Below, one piece after another: positions 1 to 64,000 of a stretch of DNA of 64,000 bases. The stretch comes from Defluviitaleaceae bacterium (GTDB lineage Bacteria > Bacillota > Clostridia > Lachnospirales > WQUN01). The notes beneath the pieces were generated by a model. The model ran no database searches. It saw only the letters and a program-made list of their open reading frames with translations, and had not been told where the DNA came from. A program made the translations under genes and the position numbers. Every line of letters begins with the position of its first letter. Position 1 is the first letter of the stretch. Where the stretch lies: contig WRDO01000001.1 of the NCBI GenBank assembly GCA_009779755.1, positions 62,001 to 126,000 on the forward strand. Reading direction: 5' to 3'.

Positions 1-1
1 G

Positions 2-1117
2 CTGGCTGAAAACGGCGGCCCCGCGTTGAAGTTGCGTATGATAAAGGAAGCGTTGGTCAACAAATACGATTTCGACGCGGACAAGTTAGCGGACGCGCTT
101 TTACGGGATGACAGGATCCGCAAGACGTTGGGGTATTTCTATGCCTTCTATAACTTTGATGTGATGCGGAACAACCCGTATGACCTGATCCATAACTGTT
201 ATGAAAATTGCTTGGAAATGTTTATGCCTTTTCTGACGCGCTTAGGTTTCCACGCGGGTGTAACCGTTTTTAACCAACGGGTTTTATATCTGCGTAATAT
301 ATATCCCCGCCTGTTCGAAATCTCCGCGGGGAGCAATGCCATGCCCTTCCACGGGATCATCGTAACCAAATTAATGTTAAAGGCGGGTTACTTCGACGCC
401 GAAATGGAAACCCATATACGAAAGCAATTGGACGCCGTGCATAAAACCGCAACCTTGGGCAGATATGATTTTTACGAAACGGACAAGGCCTTCATACGGC
501 AGCCCAAGCGTTGGAAGGGCTTCCTGATCCTTAAGGATATGTACAATCCCTATACCGGCACGTTGCCGTTGCCGATCATCTATGTAATCGAATTGCTTCT
601 TTATATACGGGAATATATCGGGGACGAAACAACCCGTGACAAGATCGACGATGTCATGCGTTTCATCCTTTCACCCGAATACCAAAAAACCCGCGGGGAT
701 TACGGCTGGCATTGGGATGCCGATAAAAAGACCTACCACGCGACCACCGGCGGTTTCGGGCTGCCGCTGTACAAAGGGGGGCTCGTCGGTAAGGAGGCGT
801 GGGGCTTTTTATCCTTGTTGGAAACGGCGTCCCTTTCCCCTGTTGTGCGGGCGTCCGAATGGTTCGCCAAATGCTTGAGCCACTTGGGGCAATACGAAAC
901 TTACCGGGGGACGTATTTGTTCCCCGACAATTTGCTTTCGCACCTTACCCACCAATCGCCCGGCGGTATGGAAACCTTGTATCGGGCTTTTTTATCGGAG
1001 GACGCGTTCACCGCGGTAAAAAGGAGCGACCGGAGGTTGCTACTGCATGAATTATACAGCACGTTGTATATGGCGGTTTTGCTTAACCGCCGAAAGATAG
1101 GATCATCCCAACAGTAA
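2..1117 (+). CDS. hypothetical protein, possibly alpha/alpha-toroid (prenyltransferase/terpenoid-cyclase-like) fold; 5'-truncated by the window edge
   Basis: ORF 26..1117 (TTG start) is open in frame upstream to base 2, so the true start is probably outside the window. Fold suggestion is weak, from helical repeats and the GDYGWHWD..GGFGLPLYKGG segment. Confidence 0.6.
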   Translation: MAENGGPALKLRMIKEALVNKYDFDADKLADALLRDDRIRKTLGYFYAFYNFDVMRNNPYDLIHNCYENCLEMFMPFLTRLGFHAGVTVFNQRVLYLRNIYPRLFEISAGSNAMPFHGIIVTKLMLKAGYFDAEMETHIRKQLDAVHKTATLGRYDFYETDKAFIRQPKRWKGFLILKDMYNPYTGTLPLPIIYVIELLLYIREYIGDETTRDKIDDVMRFILSPEYQKTRGDYGWHWDADKKTYHATTGGFGLPLYKGGLVGKEAWGFLSLLETASLSPVVRASEWFAKCLSHLGQYETYRGTYLFPDNLLSHLTHQSPGGMETLYRAFLSEDAFTAVKRSDRRLLLHELYSTLYMAVLLNRRKIGSSQQ

Positions 1118-1633
1118 CGCTCCGTAGACCAACGCCCCCGCGACCATCAACGCGGGATGGACTTTAAACTTCGTTAAGCACAATAAGCTCGCCGCGCCCA
1201 AGATCAATAAATGTACCCACCCGATCCCGTTCCACGTCGAAATGAAATTACGCAGCGCGATATCCGCCAGTAATACCGCAATGGTTGGCCTGATGTATTG
1301 GGTCAGCTTTTTTATTTGTGGCGCGTCCTTGTAACGGGTGAGCAAACCCATCAGCGCAAGCATCATAATCAATGACGGTGCGATGGTGGAAAATAAAGAT
1401 ACGAGCGAACCCCCCACGCCAGCTTGCGTGTAACCGATGAAGGCTGCCATCTTGGGGGCGATGGGGCCGGGTAGGGCGTTACCCATGGCTAGGACTTCGG
1501 CGAATTCGGCTTCGGTAAGCCAACCGAATACCGTTACGGCTTCGTGTTCGATGAGGGGGATAATGGAAGGGCCGCCGCCGTAGCCCAAAAGGTTGGCGAT
1601 AAAGAATACCCAAAGTAATTCGAGGTATATCAT
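1103..1633 (-). CDS. chromate transporter family (ChrA half-size subunit)
   Basis: 176 aa hydrophobic protein with GYGGGPSIIPLIEHEAV and AEVLAMGNALPGPIAPKMAAFIGY, typical of ChrA halves; overlaps the next ChrA-like gene by 4 bp. Confidence 0.88.
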   Translation of the reverse strand: MIYLELLWVFFIANLLGYGGGPSIIPLIEHEAVTVFGWLTEAEFAEVLAMGNALPGPIAPKMAAFIGYTQAGVGGSLVSLFSTIAPSLIMMLALMGLLTRYKDAPQIKKLTQYIRPTIAVLLADIALRNFISTWNGIGWVHLLILGAASLLCLTKFKVHPALMVAGALVYGALLLG

Positions 1634-2274
1634 GACCCGCTACCTGTAACATCCGAAGGAGGCGTTTCGTCCGAAGGCGGATTTTTCCTAAAGAGGTTTA
1701 TCATCTTTTCCCCCATGAAGGCCCATAAAAAAAGCCCGCCCAGCACGACCGCCGGATGCAAACCCAAAAACCAAAATATCGCAAACACGACAAGCGCGTG
1801 GATAGCCGTCGCAACCCAACCCAACCCTTTTGCGGCGATGACGATGAACTGCCAAGCCATTACCGCCATCATCATACCCACCACGGGTACCATCGCGCGG
1901 CTCATGCCCTGCGCCCACGGTTGGTCAGCGAAATGCGAAAGCGTGGTCAGCAGGACCACCATGAGGGTCGCCGTGGGTATCACCATCGCGAACATAGCAA
2001 CCGCGAGGCCCAATACGCTCCCCACCTTGTATCCGATATACCCCGCCATTTTGGTATTGATGGGCCCGGGCAGGGCATTACCTACGGCCACAACCTCGGC
2101 GAATTCATCGTCGCCCATCCACGCGTAACGTGTCACGACCTCCCGCCGCACGAAAGGGATCGACGCGGGCCCGCCGCCCCAGCACAACATCCCGCTGCGC
2201 AGGAAAGCGAGGAAGAGGTCGCGGCACAGCTTTGCGTTTTTTTCCGCAACGGAATCCTTGTGATGCCCGTGCAT
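1630..2274 (-). CDS. chromate transporter family (ChrA half-size subunit)
   Basis: 214 aa; CWGGGPASIPFVRREVV and AEVVAVGNALPGPINTKMAGYIGYKVG motifs; paralogous partner of 1103..1633. Confidence 0.88.
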   Translation of the reverse strand: MHGHHKDSVAEKNAKLCRDLFLAFLRSGMLCWGGGPASIPFVRREVVTRYAWMGDDEFAEVVAVGNALPGPINTKMAGYIGYKVGSVLGLAVAMFAMVIPTATLMVVLLTTLSHFADQPWAQGMSRAMVPVVGMMMAVMAWQFIVIAAKGLGWVATAIHALVVFAIFWFLGLHPAVVLGGLFLWAFMGEKMINLFRKNPPSDETPPSDVTGSGS

Positions 2275-2349
2275 AAATACCCCTTTTTTTGCATGACATT
2301 AAAGCGTGTGCTATTATAACCCTAATTTCCCATCAACGGGAGGTTTTTC

Positions 2350-3006
2350 ATGCAGCAAAAAATCATCGTCATGACGCAGCTCGCACTCTACGACAAACAT
2401 GAAGGCTACACCGACCAAATGGCCAATGATTACTTCCGCCATGACTATATCTACCGTAAAAACCTCGGGACACGCTTTGCCGTGGGTTTCGGCGGTCTTA
2501 TCATGCTGGGCTTATATTGGGCGCGCAATATATTCATCGACGGCACGGACCTGTTCGAGCTCGAGCTTACTACGTATCTATACGATTCCATCCTGTTTAT
2601 CTTGGCCGTGCTCGCGGTCTATTCTTTGATTGGAACGATACAGGGCACGCGGGAATATTACCTCGTGCAGAAACGCTTGACCCGTTACCACGCCTTGGTA
2701 CGCCAATTGGAACGTATCAACGAACATGCGCAAAAGACGGCGCAGGATAAGGCGATCGAGGAGGGTGAGGCAAAGATCATGGAAACGAAACCGCGCCCGA
2801 CGCGCCCCCGACGTACGATAGGTGAAGCGGAGGATGAATTGTCAACCACCCGCCGCGTGGAACCCATCGATACAAATTTAGACAACACAAGCCCCCTCGT
2901 ATACAGGAACCCTTTCCCCCCATTAAAGGCAACGCCGCAAAGGAGCACGGATGAAACCCATGGAACAGATACTGATAATGCGGGAGATACTCGTCAAAAC
3001 GTATAA
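2350..3006 (+). CDS. hypothetical membrane protein
   Basis: 218 aa, two predicted TM segments, charged C-terminal tail; preceded by GGGAGG Shine-Dalgarno. Confidence 0.7.
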   Translation: MQQKIIVMTQLALYDKHEGYTDQMANDYFRHDYIYRKNLGTRFAVGFGGLIMLGLYWARNIFIDGTDLFELELTTYLYDSILFILAVLAVYSLIGTIQGTREYYLVQKRLTRYHALVRQLERINEHAQKTAQDKAIEEGEAKIMETKPRPTRPRRTIGEAEDELSTTRRVEPIDTNLDNTSPLVYRNPFPPLKATPQRSTDETHGTDTDNAGDTRQNV

Positions 3007-4054
3007 ACAGCTGGAAGTATTCATACAGCCCGTTCTCAAATTCCTTTTGGGGTTGTACGTCTTTACCGGCATCATCGGCATCGGTCATGTGCATCCCGCT
3101 TTAACCGATTATGCGGAACAACTCACCTCCACGCTGGTGGTATGGTTGTTTGCTTTGTTGTTCACCGTCATGCCCACCAATTTGAGTTGGCTGTTGATTA
3201 TCATAACGATAGCGGTCCAGATTTCCGCCACGGTGGAGTTGGCGCTGGTCGTTTTCCTGTTCCTTTTGTTCGTATTCCTGTTTTATGCGCGGATGGCGCC
3301 GCGGGAGAGCTTCCTTATCCTGTTCGTGATGGTCGCGTTTCGGTTTAACATACCTTACCTCGTGCCGCTTTTGGTTGGCTTGTATTTCCCCGTTTCGGCA
3401 ATTATCCCCGTGACGATCGGCGTGTTTATGCATGCGCAAATGCCCGTCATCTTCGGTCTGATGACCCCGCAGGCTACGCTCGTGGATGTGGAATTGACGG
3501 ACTTACCCACGGTGCTGCCGGAGATTTTCAGCAGCGTATATTCCACGCTGCTTTCCGGCATCGGTATGTCGCAGGGTTGGATCGTCACGGCCGTCGTGTT
3601 CGCGCTCGTGATTATTTTGGTACATGTCGCCAGCCGCCAAGCCATCGATTTTGCGAAGGAAATCGCCATCGCGCTGGGTTGCGTGATGACGGTATTCGGT
3701 TTTATCATGTCCGTGTTGGTAGCCGACGACACCATCGGCATCGGCTCCGTCATATGGTTTACGGTTATCAGCGGTATAATCGCGTTGGTGATACGCTTCT
3801 TTGATTCGGTGCTGGATTACCAGCGGGCGGAGTCGGTACAGTTCGAGGACGATAATAACTATTACCACGTCCGCATTGTACCCAAAATAATCCTTACCCG
3901 CCCGAAGCGTACCGTGCGCCGTATCCGTCCAACGGAAGAAACAACGGAGGAACCGCGTACGCGCCCCCGTCCGCCGCGCCCCCGCACGGATGAAACGATC
4001 CATCGCCCCGCCCGGCCAAGACCCGCCCCGCCACCTTCCGAACCGGAGGTATAG
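2951..4054 (+). CDS. hypothetical polytopic membrane protein with Arg/Pro/Thr-rich C-terminal tail
   Basis: 367 aa, many TM segments; overlaps the preceding gene in a different frame; co-directional with cdaA. Confidence 0.65.
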   Translation: MKPMEQILIMREILVKTYKQLEVFIQPVLKFLLGLYVFTGIIGIGHVHPALTDYAEQLTSTLVVWLFALLFTVMPTNLSWLLIIITIAVQISATVELALVVFLFLLFVFLFYARMAPRESFLILFVMVAFRFNIPYLVPLLVGLYFPVSAIIPVTIGVFMHAQMPVIFGLMTPQATLVDVELTDLPTVLPEIFSSVYSTLLSGIGMSQGWIVTAVVFALVIILVHVASRQAIDFAKEIAIALGCVMTVFGFIMSVLVADDTIGIGSVIWFTVISGIIALVIRFFDSVLDYQRAESVQFEDDNNYYHVRIVPKIILTRPKRTVRRIRPTEETTEEPRTRPRPPRPRTDETIHRPARPRPAPPPSEPEV

Positions 4055-4057
4055 ATT

Positions 4058-4906
4058 ATGTTCAACGCCGTCAACCGTTGGCTCGTTGAGTATACGGATT
4101 TGCCGCCCCTGACCATCCCCCAAATCGGTCCGTTTGAGATATTGGATATCTTTATCGTGACTTGTGTGGTGTATGTCATTTTGCGTTGGATTCGGCGTAC
4201 CCATGCGTGGATATTGCTGAGGGGTATTATCGCGATCGTTTTTTTGGCATTGTTGGCGCAGATCTTTAATTTGTACGCCCTCATGTGGCTGATACGGAAC
4301 GCTTCCGCTATGGGGTTGGTGGTTATCGTTATCCTTTTCCAGCCGGAATTACGCAAGGCGCTGGAGCAAATCGGCCGCGGGAAATACCTTGCCTCGTTTA
4401 AAAACGAAGCGGAGCAAAAGAGCCACGCCGAAGTAAGCACCATAGAAAAAATCATTAAAGCGGCGAAAGCCATGTCGGCGGCCGGTACCGGCGCGTTGAT
4501 CGTGTTGGAACAGGACATCGACCTGAGCGATTATGAACGCGAAGGCATCGCGTTGGACGCGCAGGTATCCGCACAACTTTTGCTTAATATATTTGAAAAA
4601 AACACCCCCCTGCACGACGGTGCCGTAATCATAAGGGAAAATCGCGTGGCGGCGGCTTCGTGTATCCTGCCGCTTACGGCGGAGCATGTGGATTCGGAGA
4701 TAGGTACGCGGCACCGTGCCGCCATCGGTATAAGCGAAGCCTCGGACGCGCGGGTGGTCGTTGTGTCTGAGGAAACGGGAACGATTTCGATTGCCATTGC
4801 GGGTGAGATAATCCGTGACGTCAACGAAGGTCAAATGCGTGATATGCTTGTGTGGGGTAAGCCGAATAAACAACGGTTCGCCCTTTTCCGAAAAAAGGTG
4901 AAATAA
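4058..4906 (+). CDS. cdaA: membrane-associated diadenylate cyclase (DisA_N/DAC domain)
   Basis: 282 aa; N-terminal TMs, FQPELRKALEQIGRG, LHDGAVIIRENRVAAASCILPLT, GTRHRAAIGISE, VVVVSEETGTISIA: hallmark DAC motifs. Confidence 0.96.
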   Translation: MFNAVNRWLVEYTDLPPLTIPQIGPFEILDIFIVTCVVYVILRWIRRTHAWILLRGIIAIVFLALLAQIFNLYALMWLIRNASAMGLVVIVILFQPELRKALEQIGRGKYLASFKNEAEQKSHAEVSTIEKIIKAAKAMSAAGTGALIVLEQDIDLSDYEREGIALDAQVSAQLLLNIFEKNTPLHDGAVIIRENRVAAASCILPLTAEHVDSEIGTRHRAAIGISEASDARVVVVSEETGTISIAIAGEIIRDVNEGQMRDMLVWGKPNKQRFALFRKKVK

Positions 4907-4907
4907 A

Positions 4908-5576
4908 ATGAAGGAATCCAACACACTGCGCCTAACCGTAAAAAAGAAGAGGTTCGGCGGTATTTCGGGCTTGGCTAAGATCGCCGCGCCGAAGACGGCT
5001 TCCATGGCGTACAACGCTTTGCGGGTAGGCCCGAGGCTTATCTTACGCTCCGCGTTTGAGTTGCTGCGCGCCAACATCATTACGCGCGTACTCTCCTCGA
5101 TCGTCTTGCTTTCGATAGATACGGTGAGCTTCATCCGTAAGCGGATTTCGCTTAAGCAATACCTGATTGATATCGCGTTGGCGGTTATGTTGGTGGTGGG
5201 CGGCACGCTGGGTTGGAATTTCGGCAGCCGTGTAGGGGATATACTGATAGAAAACGCGGTGCTGCTCGTCCTTGCCGGGATGGTCGGCGCGGGTGTCTTT
5301 GGTACGGCGGCGGGCGCGATCGCGGGTAAGGTGATAGGCCTGTTCGTACAGGATGACAATGCGGATATGTTGGTGATATATAACCGGGTGTACGACGGTT
5401 TGGCCGAGGAATACACGTTGGACGAACGTGAACGTGAAGCCGTCGCCGACGATATCTATATTTGCGATAAAATATTGAAGGATACGTTTTGCCAAAAGGA
5501 CAGAGAGCGGTTTGCCCGCGCATATATAGAGCCTTATTGTGAGGAAGCGATGACATTAAGGGGTTCGGAGCAATGA
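4908..5576 (+). CDS. hypothetical membrane protein between cdaA and cdaR
   Basis: 222 aa; 2 TM region with Gly-rich segment (GMVGAGVFGTAAGAIAGKVIG); starts 1 nt after cdaA stop. Confidence 0.75.
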   Translation: MKESNTLRLTVKKKRFGGISGLAKIAAPKTASMAYNALRVGPRLILRSAFELLRANIITRVLSSIVLLSIDTVSFIRKRISLKQYLIDIALAVMLVVGGTLGWNFGSRVGDILIENAVLLVLAGMVGAGVFGTAAGAIAGKVIGLFVQDDNADMLVIYNRVYDGLAEEYTLDEREREAVADDIYICDKILKDTFCQKDRERFARAYIEPYCEEAMTLRGSEQ

Positions 5577-5577
5577 A

Positions 5578-7005
5578 ATGGTAAAGAAGGTCGTGGCGTT
5601 CTTTTATACGGATATCCTATGGAAACTGCTGGCTTTGGGCTTGTCGGTTATTCTTTGGTTGGTGAGCATGACGATGTTCGACCCGGAGGAAAACAAATTC
5701 CACCCGACGACGCTTCTCTTGGACAATATAGCCGTACTCGAAGCGGAAAATGTCGTGTTGCTCAACGATTACGAATTATTGACGCGGGATATCATGGTGG
5801 GTGTACGCGCCGCGGCCAGCCAGCTTACCCCGACACAAATGCAGGAAATACGCCCGAGCATCGACTTTCGCGCGGTATTGGGCTGGGAGGTGCACGCGGC
5901 TGAAGGGTTGACGGAAATAGCATTGCCCGTAAGCGTTCATTTGCCGCTTGGGTTAACCCTGCTGCATACCACGCCGTTTGAGGTGATCGTACGATTGGAC
6001 GCACTCATAAGGTCTTCTTTTCCGGTCGAAATCATACAAATCGGCACCGTCGGCACGGGTGCGCAATTAGAAAGCCTTTCGGTGGCTAATACCTCCGTTA
6101 CGCTGACGGGACCGCGTTCCGTCGTCAATCAAGTGGGGCGGGTACAGGTTTTTGCGGATGTACAGGGACTGACGGAAAACGTATCCTCCTCGGTACCGAT
6201 TACGGTATATGATATATACGGTTATGACATAACCGAAGCCCTCACCTTAAACGTATCGGAAACGGTCTTAAGAAAGGAAATACTCCACGTTAAACGCGTA
6301 CCCTTCCGACCCGTAATCGCGGGGACGTTGGCCGAGGGTTTTGCCGTGGCCGAATACGAAATAACCCCGACGGAAATATACTTGGCGGGCACGGCGGAAC
6401 GTATGGCGGATATCGAAGCCATCGTGCCGATCTTCGATTTGGAACAGGCGAGCGAAGATTTCAGCCGCGTTTTTAATATCAACGATGAAGGATGGCTGCC
6501 TGTCGGTACGGCTCTGGCGCAAGGACAGCTTTCCGGCGTGTACTTTAATGTTACCGTTGAACCGATCAACGAGAGAACGATAAACATTCTACGCAGGAAT
6601 ATCGGTGTGTTCGGCGGTAATGCCTTATATACCGTGCAAAACAACCCCACCCACGTGACGGTGCGCGTCAGCGGGCCGGCGTCCCGTATCGCGCAGCTTA
6701 TGCCGACGGACATCACCGTCAATCTAAACCTGCATAACAGGGAGATCGGTATACACCGCATTCCGTTGCAAGTGATACTGCCCTCCGGCTTTCATTTGGA
6801 AGGGCCGGTGCCTTTCTTGGAGGTACGGATATACGAACCCGCGGAGCATACCGCCGAAAACAACGGGATAAACCAAAATACGCAACCGCCCGTCGATCCC
6901 AACCCGCCGACCGATCCCGATCCTTCCGATGACCCCGATCCCGACCCTGATCCCACGGAAAACGGGGAATACCCCAACGGTGAGGAACCTCCCGAGGAGG
7001 ATTAA
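5578..7005 (+). CDS. cdaR: YbbR-domain protein (CdaR-like regulator of CdaA)
   Basis: 475 aa; N-terminal TM followed by repeated YbbR-like domains (PVEIIQIGTVGTGAQLESLSVANTSVTLTGPRSVVNQVGRVQVFADV...); acidic Pro/Asp tail; immediately downstream of the cdaA region. Confidence 0.85.
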   Translation: MVKKVVAFFYTDILWKLLALGLSVILWLVSMTMFDPEENKFHPTTLLLDNIAVLEAENVVLLNDYELLTRDIMVGVRAAASQLTPTQMQEIRPSIDFRAVLGWEVHAAEGLTEIALPVSVHLPLGLTLLHTTPFEVIVRLDALIRSSFPVEIIQIGTVGTGAQLESLSVANTSVTLTGPRSVVNQVGRVQVFADVQGLTENVSSSVPITVYDIYGYDITEALTLNVSETVLRKEILHVKRVPFRPVIAGTLAEGFAVAEYEITPTEIYLAGTAERMADIEAIVPIFDLEQASEDFSRVFNINDEGWLPVGTALAQGQLSGVYFNVTVEPINERTINILRRNIGVFGGNALYTVQNNPTHVTVRVSGPASRIAQLMPTDITVNLNLHNREIGIHRIPLQVILPSGFHLEGPVPFLEVRIYEPAEHTAENNGINQNTQPPVDPNPPTDPDPSDDPDPDPDPTENGEYPNGEEPPEED

Positions 7006-7014
7006 CGACTTTTA

Positions 7015-8268
7015 ATGATAAGACAAATCTTGGCGTTAAAGGGCAACCCGCGGTTATGCATCGTCACCGAGCCCTTGTGGGGTATACCCCATGCGCTGTA
7101 CATACCGTTCTTTCCGCTTTATATGCACACCCTCGGGCTTGGGGATTCCGACATCGGCATCCTCGTTTCCGTAGGTTTTTTCTTGCAAATGATATCGGCT
7201 TTTATCGGCGGTGTTGCGTCGGATAAATACGGTCGGCGGCTCACGACGTTTGTGGCGGATATCCTTTCATGGACGATCCCGGTGGGGATATGGGCGTTGG
7301 CGCAGGATTTCCGTTGGTTTCTGGTCGCGGCGGTCTTTAATTCCATTTGGCGCGTGAGCGATACCTCATGGCAATGTTTATTGGTGGAGGACGTGGAGGC
7401 CGATCGCATCGTCCGTTTATACCAATGGGTATATATCGCGGGTTTGCTGTCGGTTTTTTTCGCGCCGATATCGTTTTATTTCCTGCGGGTGCACAGCTTG
7501 GTGCCCGTCATGCGGGTACTCTTGGGCTTCGCGTTCGTATCGATGACGTTGAAGTTTTTCCTTATGTATAAATTCGGGATGGAAACGGGCCAAGGGCGCG
7601 TGCGTATGGCCGAAACGAAGGATACGTCGTTGTTCACACTATCCTTACAGTGTAAGGATGTGTTCTTGCAAATTATCAGGACACCCGCCACCTTACGGGT
7701 GCTCGCGTTGATTATCCTGCTAAATATCCAACAGATTTCCAGCAACAACTTTTTTTCACTGTACGTCGCGCAGGATTTGGGTGTGCCGGAGCAGAACCTT
7801 GCGCTCTTCCCCATCCTGCGGGCGGGTATTATGCTGGTATTTTTCCTCTTCGCGCAGGTGTGGTTAAATCGATTCCCCTTATACGCGGTTATGCTCGGCG
7901 GGCTTGCGGTTTATATTACGGGGCACGTTTGGTTGCTTTCGATACCCGGATACGGCAGTACGCCGTATGCCGCCGTACCGATTTTGTCGCTGGTTTTGTT
8001 CACCGTAATCGACGCTTGCGCCGCTTCGCTTTTCCTGCCCAGGCGGGATTCACTGGTCATATTAAACGTGGACCCGCAGGAACGCGCGCGCATTATGGCA
8101 TTGCTGCTCGTGATTATGCTGGGCGTATCCAGTCCCTTCGGGTACATAGTGGGGGCGATGTCGGAAGTGAGCCGTCGGATACCGTTTGTGATGAGTATCG
8201 GGCTGTTTGTGCTGATGGGGGTTATCGTTTTAATGGAACGGAAGCGAAAAATTGAAATAAAAACGTAA
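7015..8268 (+). CDS. MFS transporter
   Basis: 417 aa, ~12 TM, SDKYGRRLTT loop motif typical of MFS. Confidence 0.85.
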   Translation: MIRQILALKGNPRLCIVTEPLWGIPHALYIPFFPLYMHTLGLGDSDIGILVSVGFFLQMISAFIGGVASDKYGRRLTTFVADILSWTIPVGIWALAQDFRWFLVAAVFNSIWRVSDTSWQCLLVEDVEADRIVRLYQWVYIAGLLSVFFAPISFYFLRVHSLVPVMRVLLGFAFVSMTLKFFLMYKFGMETGQGRVRMAETKDTSLFTLSLQCKDVFLQIIRTPATLRVLALIILLNIQQISSNNFFSLYVAQDLGVPEQNLALFPILRAGIMLVFFLFAQVWLNRFPLYAVMLGGLAVYITGHVWLLSIPGYGSTPYAAVPILSLVLFTVIDACAASLFLPRRDSLVILNVDPQERARIMALLLVIMLGVSSPFGYIVGAMSEVSRRIPFVMSIGLFVLMGVIVLMERKRKIEIKT

Positions 8269-8425
8269 TATGTTATACTTCATCCGTAGGCAACTTTGTT
8301 TCAAATAGGGACAAGGTTAAGGGGGAGACACCCATGACTAAAAACGAAGCCTGCGCATACGGATTGCTTTGCAGTCCGTAAACCTTGCACGTCTATCACA
8401 AACAGAAAGGAAGGGGCGAAAACCC

Positions 8426-9523
8426 ATAATAAAAAACATACGCGTTGTAGACGCGCAGGGTACGGAATATGGAGCAACCTATCCGCGGCGGGCCAGAGGG
8501 CTCGCCAAAAAAGGCAGGGCACGCTTCATAGAGGATAAGACCCTGATGCTGGCGTGTCCTCCCGCACATTATAAAAATCCGGAGGATACCATGAATAATA
8601 ATGATAACGTAAACACCGCGGCAACCGCGGAAGCACCCGTTAGCAACGGCCCGAAGCCGGCCGAAAACCTGCCGAACGGGATCCCCGTCACCCTCGAACC
8701 GCGCAAGTGGCTGGTGGACTGGACGAGGAACAACAAAACGAACAAAGTCAGCCGCGTCTTCGTCACCGACATGACCGGCGGCCTAACCGAAGCCCTTTGC
8801 CTGGGAGACTGGGCTTGGAACTGGTCAACCGTCGATTCACCCATGATGTCGTTGCAAGCGAATACGGAATACGTCATCACCTTTTGGCTGAACGGCGGCG
8901 AAACCGAAATCGAACAGGAAACCTGCCAATTTCGGGTTTACCTCAACGGCGACGGTGAAAACCCCTTGATCTACCCCCTTAACAGGGACGTGATCAAACC
9001 GCTTAAGTATCATAAGGGCTGGTACCGTTTCGCCATCCCCTTCAACACGGGCGAATCGTACAACGACACCGTGCGGGTAATGCTCCAGTTCGTCGCCATG
9101 CGCGCGTACTGCGCAATCCTGCCCGACAAGCCCGAATACGCCGACTTACCCGATGAGGAACGCCCCGACCCGCGCATCCCCCAACGCCACAACATCGCAC
9201 ACGGCGCAAGCGGCTACCCGCGGGACAAAAGCTGGTCGTATCTGGTGTTCGGCAATGAAGCGACGGACCCCGCAAACACCGGGGGGTCGTCGGGACGGAA
9301 TTCCGGCAATACCAAAAAGCGCTCCGGCGCACTCGAACAATTCGTAAACGCAGGCGTGGACATCGAGGGGTTGTTGGAACATATGGATTCTTACAATCTG
9401 ATGGAACTGCTCCGCGAAGATGGCGCCATCGAACGCCTTTCGAACTTGGGCGTGGACATCGACGGGTTGTTGGAACACATGGATGACGATGACAAAATAG
9501 AACTGCTTAGGGACATGATGTAA
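8426..9523 (+). CDS. hypothetical protein with RRXRR/PLMP-like N-terminal motif and C-terminal ~30-aa repeats
   Basis: ORF track starts at TTG 8369 inside a leader hairpin; the conserved-looking part begins KNIRVVDAQGTEYGATYPRRARGLAKKGRARFIEDKTLMLACPP. No ATG/GTG/TTG between; an ATA pair at 8426-8431 lies ~10 nt after an AAGGAAGGGG SD-like sequence. C-terminus contains two GVDI(E/D)GLLEHMD repeats. Confidence 0.6.
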   Translation: MIKNIRVVDAQGTEYGATYPRRARGLAKKGRARFIEDKTLMLACPPAHYKNPEDTMNNNDNVNTAATAEAPVSNGPKPAENLPNGIPVTLEPRKWLVDWTRNNKTNKVSRVFVTDMTGGLTEALCLGDWAWNWSTVDSPMMSLQANTEYVITFWLNGGETEIEQETCQFRVYLNGDGENPLIYPLNRDVIKPLKYHKGWYRFAIPFNTGESYNDTVRVMLQFVAMRAYCAILPDKPEYADLPDEERPDPRIPQRHNIAHGASGYPRDKSWSYLVFGNEATDPANTGGSSGRNSGNTKKRSGALEQFVNAGVDIEGLLEHMDSYNLMELLREDGAIERLSNLGVDIDGLLEHMDDDDKIELLRDMM

Positions 9524-9557
9524 AACGATTAAATGTAACGCAGCCACATTAAAACAC

Positions 9558-9590
9558 GAGCCGCCCTTCTTAAAACGGGGCGGCTTTTTG
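9558..9590 (+). terminator. Rho-independent terminator
   Basis: agccgccc-N11-gggcggct followed by TTTTT. Confidence 0.85.
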
Positions 9591-9618
9591 ATGGGTGACG
9601 TTTTTTGTCGATACGGTT

Positions 9619-10197
9619 TTATTTCTGCGAATCCGTCTTAAACCCAACCCAAGAAAATGACTCGTCAAAATTAATCTCCGATATTCCGCAGAAAGGAATC
9701 TCCTGTGCAAGTGAAAATTGACGCATAACGACAACATGCGTTACGGCAATGATTTTCTTGTATTTTTTATAACGCAGAAGCGCGTTTTTGGCGCGGTTGA
9801 ATACGTCCGAGAGGTTTTCGAATTTTATTTCACTATCGTTCGGGCATACCCCTTTGTACGCGGCGCATAATTCACTTGCTTTTATTGATTCTTCCTTGGA
9901 CGAATATTGGAAAGATAAATCGGGCATCCACTCATGCAAATCCACTTCGACCCTTATGTCCAACATCCTATTTTTGGCTATAATCGCCGCCGTTTGCAAT
10001 GCCCGTGTATACGGGGAAGATACGATTATCTCGGCATCGTCCAACCTCGCGTCAAAGGAAGCCTTTTCGGCAATACTAATGCCGTTTTCGGTAAGCTGGG
10101 CCAAATCGAGTCCATGACCGATATATTTCCTTTCTCTGACAAACGAATAATCGGGCTCACTATGCCGCACAAATACTATTTTTTGCATTACACGCAC
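9619..10197 (-). CDS. histidine phosphatase family protein
   Basis: 192 aa; FVRHSEPDYS (RHG-type motif), SSPYTRALQTAAI, AVTHVVVMR. Confidence 0.85.
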   Translation of the reverse strand: MRVMQKIVFVRHSEPDYSFVRERKYIGHGLDLAQLTENGISIAEKASFDARLDDAEIIVSSPYTRALQTAAIIAKNRMLDIRVEVDLHEWMPDLSFQYSSKEESIKASELCAAYKGVCPNDSEIKFENLSDVFNRAKNALLRYKKYKKIIAVTHVVVMRQFSLAQEIPFCGISEINFDESFSWVGFKTDSQK

Positions 10198-10223
10198 CCC
10201 TTGTTTGACATTTGAACACGAAA

Positions 10224-10448
10224 TTAATAATCATTCAAACTCTTAAAATTATTCGGGAAAAAATAGAACTCCATTCCCGTTCTATACCCTGTTTCCGATT
10301 CAATATCCAATTGATTCCATATGATTATTCTATATAGAAAAGCCGTATATGTACGTGTTCCGCCGTCTCTGTATACTACGGGTATCGGGAATATTAATAC
10401 CGACACCAAAATAATAATCAATGTAATCAATCTATTTTTCTTTTTCAC
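10224..10448 (-). CDS. small hypothetical protein with N-terminal TM/signal
   Basis: 74 aa ORF starting MKKKNRLITLIIILVSVLIFPIPVV. Confidence 0.4.
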   Translation of the reverse strand: MKKKNRLITLIIILVSVLIFPIPVVYRDGGTRTYTAFLYRIIIWNQLDIESETGYRTGMEFYFFPNNFKSLNDY

Positions 10449-10467
10449 CGCAATACCGCCCGATATT

Positions 10468-11001
10468 TTATTCTAATATTACCACCTTTTTATACTTCAC
10501 GCACATGCTCCCTACCAGCACGATCGGTTCTTCGCAGGTTGTGCGGATTTCGATTTCGATGCGCTGCCCTTCTATGTAGGTGATGCGTATTATTGCGAGG
10601 TGGCGAGCGGTTTCATTACCGGGACCGCCGAGTTCCAACCGTCCGTACCGCAAATGTTCCGGCGGCAGGGTAGCGTCGAAGAAAAACGTAAAGCGCGGCG
10701 GCATGAGGCGTACGTCCTGCCCGGGCGGCAAGGGTTCGACGGGCAGGCTTATTTGCCGCAGTACATGCGTATACCCGCCGTGTGTATGCGTGTCTAAATA
10801 AATCACGTCGGCCAATTGAATGTTCATCAGTAAGATATCCATCGCGCCGCGCGCATTTTCGAAAATGCTTAGCCGTGTGATGATACGCGCGGATGCGTTC
10901 GCCGCATACCGCCACACAAATAAGACGCCCAGCGAAAGGATAAACCACACACCCAAAGCGATCGTGACCTCCAAAAGGGTATAACCGCCGCGGCTACCCA
11001 T
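10468..11001 (-). CDS. prepilin-type N-terminal cleavage/methylation protein (minor pseudopilin)
   Basis: MGSRGGYTLLEVTIALGVWF prepilin peptidase motif (G|YTLLE). Confidence 0.85.
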   Translation of the reverse strand: MGSRGGYTLLEVTIALGVWFILSLGVLFVWRYAANASARIITRLSIFENARGAMDILLMNIQLADVIYLDTHTHGGYTHVLRQISLPVEPLPPGQDVRLMPPRFTFFFDATLPPEHLRYGRLELGGPGNETARHLAIIRITYIEGQRIEIEIRTTCEEPIVLVGSMCVKYKKVVILE

Positions 11002-12475
11002 CCCTGTGCAAAGCCTTTATCACTTCATCCGCGGTGGTTCGGCCTTCTGACAATGCCAGCAGCGCGTTTTTCCGTAATCCCCGCTTTTTGCGTATTTGCA
11101 TGGCGAAACGCATGGGGTCAACGGCGAAATCACGGCGGAGGCTTTCGTTCATAAGAACGTATTCGTATACGGCGAATCGGCTTCGGTACCCCGTGTGCCT
11201 GCAATGTCCGCAGCCCGTCCCTTCGAAAACGGGTGTATCGGGCGGTATCTCCAGCAAAACGCTTTGTTCGGCGGTCAATTCCGCCGATGCGCGGCAATCC
11301 GGGCAAATCCGACGTACCAGTCGCTGCGAAACAATCCCGTTCAACGCGGCGGCGGCGAGGTAATGCTCGATGCCCATGTCGGTCAGGCGTTCGATAACAC
11401 CCGCGGCGTCGTTGGTATGCAGGGTGGTGAGTACCACATGGCCCGTAAGCGCGGCTTGGATGGCGATACGGGCGGTTTCCGTATCGCGCATTTCGCCGAT
11501 CATGATCACGTCGGGGTCTTGCCGCAGGATATATTTAAGCGCGGCGGCAAAACCCAAGGCGCCGGGGTTGTGTGACGCGTTGATGTGGTTGACGCCCAAA
11601 AGGGGATTTTCGACGGGGTCCTCCACGGTGACGATATTACGTCCCGTTGTATTAAGCTCCTCAAGGAATGTACTGAGCGTGGTGGATTTGCCGCTGCCCG
11701 TGGGCCCGGTGATGATGACCGCCCCATACGGTTGTTTGAACAGATGCGTGAGCTTTTCCAAATCAGGCGCGGAAAAGCCAAGGTCATCTTTGCCGATGCG
11801 TGTATTGCCGCCGTACAATAAACGGATGACGGCTTTTTCGCCTTGGGTCGTGGGTATCGTCGACAGCCTGAAATCCACCGTTTCACCGTGCACGGGCATA
11901 GTAAAATGACCGTCCTGCGGAAAGCGTTTTTCCGCGATGTCCATACCGCCCATCACTTTCAGGCGCGATATGATATTGGGCAGCAAACCGATGTCAATCG
12001 CCCCATGCACCCGCAAATCACCATGCACGCGGTAACGCGCGCGGAGTTGGCTGCCGAAGGGTTCGATATGCAGGTCGCTGGCGCGGTTTAATACGCCCGA
12101 ATCGATGAGTGAATCGATGAGGCGTACCGCCGGCGCGGCGTTGAGCTGCATCAACAGCTTGGGGTCCGTCAAATCGCGGTCTTGCAATCTTTTTTCAAAA
12201 ACGAAGCGTGAAGCGATATTCCGTATCGCATCATCGCCGTAGGTTTGGTTTATGTAATAACGGATATCCTCCTCGTTGGCATAAAACGGCTCGATGAAGC
12301 AATGCGTCAACGCGGACAGGTCGTTTATCGTCTTTACGCACCTTGGGTTTGGCAGGGCCGTATAAAGGATATCACCCTCCCGTTTGACGGGCAGGGCGAT
12401 ATAACGCGCCGCGTAGTCGTGACCCAACAGCAGCGCGGCTCCTTTATCGATTTCAACCGTTGAAAGGTTGGTCAC
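10994..12475 (-). CDS. GspE/PilB-family secretion/pilus assembly ATPase
   Basis: 493 aa; ITGPTGSGKSTTLSTFLEELN Walker A, VEDPVE, RQDPDVIMIGEMRDTETA, TTLHTNDA, C-terminal CPDC...CGHC zinc motif. Confidence 0.95.
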   Translation of the reverse strand: MTNLSTVEIDKGAALLLGHDYAARYIALPVKREGDILYTALPNPRCVKTINDLSALTHCFIEPFYANEEDIRYYINQTYGDDAIRNIASRFVFEKRLQDRDLTDPKLLMQLNAAPAVRLIDSLIDSGVLNRASDLHIEPFGSQLRARYRVHGDLRVHGAIDIGLLPNIISRLKVMGGMDIAEKRFPQDGHFTMPVHGETVDFRLSTIPTTQGEKAVIRLLYGGNTRIGKDDLGFSAPDLEKLTHLFKQPYGAVIITGPTGSGKSTTLSTFLEELNTTGRNIVTVEDPVENPLLGVNHINASHNPGALGFAAALKYILRQDPDVIMIGEMRDTETARIAIQAALTGHVVLTTLHTNDAAGVIERLTDMGIEHYLAAAALNGIVSQRLVRRICPDCRASAELTAEQSVLLEIPPDTPVFEGTGCGHCRHTGYRSRFAVYEYVLMNESLRRDFAVDPMRFAMQIRKKRGLRKNALLALSEGRTTADEVIKALHRDG

Positions 12476-12909
12476 GGGGTGGGTGATGCCTCGATGGTGC
12501 GCCCCCCCACCACGTATTTACGCTCCTCTTCGGATAACGCGTTGTATGCCCTGTGCACCCCATCGGGGCTGTCCGTTATATTTACCACCACGCCGTGTTG
12601 GGTGTTCGTCTCCCACGTTGCTTCCGCGGTTTGGATGTTTGCGCTTTGCGCGTTTAAGAACCCTGCCGTTCGCAGGTTACCCAATATCGCGTTCATGTTT
12701 GCGCCTTGTACGGCCCTGCCGCGTTCGGCGCGGTACAACTCCATTGCGTTATGTATTACATGGGCCGATTGGATATCGCTGCGCAGGCGCGCGCGGTCGG
12801 TGGTATTTAGGAATATCGGGATCAATATCGCGGCGATGATCGCCAATATCGCGAGTACGATGGTCAATTCCATTAATGTGAAACCGTTTTTGCTGTGCAT
12901 AAAAATCAT
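12472..12909 (-). CDS. type IV pilin-like/major pseudopilin
   Basis: 145 aa; KNGFTLMELTIVLAILAIIAAILIPIF prepilin motif. Confidence 0.9.
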   Translation of the reverse strand: MIFMHSKNGFTLMELTIVLAILAIIAAILIPIFLNTTDRARLRSDIQSAHVIHNAMELYRAERGRAVQGANMNAILGNLRTAGFLNAQSANIQTAEATWETNTQHGVVVNITDSPDGVHRAYNALSEEERKYVVGGRTIEASPTP

Positions 12910-12920
12910 CCTTCCTTATA

Positions 12921-14033
12921 TTAAACCGCCGTAGCCAACTCAAATGTCGGCAACACAATCGCCAACATAACCAACGCCAATATAAATCCCAGCGTCAAAG
13001 TGATTATCGGTTCCACCAATTTATTCAACCGTCGTAAGGTACGTTGGTAGGTTTGCGTAAAATGGATTTGGCATTGCGCCATCGTTTGGGATAAGCTACC
13101 CGTTTCCTCGCCCACACGCGCCAAGCCCACCAATAAAGGGTCGATATACGGTAGATCCGTCAAAGTCGCCCAAAACGGCCGTCCCGCGGCTAATGCACCG
13201 TGTACGTTCAACAAATCGCGTTTAACTAAGGTATTTCCCATTACCTCCGCGCATACGGGCATCGCACCCGATACGGATTGCCCCGTACCCAGCATCAAAT
13301 TAAGCGATTGCACCAAACGCAGGTTAATCCCCTGCCGAAACAACGTGAAACGTAATTGCGCCGCCGCGACCGCGTTCCTCCCCTTGCCGCTCCGCAAAAG
13401 GGCGATCACGCCCAATATAACCGCACCCAAACCAAAAGCCAGCCACCACGCGTGACGGGTCATAAAAGCGGAAATGCCGAGCAATCCCCGCGTAAGCGCG
13501 GGCAACGCGACGCCGGAATGATCAAATACCTGTGAATATCCGGGTAAAACAACCGTCACCGCCATAATGATGACGCCAAGCATCATGAGGGTGACCGCCG
13601 TCGGGTACAGTAAAGCGGCAGCCAATTCGTCCCTCGTTTTCGCTTGCCGTTCGTAGAAGTCCGCCAATTGTTCGCACACGCGGGGCAATTGCGCGGTCAT
13701 TTCGCCGATGGTGATAAAACCGCACATAAAAACAGGGAAAACCTTCGACGCCGCCAAGGCACTCGCGAAGGCTTCCCCTTGCAGGATTTTATTATGTATG
13801 TCGGGCAGGGTTTGCTTCATTAAACGTCCTTCGGTTTGCGGGAGCAAGGTGGGTATAACGTCCTTTACAGGTACACCCGCCCCCAGCAAAAAAGAAAGTT
13901 CCCTACAGAAAACCGCAAGGTCATGCGGGCGTACAGATGCCCCTGTACGCGACAATAAATCCCCGATATCCCTGTGCCACATCGAAACAACGGGTTTGAC
14001 GTTTTTTGCATGGGAGGCGGGCGGATATATCAT
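12921..14033 (-). CDS. GspF/PilC-family inner-membrane platform protein
   Basis: CRELSFLLGAGVPVKDVI, F(I)TIGEMTAQLP, LARVGEETGSLSQTM; ORF track extends to 14120 but ATG at 14033 (MIYPPAS) looks more plausible. Confidence 0.88.
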   Translation of the reverse strand: MIYPPASHAKNVKPVVSMWHRDIGDLLSRTGASVRPHDLAVFCRELSFLLGAGVPVKDVIPTLLPQTEGRLMKQTLPDIHNKILQGEAFASALAASKVFPVFMCGFITIGEMTAQLPRVCEQLADFYERQAKTRDELAAALLYPTAVTLMMLGVIIMAVTVVLPGYSQVFDHSGVALPALTRGLLGISAFMTRHAWWLAFGLGAVILGVIALLRSGKGRNAVAAAQLRFTLFRQGINLRLVQSLNLMLGTGQSVSGAMPVCAEVMGNTLVKRDLLNVHGALAAGRPFWATLTDLPYIDPLLVGLARVGEETGSLSQTMAQCQIHFTQTYQRTLRRLNKLVEPIITLTLGFILALVMLAIVLPTFELATAV

Positions 14034-14224
14034 ACAGGCAGCTCCGGTTTTTAAACGGATTGTTATCCAACGTTCCCATTGCGTCAATATGCGAAATGTC
14101 CATATCGAAGCGATACACACACGCGGATGTATTTACTAGGATGCATCGCGGTAAAGAAAATGTAATAAACGCTTGTACCCCGTAAATAATAGGATTATAA
14201 TAAAAGGAGTAAATATATGAACGA

Positions 14225-14995
14225 ATGGGGCTAAGCATGTACGCAGCCGGTCTTACCCATACAGGGCAAGTGAGAAGCCAGAACCAAGACGCGATTTTCG
14301 TTTCGGCGGATGCCGTGGGGCCGTTACCCAATCTCTTTATTGTGGCGGACGGCATGGGCGGCCACAAAGCAGGCGACGTCGCCAGCAATCAGGCTGTCGA
14401 ACGGTTCCATAAATATATCAGCGAAATGCCCAAACCCAAGGAACCGGCGGATAGTTATATCCAATTGCTTTATTCGGTCGCCGAAAGGATCAATCGGGAA
14501 CTCTTTGAACTGGCAAGGGCCCACCCGGAGGAAATGCACGGTATGGGTACGACGTTTATCGCTTGCGTTATTGAAGGCGGGCGGGCCGATTTTGTGCATG
14601 TGGGCGACAGCCGCGTGTATGCGGTTACGCCGGAGGGTATCGAGCAGTTTTCAAACGACCATACCTACGCCGAGGAGATGTTCCGCGCGGGCGAAATCAC
14701 CGCCGAAGAAGCGCGGATGCACCCCAAGCGGCACCATTTGACACGCGTGCTGGGTTTCGACCCGTATGTGGAGCTGGACGGATTCTCCCGCAACTTGGAG
14801 GGGATTTCGTCCGTTTTGTTATGTACCGACGGGCTGAGCAATATGATGGATGACGGCCAATTGATGAAAATTGTGAATCGCGAGGGATATGTGGAAATAC
14901 GGGTGCAGGTGTTGGTGGACGAAGCCAATGCACGTGGCGGGTCGGACAACATCAGCGCCGTCCTTATCGACTTACGAGAAGGGACGCAGCAATGA
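14225..14995 (+). CDS. prpC: PP2C-family Ser/Thr protein phosphatase
   Basis: GLTHTGQVRSQNQDAIFV, VADGMGGHKAGDVAS, VHVGDSRVY, CTDGLSNM, GGSDNISAVLI; directly upstream of a PASTA kinase. Start could instead be ATG 14237. Confidence 0.93.
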   Translation: MGLSMYAAGLTHTGQVRSQNQDAIFVSADAVGPLPNLFIVADGMGGHKAGDVASNQAVERFHKYISEMPKPKEPADSYIQLLYSVAERINRELFELARAHPEEMHGMGTTFIACVIEGGRADFVHVGDSRVYAVTPEGIEQFSNDHTYAEEMFRAGEITAEEARMHPKRHHLTRVLGFDPYVELDGFSRNLEGISSVLLCTDGLSNMMDDGQLMKIVNREGYVEIRVQVLVDEANARGGSDNISAVLIDLREGTQQ

Positions 14996-17100
14996 AACTT
15001 GATGCGGGGCATATCGTATCCAACCGGTATGAGATAGACGAAGTATTGGGCAGGGGCGGCATGTCCGTCGTTTACAAGGCGCTTGACCGTAAATTGGGGC
15101 GTTACGTAACGCTTAAGGTATTAAAGGATGAATATTCGGCGGATGAGGAATACGTCTGCCGTTTTCCCGTGGAAGCGCAAGCGGCCGCGGCGTTGAACCA
15201 CCCTAACATCGTACAAATTTATGATAACGGGCAGGACGGGGATATATGCTACATTGTGCTGGAATATATCGACGGCACGAATCTGAAAACGCTGATCAAC
15301 CGAAAGGCACCCTTCAATAACGATACGACCTTGGCGGTAGCGATACAAATCGCCGAAGGCTTGTCCGAAGCGCACAGCTACGGTATCGTCCATCGCGACG
15401 TTAAGCCGCAGAACATACTCGTGACGCCCAACTCCACGGTAAAAGTCACCGACTTCGGCATCGCGCGCGTAGCCAAGGCCTCGACGCTTACCGGCGGCGG
15501 CGGTTCGATGGGCAGCGTGCATTATTTCTCGCCCGAACAGGCGCGCGGCGGCTTCGTGGATAACAAAAGCGACATATATGCGTTGGGCATAACGCTGTAC
15601 GAAATGGCGACGGGGACGCTTCCCTACGACGGCGACTCCACCGTAGCCGTTGCGCTTAAGCATATCAACGATCCGCTGCCCGATATGCTGGCGATCAACC
15701 CCCATATATCGGAAAGTTTGGAACGTATTATTCTAAAAGCGACCGAAAAATCCCCTATAAAGCGTTACCAAAGCATGGAGGAAATGTCGTCGGACCTGAA
15801 GCGTGCCCTCGCCGGTGAAAGCGAACCCGTCCCCAACCGCCAAGCCGCGCAATCGGAAGAGGACGATCCCTCCTACTACGATAACGACGGCTACGATTAT
15901 TACGACAACGACGATCACGCGGACGAGGACAGTAAAAAAGAGGACCGTAAGGTAATGCTCTACGGCGTATTGCTTGCGTTGCCCCTTATTTTGATTATCA
16001 CGCTGGTATCCTTCGGCATATACCGTTGGCGGCGCAACGATTGGATAGATATCATCGACCTGACGGGCATGAGCCTGTACGCCGCGCAGGAATGGGCCGA
16101 AGGGAAGGGCCTCGAACTGGTTTTTACGGAGGTGTACAGCGACGATTTCGCTGAAGGATATGTTTTTAACCAAATACAAACGCCGGACTTTAACGCCATG
16201 CGCCCCGGTGATGCTTTTCACGTAAGTTTGAGCAAGGGACCCGAACCCTATATCATTATGCCGTTATTAGAGAGCCTAACCTACGAGGACGCAAAGGCCG
16301 AATTGGAAGCGTTAAGGGCGGGTTTCCCCCTTGAAATCGAACGGACCGACCATGTGGACGCCGAATTGCCGAGGGATAAAGTCGTGGCGCAGGAGCCGTT
16401 GCCGGGTACGGTCGTACGAATGGGCGACAAAATTATCCTGCAGGTCTCCGTCGGCCCCGAACAGACCCAAGTACAGGTACCCAACCTGATCAACAGACCC
16501 GAAACGGAAGCGAACGCGCTGGCTGCGGAAGCGGGTTTAATCGTCGGCATACCCGAGCGGCGGGAAAACATGACGCATGCCGCGGGTATGGTTTTCGGGC
16601 AAAATTTGGCGCCTTATGATATGGTGGAGCGTAATACCGTGATTATCCTGAGCGTTTCCACGGGACCGCCGCCCGCCCCGCCGCCCGGACCTTCTCCAAC
16701 CCCCACAATCGCACCCACCCCCACGCCAACCCCAACCCCTACGGCGGACCCCGATCCCACACCGACCCCCACGCCCGACCCAACGCCGACCCCCACACCC
16801 CTGCCGCCAAGGAATTTCGCGTTAAATATAATTTTACCGACCACCGTGGAGAGATTACCCGATCCGTACCATTTGCGGATTATGTTGCAAATCGGGAGCG
16901 ACAACCCGATTATGCTGATCAACGACCCGAACGTAACCGCGTGGCGTTTCCCGCTCCTTTTGACGCAAGCCGATTTGGGCTTGCAACAGAGAGGAATCGA
17001 ATTGACCGGCAACGGCGAGGAGGTATTCTCCATTTACTTCCTGGACGGGGACGAAAACGTAATATCGATGGCGAGGCAAATCTTCGCGTTTGATGAATAA
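14992..17100 (+). CDS. prkC: PASTA-domain Ser/Thr protein kinase
   Basis: GRGGMSVVYKA, HRDVKPQNI, DFGIARV, single TM, three PASTA-like repeats, Pro/Thr-rich linker and C-terminal extension; 4-bp overlap with phosphatase. Confidence 0.95.
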   Translation: MKLDAGHIVSNRYEIDEVLGRGGMSVVYKALDRKLGRYVTLKVLKDEYSADEEYVCRFPVEAQAAAALNHPNIVQIYDNGQDGDICYIVLEYIDGTNLKTLINRKAPFNNDTTLAVAIQIAEGLSEAHSYGIVHRDVKPQNILVTPNSTVKVTDFGIARVAKASTLTGGGGSMGSVHYFSPEQARGGFVDNKSDIYALGITLYEMATGTLPYDGDSTVAVALKHINDPLPDMLAINPHISESLERIILKATEKSPIKRYQSMEEMSSDLKRALAGESEPVPNRQAAQSEEDDPSYYDNDGYDYYDNDDHADEDSKKEDRKVMLYGVLLALPLILIITLVSFGIYRWRRNDWIDIIDLTGMSLYAAQEWAEGKGLELVFTEVYSDDFAEGYVFNQIQTPDFNAMRPGDAFHVSLSKGPEPYIIMPLLESLTYEDAKAELEALRAGFPLEIERTDHVDAELPRDKVVAQEPLPGTVVRMGDKIILQVSVGPEQTQVQVPNLINRPETEANALAAEAGLIVGIPERRENMTHAAGMVFGQNLAPYDMVERNTVIILSVSTGPPPAPPPGPSPTPTIAPTPTPTPTPTADPDPTPTPTPDPTPTPTPLPPRNFALNIILPTTVERLPDPYHLRIMLQIGSDNPIMLINDPNVTAWRFPLLLTQADLGLQQRGIELTGNGEEVFSIYFLDGDENVISMARQIFAFDE

Positions 17101-17980
17101 AAACGGCCTGATAACGAAGGGCGTCGGCGGTTTGTACACAGTATTAACCGATGAAGGCTACCATTCTTGTACGGCACGCGGTATATTCCGCAATAAAAAG
17201 ATAACCCCGCTGACGGGGGACAAAGTGGAAATCCTCATAGAGGACGAACAAACGTTAACCGCTACCATTGTACGCATCAAAGACCGCGTCAACGAACTGA
17301 CAAGGCCCGCGGTGGCTAATGTGGATCAAGTGATCATTACCATGTCGGTCAAGCAACCCGATTTTAACGCGGGACTGCTTGACCGATTTTTAGTGCTTGC
17401 GGCGCACGCGGGTATCGATGCGGTGATATGCGTCAATAAATGTGACCTGCTACGGCAGCCTTCCGAGGGTATGATCCCCATGCTCGTACCGTATCAAACG
17501 GCCGGATACCCCTTGGTATTCACTTCCCGCGGGGATATCGCGGGGATAAACGGGCTGCGTGAAGTGATGAAGGGTAAATTAACCGTTTTCGCCGGTCCGT
17601 CGGGCGTAGGTAAGTCAAGTTTGATCAACGCGTTGCTGCCCCATGCCGAACGGGAGGTAGGAGAAATCAGCGCAAAATTAAAACGCGGCAAACACACCAC
17701 ACGCGCCGCGGAGATTTTACTTTTGGGGGAATCCCCGGCAAGCGGATTTGTCGTCGATACCCCCGGGTTTTCGTCATTGGAAATCGAAGCCGTTCCCGTG
17801 CGGGCAATAGCCTCCTATTTTAAGGAATTTTCACCTTTCATGGGGCAATGCCGCTTTAACGATTGCCTGCACGCGGATTACGATAAAACGGAGGATTGTA
17901 TGGTTAAGGCGCAAATAGGGAAGGGAATACACCCGATGCGATATGAAGGTTATCTAAAATTAATCAACAGAAATAAATAA
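17090..17980 (+). CDS. rsgA: ribosome small-subunit-dependent GTPase A
   Basis: Circularly permuted GTPase order: NKCDL (G4) before GPSGVGKSSLIN (G1) and DTPGFSS (G3), C-terminal Cys/His zinc motif CRFNDCLH; location after prkC is classical. Confidence 0.95.
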   Translation: MMNKNGLITKGVGGLYTVLTDEGYHSCTARGIFRNKKITPLTGDKVEILIEDEQTLTATIVRIKDRVNELTRPAVANVDQVIITMSVKQPDFNAGLLDRFLVLAAHAGIDAVICVNKCDLLRQPSEGMIPMLVPYQTAGYPLVFTSRGDIAGINGLREVMKGKLTVFAGPSGVGKSSLINALLPHAEREVGEISAKLKRGKHTTRAAEILLLGESPASGFVVDTPGFSSLEIEAVPVRAIASYFKEFSPFMGQCRFNDCLHADYDKTEDCMVKAQIGKGIHPMRYEGYLKLINRNK

Positions 17981-18085
17981 CCCGAATCCGATGGGATAAC
18001 GTTGAACTTTGCGTTTGACGTCCCATACACCAAAGATTATAATCGAGTTGTCGCCAAAAAATTGCGTTTAAGGGATGGGTAAAAA

Positions 18086-20203
18086 ATGCGTTACATACTA
18101 AAAAGGGACAATCGCCAAGTACAGTTCGACCAGCACAAGATCACCGCCTGTATCGAAAAGGTCTTCGAAGCCATCAACGGCGAAGCGGGGACGGACAGGC
18201 TTCTGCCCATCACATTAACGCTGGAAGTATTAAAAAAGCTCGATTCCGAATACGGGAACGAGCCTTTCTCCGTGGAAAACGTGCAAGACCTTGTGGAAAT
18301 CGTGCTGATCGAAGGCGGGTTTTCCAAGGCGGCCAAGGCGTATATCCTGTACCGTAACAAACGTACGCACATACGCGAGGCGCGGAGCGAGCTGATGGAC
18401 GCCGTGGCGGAAATCGTGAGGGAAACCAGCCGTTCGAACGCCAACGTCGGTCACTCCCCATCCGCGAAGGTATTGCAAATCTCCGAAGCCGCCAGTAAAA
18501 ATTATTACCTCAACCGGGTTCTTCCCACCGAACAGGCGCAAGCCCATCAGGAAGCGGATATACACATCCACGACCTCGCATGGTACGGTAAGACCCTTAC
18601 CTGCGTACAGATTCCCCTCGGGCGGATGCTGCGGGACGGCTTCTCCAACGGGCACGGTTACATTAAAACGCCGAAGAGCATCCGCACGGCGGCGGCTTTG
18701 GCGGCGATTATCCTGCAATCCAACCAAAACGACATGCACGGCGGGCAAAGTTTCGCCTTCTTCGACCGCGATCTCGCGCACTTCGTGGAGGTGGAGTTCG
18801 CGCGGCAGGAAAGGCAATTGCGCGCCGCCCTGCACGCGCTTAAGCTGTCCGGCCACGAGGGTGACATGGAGGCGTTGATTAAAAATCGCACCTATGACGA
18901 AACGTTCCAAGCCATGGAAGGCTTTATTTATAACTTAAATACCATGCACTCCCGCGCGGGCGCGCAGGTGCCGTTCTCCAGCATCAACTTGGGTACGGAC
19001 ACAAGCCGCGGCGGGCGTATGATCACCGAATGTTTCTTAAAGGCGTACGAACGCGGCCTCGGGCGCGGCGAAACGCCGATGTTCCCCAATATCTGCTTTA
19101 AGATCAAGGACGGGATCAACTTTGACCCCGAGGACACCAACTACGATTTATTCCAACTTGCCATGAAGGTGGCATGCAAGCGTATAATGCCGACGTTTTC
19201 ATTCCAGGATTCCAGCTTCAACTCCACCTTCGGCGGTGAGGAAGTGGGTTACATGGGCTGCCGTACGCGCGTCATCGCCAATATCAACGGCGAAGCCGTA
19301 ACCGACGGGCGCGGCAACCTCAGTTTCTCCACGATTAACCTCCCGCGTTTGGGCATCCGCGCAAAGCAGGACATGCCCGACTTTTGGCGCAGATTGGATG
19401 AAATGCTGGACTTTACGATCCAACAATTATTAACGCGTTGGGATTTGCAAAGGAACCTGAAGGTAAGGGATTTCCCCTTCCTGATGGGGCAAAAGATTTA
19501 TTATGAAAGCGAAAAGCTGGAAAACGACGACGCCATCGAACCCGCGGCGAAGCACGGTACGCTGAGCGTAGGTTTCGTGGGGCTGGCGGAATGCCTTGTC
19601 GCCCTTACCGGAAAACACCACGGGGAAAATCCGGGCTCCCAAGCGTTGGGGATTTCGATTATCAGCCACATGCGCCGCCGTTGCGACGAGGCGGGGCAAA
19701 AACACGGCATGAATATCACTTTGCTGGCGACCCCCGCCGAAGAGACGGTAGGCCGCCTCATCCGCTCCGACAGGGAGAAGTTCGGGTCGCTGAAGGGGAT
19801 CACCGATAAGGAATGGTACACCAACTCCTTCCACGTACCCGTGGAATATAAAATCACTGCACTCGAAAAGATCGCCACGGAAGGGCCTTATCACAAATAT
19901 TGCAACGCGGGCCATATCTCCTACGTGGAGCTGGCCAGCGCGCCGGATACGAATATCGAGGTCTTTGAGGATTTATTACGGGCGATGGGCGAAGCCGACA
20001 TGGGTTATACCGCCATCAACTTCCCCGTGGACATTTGCAAGGAATGCGGGCAAAGCGGTTTGCTTAACGAAGAGGAATGCACCCGTTGCGGCTCAACCAA
20101 CATCAGCCGCGTACGGCGCATAACCGGATACCTTTCTACGCTGGACAGGTTTAACGATTCCAAAAAAGCGGAGGAAAAAAGCAGAGAGAAGCATGAAGTT
20201 TAG
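18086..20203 (+). CDS. nrdD: anaerobic ribonucleoside-triphosphate reductase
   Basis: 705 aa; N-terminal ATP-cone, C-terminal CKECGQSGLLNEEECTRCGSTNISRVRRITGYL with Zn site and glycyl-radical-type region. Confidence 0.96.
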   Translation: MRYILKRDNRQVQFDQHKITACIEKVFEAINGEAGTDRLLPITLTLEVLKKLDSEYGNEPFSVENVQDLVEIVLIEGGFSKAAKAYILYRNKRTHIREARSELMDAVAEIVRETSRSNANVGHSPSAKVLQISEAASKNYYLNRVLPTEQAQAHQEADIHIHDLAWYGKTLTCVQIPLGRMLRDGFSNGHGYIKTPKSIRTAAALAAIILQSNQNDMHGGQSFAFFDRDLAHFVEVEFARQERQLRAALHALKLSGHEGDMEALIKNRTYDETFQAMEGFIYNLNTMHSRAGAQVPFSSINLGTDTSRGGRMITECFLKAYERGLGRGETPMFPNICFKIKDGINFDPEDTNYDLFQLAMKVACKRIMPTFSFQDSSFNSTFGGEEVGYMGCRTRVIANINGEAVTDGRGNLSFSTINLPRLGIRAKQDMPDFWRRLDEMLDFTIQQLLTRWDLQRNLKVRDFPFLMGQKIYYESEKLENDDAIEPAAKHGTLSVGFVGLAECLVALTGKHHGENPGSQALGISIISHMRRRCDEAGQKHGMNITLLATPAEETVGRLIRSDREKFGSLKGITDKEWYTNSFHVPVEYKITALEKIATEGPYHKYCNAGHISYVELASAPDTNIEVFEDLLRAMGEADMGYTAINFPVDICKECGQSGLLNEEECTRCGSTNISRVRRITGYLSTLDRFNDSKKAEEKSREKHEV

Positions 20204-20710
20204 ATGAGGTTATCGGGCTTTACGTACGAAAGCATCGTAGACGGGCCGGGGTTGCGCGTGGTTATTTTCGCGCAGGGCTGTTTGAGCGCGTGCGCGTATT
20301 GCCACAACCCTGAAAGCTGGCCGTTGGACGGCGGGCAGGAATATACCGTGCGTGAAATCATCCGAATGATCAAGAAACCGGGCCCCGGGCGCAAGCGCAT
20401 TCGGGGCGTTACTTTTTCCGGCGGGGAACCGTTCCTGCAAGCGGGCGAATTCGCGCAGATCGCCATCGAAGCCAAACGCATCGGATGGGACGTTTGCAAT
20501 TTTACCGGTTACACCTACGAAGAACTCGCCGAACGCGACGATGCGGACATACAAGCCCTGCTCAGCCATACGGACTACTTGATCGACGGGCCGTATATAC
20601 ATGAAAAAAGGGAAATCGGGCTCAAATTCCGCGGTTCAACCAACCAGCGCGTCATCGACATGAACGAAACCCGCAAACGGGGCAAAGTCGCGTTGTACTA
20701 CGGAACATAA
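20204..20710 (+). CDS. nrdG: anaerobic RNR activating protein (radical SAM)
   Basis: DGPGLRVVIFAQGCLSACAYCHNPESW radical-SAM-like cluster; adjacent to nrdD. Confidence 0.95.
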   Translation: MRLSGFTYESIVDGPGLRVVIFAQGCLSACAYCHNPESWPLDGGQEYTVREIIRMIKKPGPGRKRIRGVTFSGGEPFLQAGEFAQIAIEAKRIGWDVCNFTGYTYEELAERDDADIQALLSHTDYLIDGPYIHEKREIGLKFRGSTNQRVIDMNETRKRGKVALYYGT

Positions 20711-20727
20711 CAGAAAGGAAGTGGAAT

Positions 20728-22410
20728 ATGAAATTTTCCCAAATGCCCTACACCCGCCCTGCATTCGAGGATGTGCAGGCACAAATGCAGGAACTGTTGC
20801 AACGCTTTAAGGCCGCCGCAAGCGCCGAGGAAGCCTTCGCCGCGTACAAGGCGTACGACGATGCGAACAAGGAATTCTTTTCGATGTACGTCATCGGCTA
20901 CGTACGCAACACGCTGGACACGACGGATACCTTCTACGACGCGGAAAAGGCCTACTACGACGAAATGGTGCCCAAGTTGCAACCCTTGACACAAGCCTAC
21001 ACACAAGCGTTACTGGATTCGCCCTACCGGGCGGACATGGAGAAAGCGTGGGGGACGCTCCTGTTCGACAACGCGGAAATCGCGTTAAAAACCTTCTGTC
21101 CCGAAATCGTACCCGATTTGCAAGAGGAAAATAAGCTGAAGAGCGAATACCAAAAACTGATCGCCTCCGCGCAGATCGAATTCGACGGTAAGACCCTGAC
21201 CTTGGCGGAAATACGCCCCTACTACGAAAACCCCGACCAAGGTATCCGTAAGGCCGCTATGATGGCCGCATCCGACTGGTACATGGCGCGCGCGGAAAAA
21301 TTCGATGACCTTTTCGGCGAATTGGTAAAGGTACGTACCCGCATCGCCAACAAACTGGGGCATGAAAAATTTACCCAAGTGGGTTACTACCGTATGCAGC
21401 GCAATTGCTACGACGCCGCGCAGGTGGCCAAATTCCGCGAGGGGGTCATCAAGTATATCGTACCGGTGGCGAAGCGCTTGAAGGACGCGCAAGCCAAACG
21501 TATCGGCGTGGACGGGTTGAAGATTTACGACGACATGATCGAATACCTCGAAGGCAACGCAAAACCCGTGGGTACACCCGAGGATATCTTTACGCACGGG
21601 AAAAAGATGTACCACGAATTGTCGGACGAAACGGCGGCCTTCATCGACTTCATGATGGAGAACGAACTCTTCGACGTACTGACGCGCCCGGGTAAAGCGG
21701 CGGGCGGTTATTGCCATTACATTCCCAAGTACAAATCGCCTTTCATCTTCGCCAACTTTAACGGTACGTCGGGGGATATCGACGTGCTGACCCACGAGGC
21801 GGGTCACGCTTTCGCGGGTTATTTAGCGCAGGATATCTACCCCTCCGCTCTGCGCCGTTATTCCAGCGAAACCGCCGAAATCCATTCCATGGCGATGGAA
21901 TTCTTCACGTGGCCGTGGATGGAGGGCTTCTTCGGTGACGCGACGAAAAAATATTACGAATCCCATTTGGGGAATGCCTTGACGTTTATCCCTTACGGGA
22001 CCATGGTGGATGAATTCCAACACCATATATACGAAAAGCCCGACATGGCTCCCGCCGAACGCAACGCGCTGTGGCTGGAGCTGGAGGCGAAATACCGCCC
22101 GTGGCTGGATATGGCCGACGTCCCGTTCTACAACGAGGGCCGCCGTTGGCAGTCGCAGGGGCATATTTATTCGACGCCCTTCTATTATATAGACTACTGC
22201 TTGGCGCAGATCATGGCCCTTTCCTTCTGGGCGGAAAGCCAAAGCGATAAAGACGCGTCATGGGCCAAGTACCGCCGTTTGGTGGGCTTTGCGGGGACAA
22301 AGACCTTCGTGGAGCTGATTACCGACGCGGGATTACCCACACCCTTCGTACCGGATAACCTGAAGGCCGTCGCCGACGCGGCGATGGAATGGCTCGATAA
22401 GCAAAAATAA
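20728..22410 (+). CDS. M3 family oligoendopeptidase
   Basis: 560 aa; DVLTHEAGHAFAGYL (HExxH-type) and MAMEFFTWPWM typical of PepF-like M3 peptidases. Confidence 0.93.
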   Translation: MKFSQMPYTRPAFEDVQAQMQELLQRFKAAASAEEAFAAYKAYDDANKEFFSMYVIGYVRNTLDTTDTFYDAEKAYYDEMVPKLQPLTQAYTQALLDSPYRADMEKAWGTLLFDNAEIALKTFCPEIVPDLQEENKLKSEYQKLIASAQIEFDGKTLTLAEIRPYYENPDQGIRKAAMMAASDWYMARAEKFDDLFGELVKVRTRIANKLGHEKFTQVGYYRMQRNCYDAAQVAKFREGVIKYIVPVAKRLKDAQAKRIGVDGLKIYDDMIEYLEGNAKPVGTPEDIFTHGKKMYHELSDETAAFIDFMMENELFDVLTRPGKAAGGYCHYIPKYKSPFIFANFNGTSGDIDVLTHEAGHAFAGYLAQDIYPSALRRYSSETAEIHSMAMEFFTWPWMEGFFGDATKKYYESHLGNALTFIPYGTMVDEFQHHIYEKPDMAPAERNALWLELEAKYRPWLDMADVPFYNEGRRWQSQGHIYSTPFYYIDYCLAQIMALSFWAESQSDKDASWAKYRRLVGFAGTKTFVELITDAGLPTPFVPDNLKAVADAAMEWLDKQK

Positions 22411-22479
22411 TCATAATATGACATGCAGTTGTCTATTTTAATCGCATATGATTACCGCAAACGAATCAAAGGAGCGGTA

Positions 22480-23022
22480 TGTATGCGGTTAAAGGAAATG
22501 CTGAAGGCTGCGAAAAAGAAATCGAACGCTTTCCCCGAGGACGCGGTAAACGCATTGGAACATGCAATGGAAGCGCAAAACGACAATGAAAGGGAAATAA
22601 ATTTCGTACAACGTATGGAGGCGTTGCTCACCGAGGAGCAGCGCCTTTTATTGTGGGAGGTCGGCGGGAGTTGCACCGGCGGCGAAACGGGGCGCCAAGT
22701 AAAATTTATGGCGGAACAACTCGTGGGTAAGCCGCTGGCGGAAAAGATCAAGCAGCTCAACCAAAATGAACATATCTACAAAACCGAACTCAATCCGGAC
22801 GGCACGGTGACCGCGTATTGCGGTTGCCACTGTTTGCAATACCGCACCGCCAAGGTTAAGAAAATCAAACCCCCTTCTCATTACGGTTGTGCGGCGGGCG
22901 CGGCGTTCCAAAACCTTAAGATCGCATTGGGCGGGAAGGCAAAGATTAAATCCATCGATTACCCCCAACCTGACGACGGGAAGAATTATATGTCTTTTGT
23001 GTTTGAGGTTATGGAGGGTTGA
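22480..23022 (+). CDS. conserved hypothetical protein (Cys-containing)
   Basis: MRLKEMLKAAKKK... with SD AAAGGAGCGG; CGCHCLQYRTAKVKKIKPPSHYGCAAGAA motif; upstream part of 22423 ORF probably not translated. Confidence 0.65.
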   Translation, partial: CMRLKEMLKAAKKKSNAFPEDAVNALEHAMEAQNDNEREINFVQRMEALLTEEQRLLLWEVGGSCTGGETGRQVKFMAEQLVGKPLAEKIKQLNQNEHIYKTELNPDGTVTAYCGCHCLQYRTAKVKKIKPPSHYGCAAGAAFQNLKIALGGKAKIKSIDYPQPDDGKNYMSFVFEVMEG

Positions 23023-23039
23023 TGGATTTGTTGTTGAAG

Positions 23040-23243
23040 TGAACGGGTTTGCGCCGTGGCTTCGGACGACGGCGCGGCCTGATGCGAAAGCGCACTTAAC
23101 GAAATCGGGCGGTAAGCGGCTCCGTGCGCGAAGTGGTTGCTTCGGTTGCAAGCACCCGACGCCAACCACATAACGCGCCCGTTCGCCGCTTACCGCCCGA
23201 TTTCGTAGGCGCGCTTTCGCATCAGGCTGCGCCGTCTTGCGGG
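23040..23243 (+). repeat. large palindromic repeat element, copy 1
   Basis: Outer arms 23068-23093/23211-23236 (25/26 complementary), inner arms 23100-23119/23186-23205 (20/20 complementary), central core 23120-23185; flank GTGAACGGGTTT...and CTTGCGG shared with copy 3. Confidence 0.85.
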
Positions 23244-23288
23244 AATATCGGGAAAAGATTGTTTGTTATTTCGTAGTCCCCAATGAGT

Positions 23289-25043
23289 TTATAATTTTAT
23301 GATGGGATTTTCTGTTCCGCAATCAGGACAAAAACGCTGTCCTTCTTGTATTGTATATCCACAAGTACAAGATTGCGGCTTAATTTCTTCTAACGGCATG
23401 GTTTCATCTTCTGGTGTGGCTTCCACCGGAGTGGCTTCGTTTAGAGCGGGTTCTTTTGTTTTAAATGGATTGCCACAACCCGAGCAGAATATTTCACCGG
23501 ATTTAAATATACGACCGCAAGAACAAAAATGTTCTGACGGCATTGCTATGTCTTGGGAAAAATATTGTAATTTTGTCCTTTTACTTAATTTTATAACCCA
23601 TAATATAATTGACAAAAGTAAAAAAGAAATAGAAAGTAAAGAAATAATTAAACCCGTTAAATCTAAATTTCCACGGCCATCTAATGACCAAGCCCAGCTT
23701 ATAACACCCAATAAAACAACATAGTTAACGAAATATATGATGATATCGGATAATTTCCAATTAGCTAACGAACCTCGTATATTTTGACGACGTTTACGTC
23801 GGAATAAGAACATTGTCACTAATATAATGTAAGTAGGTAATGTAAATATCAAATATTCTAATATTATTTGACTTTGTATGTTTATGCTTCTTACATGGCC
23901 ACCAAAAATGCGTAAATAACCTAATGTATCCTCAAAAATCATTACATTCCAAATAATCGTAATAATAGTAATGATGAAAAAAACAAGATGGTTCCCTTTA
24001 AACGCTGTTTTTATTTTTTGCTCTTCTTTCACTTTACTGTCTTTAAAAATTAAACCGACCGAAGAATCGGGCGGAGTTAATAACTTATCTTCCCTTACGG
24101 GTGGCGGATTGCCACAATGCGGACAAAATTTCACATCTTCATTAAATTCGTATCCGCATATACATTTCAATACCGTTATATTTAAGTGATTTTTAGAGTG
24201 ATTGTGTTTACGCTGTTTTAAATATATCCAAAAAAATATTAATAAATATAATATTGATAAAATTACAAAAAGTCCAACTTCTACCAATGTCATTGTTACA
24301 TTGAAAATCATTACGATAACAAAAATAATATAACCGAAGCCTACGATTAAAAGAATCTTTTCTTTATGAAGTCGTAATATATTAATAATAGCACTTTCAC
24401 GGTTTATCAAGTTAATATTTTTTTCTTTTAAATGTAGTTCCTTTGGTCCTTTATAATATTGAAAAAACGCACCCCCCACACCAATAGCGACACCTAATAA
24501 AACAGCTACCCCTTGCTCAATACCTTCAAGAGGTACTGTACCTTGAAAAACCAAAATCCCACCGGCGATAGCAGTGGTAATAATTATTGCCATTTTATTT
24601 ATTACTAAAGCAACAATACCGCCGATTATTCCTAAAAATATTCCCAAAATCAGAATGGCTTCATTAGACATCACAATCGATGCAAACAATGATACCAATG
24701 AAATAATCCCGAAAACACCAATAAATAACGCCATCGTATACAATTTATATGATACGATGGCAAGTATAGTGCCGCTCACAAAACCAAATAAAATACCAAA
24801 TTGCCATTCACCCAATATAACCGTACCTAATATCATGCCAATTATTATACCCGCAAAAAACGCACTAACCGCTAATTGCAACTTAAAAATCCTAAACCCG
24901 AAAAATGCTTGCACAAAACCAATGACAATCATTATTACGCATACTACCGTGGCTGCACTTTCAAGCGGACTGTCAATGCCAAAAAATCCAAACCATTGAT
25001 TTAATTCCTGTACCATCTTTAATAATTCTTGCATATTTTTCAT
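23289..25043 (-). CDS. polytopic membrane protein with three zinc-ribbon motifs (C-terminal half)
   Basis: CICGYEFNEDVKFCPHCG, CSCGRIFKSGEIFCSGCG, CTCGYTIQEGQRFCPDCG; N-terminal Gly-rich multi-TM domain; markedly AT-rich relative to neighbours. Confidence 0.8.
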   Translation of the reverse strand: MKNMQELLKMVQELNQWFGFFGIDSPLESAATVVCVIMIVIGFVQAFFGFRIFKLQLAVSAFFAGIIIGMILGTVILGEWQFGILFGFVSGTILAIVSYKLYTMALFIGVFGIISLVSLFASIVMSNEAILILGIFLGIIGGIVALVINKMAIIITTAIAGGILVFQGTVPLEGIEQGVAVLLGVAIGVGGAFFQYYKGPKELHLKEKNINLINRESAIINILRLHKEKILLIVGFGYIIFVIVMIFNVTMTLVEVGLFVILSILYLLIFFWIYLKQRKHNHSKNHLNITVLKCICGYEFNEDVKFCPHCGNPPPVREDKLLTPPDSSVGLIFKDSKVKEEQKIKTAFKGNHLVFFIITIITIIWNVMIFEDTLGYLRIFGGHVRSINIQSQIILEYLIFTLPTYIILVTMFLFRRKRRQNIRGSLANWKLSDIIIYFVNYVVLLGVISWAWSLDGRGNLDLTGLIISLLSISFLLLSIILWVIKLSKRTKLQYFSQDIAMPSEHFCSCGRIFKSGEIFCSGCGNPFKTKEPALNEATPVEATPEDETMPLEEIKPQSCTCGYTIQEGQRFCPDCGTENPIIKL

Positions 25044-25163
25044 CCTCTCAAAATTATATGTACGTAAGTAATTCATTTCATATCAATATATTATTTTCTA
25101 AAATTTTACAATTATTTTATTTGTTTTGCAATATTCATAACATACTCCCCCCCCCCGTTAACG

Positions 25164-25302
25164 CCGCAAGACGGCGCGGAGGGATGTGTAAGCGTGCCTG
25201 CAAAATCGGATGATGATCGGCTCCGCTCATCATCCGATTTTGCTAAGCGCGCGTCACATCCCTCCGCGCCGTCGCTCGGAGCCATAACAAAAACCCGTTC
25301 AC
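25164..25302 (-). repeat. large palindromic repeat element, copy 3 (core-deleted, inverted relative to copy 1)
   Basis: Outer arms 25170-25188/25255-25273 (19/19), inner arms 25200-25216/25227-25243 (17/17), 10-nt loop; ends ccgcaag... and ...aaacccgttcac are the reverse complement of copy 1 ends. Confidence 0.85.
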
Positions 25303-25303
25303 A

Positions 25304-26251
25304 TCAATACGCCGCAAACACTTCCTTCGTAACAAGCATAAAATCCTCAAAATGCACCGACATCGGCACACCGCCGCAATACATGAGGGCGACATCGCAG
25401 TTGATCGGCAGGTTATTGACGGGTAAGGCCAACATCCGATCCATGATGTGCGGATAGTGTTCGGTTATGTAGCGCAGGATGGTATGGGAAACGAACGCGC
25501 CCGCGTTACCCGCCGCGCACAAGGGCAGGAGCGGGAATACATGGCTGGATTCGATGACGATTTTGGGTTTAATTTTCCGTTTTTGATATTCCTGGAATAC
25601 TTGGTCGTGGATGCGGGAAATACCGGGTTTTAGGATGATGGGTATTTGTTTGATTTGCTCCAGTGCGACCCCGCGGGACACGGCATGGGGGATGCGCCGC
25701 GGCGGAAAGCCGGCGTTGAGCAGAAGCGGTTTCGCCGCAAGAAAGTAGAGCTTACGGTCTTGTAGCAGGGTGGTGGTCGTGACGGTGCGGCTCAATTGTA
25801 CGCCCGTATTTTCGAGTGCGATGACGAAATCGATCTTCCCTTCGGCCAAGTCCTTCACGAGGAACTGCGTGTGGTCCTCGCGCAGCGAAAGCTCGACCGC
25901 GGGGTGCATCTTATTAAACCGCGTGAAGATAAGCGGAAAAAAGATCGGCGCGCGTGTGGGCGTAATGCCCAAACGGATACGCCCCACCTGCCGCGTACGG
26001 ATGCGGCTGAAATCGGCGAGCAACTGTTCTTCGCGGTAGACGGATTGGCTTATGTATTCGCGCAACAGTTCCCCGGCGTGGGTAAGGTGTAATGTAGGCT
26101 TACGGTTAAAAAGCGCGATGTCGAAGTGCTGCTCCATGCGTTTGATGTATTCGCTTAAGGCTTGCTGCGAAATGTGCAGGTTCTTCGATGCCTTGGTGAA
26201 GCTCATCGCACGTGCCACTTCCTCGAAGTATCGGAAATAATCCATGTACAT
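25304..26251 (-). CDS. LysR family transcriptional regulator
   Basis: MDYFRYFEEVARAMSFTKASKNLHISQQALSEYIKRMEQHFDIALFNR HTH signature; ORF track start at 26350 is likely too long. Confidence 0.92.
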   Translation of the reverse strand: MYMDYFRYFEEVARAMSFTKASKNLHISQQALSEYIKRMEQHFDIALFNRKPTLHLTHAGELLREYISQSVYREEQLLADFSRIRTRQVGRIRLGITPTRAPIFFPLIFTRFNKMHPAVELSLREDHTQFLVKDLAEGKIDFVIALENTGVQLSRTVTTTTLLQDRKLYFLAAKPLLLNAGFPPRRIPHAVSRGVALEQIKQIPIILKPGISRIHDQVFQEYQKRKIKPKIVIESSHVFPLLPLCAAGNAGAFVSHTILRYITEHYPHIMDRMLALPVNNLPINCDVALMYCGGVPMSVHFEDFMLVTKEVFAAY

Positions 26252-26433
26252 CCCGCCACAACCTTTATGTAACATTATTTTACAAATAATTATATCATTT
26301 GATTGTCGATTTTGGTCCACAACATTTACCTTGTGGATTCCACAAAACATCGTTTATTGCCTATATTTACAAACTATATTACAGTTCGGTTACGGGAACC
26401 GTAATGCATTATAATGAAGAAAGGGGAAATTAC

Positions 26434-27027
26434 ATGTCAACGGTTATCATACCCCGCTGGGAATGGCGTACCTTCGGCCAAGACTTCGGCGCAGCGGAGG
26501 AAAAGATCAGGCAATATACCAACGAAGGCACGAAATCCAGCCAAGAGAAGTACATCCTTTCCAAGGTAAGCGACGAAAACGTGAAGATCCGCTACGACCT
26601 GGTGGACGTAAAGTCACTGAAGGAAATCAACGCCGACAAGCTGGAGCAATGGTACCCGGCGATGAAGGAAGGCTTCCCCATCGGTGTCGACGCGCTGGAA
26701 CGGTTGTTCCGCGTATTCTTCAAAACGCAAGCCCCTTTCTTTAAGCGGGATGCGTATACTTTCGAGCAATTCCTCGAGGAAATGATCATCCCCTGCGATA
26801 CCCTCCGCGTAGTGGACGTGGAGAAGGAACGCCACGCCTATAAGATCAACGGCACAACCGTGGAGATCGCCGAAACCAAATTTAACGGCGTACCCATGCG
26901 GACGATATGCGTGGAGCATACCGACCCCGCGTTGGTTATCTCCACCGTACGCGAGTTGGGCGCGGACGGATTCGAAAACATCAACTACATCAATGCCATG
27001 AAGACCGCCGTCGGGTTGGGGGTATAG
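26434..27027 (+). CDS. CYTH-like domain protein (predicted, polyphosphate-related context)
   Basis: MSTVIIPRWEWRTFG...; ends in TAG 2 nt before the Ppx/GppA gene; charged beta-strand pattern compatible with CYTH. Confidence 0.6.
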   Translation: MSTVIIPRWEWRTFGQDFGAAEEKIRQYTNEGTKSSQEKYILSKVSDENVKIRYDLVDVKSLKEINADKLEQWYPAMKEGFPIGVDALERLFRVFFKTQAPFFKRDAYTFEQFLEEMIIPCDTLRVVDVEKERHAYKINGTTVEIAETKFNGVPMRTICVEHTDPALVISTVRELGADGFENINYINAMKTAVGLGV

Positions 27028-27029
27028 TT

Positions 27030-27971
27030 ATGGACGAAGCGAGGACCGTTGCGGTCATAGACGTAGGTTCCAACTCGATCAAATATATCCTCGGCGGATT
27101 AAATACCGACGGTACGTTAAAAACGATCGCCGACGAAAACGACATCGCCCGTTTGGGTGAAGGCCTGCGCGAAACGGGTGTCATTTCCCCCGAAGCGATG
27201 GAGCGTAACATTGCCGCCATATCTGTTTTCGCAAACAAAGCGCGCGACGCAGGCGCGGACGAAATCCGCTGCGTGGGTACGATGGCTTTGCGCAACGCGG
27301 GGAATACCGCGGATTTTATTCGGCGGGTAAAGGATACCGCCGACATAACGTTGTCCGTCATCCCCGGCGAAGAGGAAGCGCGACTGTCGTACATGGCGGT
27401 GCTGTCCGGTTTGGGTGCGGTCGGTGACGGCGGCGTGGCCGTGTTCGACACGGGCGGAGGCAGTACGGAATTCGTGTTCGGCGAAGGGGATGAAATCAAG
27501 AAACGCTTTTCCATCGACCTCGGTGCGATTCGCATCACGGAAAAGCATTTCACGTCAGATCCCGTAACGCCCGAAAGCGTGGAAAACGCGTTGGCGGAAA
27601 TCATGGATGATTTAGCCGACGGCGGTTTGGAAGGTTCGCCGTCCAAGCTCGTCGGCATCGGCGGTACGGTGACGAGCATGGGCGCGGTCAAGCATAAGAT
27701 GGAAAAATACGACCCCGACATCATCCAAGGGTCAAAATTGACCCGCGCCGATGTGGAAGCGCAAATCGCCGACTACAGCGCGAAGACGCTTGAGGAACGT
27801 AAGGCCGTCACGGGTTTGCAACCCCGACGGGCGGATGTTATCTTAGCCGGAGCCTGTATATTAAAAGCGATATTAACCCGTTTAAACGCGGACGAATTAA
27901 CCGTAAGCGACCGCGGTTTGCGCCACGGCATGGCTTACGAATTGCTATCGAAGCCCCGCGCGCGCGTATAA
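27030..27971 (+). CDS. Ppx/GppA family exopolyphosphatase
   Basis: VAVIDVGSNSIKYILGG and VFDTGGGSTEFVFG; ORF-track start at 26907 is upstream of the likely ATG 27030. Confidence 0.93.
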   Translation: MDEARTVAVIDVGSNSIKYILGGLNTDGTLKTIADENDIARLGEGLRETGVISPEAMERNIAAISVFANKARDAGADEIRCVGTMALRNAGNTADFIRRVKDTADITLSVIPGEEEARLSYMAVLSGLGAVGDGGVAVFDTGGGSTEFVFGEGDEIKKRFSIDLGAIRITEKHFTSDPVTPESVENALAEIMDDLADGGLEGSPSKLVGIGGTVTSMGAVKHKMEKYDPDIIQGSKLTRADVEAQIADYSAKTLEERKAVTGLQPRRADVILAGACILKAILTRLNADELTVSDRGLRHGMAYELLSKPRARV

Positions 27972-28000
27972 GGTTTCAATCCATAAGGAGGAAGGTTACA

Positions 28001-28987
28001 ATGAAAAAAATAATGGGTTTAATCATATTAACGGCGGCATTAACGCTTGTGTTGGCCGCTTGCAACAGGGACGATGATACGGTATCCGGCGCGTGGAGTC
28101 CCTACGCCCAACCCATCACCATCGTTACCCATGTGGCGCCCGGCGGCGGTATGGACGTAGCCACCCGCTTGTTCATCGATATCGCGCGCCAATATACGGA
28201 TGCGACGATCATCGTGGAAAACATGGCCGGCGGCGGTACCCGCATCGCTTCCGACGAAGTGCTGGGACGCCCGGCGGACGGATATACGATCTTCGGTGCG
28301 GCGATGTCCAACGTAAACACCGCCGTAGCGCAGGGTTGGGACTTAAACCATTACATCGACGGTTATCATTGGATTGCCAAGATCCAACGTGACCCCGCAG
28401 CCGTCATTATCACCAACGAAGCCAAAAACGCGGGCATGGACTTTAATGGCGTGTTGAACCAAGCCCGCGAAATGGGCGGCGAGCAGATTTGGGCCGTACC
28501 CGTATTAGGCGGCAACAAACATTTTGAGGCATTATTGATATGGCAGGCTACGGGCGTAGAAGGCATGGCCATGCCGTTCGAATCCGGCCCCTTGGGTGCG
28601 GCGGCCGTATTGGGCGGCGAAGCCCACGTACAAATGGGTAATCCCTTCGATACGTCGGGCCGTGATCTGTGGGTAGCCGCGATCGCATCCCCCGAGCGTA
28701 TGCCCGGATTCGAGGATTCCCCCACCTTCGCGGAGCTCGGCTTCCCTCAGCTTAATGACATGCATATGTGGCGCGGTTACGCCGTGCGCAAAGGCACACC
28801 CCCCGAAATGATCGAATGGTTCCAAAACCTCGTGACACAAGTAAGCCGCAATCCCGAATGGATCGAATACAACGCGGGCAACGCGATCGCTCCCACGGCG
28901 GTGTTCACCGAGGAATTCCGCGCGATCATTCAGGATACGATCGATACGACGTTGTATTGGTCGCGTTATTTAGGGATATTGGACTGA
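28001..28987 (+). CDS. tripartite tricarboxylate transporter substrate-binding lipoprotein (TctC family)
   Basis: Lipobox LVLAAC; PITIVTHVAPGGGMDVATRL...; followed by TctB- and TctA-like genes. Confidence 0.92.
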   Translation: MKKIMGLIILTAALTLVLAACNRDDDTVSGAWSPYAQPITIVTHVAPGGGMDVATRLFIDIARQYTDATIIVENMAGGGTRIASDEVLGRPADGYTIFGAAMSNVNTAVAQGWDLNHYIDGYHWIAKIQRDPAAVIITNEAKNAGMDFNGVLNQAREMGGEQIWAVPVLGGNKHFEALLIWQATGVEGMAMPFESGPLGAAAVLGGEAHVQMGNPFDTSGRDLWVAAIASPERMPGFEDSPTFAELGFPQLNDMHMWRGYAVRKGTPPEMIEWFQNLVTQVSRNPEWIEYNAGNAIAPTAVFTEEFRAIIQDTIDTTLYWSRYLGILD

Positions 28988-28991
28988 TCGC

Positions 28992-29579
28992 ATGGTTACG
29001 ATGGGACGCTGGCTGGCCGGTTTAGCTTGGCCATGGCAATTCGTGTTGCTTGCGGTTTTCTTGGGCGCGGTGTTTTTGTTAACCGTCCCGTTTAAGAAGA
29101 TACATCCCTTTCGGGGCCAATTAATGGTGTTGGCCGCCATCACATGGGTGGGGATCGTCTTTTATTTGATATCGTTTACCTTCCCGGGGCGTTCGATCTT
29201 TACGGGTAACATGCCGCCCTCGTATACCATCCCCCGTTTGTGGGTTTATGCGTTGATTCCTACGGTGATATTGACGTTGATCCCCATCATCCGCGGTAAA
29301 AACGACCCCGACCCAAAATGGGGTAACCTTAAGATGGTCGGCATCGTGCTGACGGCACTGGTGATCAGCGTGGGCCTTTTCAATTACATCGGCTATTATA
29401 TTTCGTCGGCTTTGTTTATCGTGGTGCTCATGTGGATATTGGGTTGCCGCAGTAAGGTCGAGTTGATCGCCGTACCGGCGGGCTGGGTCGTGTTCACGTA
29501 TTTTGTATTCGCGCAGCTTTTGAACGTGCGGTTGCCCGTAGGCAGCATTATCACGAATATCATGAGGGGGTTTGCCTGA
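28992..29579 (+). CDS. tripartite tricarboxylate transporter small membrane subunit (TctB family)
   Basis: 195 aa, multi-TM, located between TctC and TctA. Confidence 0.85.
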   Translation: MVTMGRWLAGLAWPWQFVLLAVFLGAVFLLTVPFKKIHPFRGQLMVLAAITWVGIVFYLISFTFPGRSIFTGNMPPSYTIPRLWVYALIPTVILTLIPIIRGKNDPDPKWGNLKMVGIVLTALVISVGLFNYIGYYISSALFIVVLMWILGCRSKVELIAVPAGWVVFTYFVFAQLLNVRLPVGSIITNIMRGFA

Positions 29580-31087
29580 TGGAACTATTGCGTAATTTGT
29601 TCGACGGCACGGTCCTCATGATGGGTTTCATGCCCCTGTTAATGATTTTTATCGGCGTCGCCGTGGGTATTGTTTTGGGGACGATCCCCGGAATTTCCAC
29701 TTCCATGGCGGTAGCTTTGTTGCTCCCGTTCACCTTCACCATGAACCCGCTGTACGGCATGGCTTTGTTATTGGGCTGCTACAAGGGCGGCAACTATTCC
29801 GGCTGTATCCCCGCGGTGACGATCAACACGCCCGGTACGCCGTCGTCGGTGCCTACGTTGTTCGACGGTTATCCCATGGCCAAATCGGGGCGCGGCGGGG
29901 AGGCTTTGGGTATCCTGCTGTGGTCTTCCTTTGTAGGCGGCATTTTCGGTACCTTGGTGTTGGTGCTTTTTGCGACGCCCATGGCGCGTTGGGCGCTTAA
30001 CTTCTGGTCGGCGGAATATTTCGCGTTGTGCGTGCTGGGTTTGGCGTCCGTGGCGACCTTGGGCGGAAAGCATTGGCAGAAAGCGCTTATCGCGGTGCTT
30101 TTCGGTCTTTTGCTCAACACGATGGGTACGGACCCCTTGCTGGGTACGCAGCGGTATACGTTCGGCCTGATCCGCTTGTTCGACGGGTTCCACTTGATGC
30201 CGATCCTTATCGGCCTCTTTGCGCTGGGCGAGCTCTTTCACAATTTGGAAAACTATAAGACAAGCGATCAGAAACACGAAAAGCATACCTATACCTACCC
30301 CAAGCTCCTGTATTATTGGAAGCTAAAGTGGGAAATGCTGCGCGCCAGCGTCGTGGGTACGCTGGTAGGTATCCTGCCGGGCGCGGGTTCGGCGATCGCG
30401 TCGTTCCTTGCGTATGACTTGGAGAAACGTGTGAGTAAAAATTCCGCCAACTTCGGCAAGGGCGCACCAGAAGGCGTGGCGGCGTCGGGCGCATCCGACA
30501 GCGCGAACACAGGGGGTTCCCTTGTACCCATGCTTGCGTTGGGTATACCCGGCGCGCCGACGGTAGCCGTATTGATGAGCGCGTTGATGATACACGGGAT
30601 CAACCCCGGGCCGGAAATGTTCCGCGACCAACCCACGCTCGTATACGGCATGTTCGCGTCCATGTTTATCGCAAGCACGTTCGTATTGTTCATCGGCTGG
30701 GCGGGCCTGCGTGTATGGGTACGTACGACCAACGTGAAGAAACCCATCCTCTATACCTTTATTTTCCTGTTTACGATTATCGGCAGCTTCGCCATCCGTA
30801 ATTCCATGTTTGACGTGGGTGTATGTATCGCTTTTGGGCTGATCGGCTGGATATTTAAACGGTTCGGTTACCCGGTTGCGCCCGTGGTGCTGGGTGTCGT
30901 ATTGGGGCGCATCATGGAAATGAACTTCCGCCGCGCCATCATGCGTGACGGTGCGGCCGGTTTCTATACCCGCCCGCTGGCGTTGATATTCCTGATCTTG
31001 GCGGTAGCCGCCATCGTATATCCCTTCATCCAGCAATACAGGGCGGAGCGGAAGGCGAAATTAATCACAGAGGATAAACGGGAATGA
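29579..31087 (+). CDS. tripartite tricarboxylate transporter large permease (TctA family)
   Basis: GTIPGISTSMAVALLLPFTF, KGGNYSGCIPAVTINTPGTPSSVPTLFDGYP, GILPGAGSAIASFLAYDLEK. Confidence 0.96.
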   Translation: MELLRNLFDGTVLMMGFMPLLMIFIGVAVGIVLGTIPGISTSMAVALLLPFTFTMNPLYGMALLLGCYKGGNYSGCIPAVTINTPGTPSSVPTLFDGYPMAKSGRGGEALGILLWSSFVGGIFGTLVLVLFATPMARWALNFWSAEYFALCVLGLASVATLGGKHWQKALIAVLFGLLLNTMGTDPLLGTQRYTFGLIRLFDGFHLMPILIGLFALGELFHNLENYKTSDQKHEKHTYTYPKLLYYWKLKWEMLRASVVGTLVGILPGAGSAIASFLAYDLEKRVSKNSANFGKGAPEGVAASGASDSANTGGSLVPMLALGIPGAPTVAVLMSALMIHGINPGPEMFRDQPTLVYGMFASMFIASTFVLFIGWAGLRVWVRTTNVKKPILYTFIFLFTIIGSFAIRNSMFDVGVCIAFGLIGWIFKRFGYPVAPVVLGVVLGRIMEMNFRRAIMRDGAAGFYTRPLALIFLILAVAAIVYPFIQQYRAERKAKLITEDKRE

Positions 31088-32712
31088 ACGACCTCGTAAC
31101 CAATATCTTTTTAATCTTCGGCGGCCTCGGCCTGTTCCTCTACGGCATGAAAATGATGATGGACGGCCTTGAGGAGCTCGCCGGCAACCGTATGCGCATC
31201 GTAATCGAAAAGGCCACTTCCAACCGTTTCTTGGGGGTGGCCGTCGGTGCGGTCGTCACGGTTATCATACAAAGTTCCACGGCGACGTCCGTTATGGCCG
31301 TCGGCTTCATCAATTCGGGCCTTATGACATTATCGCAGGCGATTACGTTGATCATGGGCGCGCACATCGGCACGACCATGACGGCGCATTTGTTCAGCTT
31401 CCCGGGTATCACGGCCTTCGCACCCATGTTTATCTTCTTCGGGATCATTACTTATCTGTTTGCGAAACGCAAGACGGTAAAGGATTTCGGTTTTATCTTA
31501 CTGGGCGTGGGTGTTTTGTTCTTCGGCCTTTCCGTGATGGGCGGACCCTTGCGAATGTTCGCCAATACGGAAGGTTTCCAAGCTATGCTGTACACTTTCA
31601 AAAATCCTTTCCTCGCTATACTCGCGGGCTTCACCTTTACCGCCATCATCCAAAGCTCAACGGCCGCGACGGGTATCCTCGTAACGCTGTACGTACAGGG
31701 CGTGGATATTGATTTTACCACAGCCGCTTACCTCGTGTTGGGTATCAGCGCGGGTACGACTATCACCGCTTTGATCGCGTCCTTCGCCGGCAAACGCGAA
31801 TCGAAACGCGCGGCTTTGGCCAATCTCCTTTACATATCCATCGGCGTGGTTATCTTCGGCACTTTGATTTCCGCCGCACCCGGTATACCGGAATTCTTTA
31901 CCCGCACATGGCATTCGGGCGCGACGCAGGTCGCCATGTTCTACACCGCATTTAAGCTGGCGTTGACCGCGGCCTTTTTACCCTTCGTCAAACACCTCGC
32001 CGCGCTTATGTATACGTTTATCCCGAAGCGCACCCAGTGGGTGGACGCGAAGCACCTCGTCTACATCAAGTCCGACAGCACGGCGACGCCTACCGTCGCC
32101 ATCGAACAAGCCTATAACGAGCTCAAACGCATGGGCACGATGGCCCTCATCAACCTGGAGCTCGCCATCGAGGCGTTTTTGTCGGGCGACGAAGAAAAAA
32201 AAGCCGGTGTTATCGAAGGCGATTCGTCCATCAAATACCTTAACAAGCAGATTACCTCCATGCTCATGGAAATGGAGCACATCGAATCCGCCGCCGATAT
32301 GAAGCGCCTTTCCACGCTCCTTTACATCGCTTCCGACTTCGAACGTATCGCGGCCCACGCCGAAAATATCGCCAAATACAATGTCCGCACCAAAAAGAAG
32401 CACAAGCCCCGCCTTTCCCCCATCGCCTTGGAGGAGCTCTCCACCATGGGTAACGACGTGGTACAAATGCTTTCGCTCACGCTCCAAGCCTTTGATAACC
32501 CCTCGGACGAACACTTGCAAAAAATCTTCGACCTCGAGGACACCGTCAACGCCCTCGACAAGCTCTATACCGAAAACCACATAAAACGCCACAAAACGGA
32601 AAAAAGCGATCCCCGCGGGGGTGTCGCTTTTGTGGGTATGGTCTCCGACCTCGAACGCGTGGCCGACCACGCGAAAAACATCGCTTATTATTTTCAGGAT
32701 AGAGCGGTATAA
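31084..32712 (+). CDS. Na/Pi cotransporter family protein with C-terminal PhoU-like domain
   Basis: VTVIIQSSTATSVMAVGFINSG and FTAIIQSSTAATGI repeats, helical PhoU-like C-terminus (ERVADHAKNIAYY). Confidence 0.94.
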   Translation: MNDLVTNIFLIFGGLGLFLYGMKMMMDGLEELAGNRMRIVIEKATSNRFLGVAVGAVVTVIIQSSTATSVMAVGFINSGLMTLSQAITLIMGAHIGTTMTAHLFSFPGITAFAPMFIFFGIITYLFAKRKTVKDFGFILLGVGVLFFGLSVMGGPLRMFANTEGFQAMLYTFKNPFLAILAGFTFTAIIQSSTAATGILVTLYVQGVDIDFTTAAYLVLGISAGTTITALIASFAGKRESKRAALANLLYISIGVVIFGTLISAAPGIPEFFTRTWHSGATQVAMFYTAFKLALTAAFLPFVKHLAALMYTFIPKRTQWVDAKHLVYIKSDSTATPTVAIEQAYNELKRMGTMALINLELAIEAFLSGDEEKKAGVIEGDSSIKYLNKQITSMLMEMEHIESAADMKRLSTLLYIASDFERIAAHAENIAKYNVRTKKKHKPRLSPIALEELSTMGNDVVQMLSLTLQAFDNPSDEHLQKIFDLEDTVNALDKLYTENHIKRHKTEKSDPRGGVAFVGMVSDLERVADHAKNIAYYFQDRAV

Positions 32713-32713
32713 A

Positions 32714-33784
32714 TTAATTAACGGTTATCAACGCGGTTATTCGGTATCCCCTTTCGGCAACGAGCGCATCCATGGAATCATAAACGCGCGGCCGTGTATC
32801 GCCGCCGAATTCGTTGTAAACGTAAAAACTGCCGGGCCCGCTTTCACCCGCTTCGTAACGCACCATCACATAATGGACGAAGAAACCGCCGCGTACGCGC
32901 CCGTATAAAAGGATCGCGGCGTCGGCGGCTTGGATTTGTTTGTCCGTTTCTTCCGGACGGTACAGGATGTCCGCGCCGAACCCCGCACGGCGTATGTATC
33001 GGACCAGCGCTTCGGGGTTGGTACCCGCGAGGCCGCCTAAATTCATGCCGCTATTATACTCTAAGAAACGGATCACGCTTGCCGGGGTTACACTTTCATT
33101 GCCCAAGTAACGCAGCGCGTTATATACCGCAAACGGTCCGCATCCGTGGTCCCCTCCGTTGCCGCGGCTGCCGACTCGCATCCCGCGTATGGGTTCGCGG
33201 TTTTGCCCGTAGATAAAACCGCCGCCATGTTGCGCCGTAAAGGATTGGAAGACTAAACCGTTATGACGGTAACGTGCTTCAACGGCTGCGTTCGGATAAA
33301 CAAAATGCCAAACACTTTCCCCCGCGTTATCATGCGTTTTAATCAAAACAAAGCCCAGCATTTCAGCCAGCGTGTCGGCGTTTAAATATAACCGGCCGTT
33401 GTACGCAAACGGTGCGTCCGCCAACGCGTGCCGGTTTTCATTTCCGTTCGGGTACATACGGACGTAAGCGTCCACGTTCGTCCATAAATGGATTTCCGCA
33501 TCCCACGCGCGTAATACCGCGCCGCCGCGCGAACCCGTTACGGTATAACCGGCGGCTTCCGCAATCGGGCGTACAGCCAAAGCGAAGTGATTCGGTTTGT
33601 TTGGGTCGGGGAGGATGGCAAAGCCCGTGTACTCTACATAAACGGTGCCGACATAAATCATCGGCGGTTCATCGGCGGGGGACGCGGCGAGAACCGCCAC
33701 GCCGGGGAAAACGGTAAACGCCACGGTCAGGATAAAGATCAACGCCATCCGGCGTTTGTATGTAATGCGTTTGTTCATATACAT
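32714..33784 (-). CDS. secreted protein: copper-amine-oxidase-like N-terminal domain plus C39/papain-like C-terminal domain
   Basis: Signal peptide; GDHGCGPFAVYNALRYLG (Cys of papain-like fold) and FFVHYVMVRYE (His region). Confidence 0.65.
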   Translation of the reverse strand: MYMNKRITYKRRMALIFILTVAFTVFPGVAVLAASPADEPPMIYVGTVYVEYTGFAILPDPNKPNHFALAVRPIAEAAGYTVTGSRGGAVLRAWDAEIHLWTNVDAYVRMYPNGNENRHALADAPFAYNGRLYLNADTLAEMLGFVLIKTHDNAGESVWHFVYPNAAVEARYRHNGLVFQSFTAQHGGGFIYGQNREPIRGMRVGSRGNGGDHGCGPFAVYNALRYLGNESVTPASVIRFLEYNSGMNLGGLAGTNPEALVRYIRRAGFGADILYRPEETDKQIQAADAAILLYGRVRGGFFVHYVMVRYEAGESGPGSFYVYNEFGGDTRPRVYDSMDALVAERGYRITALITVN

Positions 33785-33832
33785 ACCCCCCGCGTAAGCG
33801 TATGCATTGGGTATGTATTTGTCAACTTTAAT

Positions 33833-33868
33833 ATAATTACAGCCTTAATTACAGCCTTAATTACAGCC
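33833..33868 (+). repeat. 3 x 12-nt tandem repeat (t/ataattacagcc)
   Basis: ataattacagcc ttaattacagcc ttaattacagcc. Confidence 0.8.
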
Positions 33869-33935
33869 AAACGGGAAAAGCGGACCGATTTTCCCGTGGT
33901 AAAATTATTTCAACCAAGCGCAGGGAGATGAAATC

Positions 33936-34850
33936 ATGGAGTATGGGCCAATCATTCAATCGGTTCTTGATGAAATCGACAAGAGGATTACGGAAAACAT
34001 CCAAGCCGATGAATTTGCGCGCATGGCCAATTATTCCCTGTATCATTTCCGCAGGGTGTTTATCGAATTGATCGGGACGCCGTTCAATCATTATGTAACC
34101 CGGCGCAAATTGGAATATGCGTTGTATGACTTGTCACGGGGCGAAAAGATAATTAACGCGGCGATGGATTACGGATTCGAAACCCACGCGGGATTCACCA
34201 AGGCGTTTAAAAAGCATTTTGGTTATCCGTCTTCGTTGTACCGATTGCATATCACCGCGTCCCCGCCCGTAAAGGCGACGGTTTATAACGTAAAAATCAA
34301 ACATGGAGGAATAAAAATGCAAGTTGAAATCAAAGAACTTACCCCGTTTTCCGTTATCGGGTATGCTTCGCGGCACAGGATGCCGGACATCAAAAGTATT
34401 GCGAACTTACCGGGCTTTTATGACACAGCGAAGAAGGACTACGCCGCGGAGTTGTCCACTTTGTTCCACACGCACACAAATTTTCACCATTGCGAAGTCA
34501 TCCTGTGTCTGGACGTGGACGAAGAACACGATTGTTTTACGTACATGATCGGCGTTGGCGTGGATAAAAGCGACTTTGCCGTCCCGCAGCGCCCGGGCAC
34601 GTACCGGCATGAAATACCCGGCGGACTATACGCCGTTTTCACAACCCCGTTGGCGGGGGACGAAAAACAACTCGCCGTTTTACAAGATACATGGAAATAT
34701 GTGTTGGATGATTGGTTGCCGCAATCCGAATATGAATATGATGGCACCCGGGTTGACTACGAATACCACGACGAACGCGCCCATTCCGATTGGCGGGACG
34801 ACGGGCAGTGCTGTACGGAAATTCGTATACCTATATGTAAACGGGGGTAA
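33936..34850 (+). CDS. AraC family regulator with GyrI-like effector-binding domain
   Basis: FARMANYSLYHFRRVFIELIGTPFNHYVTRRKLEYAL and DYGFETHAGFTKAFKKHFGYPSSLYR double HTH; C-terminal VQVEIKELTPFSVIGYASRHRM... GyrI/AraC effector domain. Confidence 0.92.
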   Translation: MEYGPIIQSVLDEIDKRITENIQADEFARMANYSLYHFRRVFIELIGTPFNHYVTRRKLEYALYDLSRGEKIINAAMDYGFETHAGFTKAFKKHFGYPSSLYRLHITASPPVKATVYNVKIKHGGIKMQVEIKELTPFSVIGYASRHRMPDIKSIANLPGFYDTAKKDYAAELSTLFHTHTNFHHCEVILCLDVDEEHDCFTYMIGVGVDKSDFAVPQRPGTYRHEIPGGLYAVFTTPLAGDEKQLAVLQDTWKYVLDDWLPQSEYEYDGTRVDYEYHDERAHSDWRDDGQCCTEIRIPICKRG

Positions 34851-34914
34851 TAAAGCGAACGTAGCGAAGTTAATACATGGTACCCTTAGGGGTTGTCTTA
34901 CTTGATCCTGTTCC

Positions 34915-35101
34915 GTGGGGCGGGGGCGGGCGGATGTTCCAACGCCGCGCTGAACGTAATCGGACGATGAACGGCTCCGTGCGCGAAGTGGTTGCATCGG
35001 TTGACAAGCACCCGATGCCAACCACATAACGCGCCCGTTCGCCGTTCATCGTCCGATTACGTAGGCGCGGCTTATGGAACATCCGCCCGCCCCCGCCCCA
35101 C
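34915..35101 (+). repeat. large palindromic repeat element, copy 2
   Basis: Outer arms 34915-34941/35075-35101 (27/27), inner arms 34955-34974/35042-35061 (20/20), 67-nt core 34975-35041 nearly identical to copy 1 core. Confidence 0.88.
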
Positions 35102-35192
35102 TGGTATCTGGTGTGTTGGCATCCCGGTTTTTTGTATATTCGTTTTAACTTCGGATCTAATAGGTCCGCATTTGTTTTCTATGGATGAAAAT

Positions 35193-35222
35193 TTGCACTT
35201 TTAGATTTTACTATGATAAAAT
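35193..35222 (+). promoter_or_regulatory. putative sigmaA-type promoter
   Basis: TTGCAC (35193-35198), 18-nt spacer, TAAAAT (35217-35222). Confidence 0.5.
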
Positions 35223-35229
35223 AAATGCG

Positions 35230-35492
35230 CAACAAAAAACGTAGTGACCGTGCGGTGCTGGAAACACCCCACGGCGAAGTGTAGGGATCTCGTACATCGC
35301 CTAACACACACAGGCTTGCGCCTGCCACCACGTATTTACAGTTTAGCATTGATTTTTGCCTGTATCAATGAGGCATATGATTTGCTTCGGTTGTGTTTTC
35401 GTGGTTTAACGGCTAAGGTTTGTTTAATATTTGGATTATCCAAAGTGTGTAGGTGATGGCAGGTTTCTGCCGTCCCTACACACTTTTTATTT
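35230..35492 (+). ncRNA. candidate structured non-coding RNA
   Basis: No convincing ORF; hairpins at 35248-35274, 35273-35301, 35311-35324, 35347-35370, and a terminator at 35443-35485 plus T-rich tail; preceded by sigmaA-like promoter. Confidence 0.5.
35443..35492 (+). terminator. Rho-independent terminator
   Basis: aagtgtgtaggtgatggcag-gttt-ctgccgtccctacacactt followed by tttatttttt. Confidence 0.85.
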
Positions 35493-35566
35493 TTCGCAGC
35501 CCCGCGGGCGGGAGGCAAACCGTCTTTCGCCCCGTGGGAGTTGTAACCTAGACTACATAGGAAGGT

Positions 35567-36211
35567 ATGGTCAAATTGAAGATGTTAAACGCATTAAAGC
35601 ACGCGCTGGGCGCGAAGTTTAAATTGGTATTCTTCATCGGGATATCTGTCTTGATTATCTTTGTGTTTTCTGTCGGTTACAACATTTTCGGCTTTGTGCG
35701 GAATATTTTGTTTACCGAACCCGGCATCCAAGCGGTCAGCATTGACGTGCTTGATGAAATTTTCAAGGATGTGTTCAACACAATTACGTTGGAGATTGAA
35801 ACAAGCAACTTATCCGTTTTAACCATCGTCCCCGGCGGCTTCGTAAACCCCGGAACCATCACGTTTATTTTGCAATACGATTCTACCGTGTTGTTCGGGG
35901 TGCGGGACGCTGACCGTATACGGATGCGCAGGATAGGCGACATTTTATTCGTGGAGGCGTCTAGCATTAACATCGACGTCCTATCGGCATCGGTAAGGAA
36001 CTTTCGGCGGACCAATGAATTTAAAAGCAATCCCATGGTGAGGCGCACACAAGCCATTGTCGATGAAATCTTTGCTGCGCAAAAGGGTTATGAAGAAACC
36101 GCCGCGCAAAGGTTGAATAACGAAAGGAACAGGGAAACCGCAAGGCGCAACTTTATGGCGGCGTTCGAAGCGGTCAGCAACGGCGTCGGTTTAACCGTTA
36201 TATGGGAATAG
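35567..36211 (+). CDS. DUF4230-like membrane-anchored protein
   Basis: 214 aa, N-terminal TM; strongly similar in layout to the next gene (VPGGFVNPGTITFILQYDSTVLFGV vs IPRGFANPGEITLILEFDSIIRLGV). Confidence 0.7.
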   Translation: MVKLKMLNALKHALGAKFKLVFFIGISVLIIFVFSVGYNIFGFVRNILFTEPGIQAVSIDVLDEIFKDVFNTITLEIETSNLSVLTIVPGGFVNPGTITFILQYDSTVLFGVRDADRIRMRRIGDILFVEASSINIDVLSASVRNFRRTNEFKSNPMVRRTQAIVDEIFAAQKGYEETAAQRLNNERNRETARRNFMAAFEAVSNGVGLTVIWE

Positions 36212-36222
36212 GAGGAACCCGC

Positions 36223-37116
36223 GTGAAAAATATGTACTTATCAGCCGTAATCGTTACGATTATGCTTTTACTTGCCGGATGCGGCGTCAACAACGGCGGC
36301 AATGTCGATGACGATGACGCATATGACAGGGAGCAAGCGGAAATCGAATTACTCCGCTCGGAAGTCGGTAACGCCATCCAAAACAACCGGTACGCCAGCG
36401 CAATCAAGCTGCTTAATTATTTGGACGACTTCCCCGAAGCAAACGCATTGCGCAGGGATGCCGAACACGGTATTTTCCGTAGTGACATGATTAGGCGTAT
36501 AAACGAATTATTTATTATTAACGATTATGAGGGTGTGCTGGCGATACTGGATGCTACCCCGCAATTCGATGATGACATGAATTTTAGGAACGATGCGGAA
36601 TTTGCCCTTACGATGAAGGAAAATGAAACGCAAACCGGCGAGGAAGAATTACAAATCTTGCGCGGCTTTATAACCGATATGTTTCGTATAACCACCTTGG
36701 AAATCGAATCCCGCAACCAAGCAAGGAAAACCGTAATCCCGAGGGGCTTCGCCAATCCCGGGGAAATTACGTTGATACTGGAGTTCGATTCTATTATCCG
36801 CCTTGGTGTTAACGACTTGGAGTCCATAAATATGCGCGTAGAGGATAACATCGTGTATATCCAACGGTCATCCATCCGAATTGTTGCGGAATCGACGGTA
36901 AGGAATTTTGATTTGGTGGACCGCATCCGTTCCAACCCGTTGGTGTCCTTTAACCAAAACATACTTAATCAGGTATTTGAAGCCCAAAGGGAGCTGGAAG
37001 CGGAAATGGAAGCAAGAATGGTCAACGAAAGGACAATCGAATCCGCCCGCAGGAACTTCGAAAGTTCTTTTGAAAGTTTTATACGGGGCTTGGGCTTCGA
37101 TGTAGAGTGGACGTAA
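36223..37116 (+). CDS. DUF4230-like lipoprotein
   Basis: GTG start after AGGAGG; lipobox LLLAGC; C-terminal domain paralogous to 35567..36211. Confidence 0.7.
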   Translation: MKNMYLSAVIVTIMLLLAGCGVNNGGNVDDDDAYDREQAEIELLRSEVGNAIQNNRYASAIKLLNYLDDFPEANALRRDAEHGIFRSDMIRRINELFIINDYEGVLAILDATPQFDDDMNFRNDAEFALTMKENETQTGEEELQILRGFITDMFRITTLEIESRNQARKTVIPRGFANPGEITLILEFDSIIRLGVNDLESINMRVEDNIVYIQRSSIRIVAESTVRNFDLVDRIRSNPLVSFNQNILNQVFEAQRELEAEMEARMVNERTIESARRNFESSFESFIRGLGFDVEWT

Positions 37117-37137
37117 AATATATATCCTTCACCACGC

Positions 37138-37163
37138 AAGAAGCCCGCGGACGCGGGCTTCTT
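37138..37163. terminator. bidirectional-looking terminator hairpin
   Basis: aagaagcccgcg-ga-cgcgggcttctt. Confidence 0.75.
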
Positions 37164-37272
37164 AATAATAAAGTTTTGGTCGAGCTTTTTAAAAACTCGC
37201 GGGGTGTGGGGCAGCGCCCCATGGTTTTATTTTTTGTTTAATCTTTAATCTTTTGATTCGAATCTTCTAATC

Positions 37273-39909
37273 TTACTTTTTCGCCCTGATCGCACATTGC
37301 GCGGCAGCCAATCTTGCGATCGGCACGCGGAACGGTGAGCAGGAAACGTAGTCGAGCCCGATCGATGCGCAGAACGCGATTGACGACGGGTCGCCGCCGT
37401 GTTCGCCGCAGATGCCGATCTTGAGGTTGGGGTTCGCTTTGCGTCCCTTTTCTACAGCCATGCGCATGAGTTCGCCTACGCCCGCTGTGTCCAGCTTTGC
37501 AAAGGGGTCGCCTTCGTAGATTACGTTTTCGATGTAATCCTTGAGGATGGTCCCTGCGTCGTCGCGGGAGATGCCGTAGGTCATTTGGGTCAGGTCGTTG
37601 GTACCGAAGGAGAAGAATTCGCTGCCCGCTTCGCTGGCGATTCGGTCGGCGAGTACGCAGGCGCGGGGGATTTCGATCATGGTGCCCACGGAATAGTCAA
37701 GGGTGATGCCGGCCTTGGCTACGAGGTCCTTCGCCACGCGGTCGATGATGTCGCGTACGAACTTCGTTTCCTTCACGTCGCCCACGAGGGGGATCATGAT
37801 TTCGGGCTTGATGTCGAAGCCTTTTTCCTTCTTGACTTCGATGGCGGCCTCGATGATGGCGCGGGTTTGCATTTCACCGATTTCCGGGTAGGAAACGGTG
37901 AGGCGGCAGCCGCGGTGGCCCATCATGGGGTTAAGCTCGTGCAGGGAAGCGGCTTTTTGCTTGACTTCCTCCACGGATTTGCCCAAATCCTTCGCCACCT
38001 GTGCGAAGTCCTCTTCCCTTTGGGGCATGAATTCATGCAACGGCGGGTCAAGCAGACGGATGGTAACGGGTTTGTCGCCCATCACTTCGTAGATGCCTTT
38101 GAAATCGCCTTTTTGCAAGGGGAGCAGCTCGTCGAGTGCGGCGCGGCGTTCGACTTCGGTTTCCGCAAGGATCATCTTGCGTACCTTGGGCAACCTGTCC
38201 GCTTCGAAGAACATGTGTTCGGTACGGGTCAAGCCGATGCCGATGGCGCCGAAGCCAAGGGCTTTTTGCGCGTCGGCGGGGGCGTCGGCGTTTGTGCGTA
38301 CGCCTACCGCGCCCTTTACCCCTTCCGCCCAGCTCATGAGCGTACCGAAATCGCCCGTGTCGGTCTTGACTTCAACGGTCTTGATTTTGCCGACGTAGAT
38401 ATTGCCTGTGGTACCGTTAAGGGAGATGAAGTCGCCTTCCTTAATTGTTTCCCCGCCCAGCGTAAAGGACTTGCCGTCGGCGTTAAAGCGGATTTCTTCG
38501 CAGCCGCAAATGCAGCAACAGCCCATTTGGCGCGCTACGAGCGCGGCGTGGGAGGACGTACCGCCCTTAGCCGTGAGGAACGCCTTCGAAACGACCATGC
38601 CCATAATGTCGTCGGGGGAGGTTTCCGAGCGGACGAGGATGACGGCTTCGCCGCGGGCGTGGGCCTCGACGGCGTCAGCGGCTTCGAAATATACCTGTCC
38701 TACCGCCGCGCCGGGGCTGGCGGGTAAGCCGGAGCCGATTTTCTTGGCGGCTTTGAGGGAGGCTTCGTCGAACATGGGGTGCAGGAGTTGGTCAAGCGCC
38801 TTGGGGTCCACGGAAAGCAACGCTTCGTCAACCGTCAGGATACCTTCGTTCACCATATCCACGGCGAACTTCAACGCGGCGTGGGCGGTGCATTTGCCGT
38901 TACGCGTTTGTAATACGAACAGCTTGCCGTTTTCGATGGTAAACTCCATGTCCTGCACGTATTTGTAATGTTTTTCAAGGTGTTTGGCGTGGACGAGGAA
39001 CTCGTCGTAGGCTTGTTTATTTATCGCTTCCAGCTTGGTGAAGTTCTCGGGGGTGCGAACGCCGGCTACCACGTCCTCGCCTTGGGCGTTCATGAGGAAT
39101 TCGCCGTACATTTCGTCCACGCCGTTGGCGGCGTTGCGGCTGAATACCACGCCCGTGCCGGAGGTGTCGCCCAAGTTGCCGAATACCATTTGCTGTACGT
39201 TGACGGCGGTACCCCATTCGTAGGGGATGTCGTTAAGGCGGCGGTATACGAAGGCGCGTTCGTTGTCCCATGATTCGAATACGGCGGCGATGGCGGCGTA
39301 GAGTTGTTCCTTCGCGTCGGAGGGAAAGTCCTTGCCTTGGTCGTCGCGGTAGATTTTCTTGAACCGCTCTACTACTTCGCGCCAGTCGGCTTCGGTGAGC
39401 TCGGTGTCTTCCTTGTAGCCCTTCGCTTCCTTGTATTCCGCCAAGTCGTGTTCGAATTTGTGTTTAGATACGCCGATGACGACGTCCGCGAACATCATGA
39501 TAAAACGGCGGTAGGAGTCGTACGCGAAGCGCCCGCCCGCAAGCGCGGCAAGCCCTTCGGCAGCTTCGTCGTTGATACCCAGGTTAAGGACGGTGTCCAT
39601 CATACCCGGGAGGGATACCCTCGCGCCGGAGCGTACGCCCACCAAAAGCGGGTTCTTTGCGTCGCCGAATTTTTTCCCGGTGATTTCTTCCAGTTGCACA
39701 ACACAGGCGTCGATCTGCGCCTTAATATCGCCGTCGATCACCTTACCGTGCTTGTTGTAGTGGGTGCAGGCTTCGGTGGACACGATAAAGCCGTTGGGTA
39801 CGGGGATGCCGAGCTTGATCATTTCGCAAAGGTTCGCGCCCTTGCCGCCCAGCAGGTTTTTCATGTCCTTGTTGCCTTCCTTGAACATATATACATACTT
39901 ATGAGCCAT
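37273..39909 (-). CDS. ppdK: pyruvate, phosphate dikinase
   Basis: 878 aa; LLGGKGANLCEM, TAKGGTSSHAALVARQMG catalytic His region, MMGHRGCRL, GICGEHGGDPSSI. Confidence 0.98.
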   Translation of the reverse strand: MAHKYVYMFKEGNKDMKNLLGGKGANLCEMIKLGIPVPNGFIVSTEACTHYNKHGKVIDGDIKAQIDACVVQLEEITGKKFGDAKNPLLVGVRSGARVSLPGMMDTVLNLGINDEAAEGLAALAGGRFAYDSYRRFIMMFADVVIGVSKHKFEHDLAEYKEAKGYKEDTELTEADWREVVERFKKIYRDDQGKDFPSDAKEQLYAAIAAVFESWDNERAFVYRRLNDIPYEWGTAVNVQQMVFGNLGDTSGTGVVFSRNAANGVDEMYGEFLMNAQGEDVVAGVRTPENFTKLEAINKQAYDEFLVHAKHLEKHYKYVQDMEFTIENGKLFVLQTRNGKCTAHAALKFAVDMVNEGILTVDEALLSVDPKALDQLLHPMFDEASLKAAKKIGSGLPASPGAAVGQVYFEAADAVEAHARGEAVILVRSETSPDDIMGMVVSKAFLTAKGGTSSHAALVARQMGCCCICGCEEIRFNADGKSFTLGGETIKEGDFISLNGTTGNIYVGKIKTVEVKTDTGDFGTLMSWAEGVKGAVGVRTNADAPADAQKALGFGAIGIGLTRTEHMFFEADRLPKVRKMILAETEVERRAALDELLPLQKGDFKGIYEVMGDKPVTIRLLDPPLHEFMPQREEDFAQVAKDLGKSVEEVKQKAASLHELNPMMGHRGCRLTVSYPEIGEMQTRAIIEAAIEVKKEKGFDIKPEIMIPLVGDVKETKFVRDIIDRVAKDLVAKAGITLDYSVGTMIEIPRACVLADRIASEAGSEFFSFGTNDLTQMTYGISRDDAGTILKDYIENVIYEGDPFAKLDTAGVGELMRMAVEKGRKANPNLKIGICGEHGGDPSSIAFCASIGLDYVSCSPFRVPIARLAAAQCAIRAKK

Positions 39910-39925
39910 TGTATGGTTCCTCCCT

Positions 39926-40303
39926 CTACTTCAATGTGGCTTTCGCGCCTGCTTCGCCGAGCTTCTTCGCGATTTCCTCGGCTTCCGCCTTCGGTAACGC
40001 TTCCTTTACCATCTTGGGTGCGGAGTCAACGAGTTCTTTCGCTTCCTTTAAGCCCAAACCGGTGATTTCACGTACTACCTTGATAACCTTGATCTTTTCG
40101 GCGCCGACTTCGGTAAGCTCTACGTCGAATTCGGTCTTTTCCTCTACTTCGGCGGCGGGGCCCGCTGCGGGTCCGGCCATCATAACGCCTGCGGCGGCGG
40201 ATACGCCGAATTCTTCTTCTGCGGCCTTAACGAGTTCGTTAAGCTCCAGCACCGAAAGCTCCTTGATGGCTTCGATGATATCCGCGATTGCTAATTTTGC
40301 CAT
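39926..40303 (-). CDS. rplL: 50S ribosomal protein L7/L12
   Basis: [47 protein letters not shown]. Confidence 0.98.
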
Positions 40304-40324
40304 GGTTGATTTCTCCTTTTTTAA

Positions 40325-40867
40325 TTATGCTGCTTCCGTTGATTCGGGTTCGGGCGAGGGTTTGCCGCTGCCCTTTTCTTCGGCGATGGCGTTCACCACC
40401 CGCGCGAAACTTGCCATGGGGGACTTAAACGAGCCGAGCAGGCGAGACAGCAATACTTCCCTTGGCGGGATTTCGGCGATTTCCTTGGTAGCCGCCGCGT
40501 CGTATACGGTGCCGTCGATGGCGCACGCCTTAAATTCCAGCTTAGGCATGGCTTTCAGGTGTTTACTGACTTGTGCCGCCGCCGCCGTCGCGTCCTCATA
40601 CGAAAAAGCCGCCGCCGTGGGTCCTGCCAAGTATTCGTCGAGCCCGGCAAAGTTTGTGCCTTCGATGGCGCGCGAAATCATGGTATTCTTGTACACCTTG
40701 TAATCGATGCCGCCGGCTTGGCGCAGCGTCTTACGTAAAAGCGTATCCTGTTCGACGGTTAACCCGCGTGCGTTAACCAGCACGATGGACTTGGCACGGT
40801 CCAGCTTTCCGCGTATTTCCTTGACGACGACGTCCTTGGCGACACGATTCTTTTCCAAATTGGTCAT
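40325..40867 (-). CDS. rplJ: 50S ribosomal protein L10
   Basis: KSIVLVNARGLTVEQDTLLRKTLRQAGGIDYKVYKNTM; adjacent to rplL. Confidence 0.97.
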   Translation of the reverse strand: MTNLEKNRVAKDVVVKEIRGKLDRAKSIVLVNARGLTVEQDTLLRKTLRQAGGIDYKVYKNTMISRAIEGTNFAGLDEYLAGPTAAAFSYEDATAAAAQVSKHLKAMPKLEFKACAIDGTVYDAAATKEIAEIPPREVLLSRLLGSFKSPMASFARVVNAIAEEKGSGKPSPEPESTEAA

Positions 40868-40889
40868 ATTTCACTCCTTTCTCGGGGCA

Positions 40890-41005
40890 TAATAAAAGCC
40901 CCGGACTAAACCATAGTCACGGGGCTTATACGCGCATCAAAAAAAGCGATATATAAACTTCCACGCCTCGGCAGGGTTTACATCATAAAAATACCTGCTG
41001 TCTAT
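40890..41005 (-). promoter_or_regulatory. L10 (rplJL) leader with terminator-like hairpin
   Basis: On the minus strand: gacagcaggt ... ccctgccgaggc followed by agccccgtgactatggtttagtccggggctttta; matches the known layout of the Firmicute L10 leader. Confidence 0.75.
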
Positions 41006-41062
41006 GGCAACCGAAAGTATATGAACAGAAAACCCGATTGTCAAGTTTTTCGGATGCTTTTT

Positions 41063-41851
41063 TTAGCTTGCCTTTTGTTCCAAGCGCAAACGGTCCGCTA
41101 TCAGCGCGATAAATTCCGAATTGGTCGGTTTACCTTTATGGTTCGATATCGTATACCCGAACAGGCTGTCGATCACGTCCACTTTGCCGCGGCTCCACGC
41201 GACCTCGATCGCGTGGCGTATCGCCCGCTCCACGCGGGAGGGCGTGGTGTTGCACTTCTTCGCGATGGTGGGATACAGCTCCTTCGTGATGTAATTAAGC
41301 ACGTCGATATCGTCCACCGCCATCATGATGGCTTCGCGCATGTAATGGTAGCCGCGGATGTGTGCGGGTACGCCGATTTCATGCAGGATGCCGGTCACCT
41401 TCGTTTCCAAGTTTACGGCGCGGTTTTTCAGGCTCCGTGCGTCCACCCCTTTTAAGGGGTTTTTTATTTGCGTTTTGAGTTGGCGGATACGGGTTACCAG
41501 CGATTCCAAGTCAAAGGGCTTCGCTATGTAGTACTCAGCCCCCAATTCGATCGCTTTTTGCGTGATTTTGTCCTGCGTGATGGCGGAAAGGATGATGCAG
41601 ATCGGCGCGTAGCCTTGGGTTTCGTTGCAGAGGTTCAGCTTTTCCAATACGCCGAGCCCGTCGAGCTTGGGCATCACGCCGTCTATGATGGCGATGTCGG
41701 GCTTTAAAGATTGGATCTTCGCGTAGGCATCCATACCGTCGTACGCCACGCCGACGATCTCAAGGTCCGATTGCTTCCCGAGATAGTTGATGATGGCGTC
41801 GCAGAATTCACGGTTGTCGTCCGCCATTAACACGCTGATTTTCTTTTCCAT
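41063..41851 (-). CDS. spo0A: sporulation transcription factor Spo0A
   Basis: Receiver [33 protein letters not shown]-terminal [38 protein letters not shown]. Confidence 0.97.
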
Positions 41852-42069
41852 TTTGAATCCTCCTTGGGATATTGCGGCTTTTTTTGTCATAGGACGCGCC
41901 GCGTTCTTGGCATTAATAACCATTTAATGGAAGTATAACAGGTAATAATTACCATTGCAATAGATTTATGGAAATTTATGGAGAAATATCATTTATCCAC
42001 ATTTGATTGTGGAAAATAGCGGAAGGTTGTACAATACATAAGGTTAAACCATAAAATCGAAAAGGAAGT

Positions 42070-44292
42070 ATGCTTAACATGAAAGGCAAAAGTGCGTTAA
42101 TTCTGTCTTTGATTTTTATCGCGACGGTGGGTTTGGGTTTGTTGTCGGCTTTCGGGCTGACGGTCGGGGAGCGGCGGTTCGACGGCATCGGCGACATCCG
42201 CCAAGGGCTCGACCTGCGCGGCGGGGTGAGTATCTTATACGAAGCCGACGAAATATTCCCATCTTCGGAGGATATGAACGCTGCGACCAACCTGTTGCGC
42301 AACCGACTGGACTCCCGCGGCTACACCGAGGCAACCGCTACGTTGGAAGGCAACCGCCGCATCCGCGTTGAAATACCCGGAGTGGACGACACCGCCGCCG
42401 CCGTAGCCGCGATAGGCCGCACGGCGATGCTCACCTTCCACGAGGTATGGGGCGACGACGAATTCGGCCAGCTTATATTGGGTAACGTGTTGATGACCGG
42501 GTCGGAAGTATCCCGCGCCACCGTGGGTACGTTGCAGCAACCCGGCGGCAGGATGGAATACGTGGTCGAATTCACCCTTACCGCGCAAGGCGCGAGGATA
42601 TTTGCGGATGCGACCCGCGCCAATATCGGGCGGCGCATCGCGATCGCGCTTGACGGTGAGGTTAAGAGCTCACCCGTCGTCAACCAAGCGATCGAAGGCG
42701 GCAGCGGGCATATCTCCGGCCATTTTACCCGTGAAAGCGCGAGGGAATTGGCTGAATTCATCCAACAGGGCGCGCTGCCCTTCCGCTTGGAAGTTATCAG
42801 CGAAAACCATATCGGGGCGCGTTTGGGTATCGACGCGTTGGAGACGAGTATCATCGCGGGTATTATCGGCCTTGCCTTGGTACTTATTTTCATGGCGTTC
42901 GTGTACCGCAATATGGGTCTTTGCGCCGACTGGGCGTTGGTTATTTATGTAATCCTTGTATTGCTGGTGCTGAGCGCGTTCAAGATAACGCTTTCCCTTC
43001 CCGCTATCGCCGGTATCATCTTGTCGATCGGCATGGCGGTGGATGCGAACGTCGTCATCTTCGAACGCATACGCGAGGAAGTGGCCGCGGGCAAAACGCT
43101 CCGTTCCGCCGTACGTGTGGGGTATCGGAGGGCATTGCCCGCCGTCGTCGATTCAAACGTTACGACGCTGATCGCGGGCACGGTACTCTTTTGGCTGGGT
43201 ACGGGGCCGATCATGGGCTTCGCGCAGATTTTGATCATCGGTATCCTTGTATCCATGTTCACTTGCTTGCTGGTTACGCGTGTCTTGACCATTTGTCTGA
43301 TGAACTTGGGCGTAATTAAGGCGAAGCATTTTAAGGACAGGAAGCTGCCGTTTTGGAAGAAGAAAAATAATGACGGCGAAAACCCGCCGGATGAACCCGA
43401 ACCCATCAAGATCGTCGAACGGCGTAAATGGTATTTCGCCTTTTCGGCGGGGGTATTGGCGGTCGGGCTCGCGTTTATGTTCATCCATTCCGCGCGGGGT
43501 AACGGTTGGTTTAATTTGGACGTGGAATTTTCGGGCGGTACCCAGTTCATTGTGGACATGGAAGGCGGCAATTCCTTCGAAAACGCGGAGATCGAAGACA
43601 TCGTACGCCGCGTGACGGGTGTTTCCGCGCCGCAGGTACAACCGATATTAAACACCAACCAAGTGATGGTTCGTATCCCGCAAACCACGCCGGCGGTACG
43701 TGCGGAATTAATTAACCAAATAAGCGGTATGTATAAAATATCGCAAGAGGCGTTCACTTATTCCGACGTGTCGGCGGCCGTAAGCGCGGAAATGCAGCGT
43801 TCGGCCTTTTTGGCGATCGGCGTGGCCAGTCTGGCGATGCTGATCTATATATCCATCCGCTTCCGTGATATACGTACGGGTTCCAGCGCGGTGCTGGCAC
43901 AATTGCACGACGCGCTGGTGGTGATGTGCGTGTACGCGATATTGCGTATCCCGCTTAATTACGCGTTCATCGCCGTTATGTTGACTACCCTTGGTTATTC
44001 CATCAACGCCACGATCATCGTATTCGACCGCGTGCGTGAAAACCGCGGGCGTATGCCCAAAGCAGGGCAGCGTCTGCTCATCAACACAAGCGTGACGCAA
44101 ACGTTGCGGCGTACGTTGTTCTCCACGGTATCGACATTCCTTGCGGTGGGCGCGTTGTACGTTATCGGCGTAGCCAGCATACGCGATTTTACGCTGCCGA
44201 TCATCGTCGGCTTGTTGTTCGGCGCGTATTCGTCGGTTCTTTTGTCGGGTTCGACTTGGTTTATGATGAAGAAGAGAAAAGAGAAGGCATAG
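42070..44292 (+). CDS. secDF: fused protein translocase subunit SecDF
   Basis: 740 aa; IRQGLDLRGGVSILYEAD, MAVDANVVIFERIREE, GVTGVSAPQVQPI, GYSINATIIVFDRVRENR. Confidence 0.96.
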   Translation: MLNMKGKSALILSLIFIATVGLGLLSAFGLTVGERRFDGIGDIRQGLDLRGGVSILYEADEIFPSSEDMNAATNLLRNRLDSRGYTEATATLEGNRRIRVEIPGVDDTAAAVAAIGRTAMLTFHEVWGDDEFGQLILGNVLMTGSEVSRATVGTLQQPGGRMEYVVEFTLTAQGARIFADATRANIGRRIAIALDGEVKSSPVVNQAIEGGSGHISGHFTRESARELAEFIQQGALPFRLEVISENHIGARLGIDALETSIIAGIIGLALVLIFMAFVYRNMGLCADWALVIYVILVLLVLSAFKITLSLPAIAGIILSIGMAVDANVVIFERIREEVAAGKTLRSAVRVGYRRALPAVVDSNVTTLIAGTVLFWLGTGPIMGFAQILIIGILVSMFTCLLVTRVLTICLMNLGVIKAKHFKDRKLPFWKKKNNDGENPPDEPEPIKIVERRKWYFAFSAGVLAVGLAFMFIHSARGNGWFNLDVEFSGGTQFIVDMEGGNSFENAEIEDIVRRVTGVSAPQVQPILNTNQVMVRIPQTTPAVRAELINQISGMYKISQEAFTYSDVSAAVSAEMQRSAFLAIGVASLAMLIYISIRFRDIRTGSSAVLAQLHDALVVMCVYAILRIPLNYAFIAVMLTTLGYSINATIIVFDRVRENRGRMPKAGQRLLINTSVTQTLRRTLFSTVSTFLAVGALYVIGVASIRDFTLPIIVGLLFGAYSSVLLSGSTWFMMKKRKEKA

Positions 44293-44303
44293 GGGGATTG
44301 ATC

Positions 44304-45524
44304 ATGGAAATCCGCAGAATAACGCCCGAGGAACGTATTCAATACGACGCGATATGCCAAATATGCTTCCTCGATATCCGCAGGCGGGATATCCGCGAGG
44401 AATTGCGTAATCCGCCGGAGGAACAAAAACCCGATTATGGCGGCAGGAAAGGCGCACCCGTATTCGCCGCGTTCGAAAACGGGAAAATGCTCTCCGCTTT
44501 GACGGTCAACCCCTACGTGATCCGTATGAACGGCCACGAAGTGAAGATGGGCGGCATCGGCGCGGTCGTTACCCTGCCCGAAGCACGCGGCAGAGGTTTG
44601 ATCAAGAAGATCAATACCCCCGTGTTCGAAGCGATGCGGGAGGAGGGGCAGGTTTATTCGTTCCTGTACCCCTTTTCGTTCGAATATTATCGCAAATTCG
44701 GCTACGAACATTGCTACGCCCGCCGCAACGCGAGGATTCCCATCGAACAATTCGAGAAGTTCCCGTATCCCAAGCAATTCGTACCCCATGAACCCGATGA
44801 CGGCTGCGAACCGTATGCCCGTATATACGAAACGTTTACGCGCGGCCGCAACCTCGCCGTCGTACGCGACGAAGGGAACTGGAAATGGATGCTCAACCGC
44901 GACCCGTACATGAAATCGCAATTCACGTACTTGAATTACGGAGCGGACGGGACACCCAACGCTTATTTGCTGTATGAAGCAGAAAAGAACAGCCTTGATG
45001 ACGGCGGCAACGCGATCAAGATACGCGAATTGTGCTGGACATCGCCTGAAGGGTTGTACGCGGCGTTCGGCTTTTTCGGCAAGATGGGCTCGGAATACCG
45101 CGCGGTGAAGTGGAGCGTACCTTACGGGCTCAACATCCAAGCAATCCTGCCCGACCCGTACGACGTGGAGTGGCGGATAAACGCCGCGGGTATGAACCGC
45201 ATCGTGGACGTGCCCGCCGCGCTCGCCATGCAAAGCGTTCCCGCGGGGAGCGGTCGCGTGCACATAAAGGTCAACGACGATTTTTGGCCGGCCAACAGCG
45301 GAACGTATCGCTTGGAATGGGAAAACGGTAATTTGACCGCGACATGTGTACAAGTCGCCGACATCGACATGGAGACCCATGTGACCACGCTGGCGCAGCT
45401 CACCACGGGTTATATCGACGCCTCCGAAGCGCGGTATCGGAGCGATACGGTAATCCGCGGGGATATAAATGCGCTGAACGCGTTGTTCCCGAAAAAGTAT
45501 TTGTATTTACTGGAAGGATTCTAA
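44304..45524 (+). CDS. GNAT family N-acetyltransferase (Eis-like, with SCP2-like C-terminus)
   Basis: MGGIGAVVTLPEARGRGLIKKI acetyl-CoA site, SFLYPFSFEYYRKFGYE, C-terminal ...GSGRVHIKVNDDFWPANSGTYRLEW. Confidence 0.9.
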   Translation: MEIRRITPEERIQYDAICQICFLDIRRRDIREELRNPPEEQKPDYGGRKGAPVFAAFENGKMLSALTVNPYVIRMNGHEVKMGGIGAVVTLPEARGRGLIKKINTPVFEAMREEGQVYSFLYPFSFEYYRKFGYEHCYARRNARIPIEQFEKFPYPKQFVPHEPDDGCEPYARIYETFTRGRNLAVVRDEGNWKWMLNRDPYMKSQFTYLNYGADGTPNAYLLYEAEKNSLDDGGNAIKIRELCWTSPEGLYAAFGFFGKMGSEYRAVKWSVPYGLNIQAILPDPYDVEWRINAAGMNRIVDVPAALAMQSVPAGSGRVHIKVNDDFWPANSGTYRLEWENGNLTATCVQVADIDMETHVTTLAQLTTGYIDASEARYRSDTVIRGDINALNALFPKKYLYLLEGF

Positions 45525-45538
45525 CACGGGGGATTTGC

Positions 45539-46291
45539 ATGAATATCACAAAAAGAATGAGCCCCAACATCACAAAGGGCCGTCAAGGCCGCCATAAACC
45601 CGACATGATCGTATGCCACATCACCGAAGGCAGTTTTTCGGGGGCGGTATCGTGGCTGACCAACCCCGAGTCGAAGGCATCCACGCATTATATCGTGGCG
45701 AGGGACGGACGCGTCACCCAAATGGTGGAGATCGGGGACACCGCGTGGGGTAACGGCACCGGCGGAACCCCATCAAGCAACATATGGCACGGGTTTTCCA
45801 CCTTGCAAACGGTACGGGATCGAAATGCAAACGCCAATAATTATACCGTCAGCATTGAACACGAAGGGCGTCATTCCGAAACGGGCGGCGCATTAACCCC
45901 CGAGCAATTGGATGCGACAGTCGCACTCATCAAATTTATCCGTGAAGAAGTGAAGCGGTCCTTTGGAGTCGAAATCCCCCTCACACGGCAGCACATCGTC
46001 GGCCATAACGAAATCACACCCAAGTCGAAGCCCAATTGCCCCGGCGCGCAATTCCCCTTCGATGAAATTATATGGAGGTTGGGCGGCTCCCGTGAGCAGC
46101 GAGAACCCCTTCCGAACCCGCTACCCGTCCCCGCAGACGCTAATGACGTCCCTTCGAGCTTCGCGCGGGAGGCATGGGAATGGGCGAGGACCAACGGCAT
46201 CACCGACGGCACCAACCCGCGCGGGACGGTTACGCGTGAGCAAGTGGTTACGATGCTGCACCGCTACAATAAAACGGCGGCACGCCTATAA
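45539..46291 (+). CDS. N-acetylmuramoyl-L-alanine amidase (amidase_2 type) with SLH-like C-terminus
   Basis: DMIVCHITEGSFSGAVSWLTNPESKASTHYIVARDGRVTQMV, HNEITPKSKPNCPGAQFP; C-terminal REAWEWARTNGITDGTNPRGTVTREQVVTMLHRY (SLH-like). Confidence 0.92.
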   Translation: MNITKRMSPNITKGRQGRHKPDMIVCHITEGSFSGAVSWLTNPESKASTHYIVARDGRVTQMVEIGDTAWGNGTGGTPSSNIWHGFSTLQTVRDRNANANNYTVSIEHEGRHSETGGALTPEQLDATVALIKFIREEVKRSFGVEIPLTRQHIVGHNEITPKSKPNCPGAQFPFDEIIWRLGGSREQREPLPNPLPVPADANDVPSSFAREAWEWARTNGITDGTNPRGTVTREQVVTMLHRYNKTAARL

Positions 46292-46303
46292 ACGGAGGCT
46301 TAT

Positions 46304-46927
46304 ATGAAAATCATCCCCCCATCATTCGAAATCATCGGCCCCATGGACGGTACGGAAATCCTGAAGAACATCGAACGCGCGGGGCGTACGTGTTATAAAA
46401 GCGAGGACTTGATCACCGAGGATTCCGCCGCGGCGTTCGTTAAGCGGATACTAAAACGCGGGCACGAATCCGTCATCGAGCATGATAAGGCCACGGTTAA
46501 GATCATTTGCGACCGCGGCGTCACGCACGAAATCGTACGGCACCGCATCGCCAGCTATTCGCAGGAAAGTACGCGTTATTGCAACTACGCGAAGGACAAG
46601 TTCGGCAATGAACTGACGTTCATTCGTCCGTATTTTTGGGAAGAGGACGGGGACAAATACCGTGTATGGCGCGAAACGATGCAGAAAATCGAGGACGCTT
46701 ACATGGAGCTGCTTACCCTCGGCGCAACACCGGAGGAAGCGCGGAGCATCCTGCCCAATAGTTTAAAAACGGAGATTATCGTCACCATGAACCTGCGTTC
46801 GTGGCGGCATTTCTTTAAATTAAGAACGGACGCGGCATCCCATCCCCAAATGCGGGAGGTGGCGCGTCCGTTGCTGGATGAATTTAAGCGGCGTTTGTCG
46901 GTGCTGTTTGAGGATATTGTGTATTGA
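46304..46927 (+). CDS. thyX: FAD-dependent thymidylate synthase
   Basis: GHESVIEHDKATVKIICDRGVTHEIVRHRIASYSQESTRYCNY (RHR motif with ThyX signature). Confidence 0.97.
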   Translation: MKIIPPSFEIIGPMDGTEILKNIERAGRTCYKSEDLITEDSAAAFVKRILKRGHESVIEHDKATVKIICDRGVTHEIVRHRIASYSQESTRYCNYAKDKFGNELTFIRPYFWEEDGDKYRVWRETMQKIEDAYMELLTLGATPEEARSILPNSLKTEIIVTMNLRSWRHFFKLRTDAASHPQMREVARPLLDEFKRRLSVLFEDIVY

Positions 46928-46957
46928 TGTGAAACTGATGCCGCCCTATACCGCCGG

Positions 46958-47491
46958 TTAGCGGTAATTGTTTATTATTTCATCACTCCATACCTGTGCC
47001 TCGATATAGGATGGTTCGTACCACGGCCTGTCTTCAACGAAGCGCAGAGGAATACCCCGGTTTTTTATAACGTTTGTTATTTCATCGTAAGTATACAGTT
47101 CATATTCCGGTGCTTCGTCGAAAATAGGTTTAAACGTGGGGAACGAATCGCCGTAAGTGAAGGAAACGGTATCATTGTCAAATTCTTCAAACGGGATTTT
47201 TACTACGCCGAAATCAAGGAACCATTCGCAATGTTCCCATGCTTTCGTATCCAATATCATATAGTGGGGGGCTTTCCGTTGCGGTTTGCCTCCCTTTTTA
47301 ATGAAAGCGGCATAAGCACGTTCCTCGACGATACGGCGATGAAGCATATACCTGCCGTTATCGTCACGTTTAGCAAAATTGGGGTTTTCACTTGCAAGTT
47401 TTGTGTGGAGCCGTATTGATTCCTCATCAGTCAAATCCGACAAGTTCAAAAAAGGTTTTCTTCTTTTTTCATAATAATGAAATAAATACAT
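46958..47491 (-). CDS. hypothetical protein
   Basis: 177 aa intact ORF, no recognised family. Confidence 0.6.
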   Translation of the reverse strand: MYLFHYYEKRRKPFLNLSDLTDEESIRLHTKLASENPNFAKRDDNGRYMLHRRIVEERAYAAFIKKGGKPQRKAPHYMILDTKAWEHCEWFLDFGVVKIPFEEFDNDTVSFTYGDSFPTFKPIFDEAPEYELYTYDEITNVIKNRGIPLRFVEDRPWYEPSYIEAQVWSDEIINNYR

Positions 47492-47554
47492 TCTTCACGC
47501 TCCTTTATCATTTTTATACGAATGGTTTAAGGAAAAAACGGCGCGTAATATCGT

Positions 47555-48499
47555 TCAGCGCGCGTCACATTCCTCTGTGTCGTGGCTCGAAGGATGAGGG
47601 GACGGAGTTTTTTTATTTCGTCCCAATTTCAACGCAAGAAGCAAACCAATGATTAAAGCCGCTGCCGCCGCAACTGCGGAAAGCGCGGTGACATCCCCGC
47701 TCTGATACGTACGCTCATCGGCGAACAACACGAAGATCGTTCCCAGCACCAAACCGATGATAACAAAATAAGTAAAAACAAAATATTTTTCCAACAGCAA
47801 CGCAATGCATTTACCGGCTAGTAGAATCCCCGGGATAACCCCCAAGCCGATGGGGATTACGACCTGCAGGATCGGCGGGAGTAATCCAAACGAAAACGGT
47901 GTGGCGACGTATTCGCGTATGAGGTTGATCGTGTCCATCGCCAACGGGTAAATCCCCAGCAAAATCAGCACCATCGCGCCGCTGACGCCGGGTACGACCA
48001 TGGCCGCCGCGGCCAGCAAGCCGCCGGAGAACAATAACGCCATCGCACCGAAGCCGAACGACCCTTCGATATAAAACTCCGGCGTGGGTACGACTACGGA
48101 AAGCACGGCGATGGTTAATGCGGCAACCGCGGCAACGAGATAATACATCACAAAACTGTTTGATTTATTCTCCGAGGTTCCTTTTTCCTTCGCTTGACCA
48201 TGTAAAAAAGGGATGCTCCCCGCCATCAACCCGGCGATAAACCCCGCCGATTGGAACGAAAACCTCCCTATCAAAATGCTGATCACCGAACCGACGGCTA
48301 CGATACCCAATACCATACCCAACCCGAAGGGTACCAAAAAGCTCAGCGAACCCTTCAAATCCTTAAATAACCCGTTGATCGCCGTAATTAGCCTGTCATA
48401 TACCCGAAAAATAACCGCCAACGTTGCGCCGCTGATACCGGGCATGACATTGGCCGCACCAACCGCGGTACCTTTGATAAAAAGGAAAAGAAAAGACAA
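47555..48499 (-). CDS. DUF368 domain membrane protein
   Basis: GTAVGAANVMPGISGATLAVIFRVYDRLI and GAMVLILLGIYP. Confidence 0.9.
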   Translation of the reverse strand: MSFLFLFIKGTAVGAANVMPGISGATLAVIFRVYDRLITAINGLFKDLKGSLSFLVPFGLGMVLGIVAVGSVISILIGRFSFQSAGFIAGLMAGSIPFLHGQAKEKGTSENKSNSFVMYYLVAAVAALTIAVLSVVVPTPEFYIEGSFGFGAMALLFSGGLLAAAAMVVPGVSGAMVLILLGIYPLAMDTINLIREYVATPFSFGLLPPILQVVIPIGLGVIPGILLAGKCIALLLEKYFVFTYFVIIGLVLGTIFVLFADERTYQSGDVTALSAVAAAAALIIGLLLALKLGRNKKTPSPHPSSHDTEECDAR

Positions 48500-48519
48500 A
48501 ATACATCACTTCTTTCATA

Positions 48520-48571
48520 GTACGCCCCGGGTGGGGGATTTCATCGGGAGCATCCCTCACCCGGGGCGTAC
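48520..48571. terminator. long GC-rich inverted repeat (possible terminator, lexA side)
   Basis: gtacgccccgggtggggga-N14-tccctcacccggggcgtac, 18/19 complementary. Confidence 0.5.
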
Positions 48572-48612
48572 ACATAGGATAGTATCCTATTTTATGCTTA
48601 TTTATAACGTTT

Positions 48613-49224
48613 TTAGTACCTGCGATACAACCCGATCACTTTGCCCAGTATACTGCATTCCTTCGTTTTGATCGGCGCAAAAGCAGCGTTGGCGGGGGTC
48701 AGGCACACGTAGTCGCCGTCGCGGGAGAAGGTCTTGACCGTGGCGTCCTCACCCAGCAGGGCAATGACGATGTCGCCGTTGGTTGCGTCCTGCTGTTGGC
48801 GTACCAGCACGAGGTCGCCGTCCAAAATACCTTCTTCCATCATGCTGTCGCCCTTAACATGCAACATAAAACAGGTATCGTTTTTTACGTAGTCGATGGG
48901 GATGGGGAAGGTGTCCTCGATATTTTCGTCGGCGAGGATCGGCACGCCCGCGGCCACACGCCCCACGATGGGGACGTTAACCAATTCGCGTGCGCTTTGG
49001 TAAAAATCCTCCTCAAGAATTTCGGTCGCGCGGTTTTTGGCGGGGGAACGGCGGATGTAACCTTTACGTTCCAGCGTTTCCAAATGGGCATGTACCGTGG
49101 AGGTGGAGCTCAGATTTACCGCGTCGCATATCTCACGTACAGTAGGGGGGTAGCCGTTTTGTTTAATTTCCGTTTTTAAGAATTCCAAGATCATCTGTTG
49201 CTTCGAAGTTAGATTATCGCTCAT
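48613..49224 (-). CDS. lexA: LexA repressor
   Basis: MSDNLTSKQQMILEFLKTEIKQNGYPPTVREICDAV, GRVAAGVPILA cleavage region, GDSMMEEGILDGDLV. Confidence 0.97.
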   Translation of the reverse strand: MSDNLTSKQQMILEFLKTEIKQNGYPPTVREICDAVNLSSTSTVHAHLETLERKGYIRRSPAKNRATEILEEDFYQSARELVNVPIVGRVAAGVPILADENIEDTFPIPIDYVKNDTCFMLHVKGDSMMEEGILDGDLVLVRQQQDATNGDIVIALLGEDATVKTFSRDGDYVCLTPANAAFAPIKTKECSILGKVIGLYRRY

Positions 49225-49279
49225 TTTCAGCATCCTTTCCTGCGGTTTTTGCGAGTGTAACACAGCCGTAAACAAATTG

Positions 49280-49292
49280 CAAACAAATGTTC
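49280..49292 (-). promoter_or_regulatory. putative LexA (SOS) box upstream of lexA
   Basis: Minus strand GAACATTTGTTTG, close to the Gram-positive consensus CGAACRNRYGTTYG; ~56 nt upstream of lexA start. Confidence 0.6.
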
Positions 49293-49335
49293 ATATAACT
49301 TGAACTTTCTTCGCCATATGTTCGAGAATAAATAA

Positions 49336-49366
49336 AGAACCGTTCATCGCAAACGGTTCTTTTATA
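49336..49366. terminator. terminator hairpin
   Basis: aagaaccgtt-catcgca-aacggttctt followed by ttata. Confidence 0.7.
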
Positions 49367-49382
49367 AAAATTGATATATTTT

Positions 49383-50438
49383 TTACAATGATCGGATCAC
49401 ATTATTATCCAGCGCCTTAACTACCGCCTCCGCCAGCTTTACGCATTGCTTGTAATCCGCCGCCGCCGTCATCGAATGGGGGCTGTGGGCGTAACGTACG
49501 GGGACCGAAATAACAAGTGTGGGAATACCCAAACCCGCCACATGGTACCACGAGCCGTTGGTCGAGCCGCGGCTGCGTACGGCTTCCTGTACGGGAATAT
49601 TTTCACGGGCGGCGATATCCAGCGCAAAGCGCAACAAACGTGGGTTGGTGATCATACCCCCGTCGATATGGCGCAGCATCGGGCCTTTGCCCATCGCGGT
49701 TTGGACGAGCTGCCCATCCACAAGCGTATCATCAGCGGGTGCGCCCTCGAAGCAAATGGCGAGGTCGGGTTTGACGCGGTTGGCTACGGTTTTTGCCCCG
49801 CGGATGCCGACTTCCTCTTGGGAGGAAAAAGCCCCAACCAAATTAACGGATAAATCCGAAGCCTTTAATGCGTCCAACACTTCCAACACGGCGGCACAGC
49901 CCAAACGGTCGTCGAAGGCCTTGGCGATAAGCGTATCGCCTTGCTGTTCGAATACGGAATGCGGAACGACGGGGCAACCGGGGGTTATCTTATATTTTTC
50001 AACGACTTCTTCCTTGGATTTCGCACCGATGTCGATGACCATCCCGTCCAGTTTAAGCGGCGGTTCCTCCGCGCCGCCGAAGTGGTGCATCTTGGCGGCG
50101 ATCACACCCGAAATCAATTGGCCGTCACAATTGCGTACGCACACGCGCTGTGCCGAAAGCGTCGCGGGAATCCAACCGCCTAACGGAAGGAAAGACATTG
50201 TGCCGTTTGACTTTACGGCTTGCACGATCAGGCCGATTTCATCGGAGTGGGCTTCGATCAAAACGGTGGGCTTGCTTTCGTCGTGTATCGGCTTTTGTAT
50301 GTATAAATTAAGAAGATGATCCCGCGAGGTTTCGTACCCCGGCGGGATGTATTTTTGCGCGGCGGCGTGTACGTCCTCCTCGAAGCCTGACGGCCCGAAC
50401 GCGCAGGATAAGTCTTTGATGAGTTGTAATGAGTCCAT
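49383..50438 (-). CDS. M42 family metallopeptidase/glutamyl aminopeptidase
   Basis: VLIEAHSDEIGLIVQ, KAFDDRLGCAAVLEVL, SSQEEVGIRGA. Confidence 0.94.
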   Translation of the reverse strand: MDSLQLIKDLSCAFGPSGFEEDVHAAAQKYIPPGYETSRDHLLNLYIQKPIHDESKPTVLIEAHSDEIGLIVQAVKSNGTMSFLPLGGWIPATLSAQRVCVRNCDGQLISGVIAAKMHHFGGAEEPPLKLDGMVIDIGAKSKEEVVEKYKITPGCPVVPHSVFEQQGDTLIAKAFDDRLGCAAVLEVLDALKASDLSVNLVGAFSSQEEVGIRGAKTVANRVKPDLAICFEGAPADDTLVDGQLVQTAMGKGPMLRHIDGGMITNPRLLRFALDIAARENIPVQEAVRSRGSTNGSWYHVAGLGIPTLVISVPVRYAHSPHSMTAAADYKQCVKLAEAVVKALDNNVIRSL

Positions 50439-50440
50439 TG

Positions 50441-52617
50441 TTATTTCCCCTCCGGTTTTTGTTCCTCTTCCTGCTTCCTGCTGTTCTGCCGCTGCGCCAT
50501 CACCAGGTTATAATACATGCCTTTTTTCTTTAGTAATTCCATATGCGTGCCCACTTCCTCCACGCCGCCTTCGGACAACACAATCAACCTATCCGCGTTG
50601 CGCAGAGTGGACAGGCGGTGCGCGATCGCGATGGTCGTGCGGCCTTGGGTGATGCGATTCAGGCTTTCTTGGATCGACGCTTCGGTTTCCACGTCGAGGG
50701 AGCTGGTGGCTTCGTCCAATATTAGTATGTCGGGGTTCTTGATGATTGCGCGTGCGATGGAGAGGCGTTGGCGTTCGCCGCCGGAGAGGGTCTGTCCGCC
50801 TTCGCCGATGTGCGTATTGTAACCGTCGGAGGTTTGCGTGATAAAATCGTGCGCGTTGGCCACCTTGCAAGCGGCGATGACCTCCTCGAAGGTCGCGTCG
50901 GGTTTGCCGTACACAATGTTGTCGTAGAAGCTGCCCGCAAACAGGAAGCTGTCTTGGAACACCACGCCCATACTTTCGTGCAGGTGGTCGGAATCCATGT
51001 CGCGCAGGTCGGTATTGTTAATCGTAATCCTACCCGTGTTGGGGTCGTACAAGCGCATGGCGAGGTTAATCAAAGTGGATTTGCCCACACCGGATTTACC
51101 CACAAGGCCGATCATTTCGCCGGGTTTGATGTCCACGGTGATGTTCTTTAACACGGGTTCGTAGGATTTGTATCCGAAGAATACGCCGTTAAAATCCACA
51201 TTGCCCGAAATGGGCACATTAATCGGGGAAGCGACGGGTTTAAGCTCCGATTCGTCATCCAAAACCTCAAATACCTTAACCAAGCTGGTGGTCGTGTTCG
51301 CCAGCCATCGCGGGAAGTGTACCATCCAGCGCAACGGCCCGTAGATAACGCCCAAGTACATGGTGAAGATCATCAAGTCACCGATTTGCATATCGCCGGA
51401 AAGAATCCACCAATTGCCGTTAAGCACCATCCATCCGCCTACGAAGAGGATAATGAATTCGCCCATACCCATCACAAAGCCGATGGGCGGGAACAGTAAC
51501 GACCAAAGCACCTCGTTGTTTTCGCCGATATCGGCAAGGCGGCGGTTGGCTTTGGAGAACTTATCGATTTCCTGCTTTTCGTTGCCGAAAGCCTTAACCG
51601 TTCGGATGCCCTTGATAATGTCATGCAAAATCGAATTGCAACGCGAACCTTGCCGCCATTGCCGCTCGAACCTCGCCATCATCATGCCCCAAAAACGGCG
51701 CAGCAGGAATATAACGATCGGCACGGGTATGAATACCAAAATCGCCAACTGCCAGTTAATGAATAATAAGATCGCGAACGCGATGCCGAAGTTGAAGAAC
51801 ATATCGATGACCCAACGCCCCAAGTCGGTCACGAATTCGTTGATCGTGCTTGTGTCGTCCATAATTCGCCGTATCAAGTCGCCCGGCGTGCGCTTGGCGA
51901 ACAGGGACATGGAGTGGCTTTGCAACTTGGAATAGGCGTGTACGCGCAAGTCGTTGGTCACGGCAATGGTTGCGCGGTTAAAGATACGGGCCGTGATGAT
52001 GACCAATACATCGCCGATGACGCGCACCGCCAGCATACCCGCCGCGATCAAGAGGATTTGCCCCCACGTACCGATACGCGGCTCCAAATGGGCATTAACC
52101 AAATGGCGTATAAACAACGGGGAAATGAGGAACATAAGGCGCGGGATTATCCCGGCTACTTGCGAAATGGTGATTTGCCTGACGTACGGCTTTGCGAAGC
52201 TGAGGGCGCGCTTCATTACGCCCAGCTTGGAATAACAAAATACGCAGACGTTGATTTCGGACATCATTGGCCGCCCGCAGGAATCGCATACGCGTTTTTC
52301 TTCCTTTTCCGGGAAAGCCGCCGTTCCGCTGTTGATAAAGAAGTTGACGATTTTGCAAAATTCCCCGGCTTGCTTGAGCCCCGTCATAGTAAAGCGGCAC
52401 AGGATGCGGTCGTCCTTACCCTCCGCTTTGACGAAGAGAAGCCCGCAACCTACCCCGGCTTTCACCACGGCTTCCTTGATTTCCGAAGCGAAGAAACGGA
52501 AGAGCTCCTTCTCTTCGGTAACCGAGGAAATGCTCCCGTCCTCGGCGAAGATCAGTTGACCGTTGAGGGGGTTCATGTCCATGCTAAGGTCGTATTCGAA
52601 TACGAATTGCTTCATAA
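50441..52617 (-). CDS. ABC transporter permease/ATP-binding protein with N-terminal extension and zinc-ribbon motif
   Basis: VGKSGVGKSTLINLAMRLYD, LSGGERQRLSIARAI, LILDEATSSLD; CDSCGRPMMSEINVCVFC before TM domain. Confidence 0.93.
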
Positions 52618-52675
52618 TATATGTCCTCCAGCTTCGCGTGCCAAACGCGTGCCACCGGCACACAGCACTCTGTAA

Positions 52676-53200
52676 CTAGAACAGGTACGCGTCCAATCTT
52701 TTTTGGCTTTGTTTGTTCATGTCCTTAATTTGCGGGATGGTATAGCGGTTACCGTCCACGTCGAAGATAAGCACCGAATTATTGGGCAGGGTACGGATGT
52801 TGCGGCTTACGTCCTTGATGGCGCAGCTCTTGTCGTATATACGGCCCTGCATATTTTTGAGCTTCATTTCCATATAGACGTAACCCAGTTTATCCTTTAC
52901 GCTCAGCACATCGATTACGTGCGGCGAATAATAGCGGTTGTCGAGTTCCGTCTGCACGACTTCGCGCTGGTTGGGCGCAAGAGCGGAAACGTCGCGCAGG
53001 ATGCCGATTTCCTTATTTTCGTGGTCGGCGACGCTGATGTATTCGTCGGGGTGTTCGATGGGCATGATACGCCGCAGGACGATGTGCTTATAATCCTCGC
53101 TCTTATACTTAAGCCCCGTGAAGCCGCCTTCGGCGGTGTAGAACGTCAGATCCTTGACGTCCAGTATCCCTAAGTCCATTTGGGTGTTGATCGCAGACAT
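52676..53200 (-). CDS. DUF1854 domain protein
   Basis: 174 aa; located between two ABC exporter genes; EYISVADHENKEIGILRDVSALAPNQREVVQTELDNRYYSPHV. Confidence 0.85.
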   Translation of the reverse strand: MSAINTQMDLGILDVKDLTFYTAEGGFTGLKYKSEDYKHIVLRRIMPIEHPDEYISVADHENKEIGILRDVSALAPNQREVVQTELDNRYYSPHVIDVLSVKDKLGYVYMEMKLKNMQGRIYDKSCAIKDVSRNIRTLPNNSVLIFDVDGNRYTIPQIKDMNKQSQKRLDAYLF

Positions 53201-53213
53201 ATTTGCCTCCCCC

Positions 53214-55562
53214 TTATTCCATTGAAATTACTTTCAAGCCTTCCATTTGTATGGAGTACAGCTTGTGATATTCGCCTTTTTTGCGCATCAATTCCTCGTG
53301 CGTACCGGTTTCCACGACCTTGCCGTCCAAAATGACCGCCAGATTTTCCGCGTCCTTTAAAGTGGAGAGCCTGTGCGCGATCGCGATCGTGGTGCGGCCG
53401 GTTTGTAATTGGTTGAGCGCGTTTTGTATTTTGCCTTCTGTTTCGGTGTCCATGGCGGCGGTGGCTTCGTCCAAGATTAATATCTTGGGGTTTTGTATGA
53501 TCGTCCGCGCAATGGAAAGGCGTTGCTTTTCGCCGCCGGAAAGGTCTTGGCCGCCCGCGCCCACACGTGTTTCGTAGGCATCGGGGAGGGCGACGATAAA
53601 GTCATGGGCGCTGGCCATCTTCGCCGCCCAAATCACTTCCTCGATTGTGGCGTCGGGGCGCGCGTAGCGGATATTCTCCACGATGGAACCGATAAACAGG
53701 TATATATCCTGCGAAACGATGCCGATGGAGGAGCGTAATTGCGCCAGCGACATATCGCGTACGTTAACGCCGTCCACTTTGATCGTGCCCTCGGTGGTGT
53801 CGTACAAGCGGGCGATCAGGTTCGCCATGGTTGACTTGCCCGTGCCGGTTTTGCCCACGATACCCAACGTCTTGCCGGCGGGTACGTTAAGCGTCATACC
53901 CTTAAGCACCGGGGTCGCCGGGTCGTATTGGAACCATACCTCGTTAAGCTCAATTTCGCCTTTAAGGTCTTTAATAATTATAGGATTTTCGGGTTCCTCG
54001 ATTTCGGCTTTTGTATCGACCACTTCGAATACGCGCTGGGCGGAATCCACGCACCTTGCCCACCAGTTGCTGACGGTGGAAAGGAATTCCAACGGGCCGT
54101 AGAGCATCCCCAAGTACATAAGGAAAGCCATAAGCACACCCAATGAGATTTCGCCGCGGATAACCATCATGCCGCCGAGCGCGGTAACCGCCACCTGCCC
54201 CATAAACATAAACAGGTAAATCATGGGGAAAGCCGTCCAAGCGAGGTTTTGCCCGGCGACGTCCACGGCGGCGTGTTTGTCGCCCATCACGTTAAATCGG
54301 CGCGTTTCCTCCCCTTCGCGGGCGAAGGCTTTGATCACGCGTTGGCCGTTGACCGCGTCGGATACCATATTGTTCATTTGGGAATTAATCGTCCATTGCT
54401 TATGCCATATACGCCCGAAAAGCTGACGCAACATACGGAACATTAACGCTGCGAAAGGGATGATCGTGATGCAAATCAACGCCAGCCGCCATTCCATCCA
54501 AAGCATAACGCCGAAGATACCCAAGAACATAGCGACGTTGATCACGATAAACGGCAAGCCGTCCACGAAGAACCAATAGATATTACGTGCGTCGCGGCTC
54601 ACCCTGTTCATTAACGCGCCCGTACGTTTAGAGGTGTAAAAGGACACGCTCAACCGCTGCATCGCTTCGAAGATACGCATTTGCAAATCGTAGATCATCC
54701 ACGGCATGGTGCGCGCCAAAACATATTGGTACAGGATATTAAAGGACGTGGTGACGATACGCATCGCCATGATGGCCAGCACGATATAACCCACCATCCG
54801 ATACCATTGGCCATCGGGGTGGAGAACCTCGTCGATTAACAGGCGCGTGCTTACGTAAGGCGCCAATATCGAAAGAATGGTGACGGCCAGCATGGTGACG
54901 CTGACGATGGCGACTTTTTTCTTATAATATTTGAAAAAACCCATCAGCCGCATAAAAATTGACATCTTATCGGTGCATTTGGGGCACAGCTTACGCTCGG
55001 GCTCGGGGTAACGCGTACCGCATTTGGGGCAGAAAAGTTCGTCCTGCTCCCTTACTTCCAAGAGCGGGTCGTCGCCTTTTTTTATATTTCGGATGACCTT
55101 TAACAAGCGGTCCACAAAGCCTTGGCAGCCTAAAGAAAAGAGGAGGATCAACGTTTCCTTACCGGAGGCTTTGTTTTTATTGCTTTCTCCGTCGGAATCG
55201 CCTTTTTTATCCGCTTCGGGGTTTTCTTCCTTTTTATCGGGGTCGTTAATCAAGCGGCAGGTGGAAAGGAGCGTTTGCGTGCTTAAGCCGTTAAGATACC
55301 GCAAGGGATGGGTCACCAGTTCCCTTGTGACGTATTCGGAAACGATGCGGCGCGCGCCTTCGATCTTAACGACGCGTTCCTCACCGTACAAGATATATAG
55401 GTTATTTTTATCCACGCTTATGTAAGCGTCGGCGAAGTCCCCGTCCGGCGACATGTCGGTATGGATAGCGAAGAGCAAATCATCCGCCGGCACGCCGTTG
55501 GCGATGAAGGCGTCACGCATGTATGTGGGAATCGCACCCTTTATCGTTGTTTTGTCCCCCAT
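53214..55562 (-). CDS. ABC transporter permease/ATP-binding protein with N-terminal extension and zinc-ribbon motif
   Basis: VGKTGTGKSTMANLIARLYD, LSGGEKQRLSIARTI; FCPKCGTRYPEPERKLCPKC before TM domain. Confidence 0.93.
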   Translation of the reverse strand: MGDKTTIKGAIPTYMRDAFIANGVPADDLLFAIHTDMSPDGDFADAYISVDKNNLYILYGEERVVKIEGARRIVSEYVTRELVTHPLRYLNGLSTQTLLSTCRLINDPDKKEENPEADKKGDSDGESNKNKASGKETLILLFSLGCQGFVDRLLKVIRNIKKGDDPLLEVREQDELFCPKCGTRYPEPERKLCPKCTDKMSIFMRLMGFFKYYKKKVAIVSVTMLAVTILSILAPYVSTRLLIDEVLHPDGQWYRMVGYIVLAIMAMRIVTTSFNILYQYVLARTMPWMIYDLQMRIFEAMQRLSVSFYTSKRTGALMNRVSRDARNIYWFFVDGLPFIVINVAMFLGIFGVMLWMEWRLALICITIIPFAALMFRMLRQLFGRIWHKQWTINSQMNNMVSDAVNGQRVIKAFAREGEETRRFNVMGDKHAAVDVAGQNLAWTAFPMIYLFMFMGQVAVTALGGMMVIRGEISLGVLMAFLMYLGMLYGPLEFLSTVSNWWARCVDSAQRVFEVVDTKAEIEEPENPIIIKDLKGEIELNEVWFQYDPATPVLKGMTLNVPAGKTLGIVGKTGTGKSTMANLIARLYDTTEGTIKVDGVNVRDMSLAQLRSSIGIVSQDIYLFIGSIVENIRYARPDATIEEVIWAAKMASAHDFIVALPDAYETRVGAGGQDLSGGEKQRLSIARTIIQNPKILILDEATAAMDTETEGKIQNALNQLQTGRTTIAIAHRLSTLKDAENLAVILDGKVVETGTHEELMRKKGEYHKLYSIQMEGLKVISME

Positions 55563-55792
55563 ATGAATCCTCCCGGATGTGCTGCTTAAATTCGTTAAAA
55601 TTACCGTACAGATTTTTACACACCCCACAAGAATAGCACGCTATTTTTACCGTAGCAATGGTAAAAGTCAATTTATACGAAAAGTTTATTGCCATCTGTT
55701 TTATTACACGAAGGATTGTGTAACCATTTTTCCCAAGCCCCATACAATGCAATAGGAAATGTACAATCCCTAACTATTTAAGGAGGTTTACC

Positions 55793-56212
55793 ATGGGACA
55801 CCATCTTGACTGCTTGGTAGAGAGCATGTTCCGTCACATCGGCCAAACAGTGACGATCTTCACCACTTCGGGCGGTTTGTCGGGCAATGGCTTTACGGGC
55901 GTACTCTTGAGCGCGGACTGTAATTGCGTACGTTTGCTTTGCGACATCGGCGCACCCCCGGCTTGCCCCGTAGGCTCAGCATGTTGCGACACCATGACAC
56001 CGATGGGCATCCGCGGGAACGAGGAAGGTTTCTTCTGGGGCAACCCGCTTGGCGCTATTTGTGTTATCCCTGTTTGCAAGACATATTGCACGCGGAAGAG
56101 GAACTCACAAAAAAACTGTGATTTTCAAGTCCTTCTGTTTTGGTGGCGTGAGGGCAAATACCCCCGTCATCGCTTGAACACACGCGGAGGGATTCCTTTC
56201 CGCAACCCTTAA
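55793..56212 (+). CDS. Cys-rich hypothetical protein (spore-coat-like/LSm-like look), 3' end probably altered by element insertion
   Basis: SD AAGGAGG; MGHHLDCLVESMFRHIGQTVTIFTTSGGLSGNGFTGVLLSADCNCVRLLCDIG...; last ~40 codons overlap the opposing recombinase ORF and look non-native. Confidence 0.6.
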   Translation: MGHHLDCLVESMFRHIGQTVTIFTTSGGLSGNGFTGVLLSADCNCVRLLCDIGAPPACPVGSACCDTMTPMGIRGNEEGFFWGNPLGAICVIPVCKTYCTRKRNSQKNCDFQVLLFWWREGKYPRHRLNTRGGIPFRNP

Positions 56213-57728
56213 AATACACGTCGAAAGTAGCTTTATCGTGGATGATTATTTTTTCCAACGTTTCTTTCACGGTTTCGCCGTCGAAGGTTTCCGCTTTTAC
56301 AATGCCGGAAATATGTGTTTTAATGGTGTCAATGAATGTTTCGCGTTCGGTTACCTGTTCAGCGGTTTTGTCCAGTTGTATCAATTGGTTATTTAACACG
56401 GTGATTTGCCCGTCAAGCGGTTTTTTTTGTGTTTGCATTTCTTCCTTTGTTATTTCACCGTCCAATCGCAAATCAATCAGCCGCTTGATACGGTTTTCCA
56501 ATTTCGCAATCTTTTTTTGGATGTTTTCTTGGTCACTTCGGATTTGTTCGGTGTCTAACACACCCATGACAATATTCATTGATTCCTTAATTAATTCGTC
56601 CTTGTATTGCACCATATCGTTAAGAGCGGTAAGGAAGGCTTCTTCAAGTATTTCTTGGCGTACCATTTTAGCGGGGCAACCGCCTTTGGTTTCATCCGCG
56701 CCGTACTTAAACGACTTGGCGCAACGCCAGCGTTTCACCTCTTTTTTATTTTTATCGGAGGTGCGGGTATTACGGTTAATAAATATAGAACCGCACAAAC
56801 CGCACACAAGTTTTCCCGAAAAAGGATAACGCGAAGTATGCCTTGAACCTGATTTTTTATTTGTACTGCGACGCGCCAATTCCTGTTGGGTTTTGTCGAA
56901 GGTGTCGCGGTCGATAATGGGGGGATGCGTATTTTGCCTGACGATATATGTGTCTTTGTTTTTATTACGCTTCGTATCTTGCGATAGATAATTCGGGGTA
57001 TGGAACTTCCCTTGCGTTAAATCACCCGCATATTTTTCATTCGATAAAATGCGTTGAACGGAAGTAGCGTCCCATGTTTGTTTTCCGTACCCGGTTTGGA
57101 TATGCTCAGCTTCTAATTCCCTTGCGATGGCGGTTAAACCTTTTCCTTCAACCAAATACTTTTTGAAAATAATACGCACGGATTCAGCTTCGCTTTTGTT
57201 GATAATTAATTTTGCGTTGCGCCCTTTTCCTTCCCGGTCATACCCAAGCATTTTTTGCCCGAAGATAACGCCGTTTTCCATGCTTCGCTTGTGCCCGAAT
57301 TTTACGCGTTCGGAAGTGCGGCGGCTTTCGTCTTGCGCTATACTGGCCATGATGGCCAATCGGAGTTCACCGTCGCCATCGCGGGAATCAATGTTGTCTG
57401 ACGTAAAAATAACGCTTATGCCAATTTCCTTTAGTGCTCGCGTATGTTGCAAGGTATCGACCGTATTGCGGGCGAAGCGGCTGACTTCCTTCGTCAGGAT
57501 AATATCGAAAAGCCCTTTGTGTGCGTCTGTTATCATCTTATTAAAATTTACCCGCTTTTTAGTTGATGTACCCGACAAGCCTTCGTCAATGTATAAAGGG
57601 ACGTATTCCCATTCCGGTTGTTCGTTGATGCGTGATATGAAGTATTTTTCCTGATTCGCCAATGAATTGAGTTGGTCATCCTTGTCGGTGGATACACGAC
57701 AATATGCGGTCACGCGAAGTTTGTCCAT
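56064..57728 (-). CDS. large serine recombinase (site-specific integrase)
   Basis: YCRVSTDKDDQLNSLANQ catalytic Ser motif, SRFARNTVDTLQ, recombinase domain with RILSNEKYAGDL, zinc ribbon CGLCG...C..C, coiled coil. Confidence 0.95.
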   Translation of the reverse strand: MDKLRVTAYCRVSTDKDDQLNSLANQEKYFISRINEQPEWEYVPLYIDEGLSGTSTKKRVNFNKMITDAHKGLFDIILTKEVSRFARNTVDTLQHTRALKEIGISVIFTSDNIDSRDGDGELRLAIMASIAQDESRRTSERVKFGHKRSMENGVIFGQKMLGYDREGKGRNAKLIINKSEAESVRIIFKKYLVEGKGLTAIARELEAEHIQTGYGKQTWDATSVQRILSNEKYAGDLTQGKFHTPNYLSQDTKRNKNKDTYIVRQNTHPPIIDRDTFDKTQQELARRSTNKKSGSRHTSRYPFSGKLVCGLCGSIFINRNTRTSDKNKKEVKRWRCAKSFKYGADETKGGCPAKMVRQEILEEAFLTALNDMVQYKDELIKESMNIVMGVLDTEQIRSDQENIQKKIAKLENRIKRLIDLRLDGEITKEEMQTQKKPLDGQITVLNNQLIQLDKTAEQVTERETFIDTIKTHISGIVKAETFDGETVKETLEKIIIHDKATFDVYFKGCGKESLRVCSSDDGGICPHATKTEGLENHSFFVSSSSACNMSCKQG

Positions 57729-57821
57729 TTTTTTTCTCCCTTCTATTAACCAGGGTAATATTTTTGCCAACGTAGTTTACACTTAAGATGCGGCTTGTTA
57801 AAGTAAACCTCAAATTAATAA

Positions 57822-58100
57822 TTATTTTATCGGCGGTTTTTTCTTTTCCGCGCAATCCTTGATAGCCTGTTCCATTTGTTTTTGTGTCAGTAATTGCCGG
57901 GTATATAGGCTTTTAATAATGCCTATAATTATGGTTTTTTGTAACGCTTCGTGTTCCATTTCCGTCACCGTCGCTAAACCGTTATGGTTTACAGTATTCG
58001 GGTGGTGTTCGTTCGCGTTACAGGGTAAAGCATGTTTCCTTTTTCCAAATACTTGGTTGCCGGTTGTTTCGTAATGTACACCTTTAAAATGAATGTGCAT
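57822..58100 (-). CDS. small hypothetical protein
   Basis: MHIHFKGVHYETTGNQVFGKRKHALPCNANEH...; SD GGAGGT just upstream. Confidence 0.6.
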   Translation of the reverse strand: MHIHFKGVHYETTGNQVFGKRKHALPCNANEHHPNTVNHNGLATVTEMEHEALQKTIIIGIIKSLYTRQLLTQKQMEQAIKDCAEKKKPPIK

Positions 58101-58238
58101 ACGTACCTCCAATAGTGTTTGAAGGTTATTGGAGTAAGCACACTTGATGACGGTTGGGTCGTGAGGGAAAATACAACCCATTGTGCCAAACAACGCCATA
58201 TGCTACATTTTATTAACACAATTTTCTGGAGGTGTATT

Positions 58239-59465
58239 TTGCACCCATACCAAATAATGCCGCCGTTATCGCCGAAGGAATACAACGCCCTTAAAGCGGA
58301 CATCAAAGCCAACGGCGTTTTGGTTGCCATCGAGTTTGACGAGCATGGAAATGTGTTGGACGGACACCATAGACTAAAAGCGTGTCAAGAACTGGGAATC
58401 GTTGATTATCCGCGTGTAGTTCGCGCCGGGTTAAACGAAGAGGAAAAACTCGCCCACGCGCAAGCGGTTAATATGATGCGTCGCCAACTGTCGCAAAAAC
58501 AACGCCGCATTTTTATCGGCGAGCAATTAAAGAAAACACCCGAATATTCCAATCTATTTATAGCGAAGATGTTGGGCGTTACGGACAAAACCGTAAATAC
58601 TGTGCGTCGTAAAATGGAAGCAAATTCAGAGATTCCGAAAATCGACGAACGCCGAAGCGCGGACGGAACCTCACGCGGTCGCCCGGTATCTGTGTATAAC
58701 CCCAACGAAAAAGCCAAACGAATACTCACCCAACCGCAAGTAGTGGAACGTATGCAAAAAGAAGATTGGAGCAACCCCGCATACACCAGAGCCAAGATAA
58801 ACCAAGAAAGCAAGGCCATAAGGAAGAATGTTGCAATCCCATTGTCTGAAGCAGATTGCAAACTTTTATGTGCCGATATCCAAGGGGGTTTGCCCGAAAT
58901 ACCCGATGAAAGCGTAGACGTAATCATCACCGACCCACCCTATGCTCTTAAATACATACCCCTCTACCGCCATCTTTCCCATTTGGCTGCTCGCGTGTTA
59001 AAACCCGGCGGTTCGCTATTATGTATGGGTGGCGGTGCGCACTTCCCCAAAGTGGTGGAAACCTTAAACGATTCAGCCTTGTTATTTCATTGGATGTTAT
59101 GCTTTATTACGACACGGACGGCTGCACCTCTGCACTGGCTGAAGGTTTCATCTCATATCAAACCTATATTTTGGTTGACGAAGGGGAGATATAACGGCGA
59201 TTTGGTAAGTGACCTTATCCACGCGCCGCCGATGAAAGACGACAAGGACTACCACGAATGGGGGCAAAGCGTGGAAGCCTTCACCCAATTGGTGGAGCGA
59301 TTCACCGACCCGGGGCAGGTCATCCTCGACCCTTTCGTGGGCGGGGGGACGACCGCGGTAGCGGCAATAAATAAATCGCGTCGTTTTATCGGCGCGGATA
59401 TTGACCAAAAGTGTATTGAAATAACGCGCAACAGAATATATAACTTATCCCCAAAAAGTTCATAA
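58239..59465 (+). CDS. ParB-like nuclease domain fused to DNA methyltransferase
   Basis: DGHHRLKACQELGI (ParB-type), DVIITDPPYALKYI (DPPY motif), VILDPFVGGGTTAVAAINKSRRFIGADID. TTG 58239 follows GGAGGTG; ATG 58257 also possible. Confidence 0.85.
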   Translation: MHPYQIMPPLSPKEYNALKADIKANGVLVAIEFDEHGNVLDGHHRLKACQELGIVDYPRVVRAGLNEEEKLAHAQAVNMMRRQLSQKQRRIFIGEQLKKTPEYSNLFIAKMLGVTDKTVNTVRRKMEANSEIPKIDERRSADGTSRGRPVSVYNPNEKAKRILTQPQVVERMQKEDWSNPAYTRAKINQESKAIRKNVAIPLSEADCKLLCADIQGGLPEIPDESVDVIITDPPYALKYIPLYRHLSHLAARVLKPGGSLLCMGGGAHFPKVVETLNDSALLFHWMLCFITTRTAAPLHWLKVSSHIKPIFWLTKGRYNGDLVSDLIHAPPMKDDKDYHEWGQSVEAFTQLVERFTDPGQVILDPFVGGGTTAVAAINKSRRFIGADIDQKCIEITRNRIYNLSPKSS

Positions 59466-59531
59466 AAATATTTTTACGAACAAACCAAATGTATTTATTA
59501 TTCTGTCTTTACGTTCTTTATACTTTCATAA

Positions 59532-60197
<666 letters not shown>

Positions 60198-60200
60198 AGG

Positions 60201-60226
60201 CTTGCATATTGTGTAGGTTTTGACAG
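60201..60226 (+). repeat. 26-bp inverted repeat, left
   Basis: cttgcatattgtgtaggttttgacag; 23/26 match to reverse complement of 60402-60427. Confidence 0.85.
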
Positions 60227-60283
60227 TTCGTAGGTTAATATTGGTACTGTACCAGTATGAAGTAATACCTGTCAACGAAAATA

Positions 60284-60313
60284 TTGAAAAATACTTTGTT
60301 ATTATCATATGAA
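60284..60313 (+). promoter_or_regulatory. putative promoter inside inverted-repeat segment
   Basis: TTGAAA (60284-60289), 18-nt spacer, TATGAA (60308-60313). Confidence 0.35.
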
Positions 60314-60401
60314 CAATAAAAAACGAACAAAAACCATCCAATATATTCCATATATAGCAAATAGAAAAATATTTGGGAGGGTTTATTATTTTTTGATACT
60401 T

Positions 60402-60427
60402 CTGTCAAAACCTACAGAAGTTGCAAG
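60402..60427 (-). repeat. 26-bp inverted repeat, right
   Basis: ctgtcaaaacctacagaagttgcaag. Confidence 0.85.
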
Positions 60428-60450
60428 TATATGATTGTTGGGAGGTATAT

Positions 60451-62637
60451 ATGTTTTGTTCAAAATGCGGAACAAAATATCCTGAATTGGAAGGTGCAAA
60501 ATTTTGTTCGGGTTGCGGTGCGATTAAAGTGGTTGATACGGCAAACGTTGAACCGACATTAACAATAAAAACCCTTGATGAACATTCTGTAATTGAATCT
60601 ACTACAATGTTTATTTCTAAACCTACCCTTGAACCACAATCTACAGACGTTGATTCTATGTATAAACGTGCATTACTGCTCATGGAAAATAAAGATTTTA
60701 ACAAAGCCAGCCAATTATTTGACCAAGTACTTAATTTGCAACCGGAAAATGCCCGAGCATATATCGGACAATTACTTGCAGAACAAAGGTTAACAAATGA
60801 AGAACAACTAGCCGAACATATCAATCATTGGCAAGATAATTCATTGTTCCAGCGTGCCGTTCGATTTGCTGACGATACTTACAAAGCCATACTGGAAGAA
60901 TACGCCGAAACCGCACATGTTAACCTAATTATACATAAAGCCAAAGAAATGTTTTTAACCGCTGTCAATCCTTCAGCGATAATTATGTTGCTCGAACCCC
61001 TTCGTGGGAATGAAACAGCCGAAAAATTATTGGCATTGTGCAAAACGCGTGATAATAATTTAATGCAAATGTATATACAGCAATTGTTGGACACATCGAA
61101 ATGCAAATCATTAGATGGGTTGGCGCAATGTACAAGCGGGTGGGAAACAACTCCCCTGTTTAATCAAATAATGCACATTGCTGACATCGAAATGAAGCAA
61201 AAACTGACCGCTATTGTCAACGAAGTAAATAAATTAAATAATGAACGGCTAGCACAAGATACCGTCACACGAAATATATTAATTGCTAAAAATGAATCAA
61301 CGAGAAAAAAAAGAAACCTGATAATCACGATTGTCACTCCAATCATAATTATTATTGGTTTGGTGATTTGGATAGTTATACCCCAGCAGCACGAACGCCG
61401 CCACGAAAGTGCCGCCCAATATCTTGACCTTTATCGGGAGGCATTTCGCCAAGGCGATTATGACCTTGCAAGGCGAATGTATAATGATTATTTACGAAAC
61501 CATCTTTCCGGACCGGATTGGTACGAACGGTCTCAATCAATAGCATATCTTGGAGAGTTCGTATGGCGTGGAAGCCCTACATCCCGTGAAAACTTAACTA
61601 ATAGTTTAATGACGCAACTTGATGACCGAATAAACAATGCCTTAATAGCTGAGCGTGCATTATCACACGCAGCTTCAGGTGATTGGGAAATGGGATTCAA
61701 CCTGTTAGCCAGCGAAAGAATTACGACAACTTATATTCCCGAAAGAATAATAAAAGAACTATTTACATTTTTTCTGGAATCCATTAACCCCAAGCAATTA
61801 CATATTTTGCCAAAGGATTCATCTTGGATACAAGCATCATACTTTGATTTTCATAATTCTTCATTGTATTGGTTAAATCAAGATGGTACGGTGGATACGT
61901 TCAACGGAAGAAATGATATACGTTCTTTATCGAATATTATACGCATCGAAATGATTGGCGACCCCAATGATTTTTTCTTTATATATGCGGCACTGGATAA
62001 TAATAATGTACTGCTCGTTGAAGATTATCGAGAAACATACACAATATATGATGTATTGGATTTTGACATAAACAGGAATCTTGTTGTTGTTATTCACAGG
62101 AACGGTACAGTGAGTTATCAACAGTTGAATCAGCACCATGAATATAGCCTCGATAATGTTAGTCAATGGAATAATATAGAAATGGTTTGGATTGCAACAG
62201 AATTCCTACGGAGGGACACACACTTTACGTACCCAAATCAACCTGGCCAAAATCGACGTGAAGAACACCGCAACCAAGGTGTTAATAGAGTGGATACTCA
62301 TGTAACTTTTCTAGTTGCAAGAACGCGTACTGGAGAAATATTAAATTCCGGTCAAAATCGTATTATGTATACTGACCAACGACGGGTTGATGTCGGCGGT
62401 CGCGGTGGTACTATATGGTTAAATATAGATAGGGCATTCGTAAGATTTGAACCGGCACCTACCCCATTTCATCTTATGGTTGAGCGACCCATACAACCAT
62501 CAATCAACATCCGAACACGAAATTGGAATTCCCCTATCATAATTACACGCCCTTTTGATGGACAATGGCTTGTTGAACAATTTGGTGGCAATGACGAGGA
62601 TTATTTTGATTATTGGAATTATGACGATTCGTATTAA
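60451..62637 (+). CDS. zinc-ribbon/TPR-like membrane protein with large C-terminal domain
   Basis: MFCSKCGTKYPELEGAKFCSGCG; TPR-like MYKRALLLMENKDFNKASQLFDQVLNLQPENARAYIGQLL; single TM (LIITIVTPIIIIIGLVIWIVI); long C-terminal region. Confidence 0.75.
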   Translation: MFCSKCGTKYPELEGAKFCSGCGAIKVVDTANVEPTLTIKTLDEHSVIESTTMFISKPTLEPQSTDVDSMYKRALLLMENKDFNKASQLFDQVLNLQPENARAYIGQLLAEQRLTNEEQLAEHINHWQDNSLFQRAVRFADDTYKAILEEYAETAHVNLIIHKAKEMFLTAVNPSAIIMLLEPLRGNETAEKLLALCKTRDNNLMQMYIQQLLDTSKCKSLDGLAQCTSGWETTPLFNQIMHIADIEMKQKLTAIVNEVNKLNNERLAQDTVTRNILIAKNESTRKKRNLIITIVTPIIIIIGLVIWIVIPQQHERRHESAAQYLDLYREAFRQGDYDLARRMYNDYLRNHLSGPDWYERSQSIAYLGEFVWRGSPTSRENLTNSLMTQLDDRINNALIAERALSHAASGDWEMGFNLLASERITTTYIPERIIKELFTFFLESINPKQLHILPKDSSWIQASYFDFHNSSLYWLNQDGTVDTFNGRNDIRSLSNIIRIEMIGDPNDFFFIYAALDNNNVLLVEDYRETYTIYDVLDFDINRNLVVVIHRNGTVSYQQLNQHHEYSLDNVSQWNNIEMVWIATEFLRRDTHFTYPNQPGQNRREEHRNQGVNRVDTHVTFLVARTRTGEILNSGQNRIMYTDQRRVDVGGRGGTIWLNIDRAFVRFEPAPTPFHLMVERPIQPSINIRTRNWNSPIIITRPFDGQWLVEQFGGNDEDYFDYWNYDDSY

Positions 62638-62668
62638 TTTAAAATAAATTAATAAGGGAGAGATTTAC

Positions 62669-63208
62669 ATGTCATCAATTGCCAAAAGAACATGGCTATG
62701 TGCGTGTGGCGTTAAAAATGATGGTGCCTTAAGAAATTGTGCAAATTGCGATTTGGAAAAACAACGTTTGCTGAGTATAGTTCCGGGTGCTGAAACGACG
62801 GAGGAACAAACCATTCCGTCAGTACCACCACCAATATCAATACCAACGCCGATACCCCAAACACCTCCCCAAGCAAACCCCGTGCAGTTGGTTCAACCGT
62901 ATGCTTCTTCTCCGGCATATACCCCCCCTCCGTCCCCTTATGCAGTCCCGTCGCCAAACCCACAATATATTCATGTTGCTCAACCCCATGTGAAATCTAA
63001 AGTAGGGCGAAATATTTTTTTATTCTTGCTTGTCGCTGTAGCTGCATTATTAGGTATGAGTGCATTGGGTGTATTTTGCATTGGTGAAACGCTGGGTATT
63101 ACACCCGATTGCGGCAACCCAATATGCAGAAACAGTTCCACCATATTTACCAATTTTTGTTCGCGGTGTGGTGACGCGATTCAACGTATAGATGGAATTT
63201 TCCGCTAA
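62669..63208 (+). CDS. hypothetical protein with N- and C-terminal zinc-binding Cys motifs, Pro-rich linker and one TM
   Basis: WLCACGVKNDGALRNCANC; CGNPICRNSSTIFTNFCSRCG; TM IFLFLLVAVAALLGMSALGVFCI. Confidence 0.65.
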   Translation: MSSIAKRTWLCACGVKNDGALRNCANCDLEKQRLLSIVPGAETTEEQTIPSVPPPISIPTPIPQTPPQANPVQLVQPYASSPAYTPPPSPYAVPSPNPQYIHVAQPHVKSKVGRNIFLFLLVAVAALLGMSALGVFCIGETLGITPDCGNPICRNSSTIFTNFCSRCGDAIQRIDGIFR

Positions 63209-63271
63209 AACAAACGCATTTCACATACCATGCGGAATATCACACGGTAAATACAGAAAGCGGGAGTTAAT

Positions 63272-64000
63272 ATGCCTATTGATGTATCCAGTTATACCAA
63301 ACGCGCCTTTCTTGAAATTTCATATGGGGAATTTGATAAAGCAAGTGTATTGCTTGACCAAATATTAAACGTTGACCCTGAAAATGCGCAAGCATACATT
63401 GGACAATTATTGGTGGAACATAAACTTATAGATGAAAAATTATTAGCTGAACATATCCCCGATTGGCAAGATAGTTCTTTGTTCCATCGGGCGATACGAT
63501 TTGCAAATAATACGTACAAAGTAACGCTAAATGGATATGTTGATACCGTACGAAATAACCGTATTTTATACGATGCAAAAAAATTATTATCAACCGTTGC
63601 GAATCCGGCTACGGTTATTTTAATGCTTGAACCTCTCCGGGGAAATGTCACCGTTGATGCGCTGTTGGCGCAATGTGAAACCCGAAAAACCGACATCGTA
63701 GAAATGTATATCCAGCAATTATTGGATATATGCAAATGTAACAGCCTTGATAATCTAGCGACATGTACTAATCAATGGGAAACAACGTTGTTATATAAAC
63801 AGTTAAAGCTCATTGCAAACGATGAAATGAAACAACGATTGAACATGTTGGAAGATGATTTAATTAAATATTATGATGAACTTAGTAAAAAAGAAAAAGA
63901 ACGAGAGTCATTGGAAAACGTTAGACTTATTAAAACGTATAAATCACTAGGTATAGGCGTTGCAGGCATTGTTTTATTGGTCATTATTATAATTAACGGA
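63272..64000 (+). CDS. TPR-like membrane protein paralogous to 60451..62637, truncated by window end
   Basis: Translated by eye from ATG 63272 (absent from ORF track because it runs off the window): MPIDVSSYTKRAFLEISYGEFDKASVLLDQILNVDPENAQAYIGQLLVEHK...; colinear with the 60451 gene, ends in a TM. Confidence 0.75.
   Translation, partial: MPIDVSSYTKRAFLEISYGEFDKASVLLDQILNVDPENAQAYIGQLLVEHKLIDEKLLAEHIPDWQDSSLFHRAIRFANNTYKVTLNGYVDTVRNNRILYDAKKLLSTVANPATVILMLEPLRGNVTVDALLAQCETRKTDIVEMYIQQLLDICKCNSLDNLATCTNQWETTLLYKQLKLIANDEMKQRLNMLEDDLIKYYDELSKKEKERESLENVRLIKTYKSLGIGVAGIVLLVIIIING

Follow-up and report, generated by a model that had tools for sequence, protein, structure and literature searches.

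A candidate invertible promoter switch beside a Sin-like small serine recombinase in a Defluviitaleaceae bacterium

A promoter inverted by a serine recombinase is a mechanism known in kind, as in Hin or Mpi. Mpi of Bacteroides fragilis is a small serine recombinase which acts on invertible promoters in trans, at many scattered sites, and the hin gene lies inside its own invertible segment. In the fim switch of E. coli (fimS, FimB/FimE), the tyrosine recombinase genes lie beside a short invertible promoter segment that serves one target operon. RecV is a tyrosine recombinase that acts on several switches, and Sin of Staphylococcus aureus carries out resolution between directly repeated sites, with DNA bending of the HU type. 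Hin, of the flagellar phase switch of Salmonella, is a serine recombinase acting at two inverted 26-bp hix sites, and the resulting inversion of a promoter sets the expression of the next gene; the reaction is enhancer-dependent (Fis, with a 65-bp enhancer) and inverts about 1 kb (PMC3798978). The fimS segment is 296 bp (PMC5903667). Short invertible segments also control next-door genes in Clostridia, including the Cdi switches of Clostridioides difficile (PMC5903667, PMC7446863), and previously undescribed clostridial inversions lie beside chemotaxis and signalling genes (PMC5903667). In one study, the strongest link between invertons and invertases, drawn mostly from Clostridia, is with a tyrosine family (PMC11892184).

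The locus described here lies near the end of the window, by which we mean the whole stretch of 64,000 nucleotides that was analysed. Like Hin/hix, it has a serine recombinase, two inverted 26-bp sites and a promoter segment before the next gene; unlike in Hin, the recombinase gene lies outside the segment, beside the left site, and the segments of its family are 80-250 bp. It resembles fim in having the recombinase gene outside and beside a short promoter segment with one target operon, but the recombinase is of the serine and not the tyrosine type, and as a serine recombinase (PF00239) it differs from RecV and the Cdi switches as well. We read the locus as a cis-acting phase switch in which an invertible promoter would be flipped by the adjacent recombinase, the window holding one assembled orientation, and we give this reading a probability of roughly 85%. 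Its features are as follows.

59595 to 60197, plus strand: small serine recombinase of 200 amino acids (PF00239, E 5e-26), the proposed dedicated invertase
60201 to 60226, plus strand: left recombination site, CTTGCATATTGT-GT-AGGTTTTGACAG, an inverted-repeat arm with proposed core GT at 60213-60214
60227 to 60401, no strand: proposed invertible segment of 175 bp, enclosed by the arms; segments at the same position are inverted in relatives
60246 to 60275, minus strand: predicted leftward promoter, TTGACA (60275-60270), N18, TACAGT (60251-60246), with an extended -10 TG; two separate scans agree on it
60402 to 60427, minus strand: right recombination site, the inverted copy and second arm, with core GT on the minus strand at 60414-60415
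60440 to 60445, plus strand: ribosome-binding site GGGAGG of the target gene, read from sequence
60451 to 62637, plus strand: first target gene, with an N-terminal zinc ribbon, TPR, one transmembrane stretch (read from sequence) and a large extracytoplasmic part (PF13240, PF07719)
62669 to 63208, plus strand: second operon gene, an ORF with cysteine-motif ends and one transmembrane stretch, and with no Pfam match
63272 to 64000, continuing as L089:15273-16940, plus strand: third operon gene, with TPR, transmembrane and RCC1-repeat parts (RCC1_2, E 3e-12)

The initial annotation had described a 26-bp inverted repeat around 175 bp lacking a convincing ORF, and both parts of that description stand. 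The arms (left CTTGCATATTGTGTAGGTTTTGACAG, right CTGTCAAAACCTACAGAAGTTGCAAG) pair at 23 of 26 positions and are 88% complementary, and their score is 18.5, whereas 300 dinucleotide shuffles of the surrounding 350 bp averaged 8.8 and never exceeded 13.5. The enclosed segment is AT-rich and has no gene-like ORF inside it. The left arm begins 3 nt past the recombinase stop TAA (60195-60197), rather than 4 nt as first counted, and the right arm does end 23 nt short of the target-gene ATG, as had been stated. The GT cores of the two window sites, which agree, were placed by homology with sites of the same genus such as that of L036, CTACAGAAAGGT-GT-AGGTTTTTATAG. The inner half-sites are identical (CTGTCAAAACCTAC) and the outer half-sites agree at 9 of 12 positions. 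Within the arms there is a perfect 15-nt core, TGTAGGTTTTGACAG, with no full-identity copy elsewhere in the window. Across the genome the 14-nt arm core GTAGGTTTTGACAG has exact matches only in its own two arms, which is unlike the scattered sites of Mpi; its single 1-mismatch match (contig C13) has no inverted repeat or partner around it. Elsewhere in the window, the long inverted repeats at 34915-35101, 23068-23236 and 25170-25273 lie in GC-rich sequence and are stronger than the pair at 60201-60427, with arms of up to 61 nt lying 66-117 nt apart.

The closest solved structure to the recombinase is the Sin resolvase (E 9e-30, 107 bits), followed by Tn3 and gamma-delta resolvases at 60-65 bits, and the chains named DNA-invertase reach only 49-50 bits, so that the enzyme lies nearer to Sin and the Tn3 resolvases than to the solved chains of the Hin/Gin type. 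It also matches the DNA invertase family phrog_125 (E 1e-44, residues 1-196) and aligns over its full length to Tn3 and gamma-delta resolvases and to phrog_125; its isolated C-terminus gave no HTH match in Pfam. The Mpi family model NF009949 gave the enzyme 27 bits where its curated cut-off is 272, a further difference from Mpi. Among 26 relatives the catalytic residues R7, S9, R67 and R70 are invariant and D66 is at least 90% conserved. Judged by these matches, the enzyme is Sin/resolvase-like rather than Hin-like, and the agreement of the arms with the 26-bp length of hix sites, which the initial annotation had pointed out, is insufficient to place it in the Hin family. To our knowledge, Fis is not to be expected in Clostridia.

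Several other genes of the neighbourhood and genome belong to this description. A ParB-like domain fused to a phage-type N6/N4 DNA methyltransferase (58119-59465, plus strand) lies directly upstream of the proposed invertase. Some 2 kb from the invertase is a large serine recombinase of the integrase type, CcrC-like (56064-57770, minus strand; phrog_95, E 4e-132), which may mark where an integrated element ends. The genome carries two further recombinases of the same family as the small enzyme, one with its own clear inverted repeat 142 nt past its stop (L039, G000 C2) and the other with an 8-nt pair only (L054, G000 C24). A distant serine recombinase of 33% identity lies just past the window between imperfect 43-bp inverted repeats (L034 1400-2147, G000:C1).

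The orientation of the promoter is the point on which our reading departs from the initial annotation, which had proposed a rightward TTGAAA-N18-TATGAA inside the segment. That candidate is weak and is outscored by the predicted leftward promoter, which reaches 13.9, against 9.1 for the best rightward candidate, and has the position and direction seen in most relatives. Since the best predicted promoter lies on the minus strand and points away from the operon, the window appears to have been assembled in the OFF orientation. In this orientation the predicted promoter would start roughly 20 bp away from the left arm and run straight into the recombinase gene, antisense to it; when the segment is flipped in silico at the GT cores, the predicted promoter faces 60451. 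We found no terminator inside the segment, and its hairpin is weak (z -1.8). A palindrome, GGTACTGTACC, at 60244-60254 overlaps the -10 of the leftward promoter and could be an operator or a product of chance.

The association between enzyme and repeat extends well beyond the window. We collected relatives of the recombinase from 60 related genomes, the GTDB genome collection and IMG/VR, giving 202 non-redundant loci, and scored the 400 bp past each recombinase stop for an inverted repeat with a score of at least 13 starting at most 40 nt from the stop. Such a repeat was found in 88 of the 202 loci. In control stretches, even with the position condition dropped, the counts were 3 of 199 upstream of the gene and 3 of 183 at 1.5 kb downstream, and shuffled downstream stretches gave mean repeat scores of about 8-9. 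The rate by identity to the window enzyme was 53/84 at 60% or above, 17/41 at 55-60%, 12/40 at 50-55% and 6/37 below 50%. An enlarged set had the repeat in 125 of 259 loci, within 40 nt of the stop in 119 of the 125; about half of the recombinase relatives in the set have no detectable paired site near the gene. Many anaerobic Firmicutes carry the module, as do assemblies that bear the labels Synergistaceae, Coriobacteriales and Eggerthellaceae.

The anatomy of these sites is as expected for inversion sites of a serine recombinase. Clear dyads (n=108) form a quasi-palindrome around a 2-bp core, which is non-palindromic in 100, as in the quasi-palindromic sites of about 26 bp of the Hin type, and is GT in 67; the cores match between the arms in 122 of 125 loci. 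A sigma-A-type promoter lies close inside one arm in 67 of the 125 segments, compared with 8% of shuffled segments, with the end of its -10 usually 15-25 bp in from the arm. In the assembled loci 59 of these promoters point toward the recombinase and 8 away, and in the first set every one of the longest alignable segment pairs is plus/plus; flipping is therefore not necessarily frequent. A terminator in the segment was considered as a general design, a hairpin upstream of the promoter being visible by eye in several loci, and was set aside after a systematic test gave 7 of 65 against 2.6 expected.

In 94 of the 110 loci where a next gene was found, it reads in the same direction as the recombinase. 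These first genes are of many kinds and include those for AMP-binding and condensation domains of peptide synthetases, glycosyltransferases, zinc ribbons, chemotaxis receptors, flagellin-like proteins and LRR_5 or BspA-type repeat proteins, among others; chemotaxis and signalling, the class of target reported beside clostridial inversions (PMC5903667), is thus found in this family too. Two loci differ in layout. At L050 there is one dyad site past the recombinase stop, and site-like matches lie about 2.7-2.8 kb upstream, perhaps bounding a larger invertible stretch. At L257 the stretch past the recombinase (565-881 of a 1400-bp extract) has 80% self-complementarity across 325 bp, a length well in excess of the site arms.

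One pair of orthologous loci carrying the segment in opposite orientations, L313 and L314, comes from two genomes of one genus. Over 1229 bp their recombinase sides share 99.0% identity, and over 1262 bp their downstream sides share 88.6%, both plus/plus, but the 207-bp segment between them aligns only in inverted orientation (85%, E 3e-63). Flipping L314 in silico at the cores raises its identity to L313 from 62% to 86%, and the long identical block then holds TTGACA-N17-TATACT. This promoter points toward the target gene in L313 and away from it in L314; the target, which begins with a zinc ribbon (MFCGQCGSELSENDRFCPKCG) like that of the window, is intact in the ON-oriented L313 and is cut short by an early stop codon in the OFF-oriented L314. 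On the same kind of alignment L100 and L109 make a second clear flipped case, with plus-strand flanks of 89% and 96% identity and an inner alignment score of 57 inverted against 21 plus, the maximum in 3000 shuffles being 42. The segments of L318/L342, L269/L275 and L257/L263 are inverted too, with downstream flanks that are less similar or do not align. The pair L151/L163 had seemed flipped by BLAST and was not used, the match falling in the arms and the gene end. No flipped copy was found in the genus of the window, where G001-G004 have neither a close match to the segment nor a full orthologue of the target gene.

Because the window sites are less palindromic than most (dyad score 10/20, below most of the family, with the automatic core call off there), the locus might instead be a locked relic, that is, an ancestral invertible promoter whose sites have decayed, the outer half-sites being non-palindromic, and whose segment is fixed OFF. 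A precedent of sorts exists in L255, an orthologue of the L100 target, from which the recombinase is gone and at which a relic of the site remains. We consider this unlikely, while leaving it a small but real chance: the recombinase ORF is intact with its catalytic residues conserved, the identity of the inner half-sites, the matching cores and the 9/12 agreement of the outer halves all argue against decay, and the outer halves are likewise divergent in sites of the same genus.

The kinship with Sin, Tn3 and gamma-delta and the presence of the large serine recombinase 2 kb upstream would also be in keeping with a res-like or regulatory stretch to which a resolvase binds in order to resolve a mobile element, with inversion incidental. 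The initial annotation had named such a role as one that would overturn its proposal. Resolution needs directly repeated sites, however, and here, unlike at the sites of Sin, both sites and cores are inverted and the proposed product is an inversion; a 281-bp query over the segment is single-copy in the 3.1-Mb assembly, and the segments of relatives are flipped. We therefore hold this explanation to be very improbable. A long terminator or hairpin (a terminator was also raised in the initial annotation), or a MITE-type insertion, in either case formed without recombination, would suit an inverted repeat at the 3′ end of a gene around an AT-rich, ORF-free segment, but a spacing of 175 nt makes no terminator, the segment has no repeat copy elsewhere in the assembly, and neither idea predicts the family-wide association with the recombinase stop or the flipped orthologues, so that we give it next to no weight.

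The reading as a phase switch, which the initial annotation had also put forward, accordingly keeps its design, strongly supported by the family arms, the cores, the placement of the promoter and the flipped orthologues; what did not stand is the direction, the assembled promoter facing away from the operon. In the proposed mechanism, the recombinase encoded at 59595-60197 would bind the two sites of about 26 bp directly past its own gene and pair them, cut at the 2-bp GT core, and rejoin the ends so that the roughly 200 bp between are inverted. In the assembled OFF state, the promoter would aim back at the recombinase gene and leave the zinc-ribbon/TPR operon without a good promoter. In the inverted ON state it would aim right, and the transcript would cross the right site and then the ribosome-binding site, which stays in place, before entering the operon; the GGGAGG lies outside the segment and is therefore kept in both orientations. 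The target is apparently an operon; it comprises three or more genes, in which zinc-ribbon, TPR, membrane and RCC1-repeat parts occur, the third gene being a paralogue of the first (45% identity). The adjoining recombinase probably flips the window segment; from the arrangement and its relatives we infer its catalysis there, the activity of the promoter and the setting of the operon ON or OFF by orientation.

A wider proposal is more tentative, and we regard it as possible rather than probable: that these loci are widespread self-limiting micro-switches, each made of a Sin-like recombinase and a promoter segment of 80-250 bp, in which the OFF promoter would brake the recombinase by antisense transcription and the ON state would free it to flip back. 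The fixed placement of the segment directly past the recombinase stop and the 59:8 ratio of assembled OFF to ON would both follow from such a brake. The OFF state may thus restrain the recombinase and be self-stabilising, which fits that bias.

Our search of open-licence papers found no description of a module made of a small serine recombinase and an adjoining promoter segment, and some loci of the family may already have been catalogued. In Bacteroides and C. difficile invertible promoters are a familiar feature, but for most of the inversions reported in other Clostridia no enzyme has been assigned; the small Sin-like recombinase, together with its attached switch, is a candidate for that role. 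With enzyme, sites and promoter within about 1 kb, the whole switch could be moved to a test plasmid. Where such a switch is present, phase-variable genes could be predicted from sequence alone, and the switch would let a gut bacterium turn the next genes on or off.
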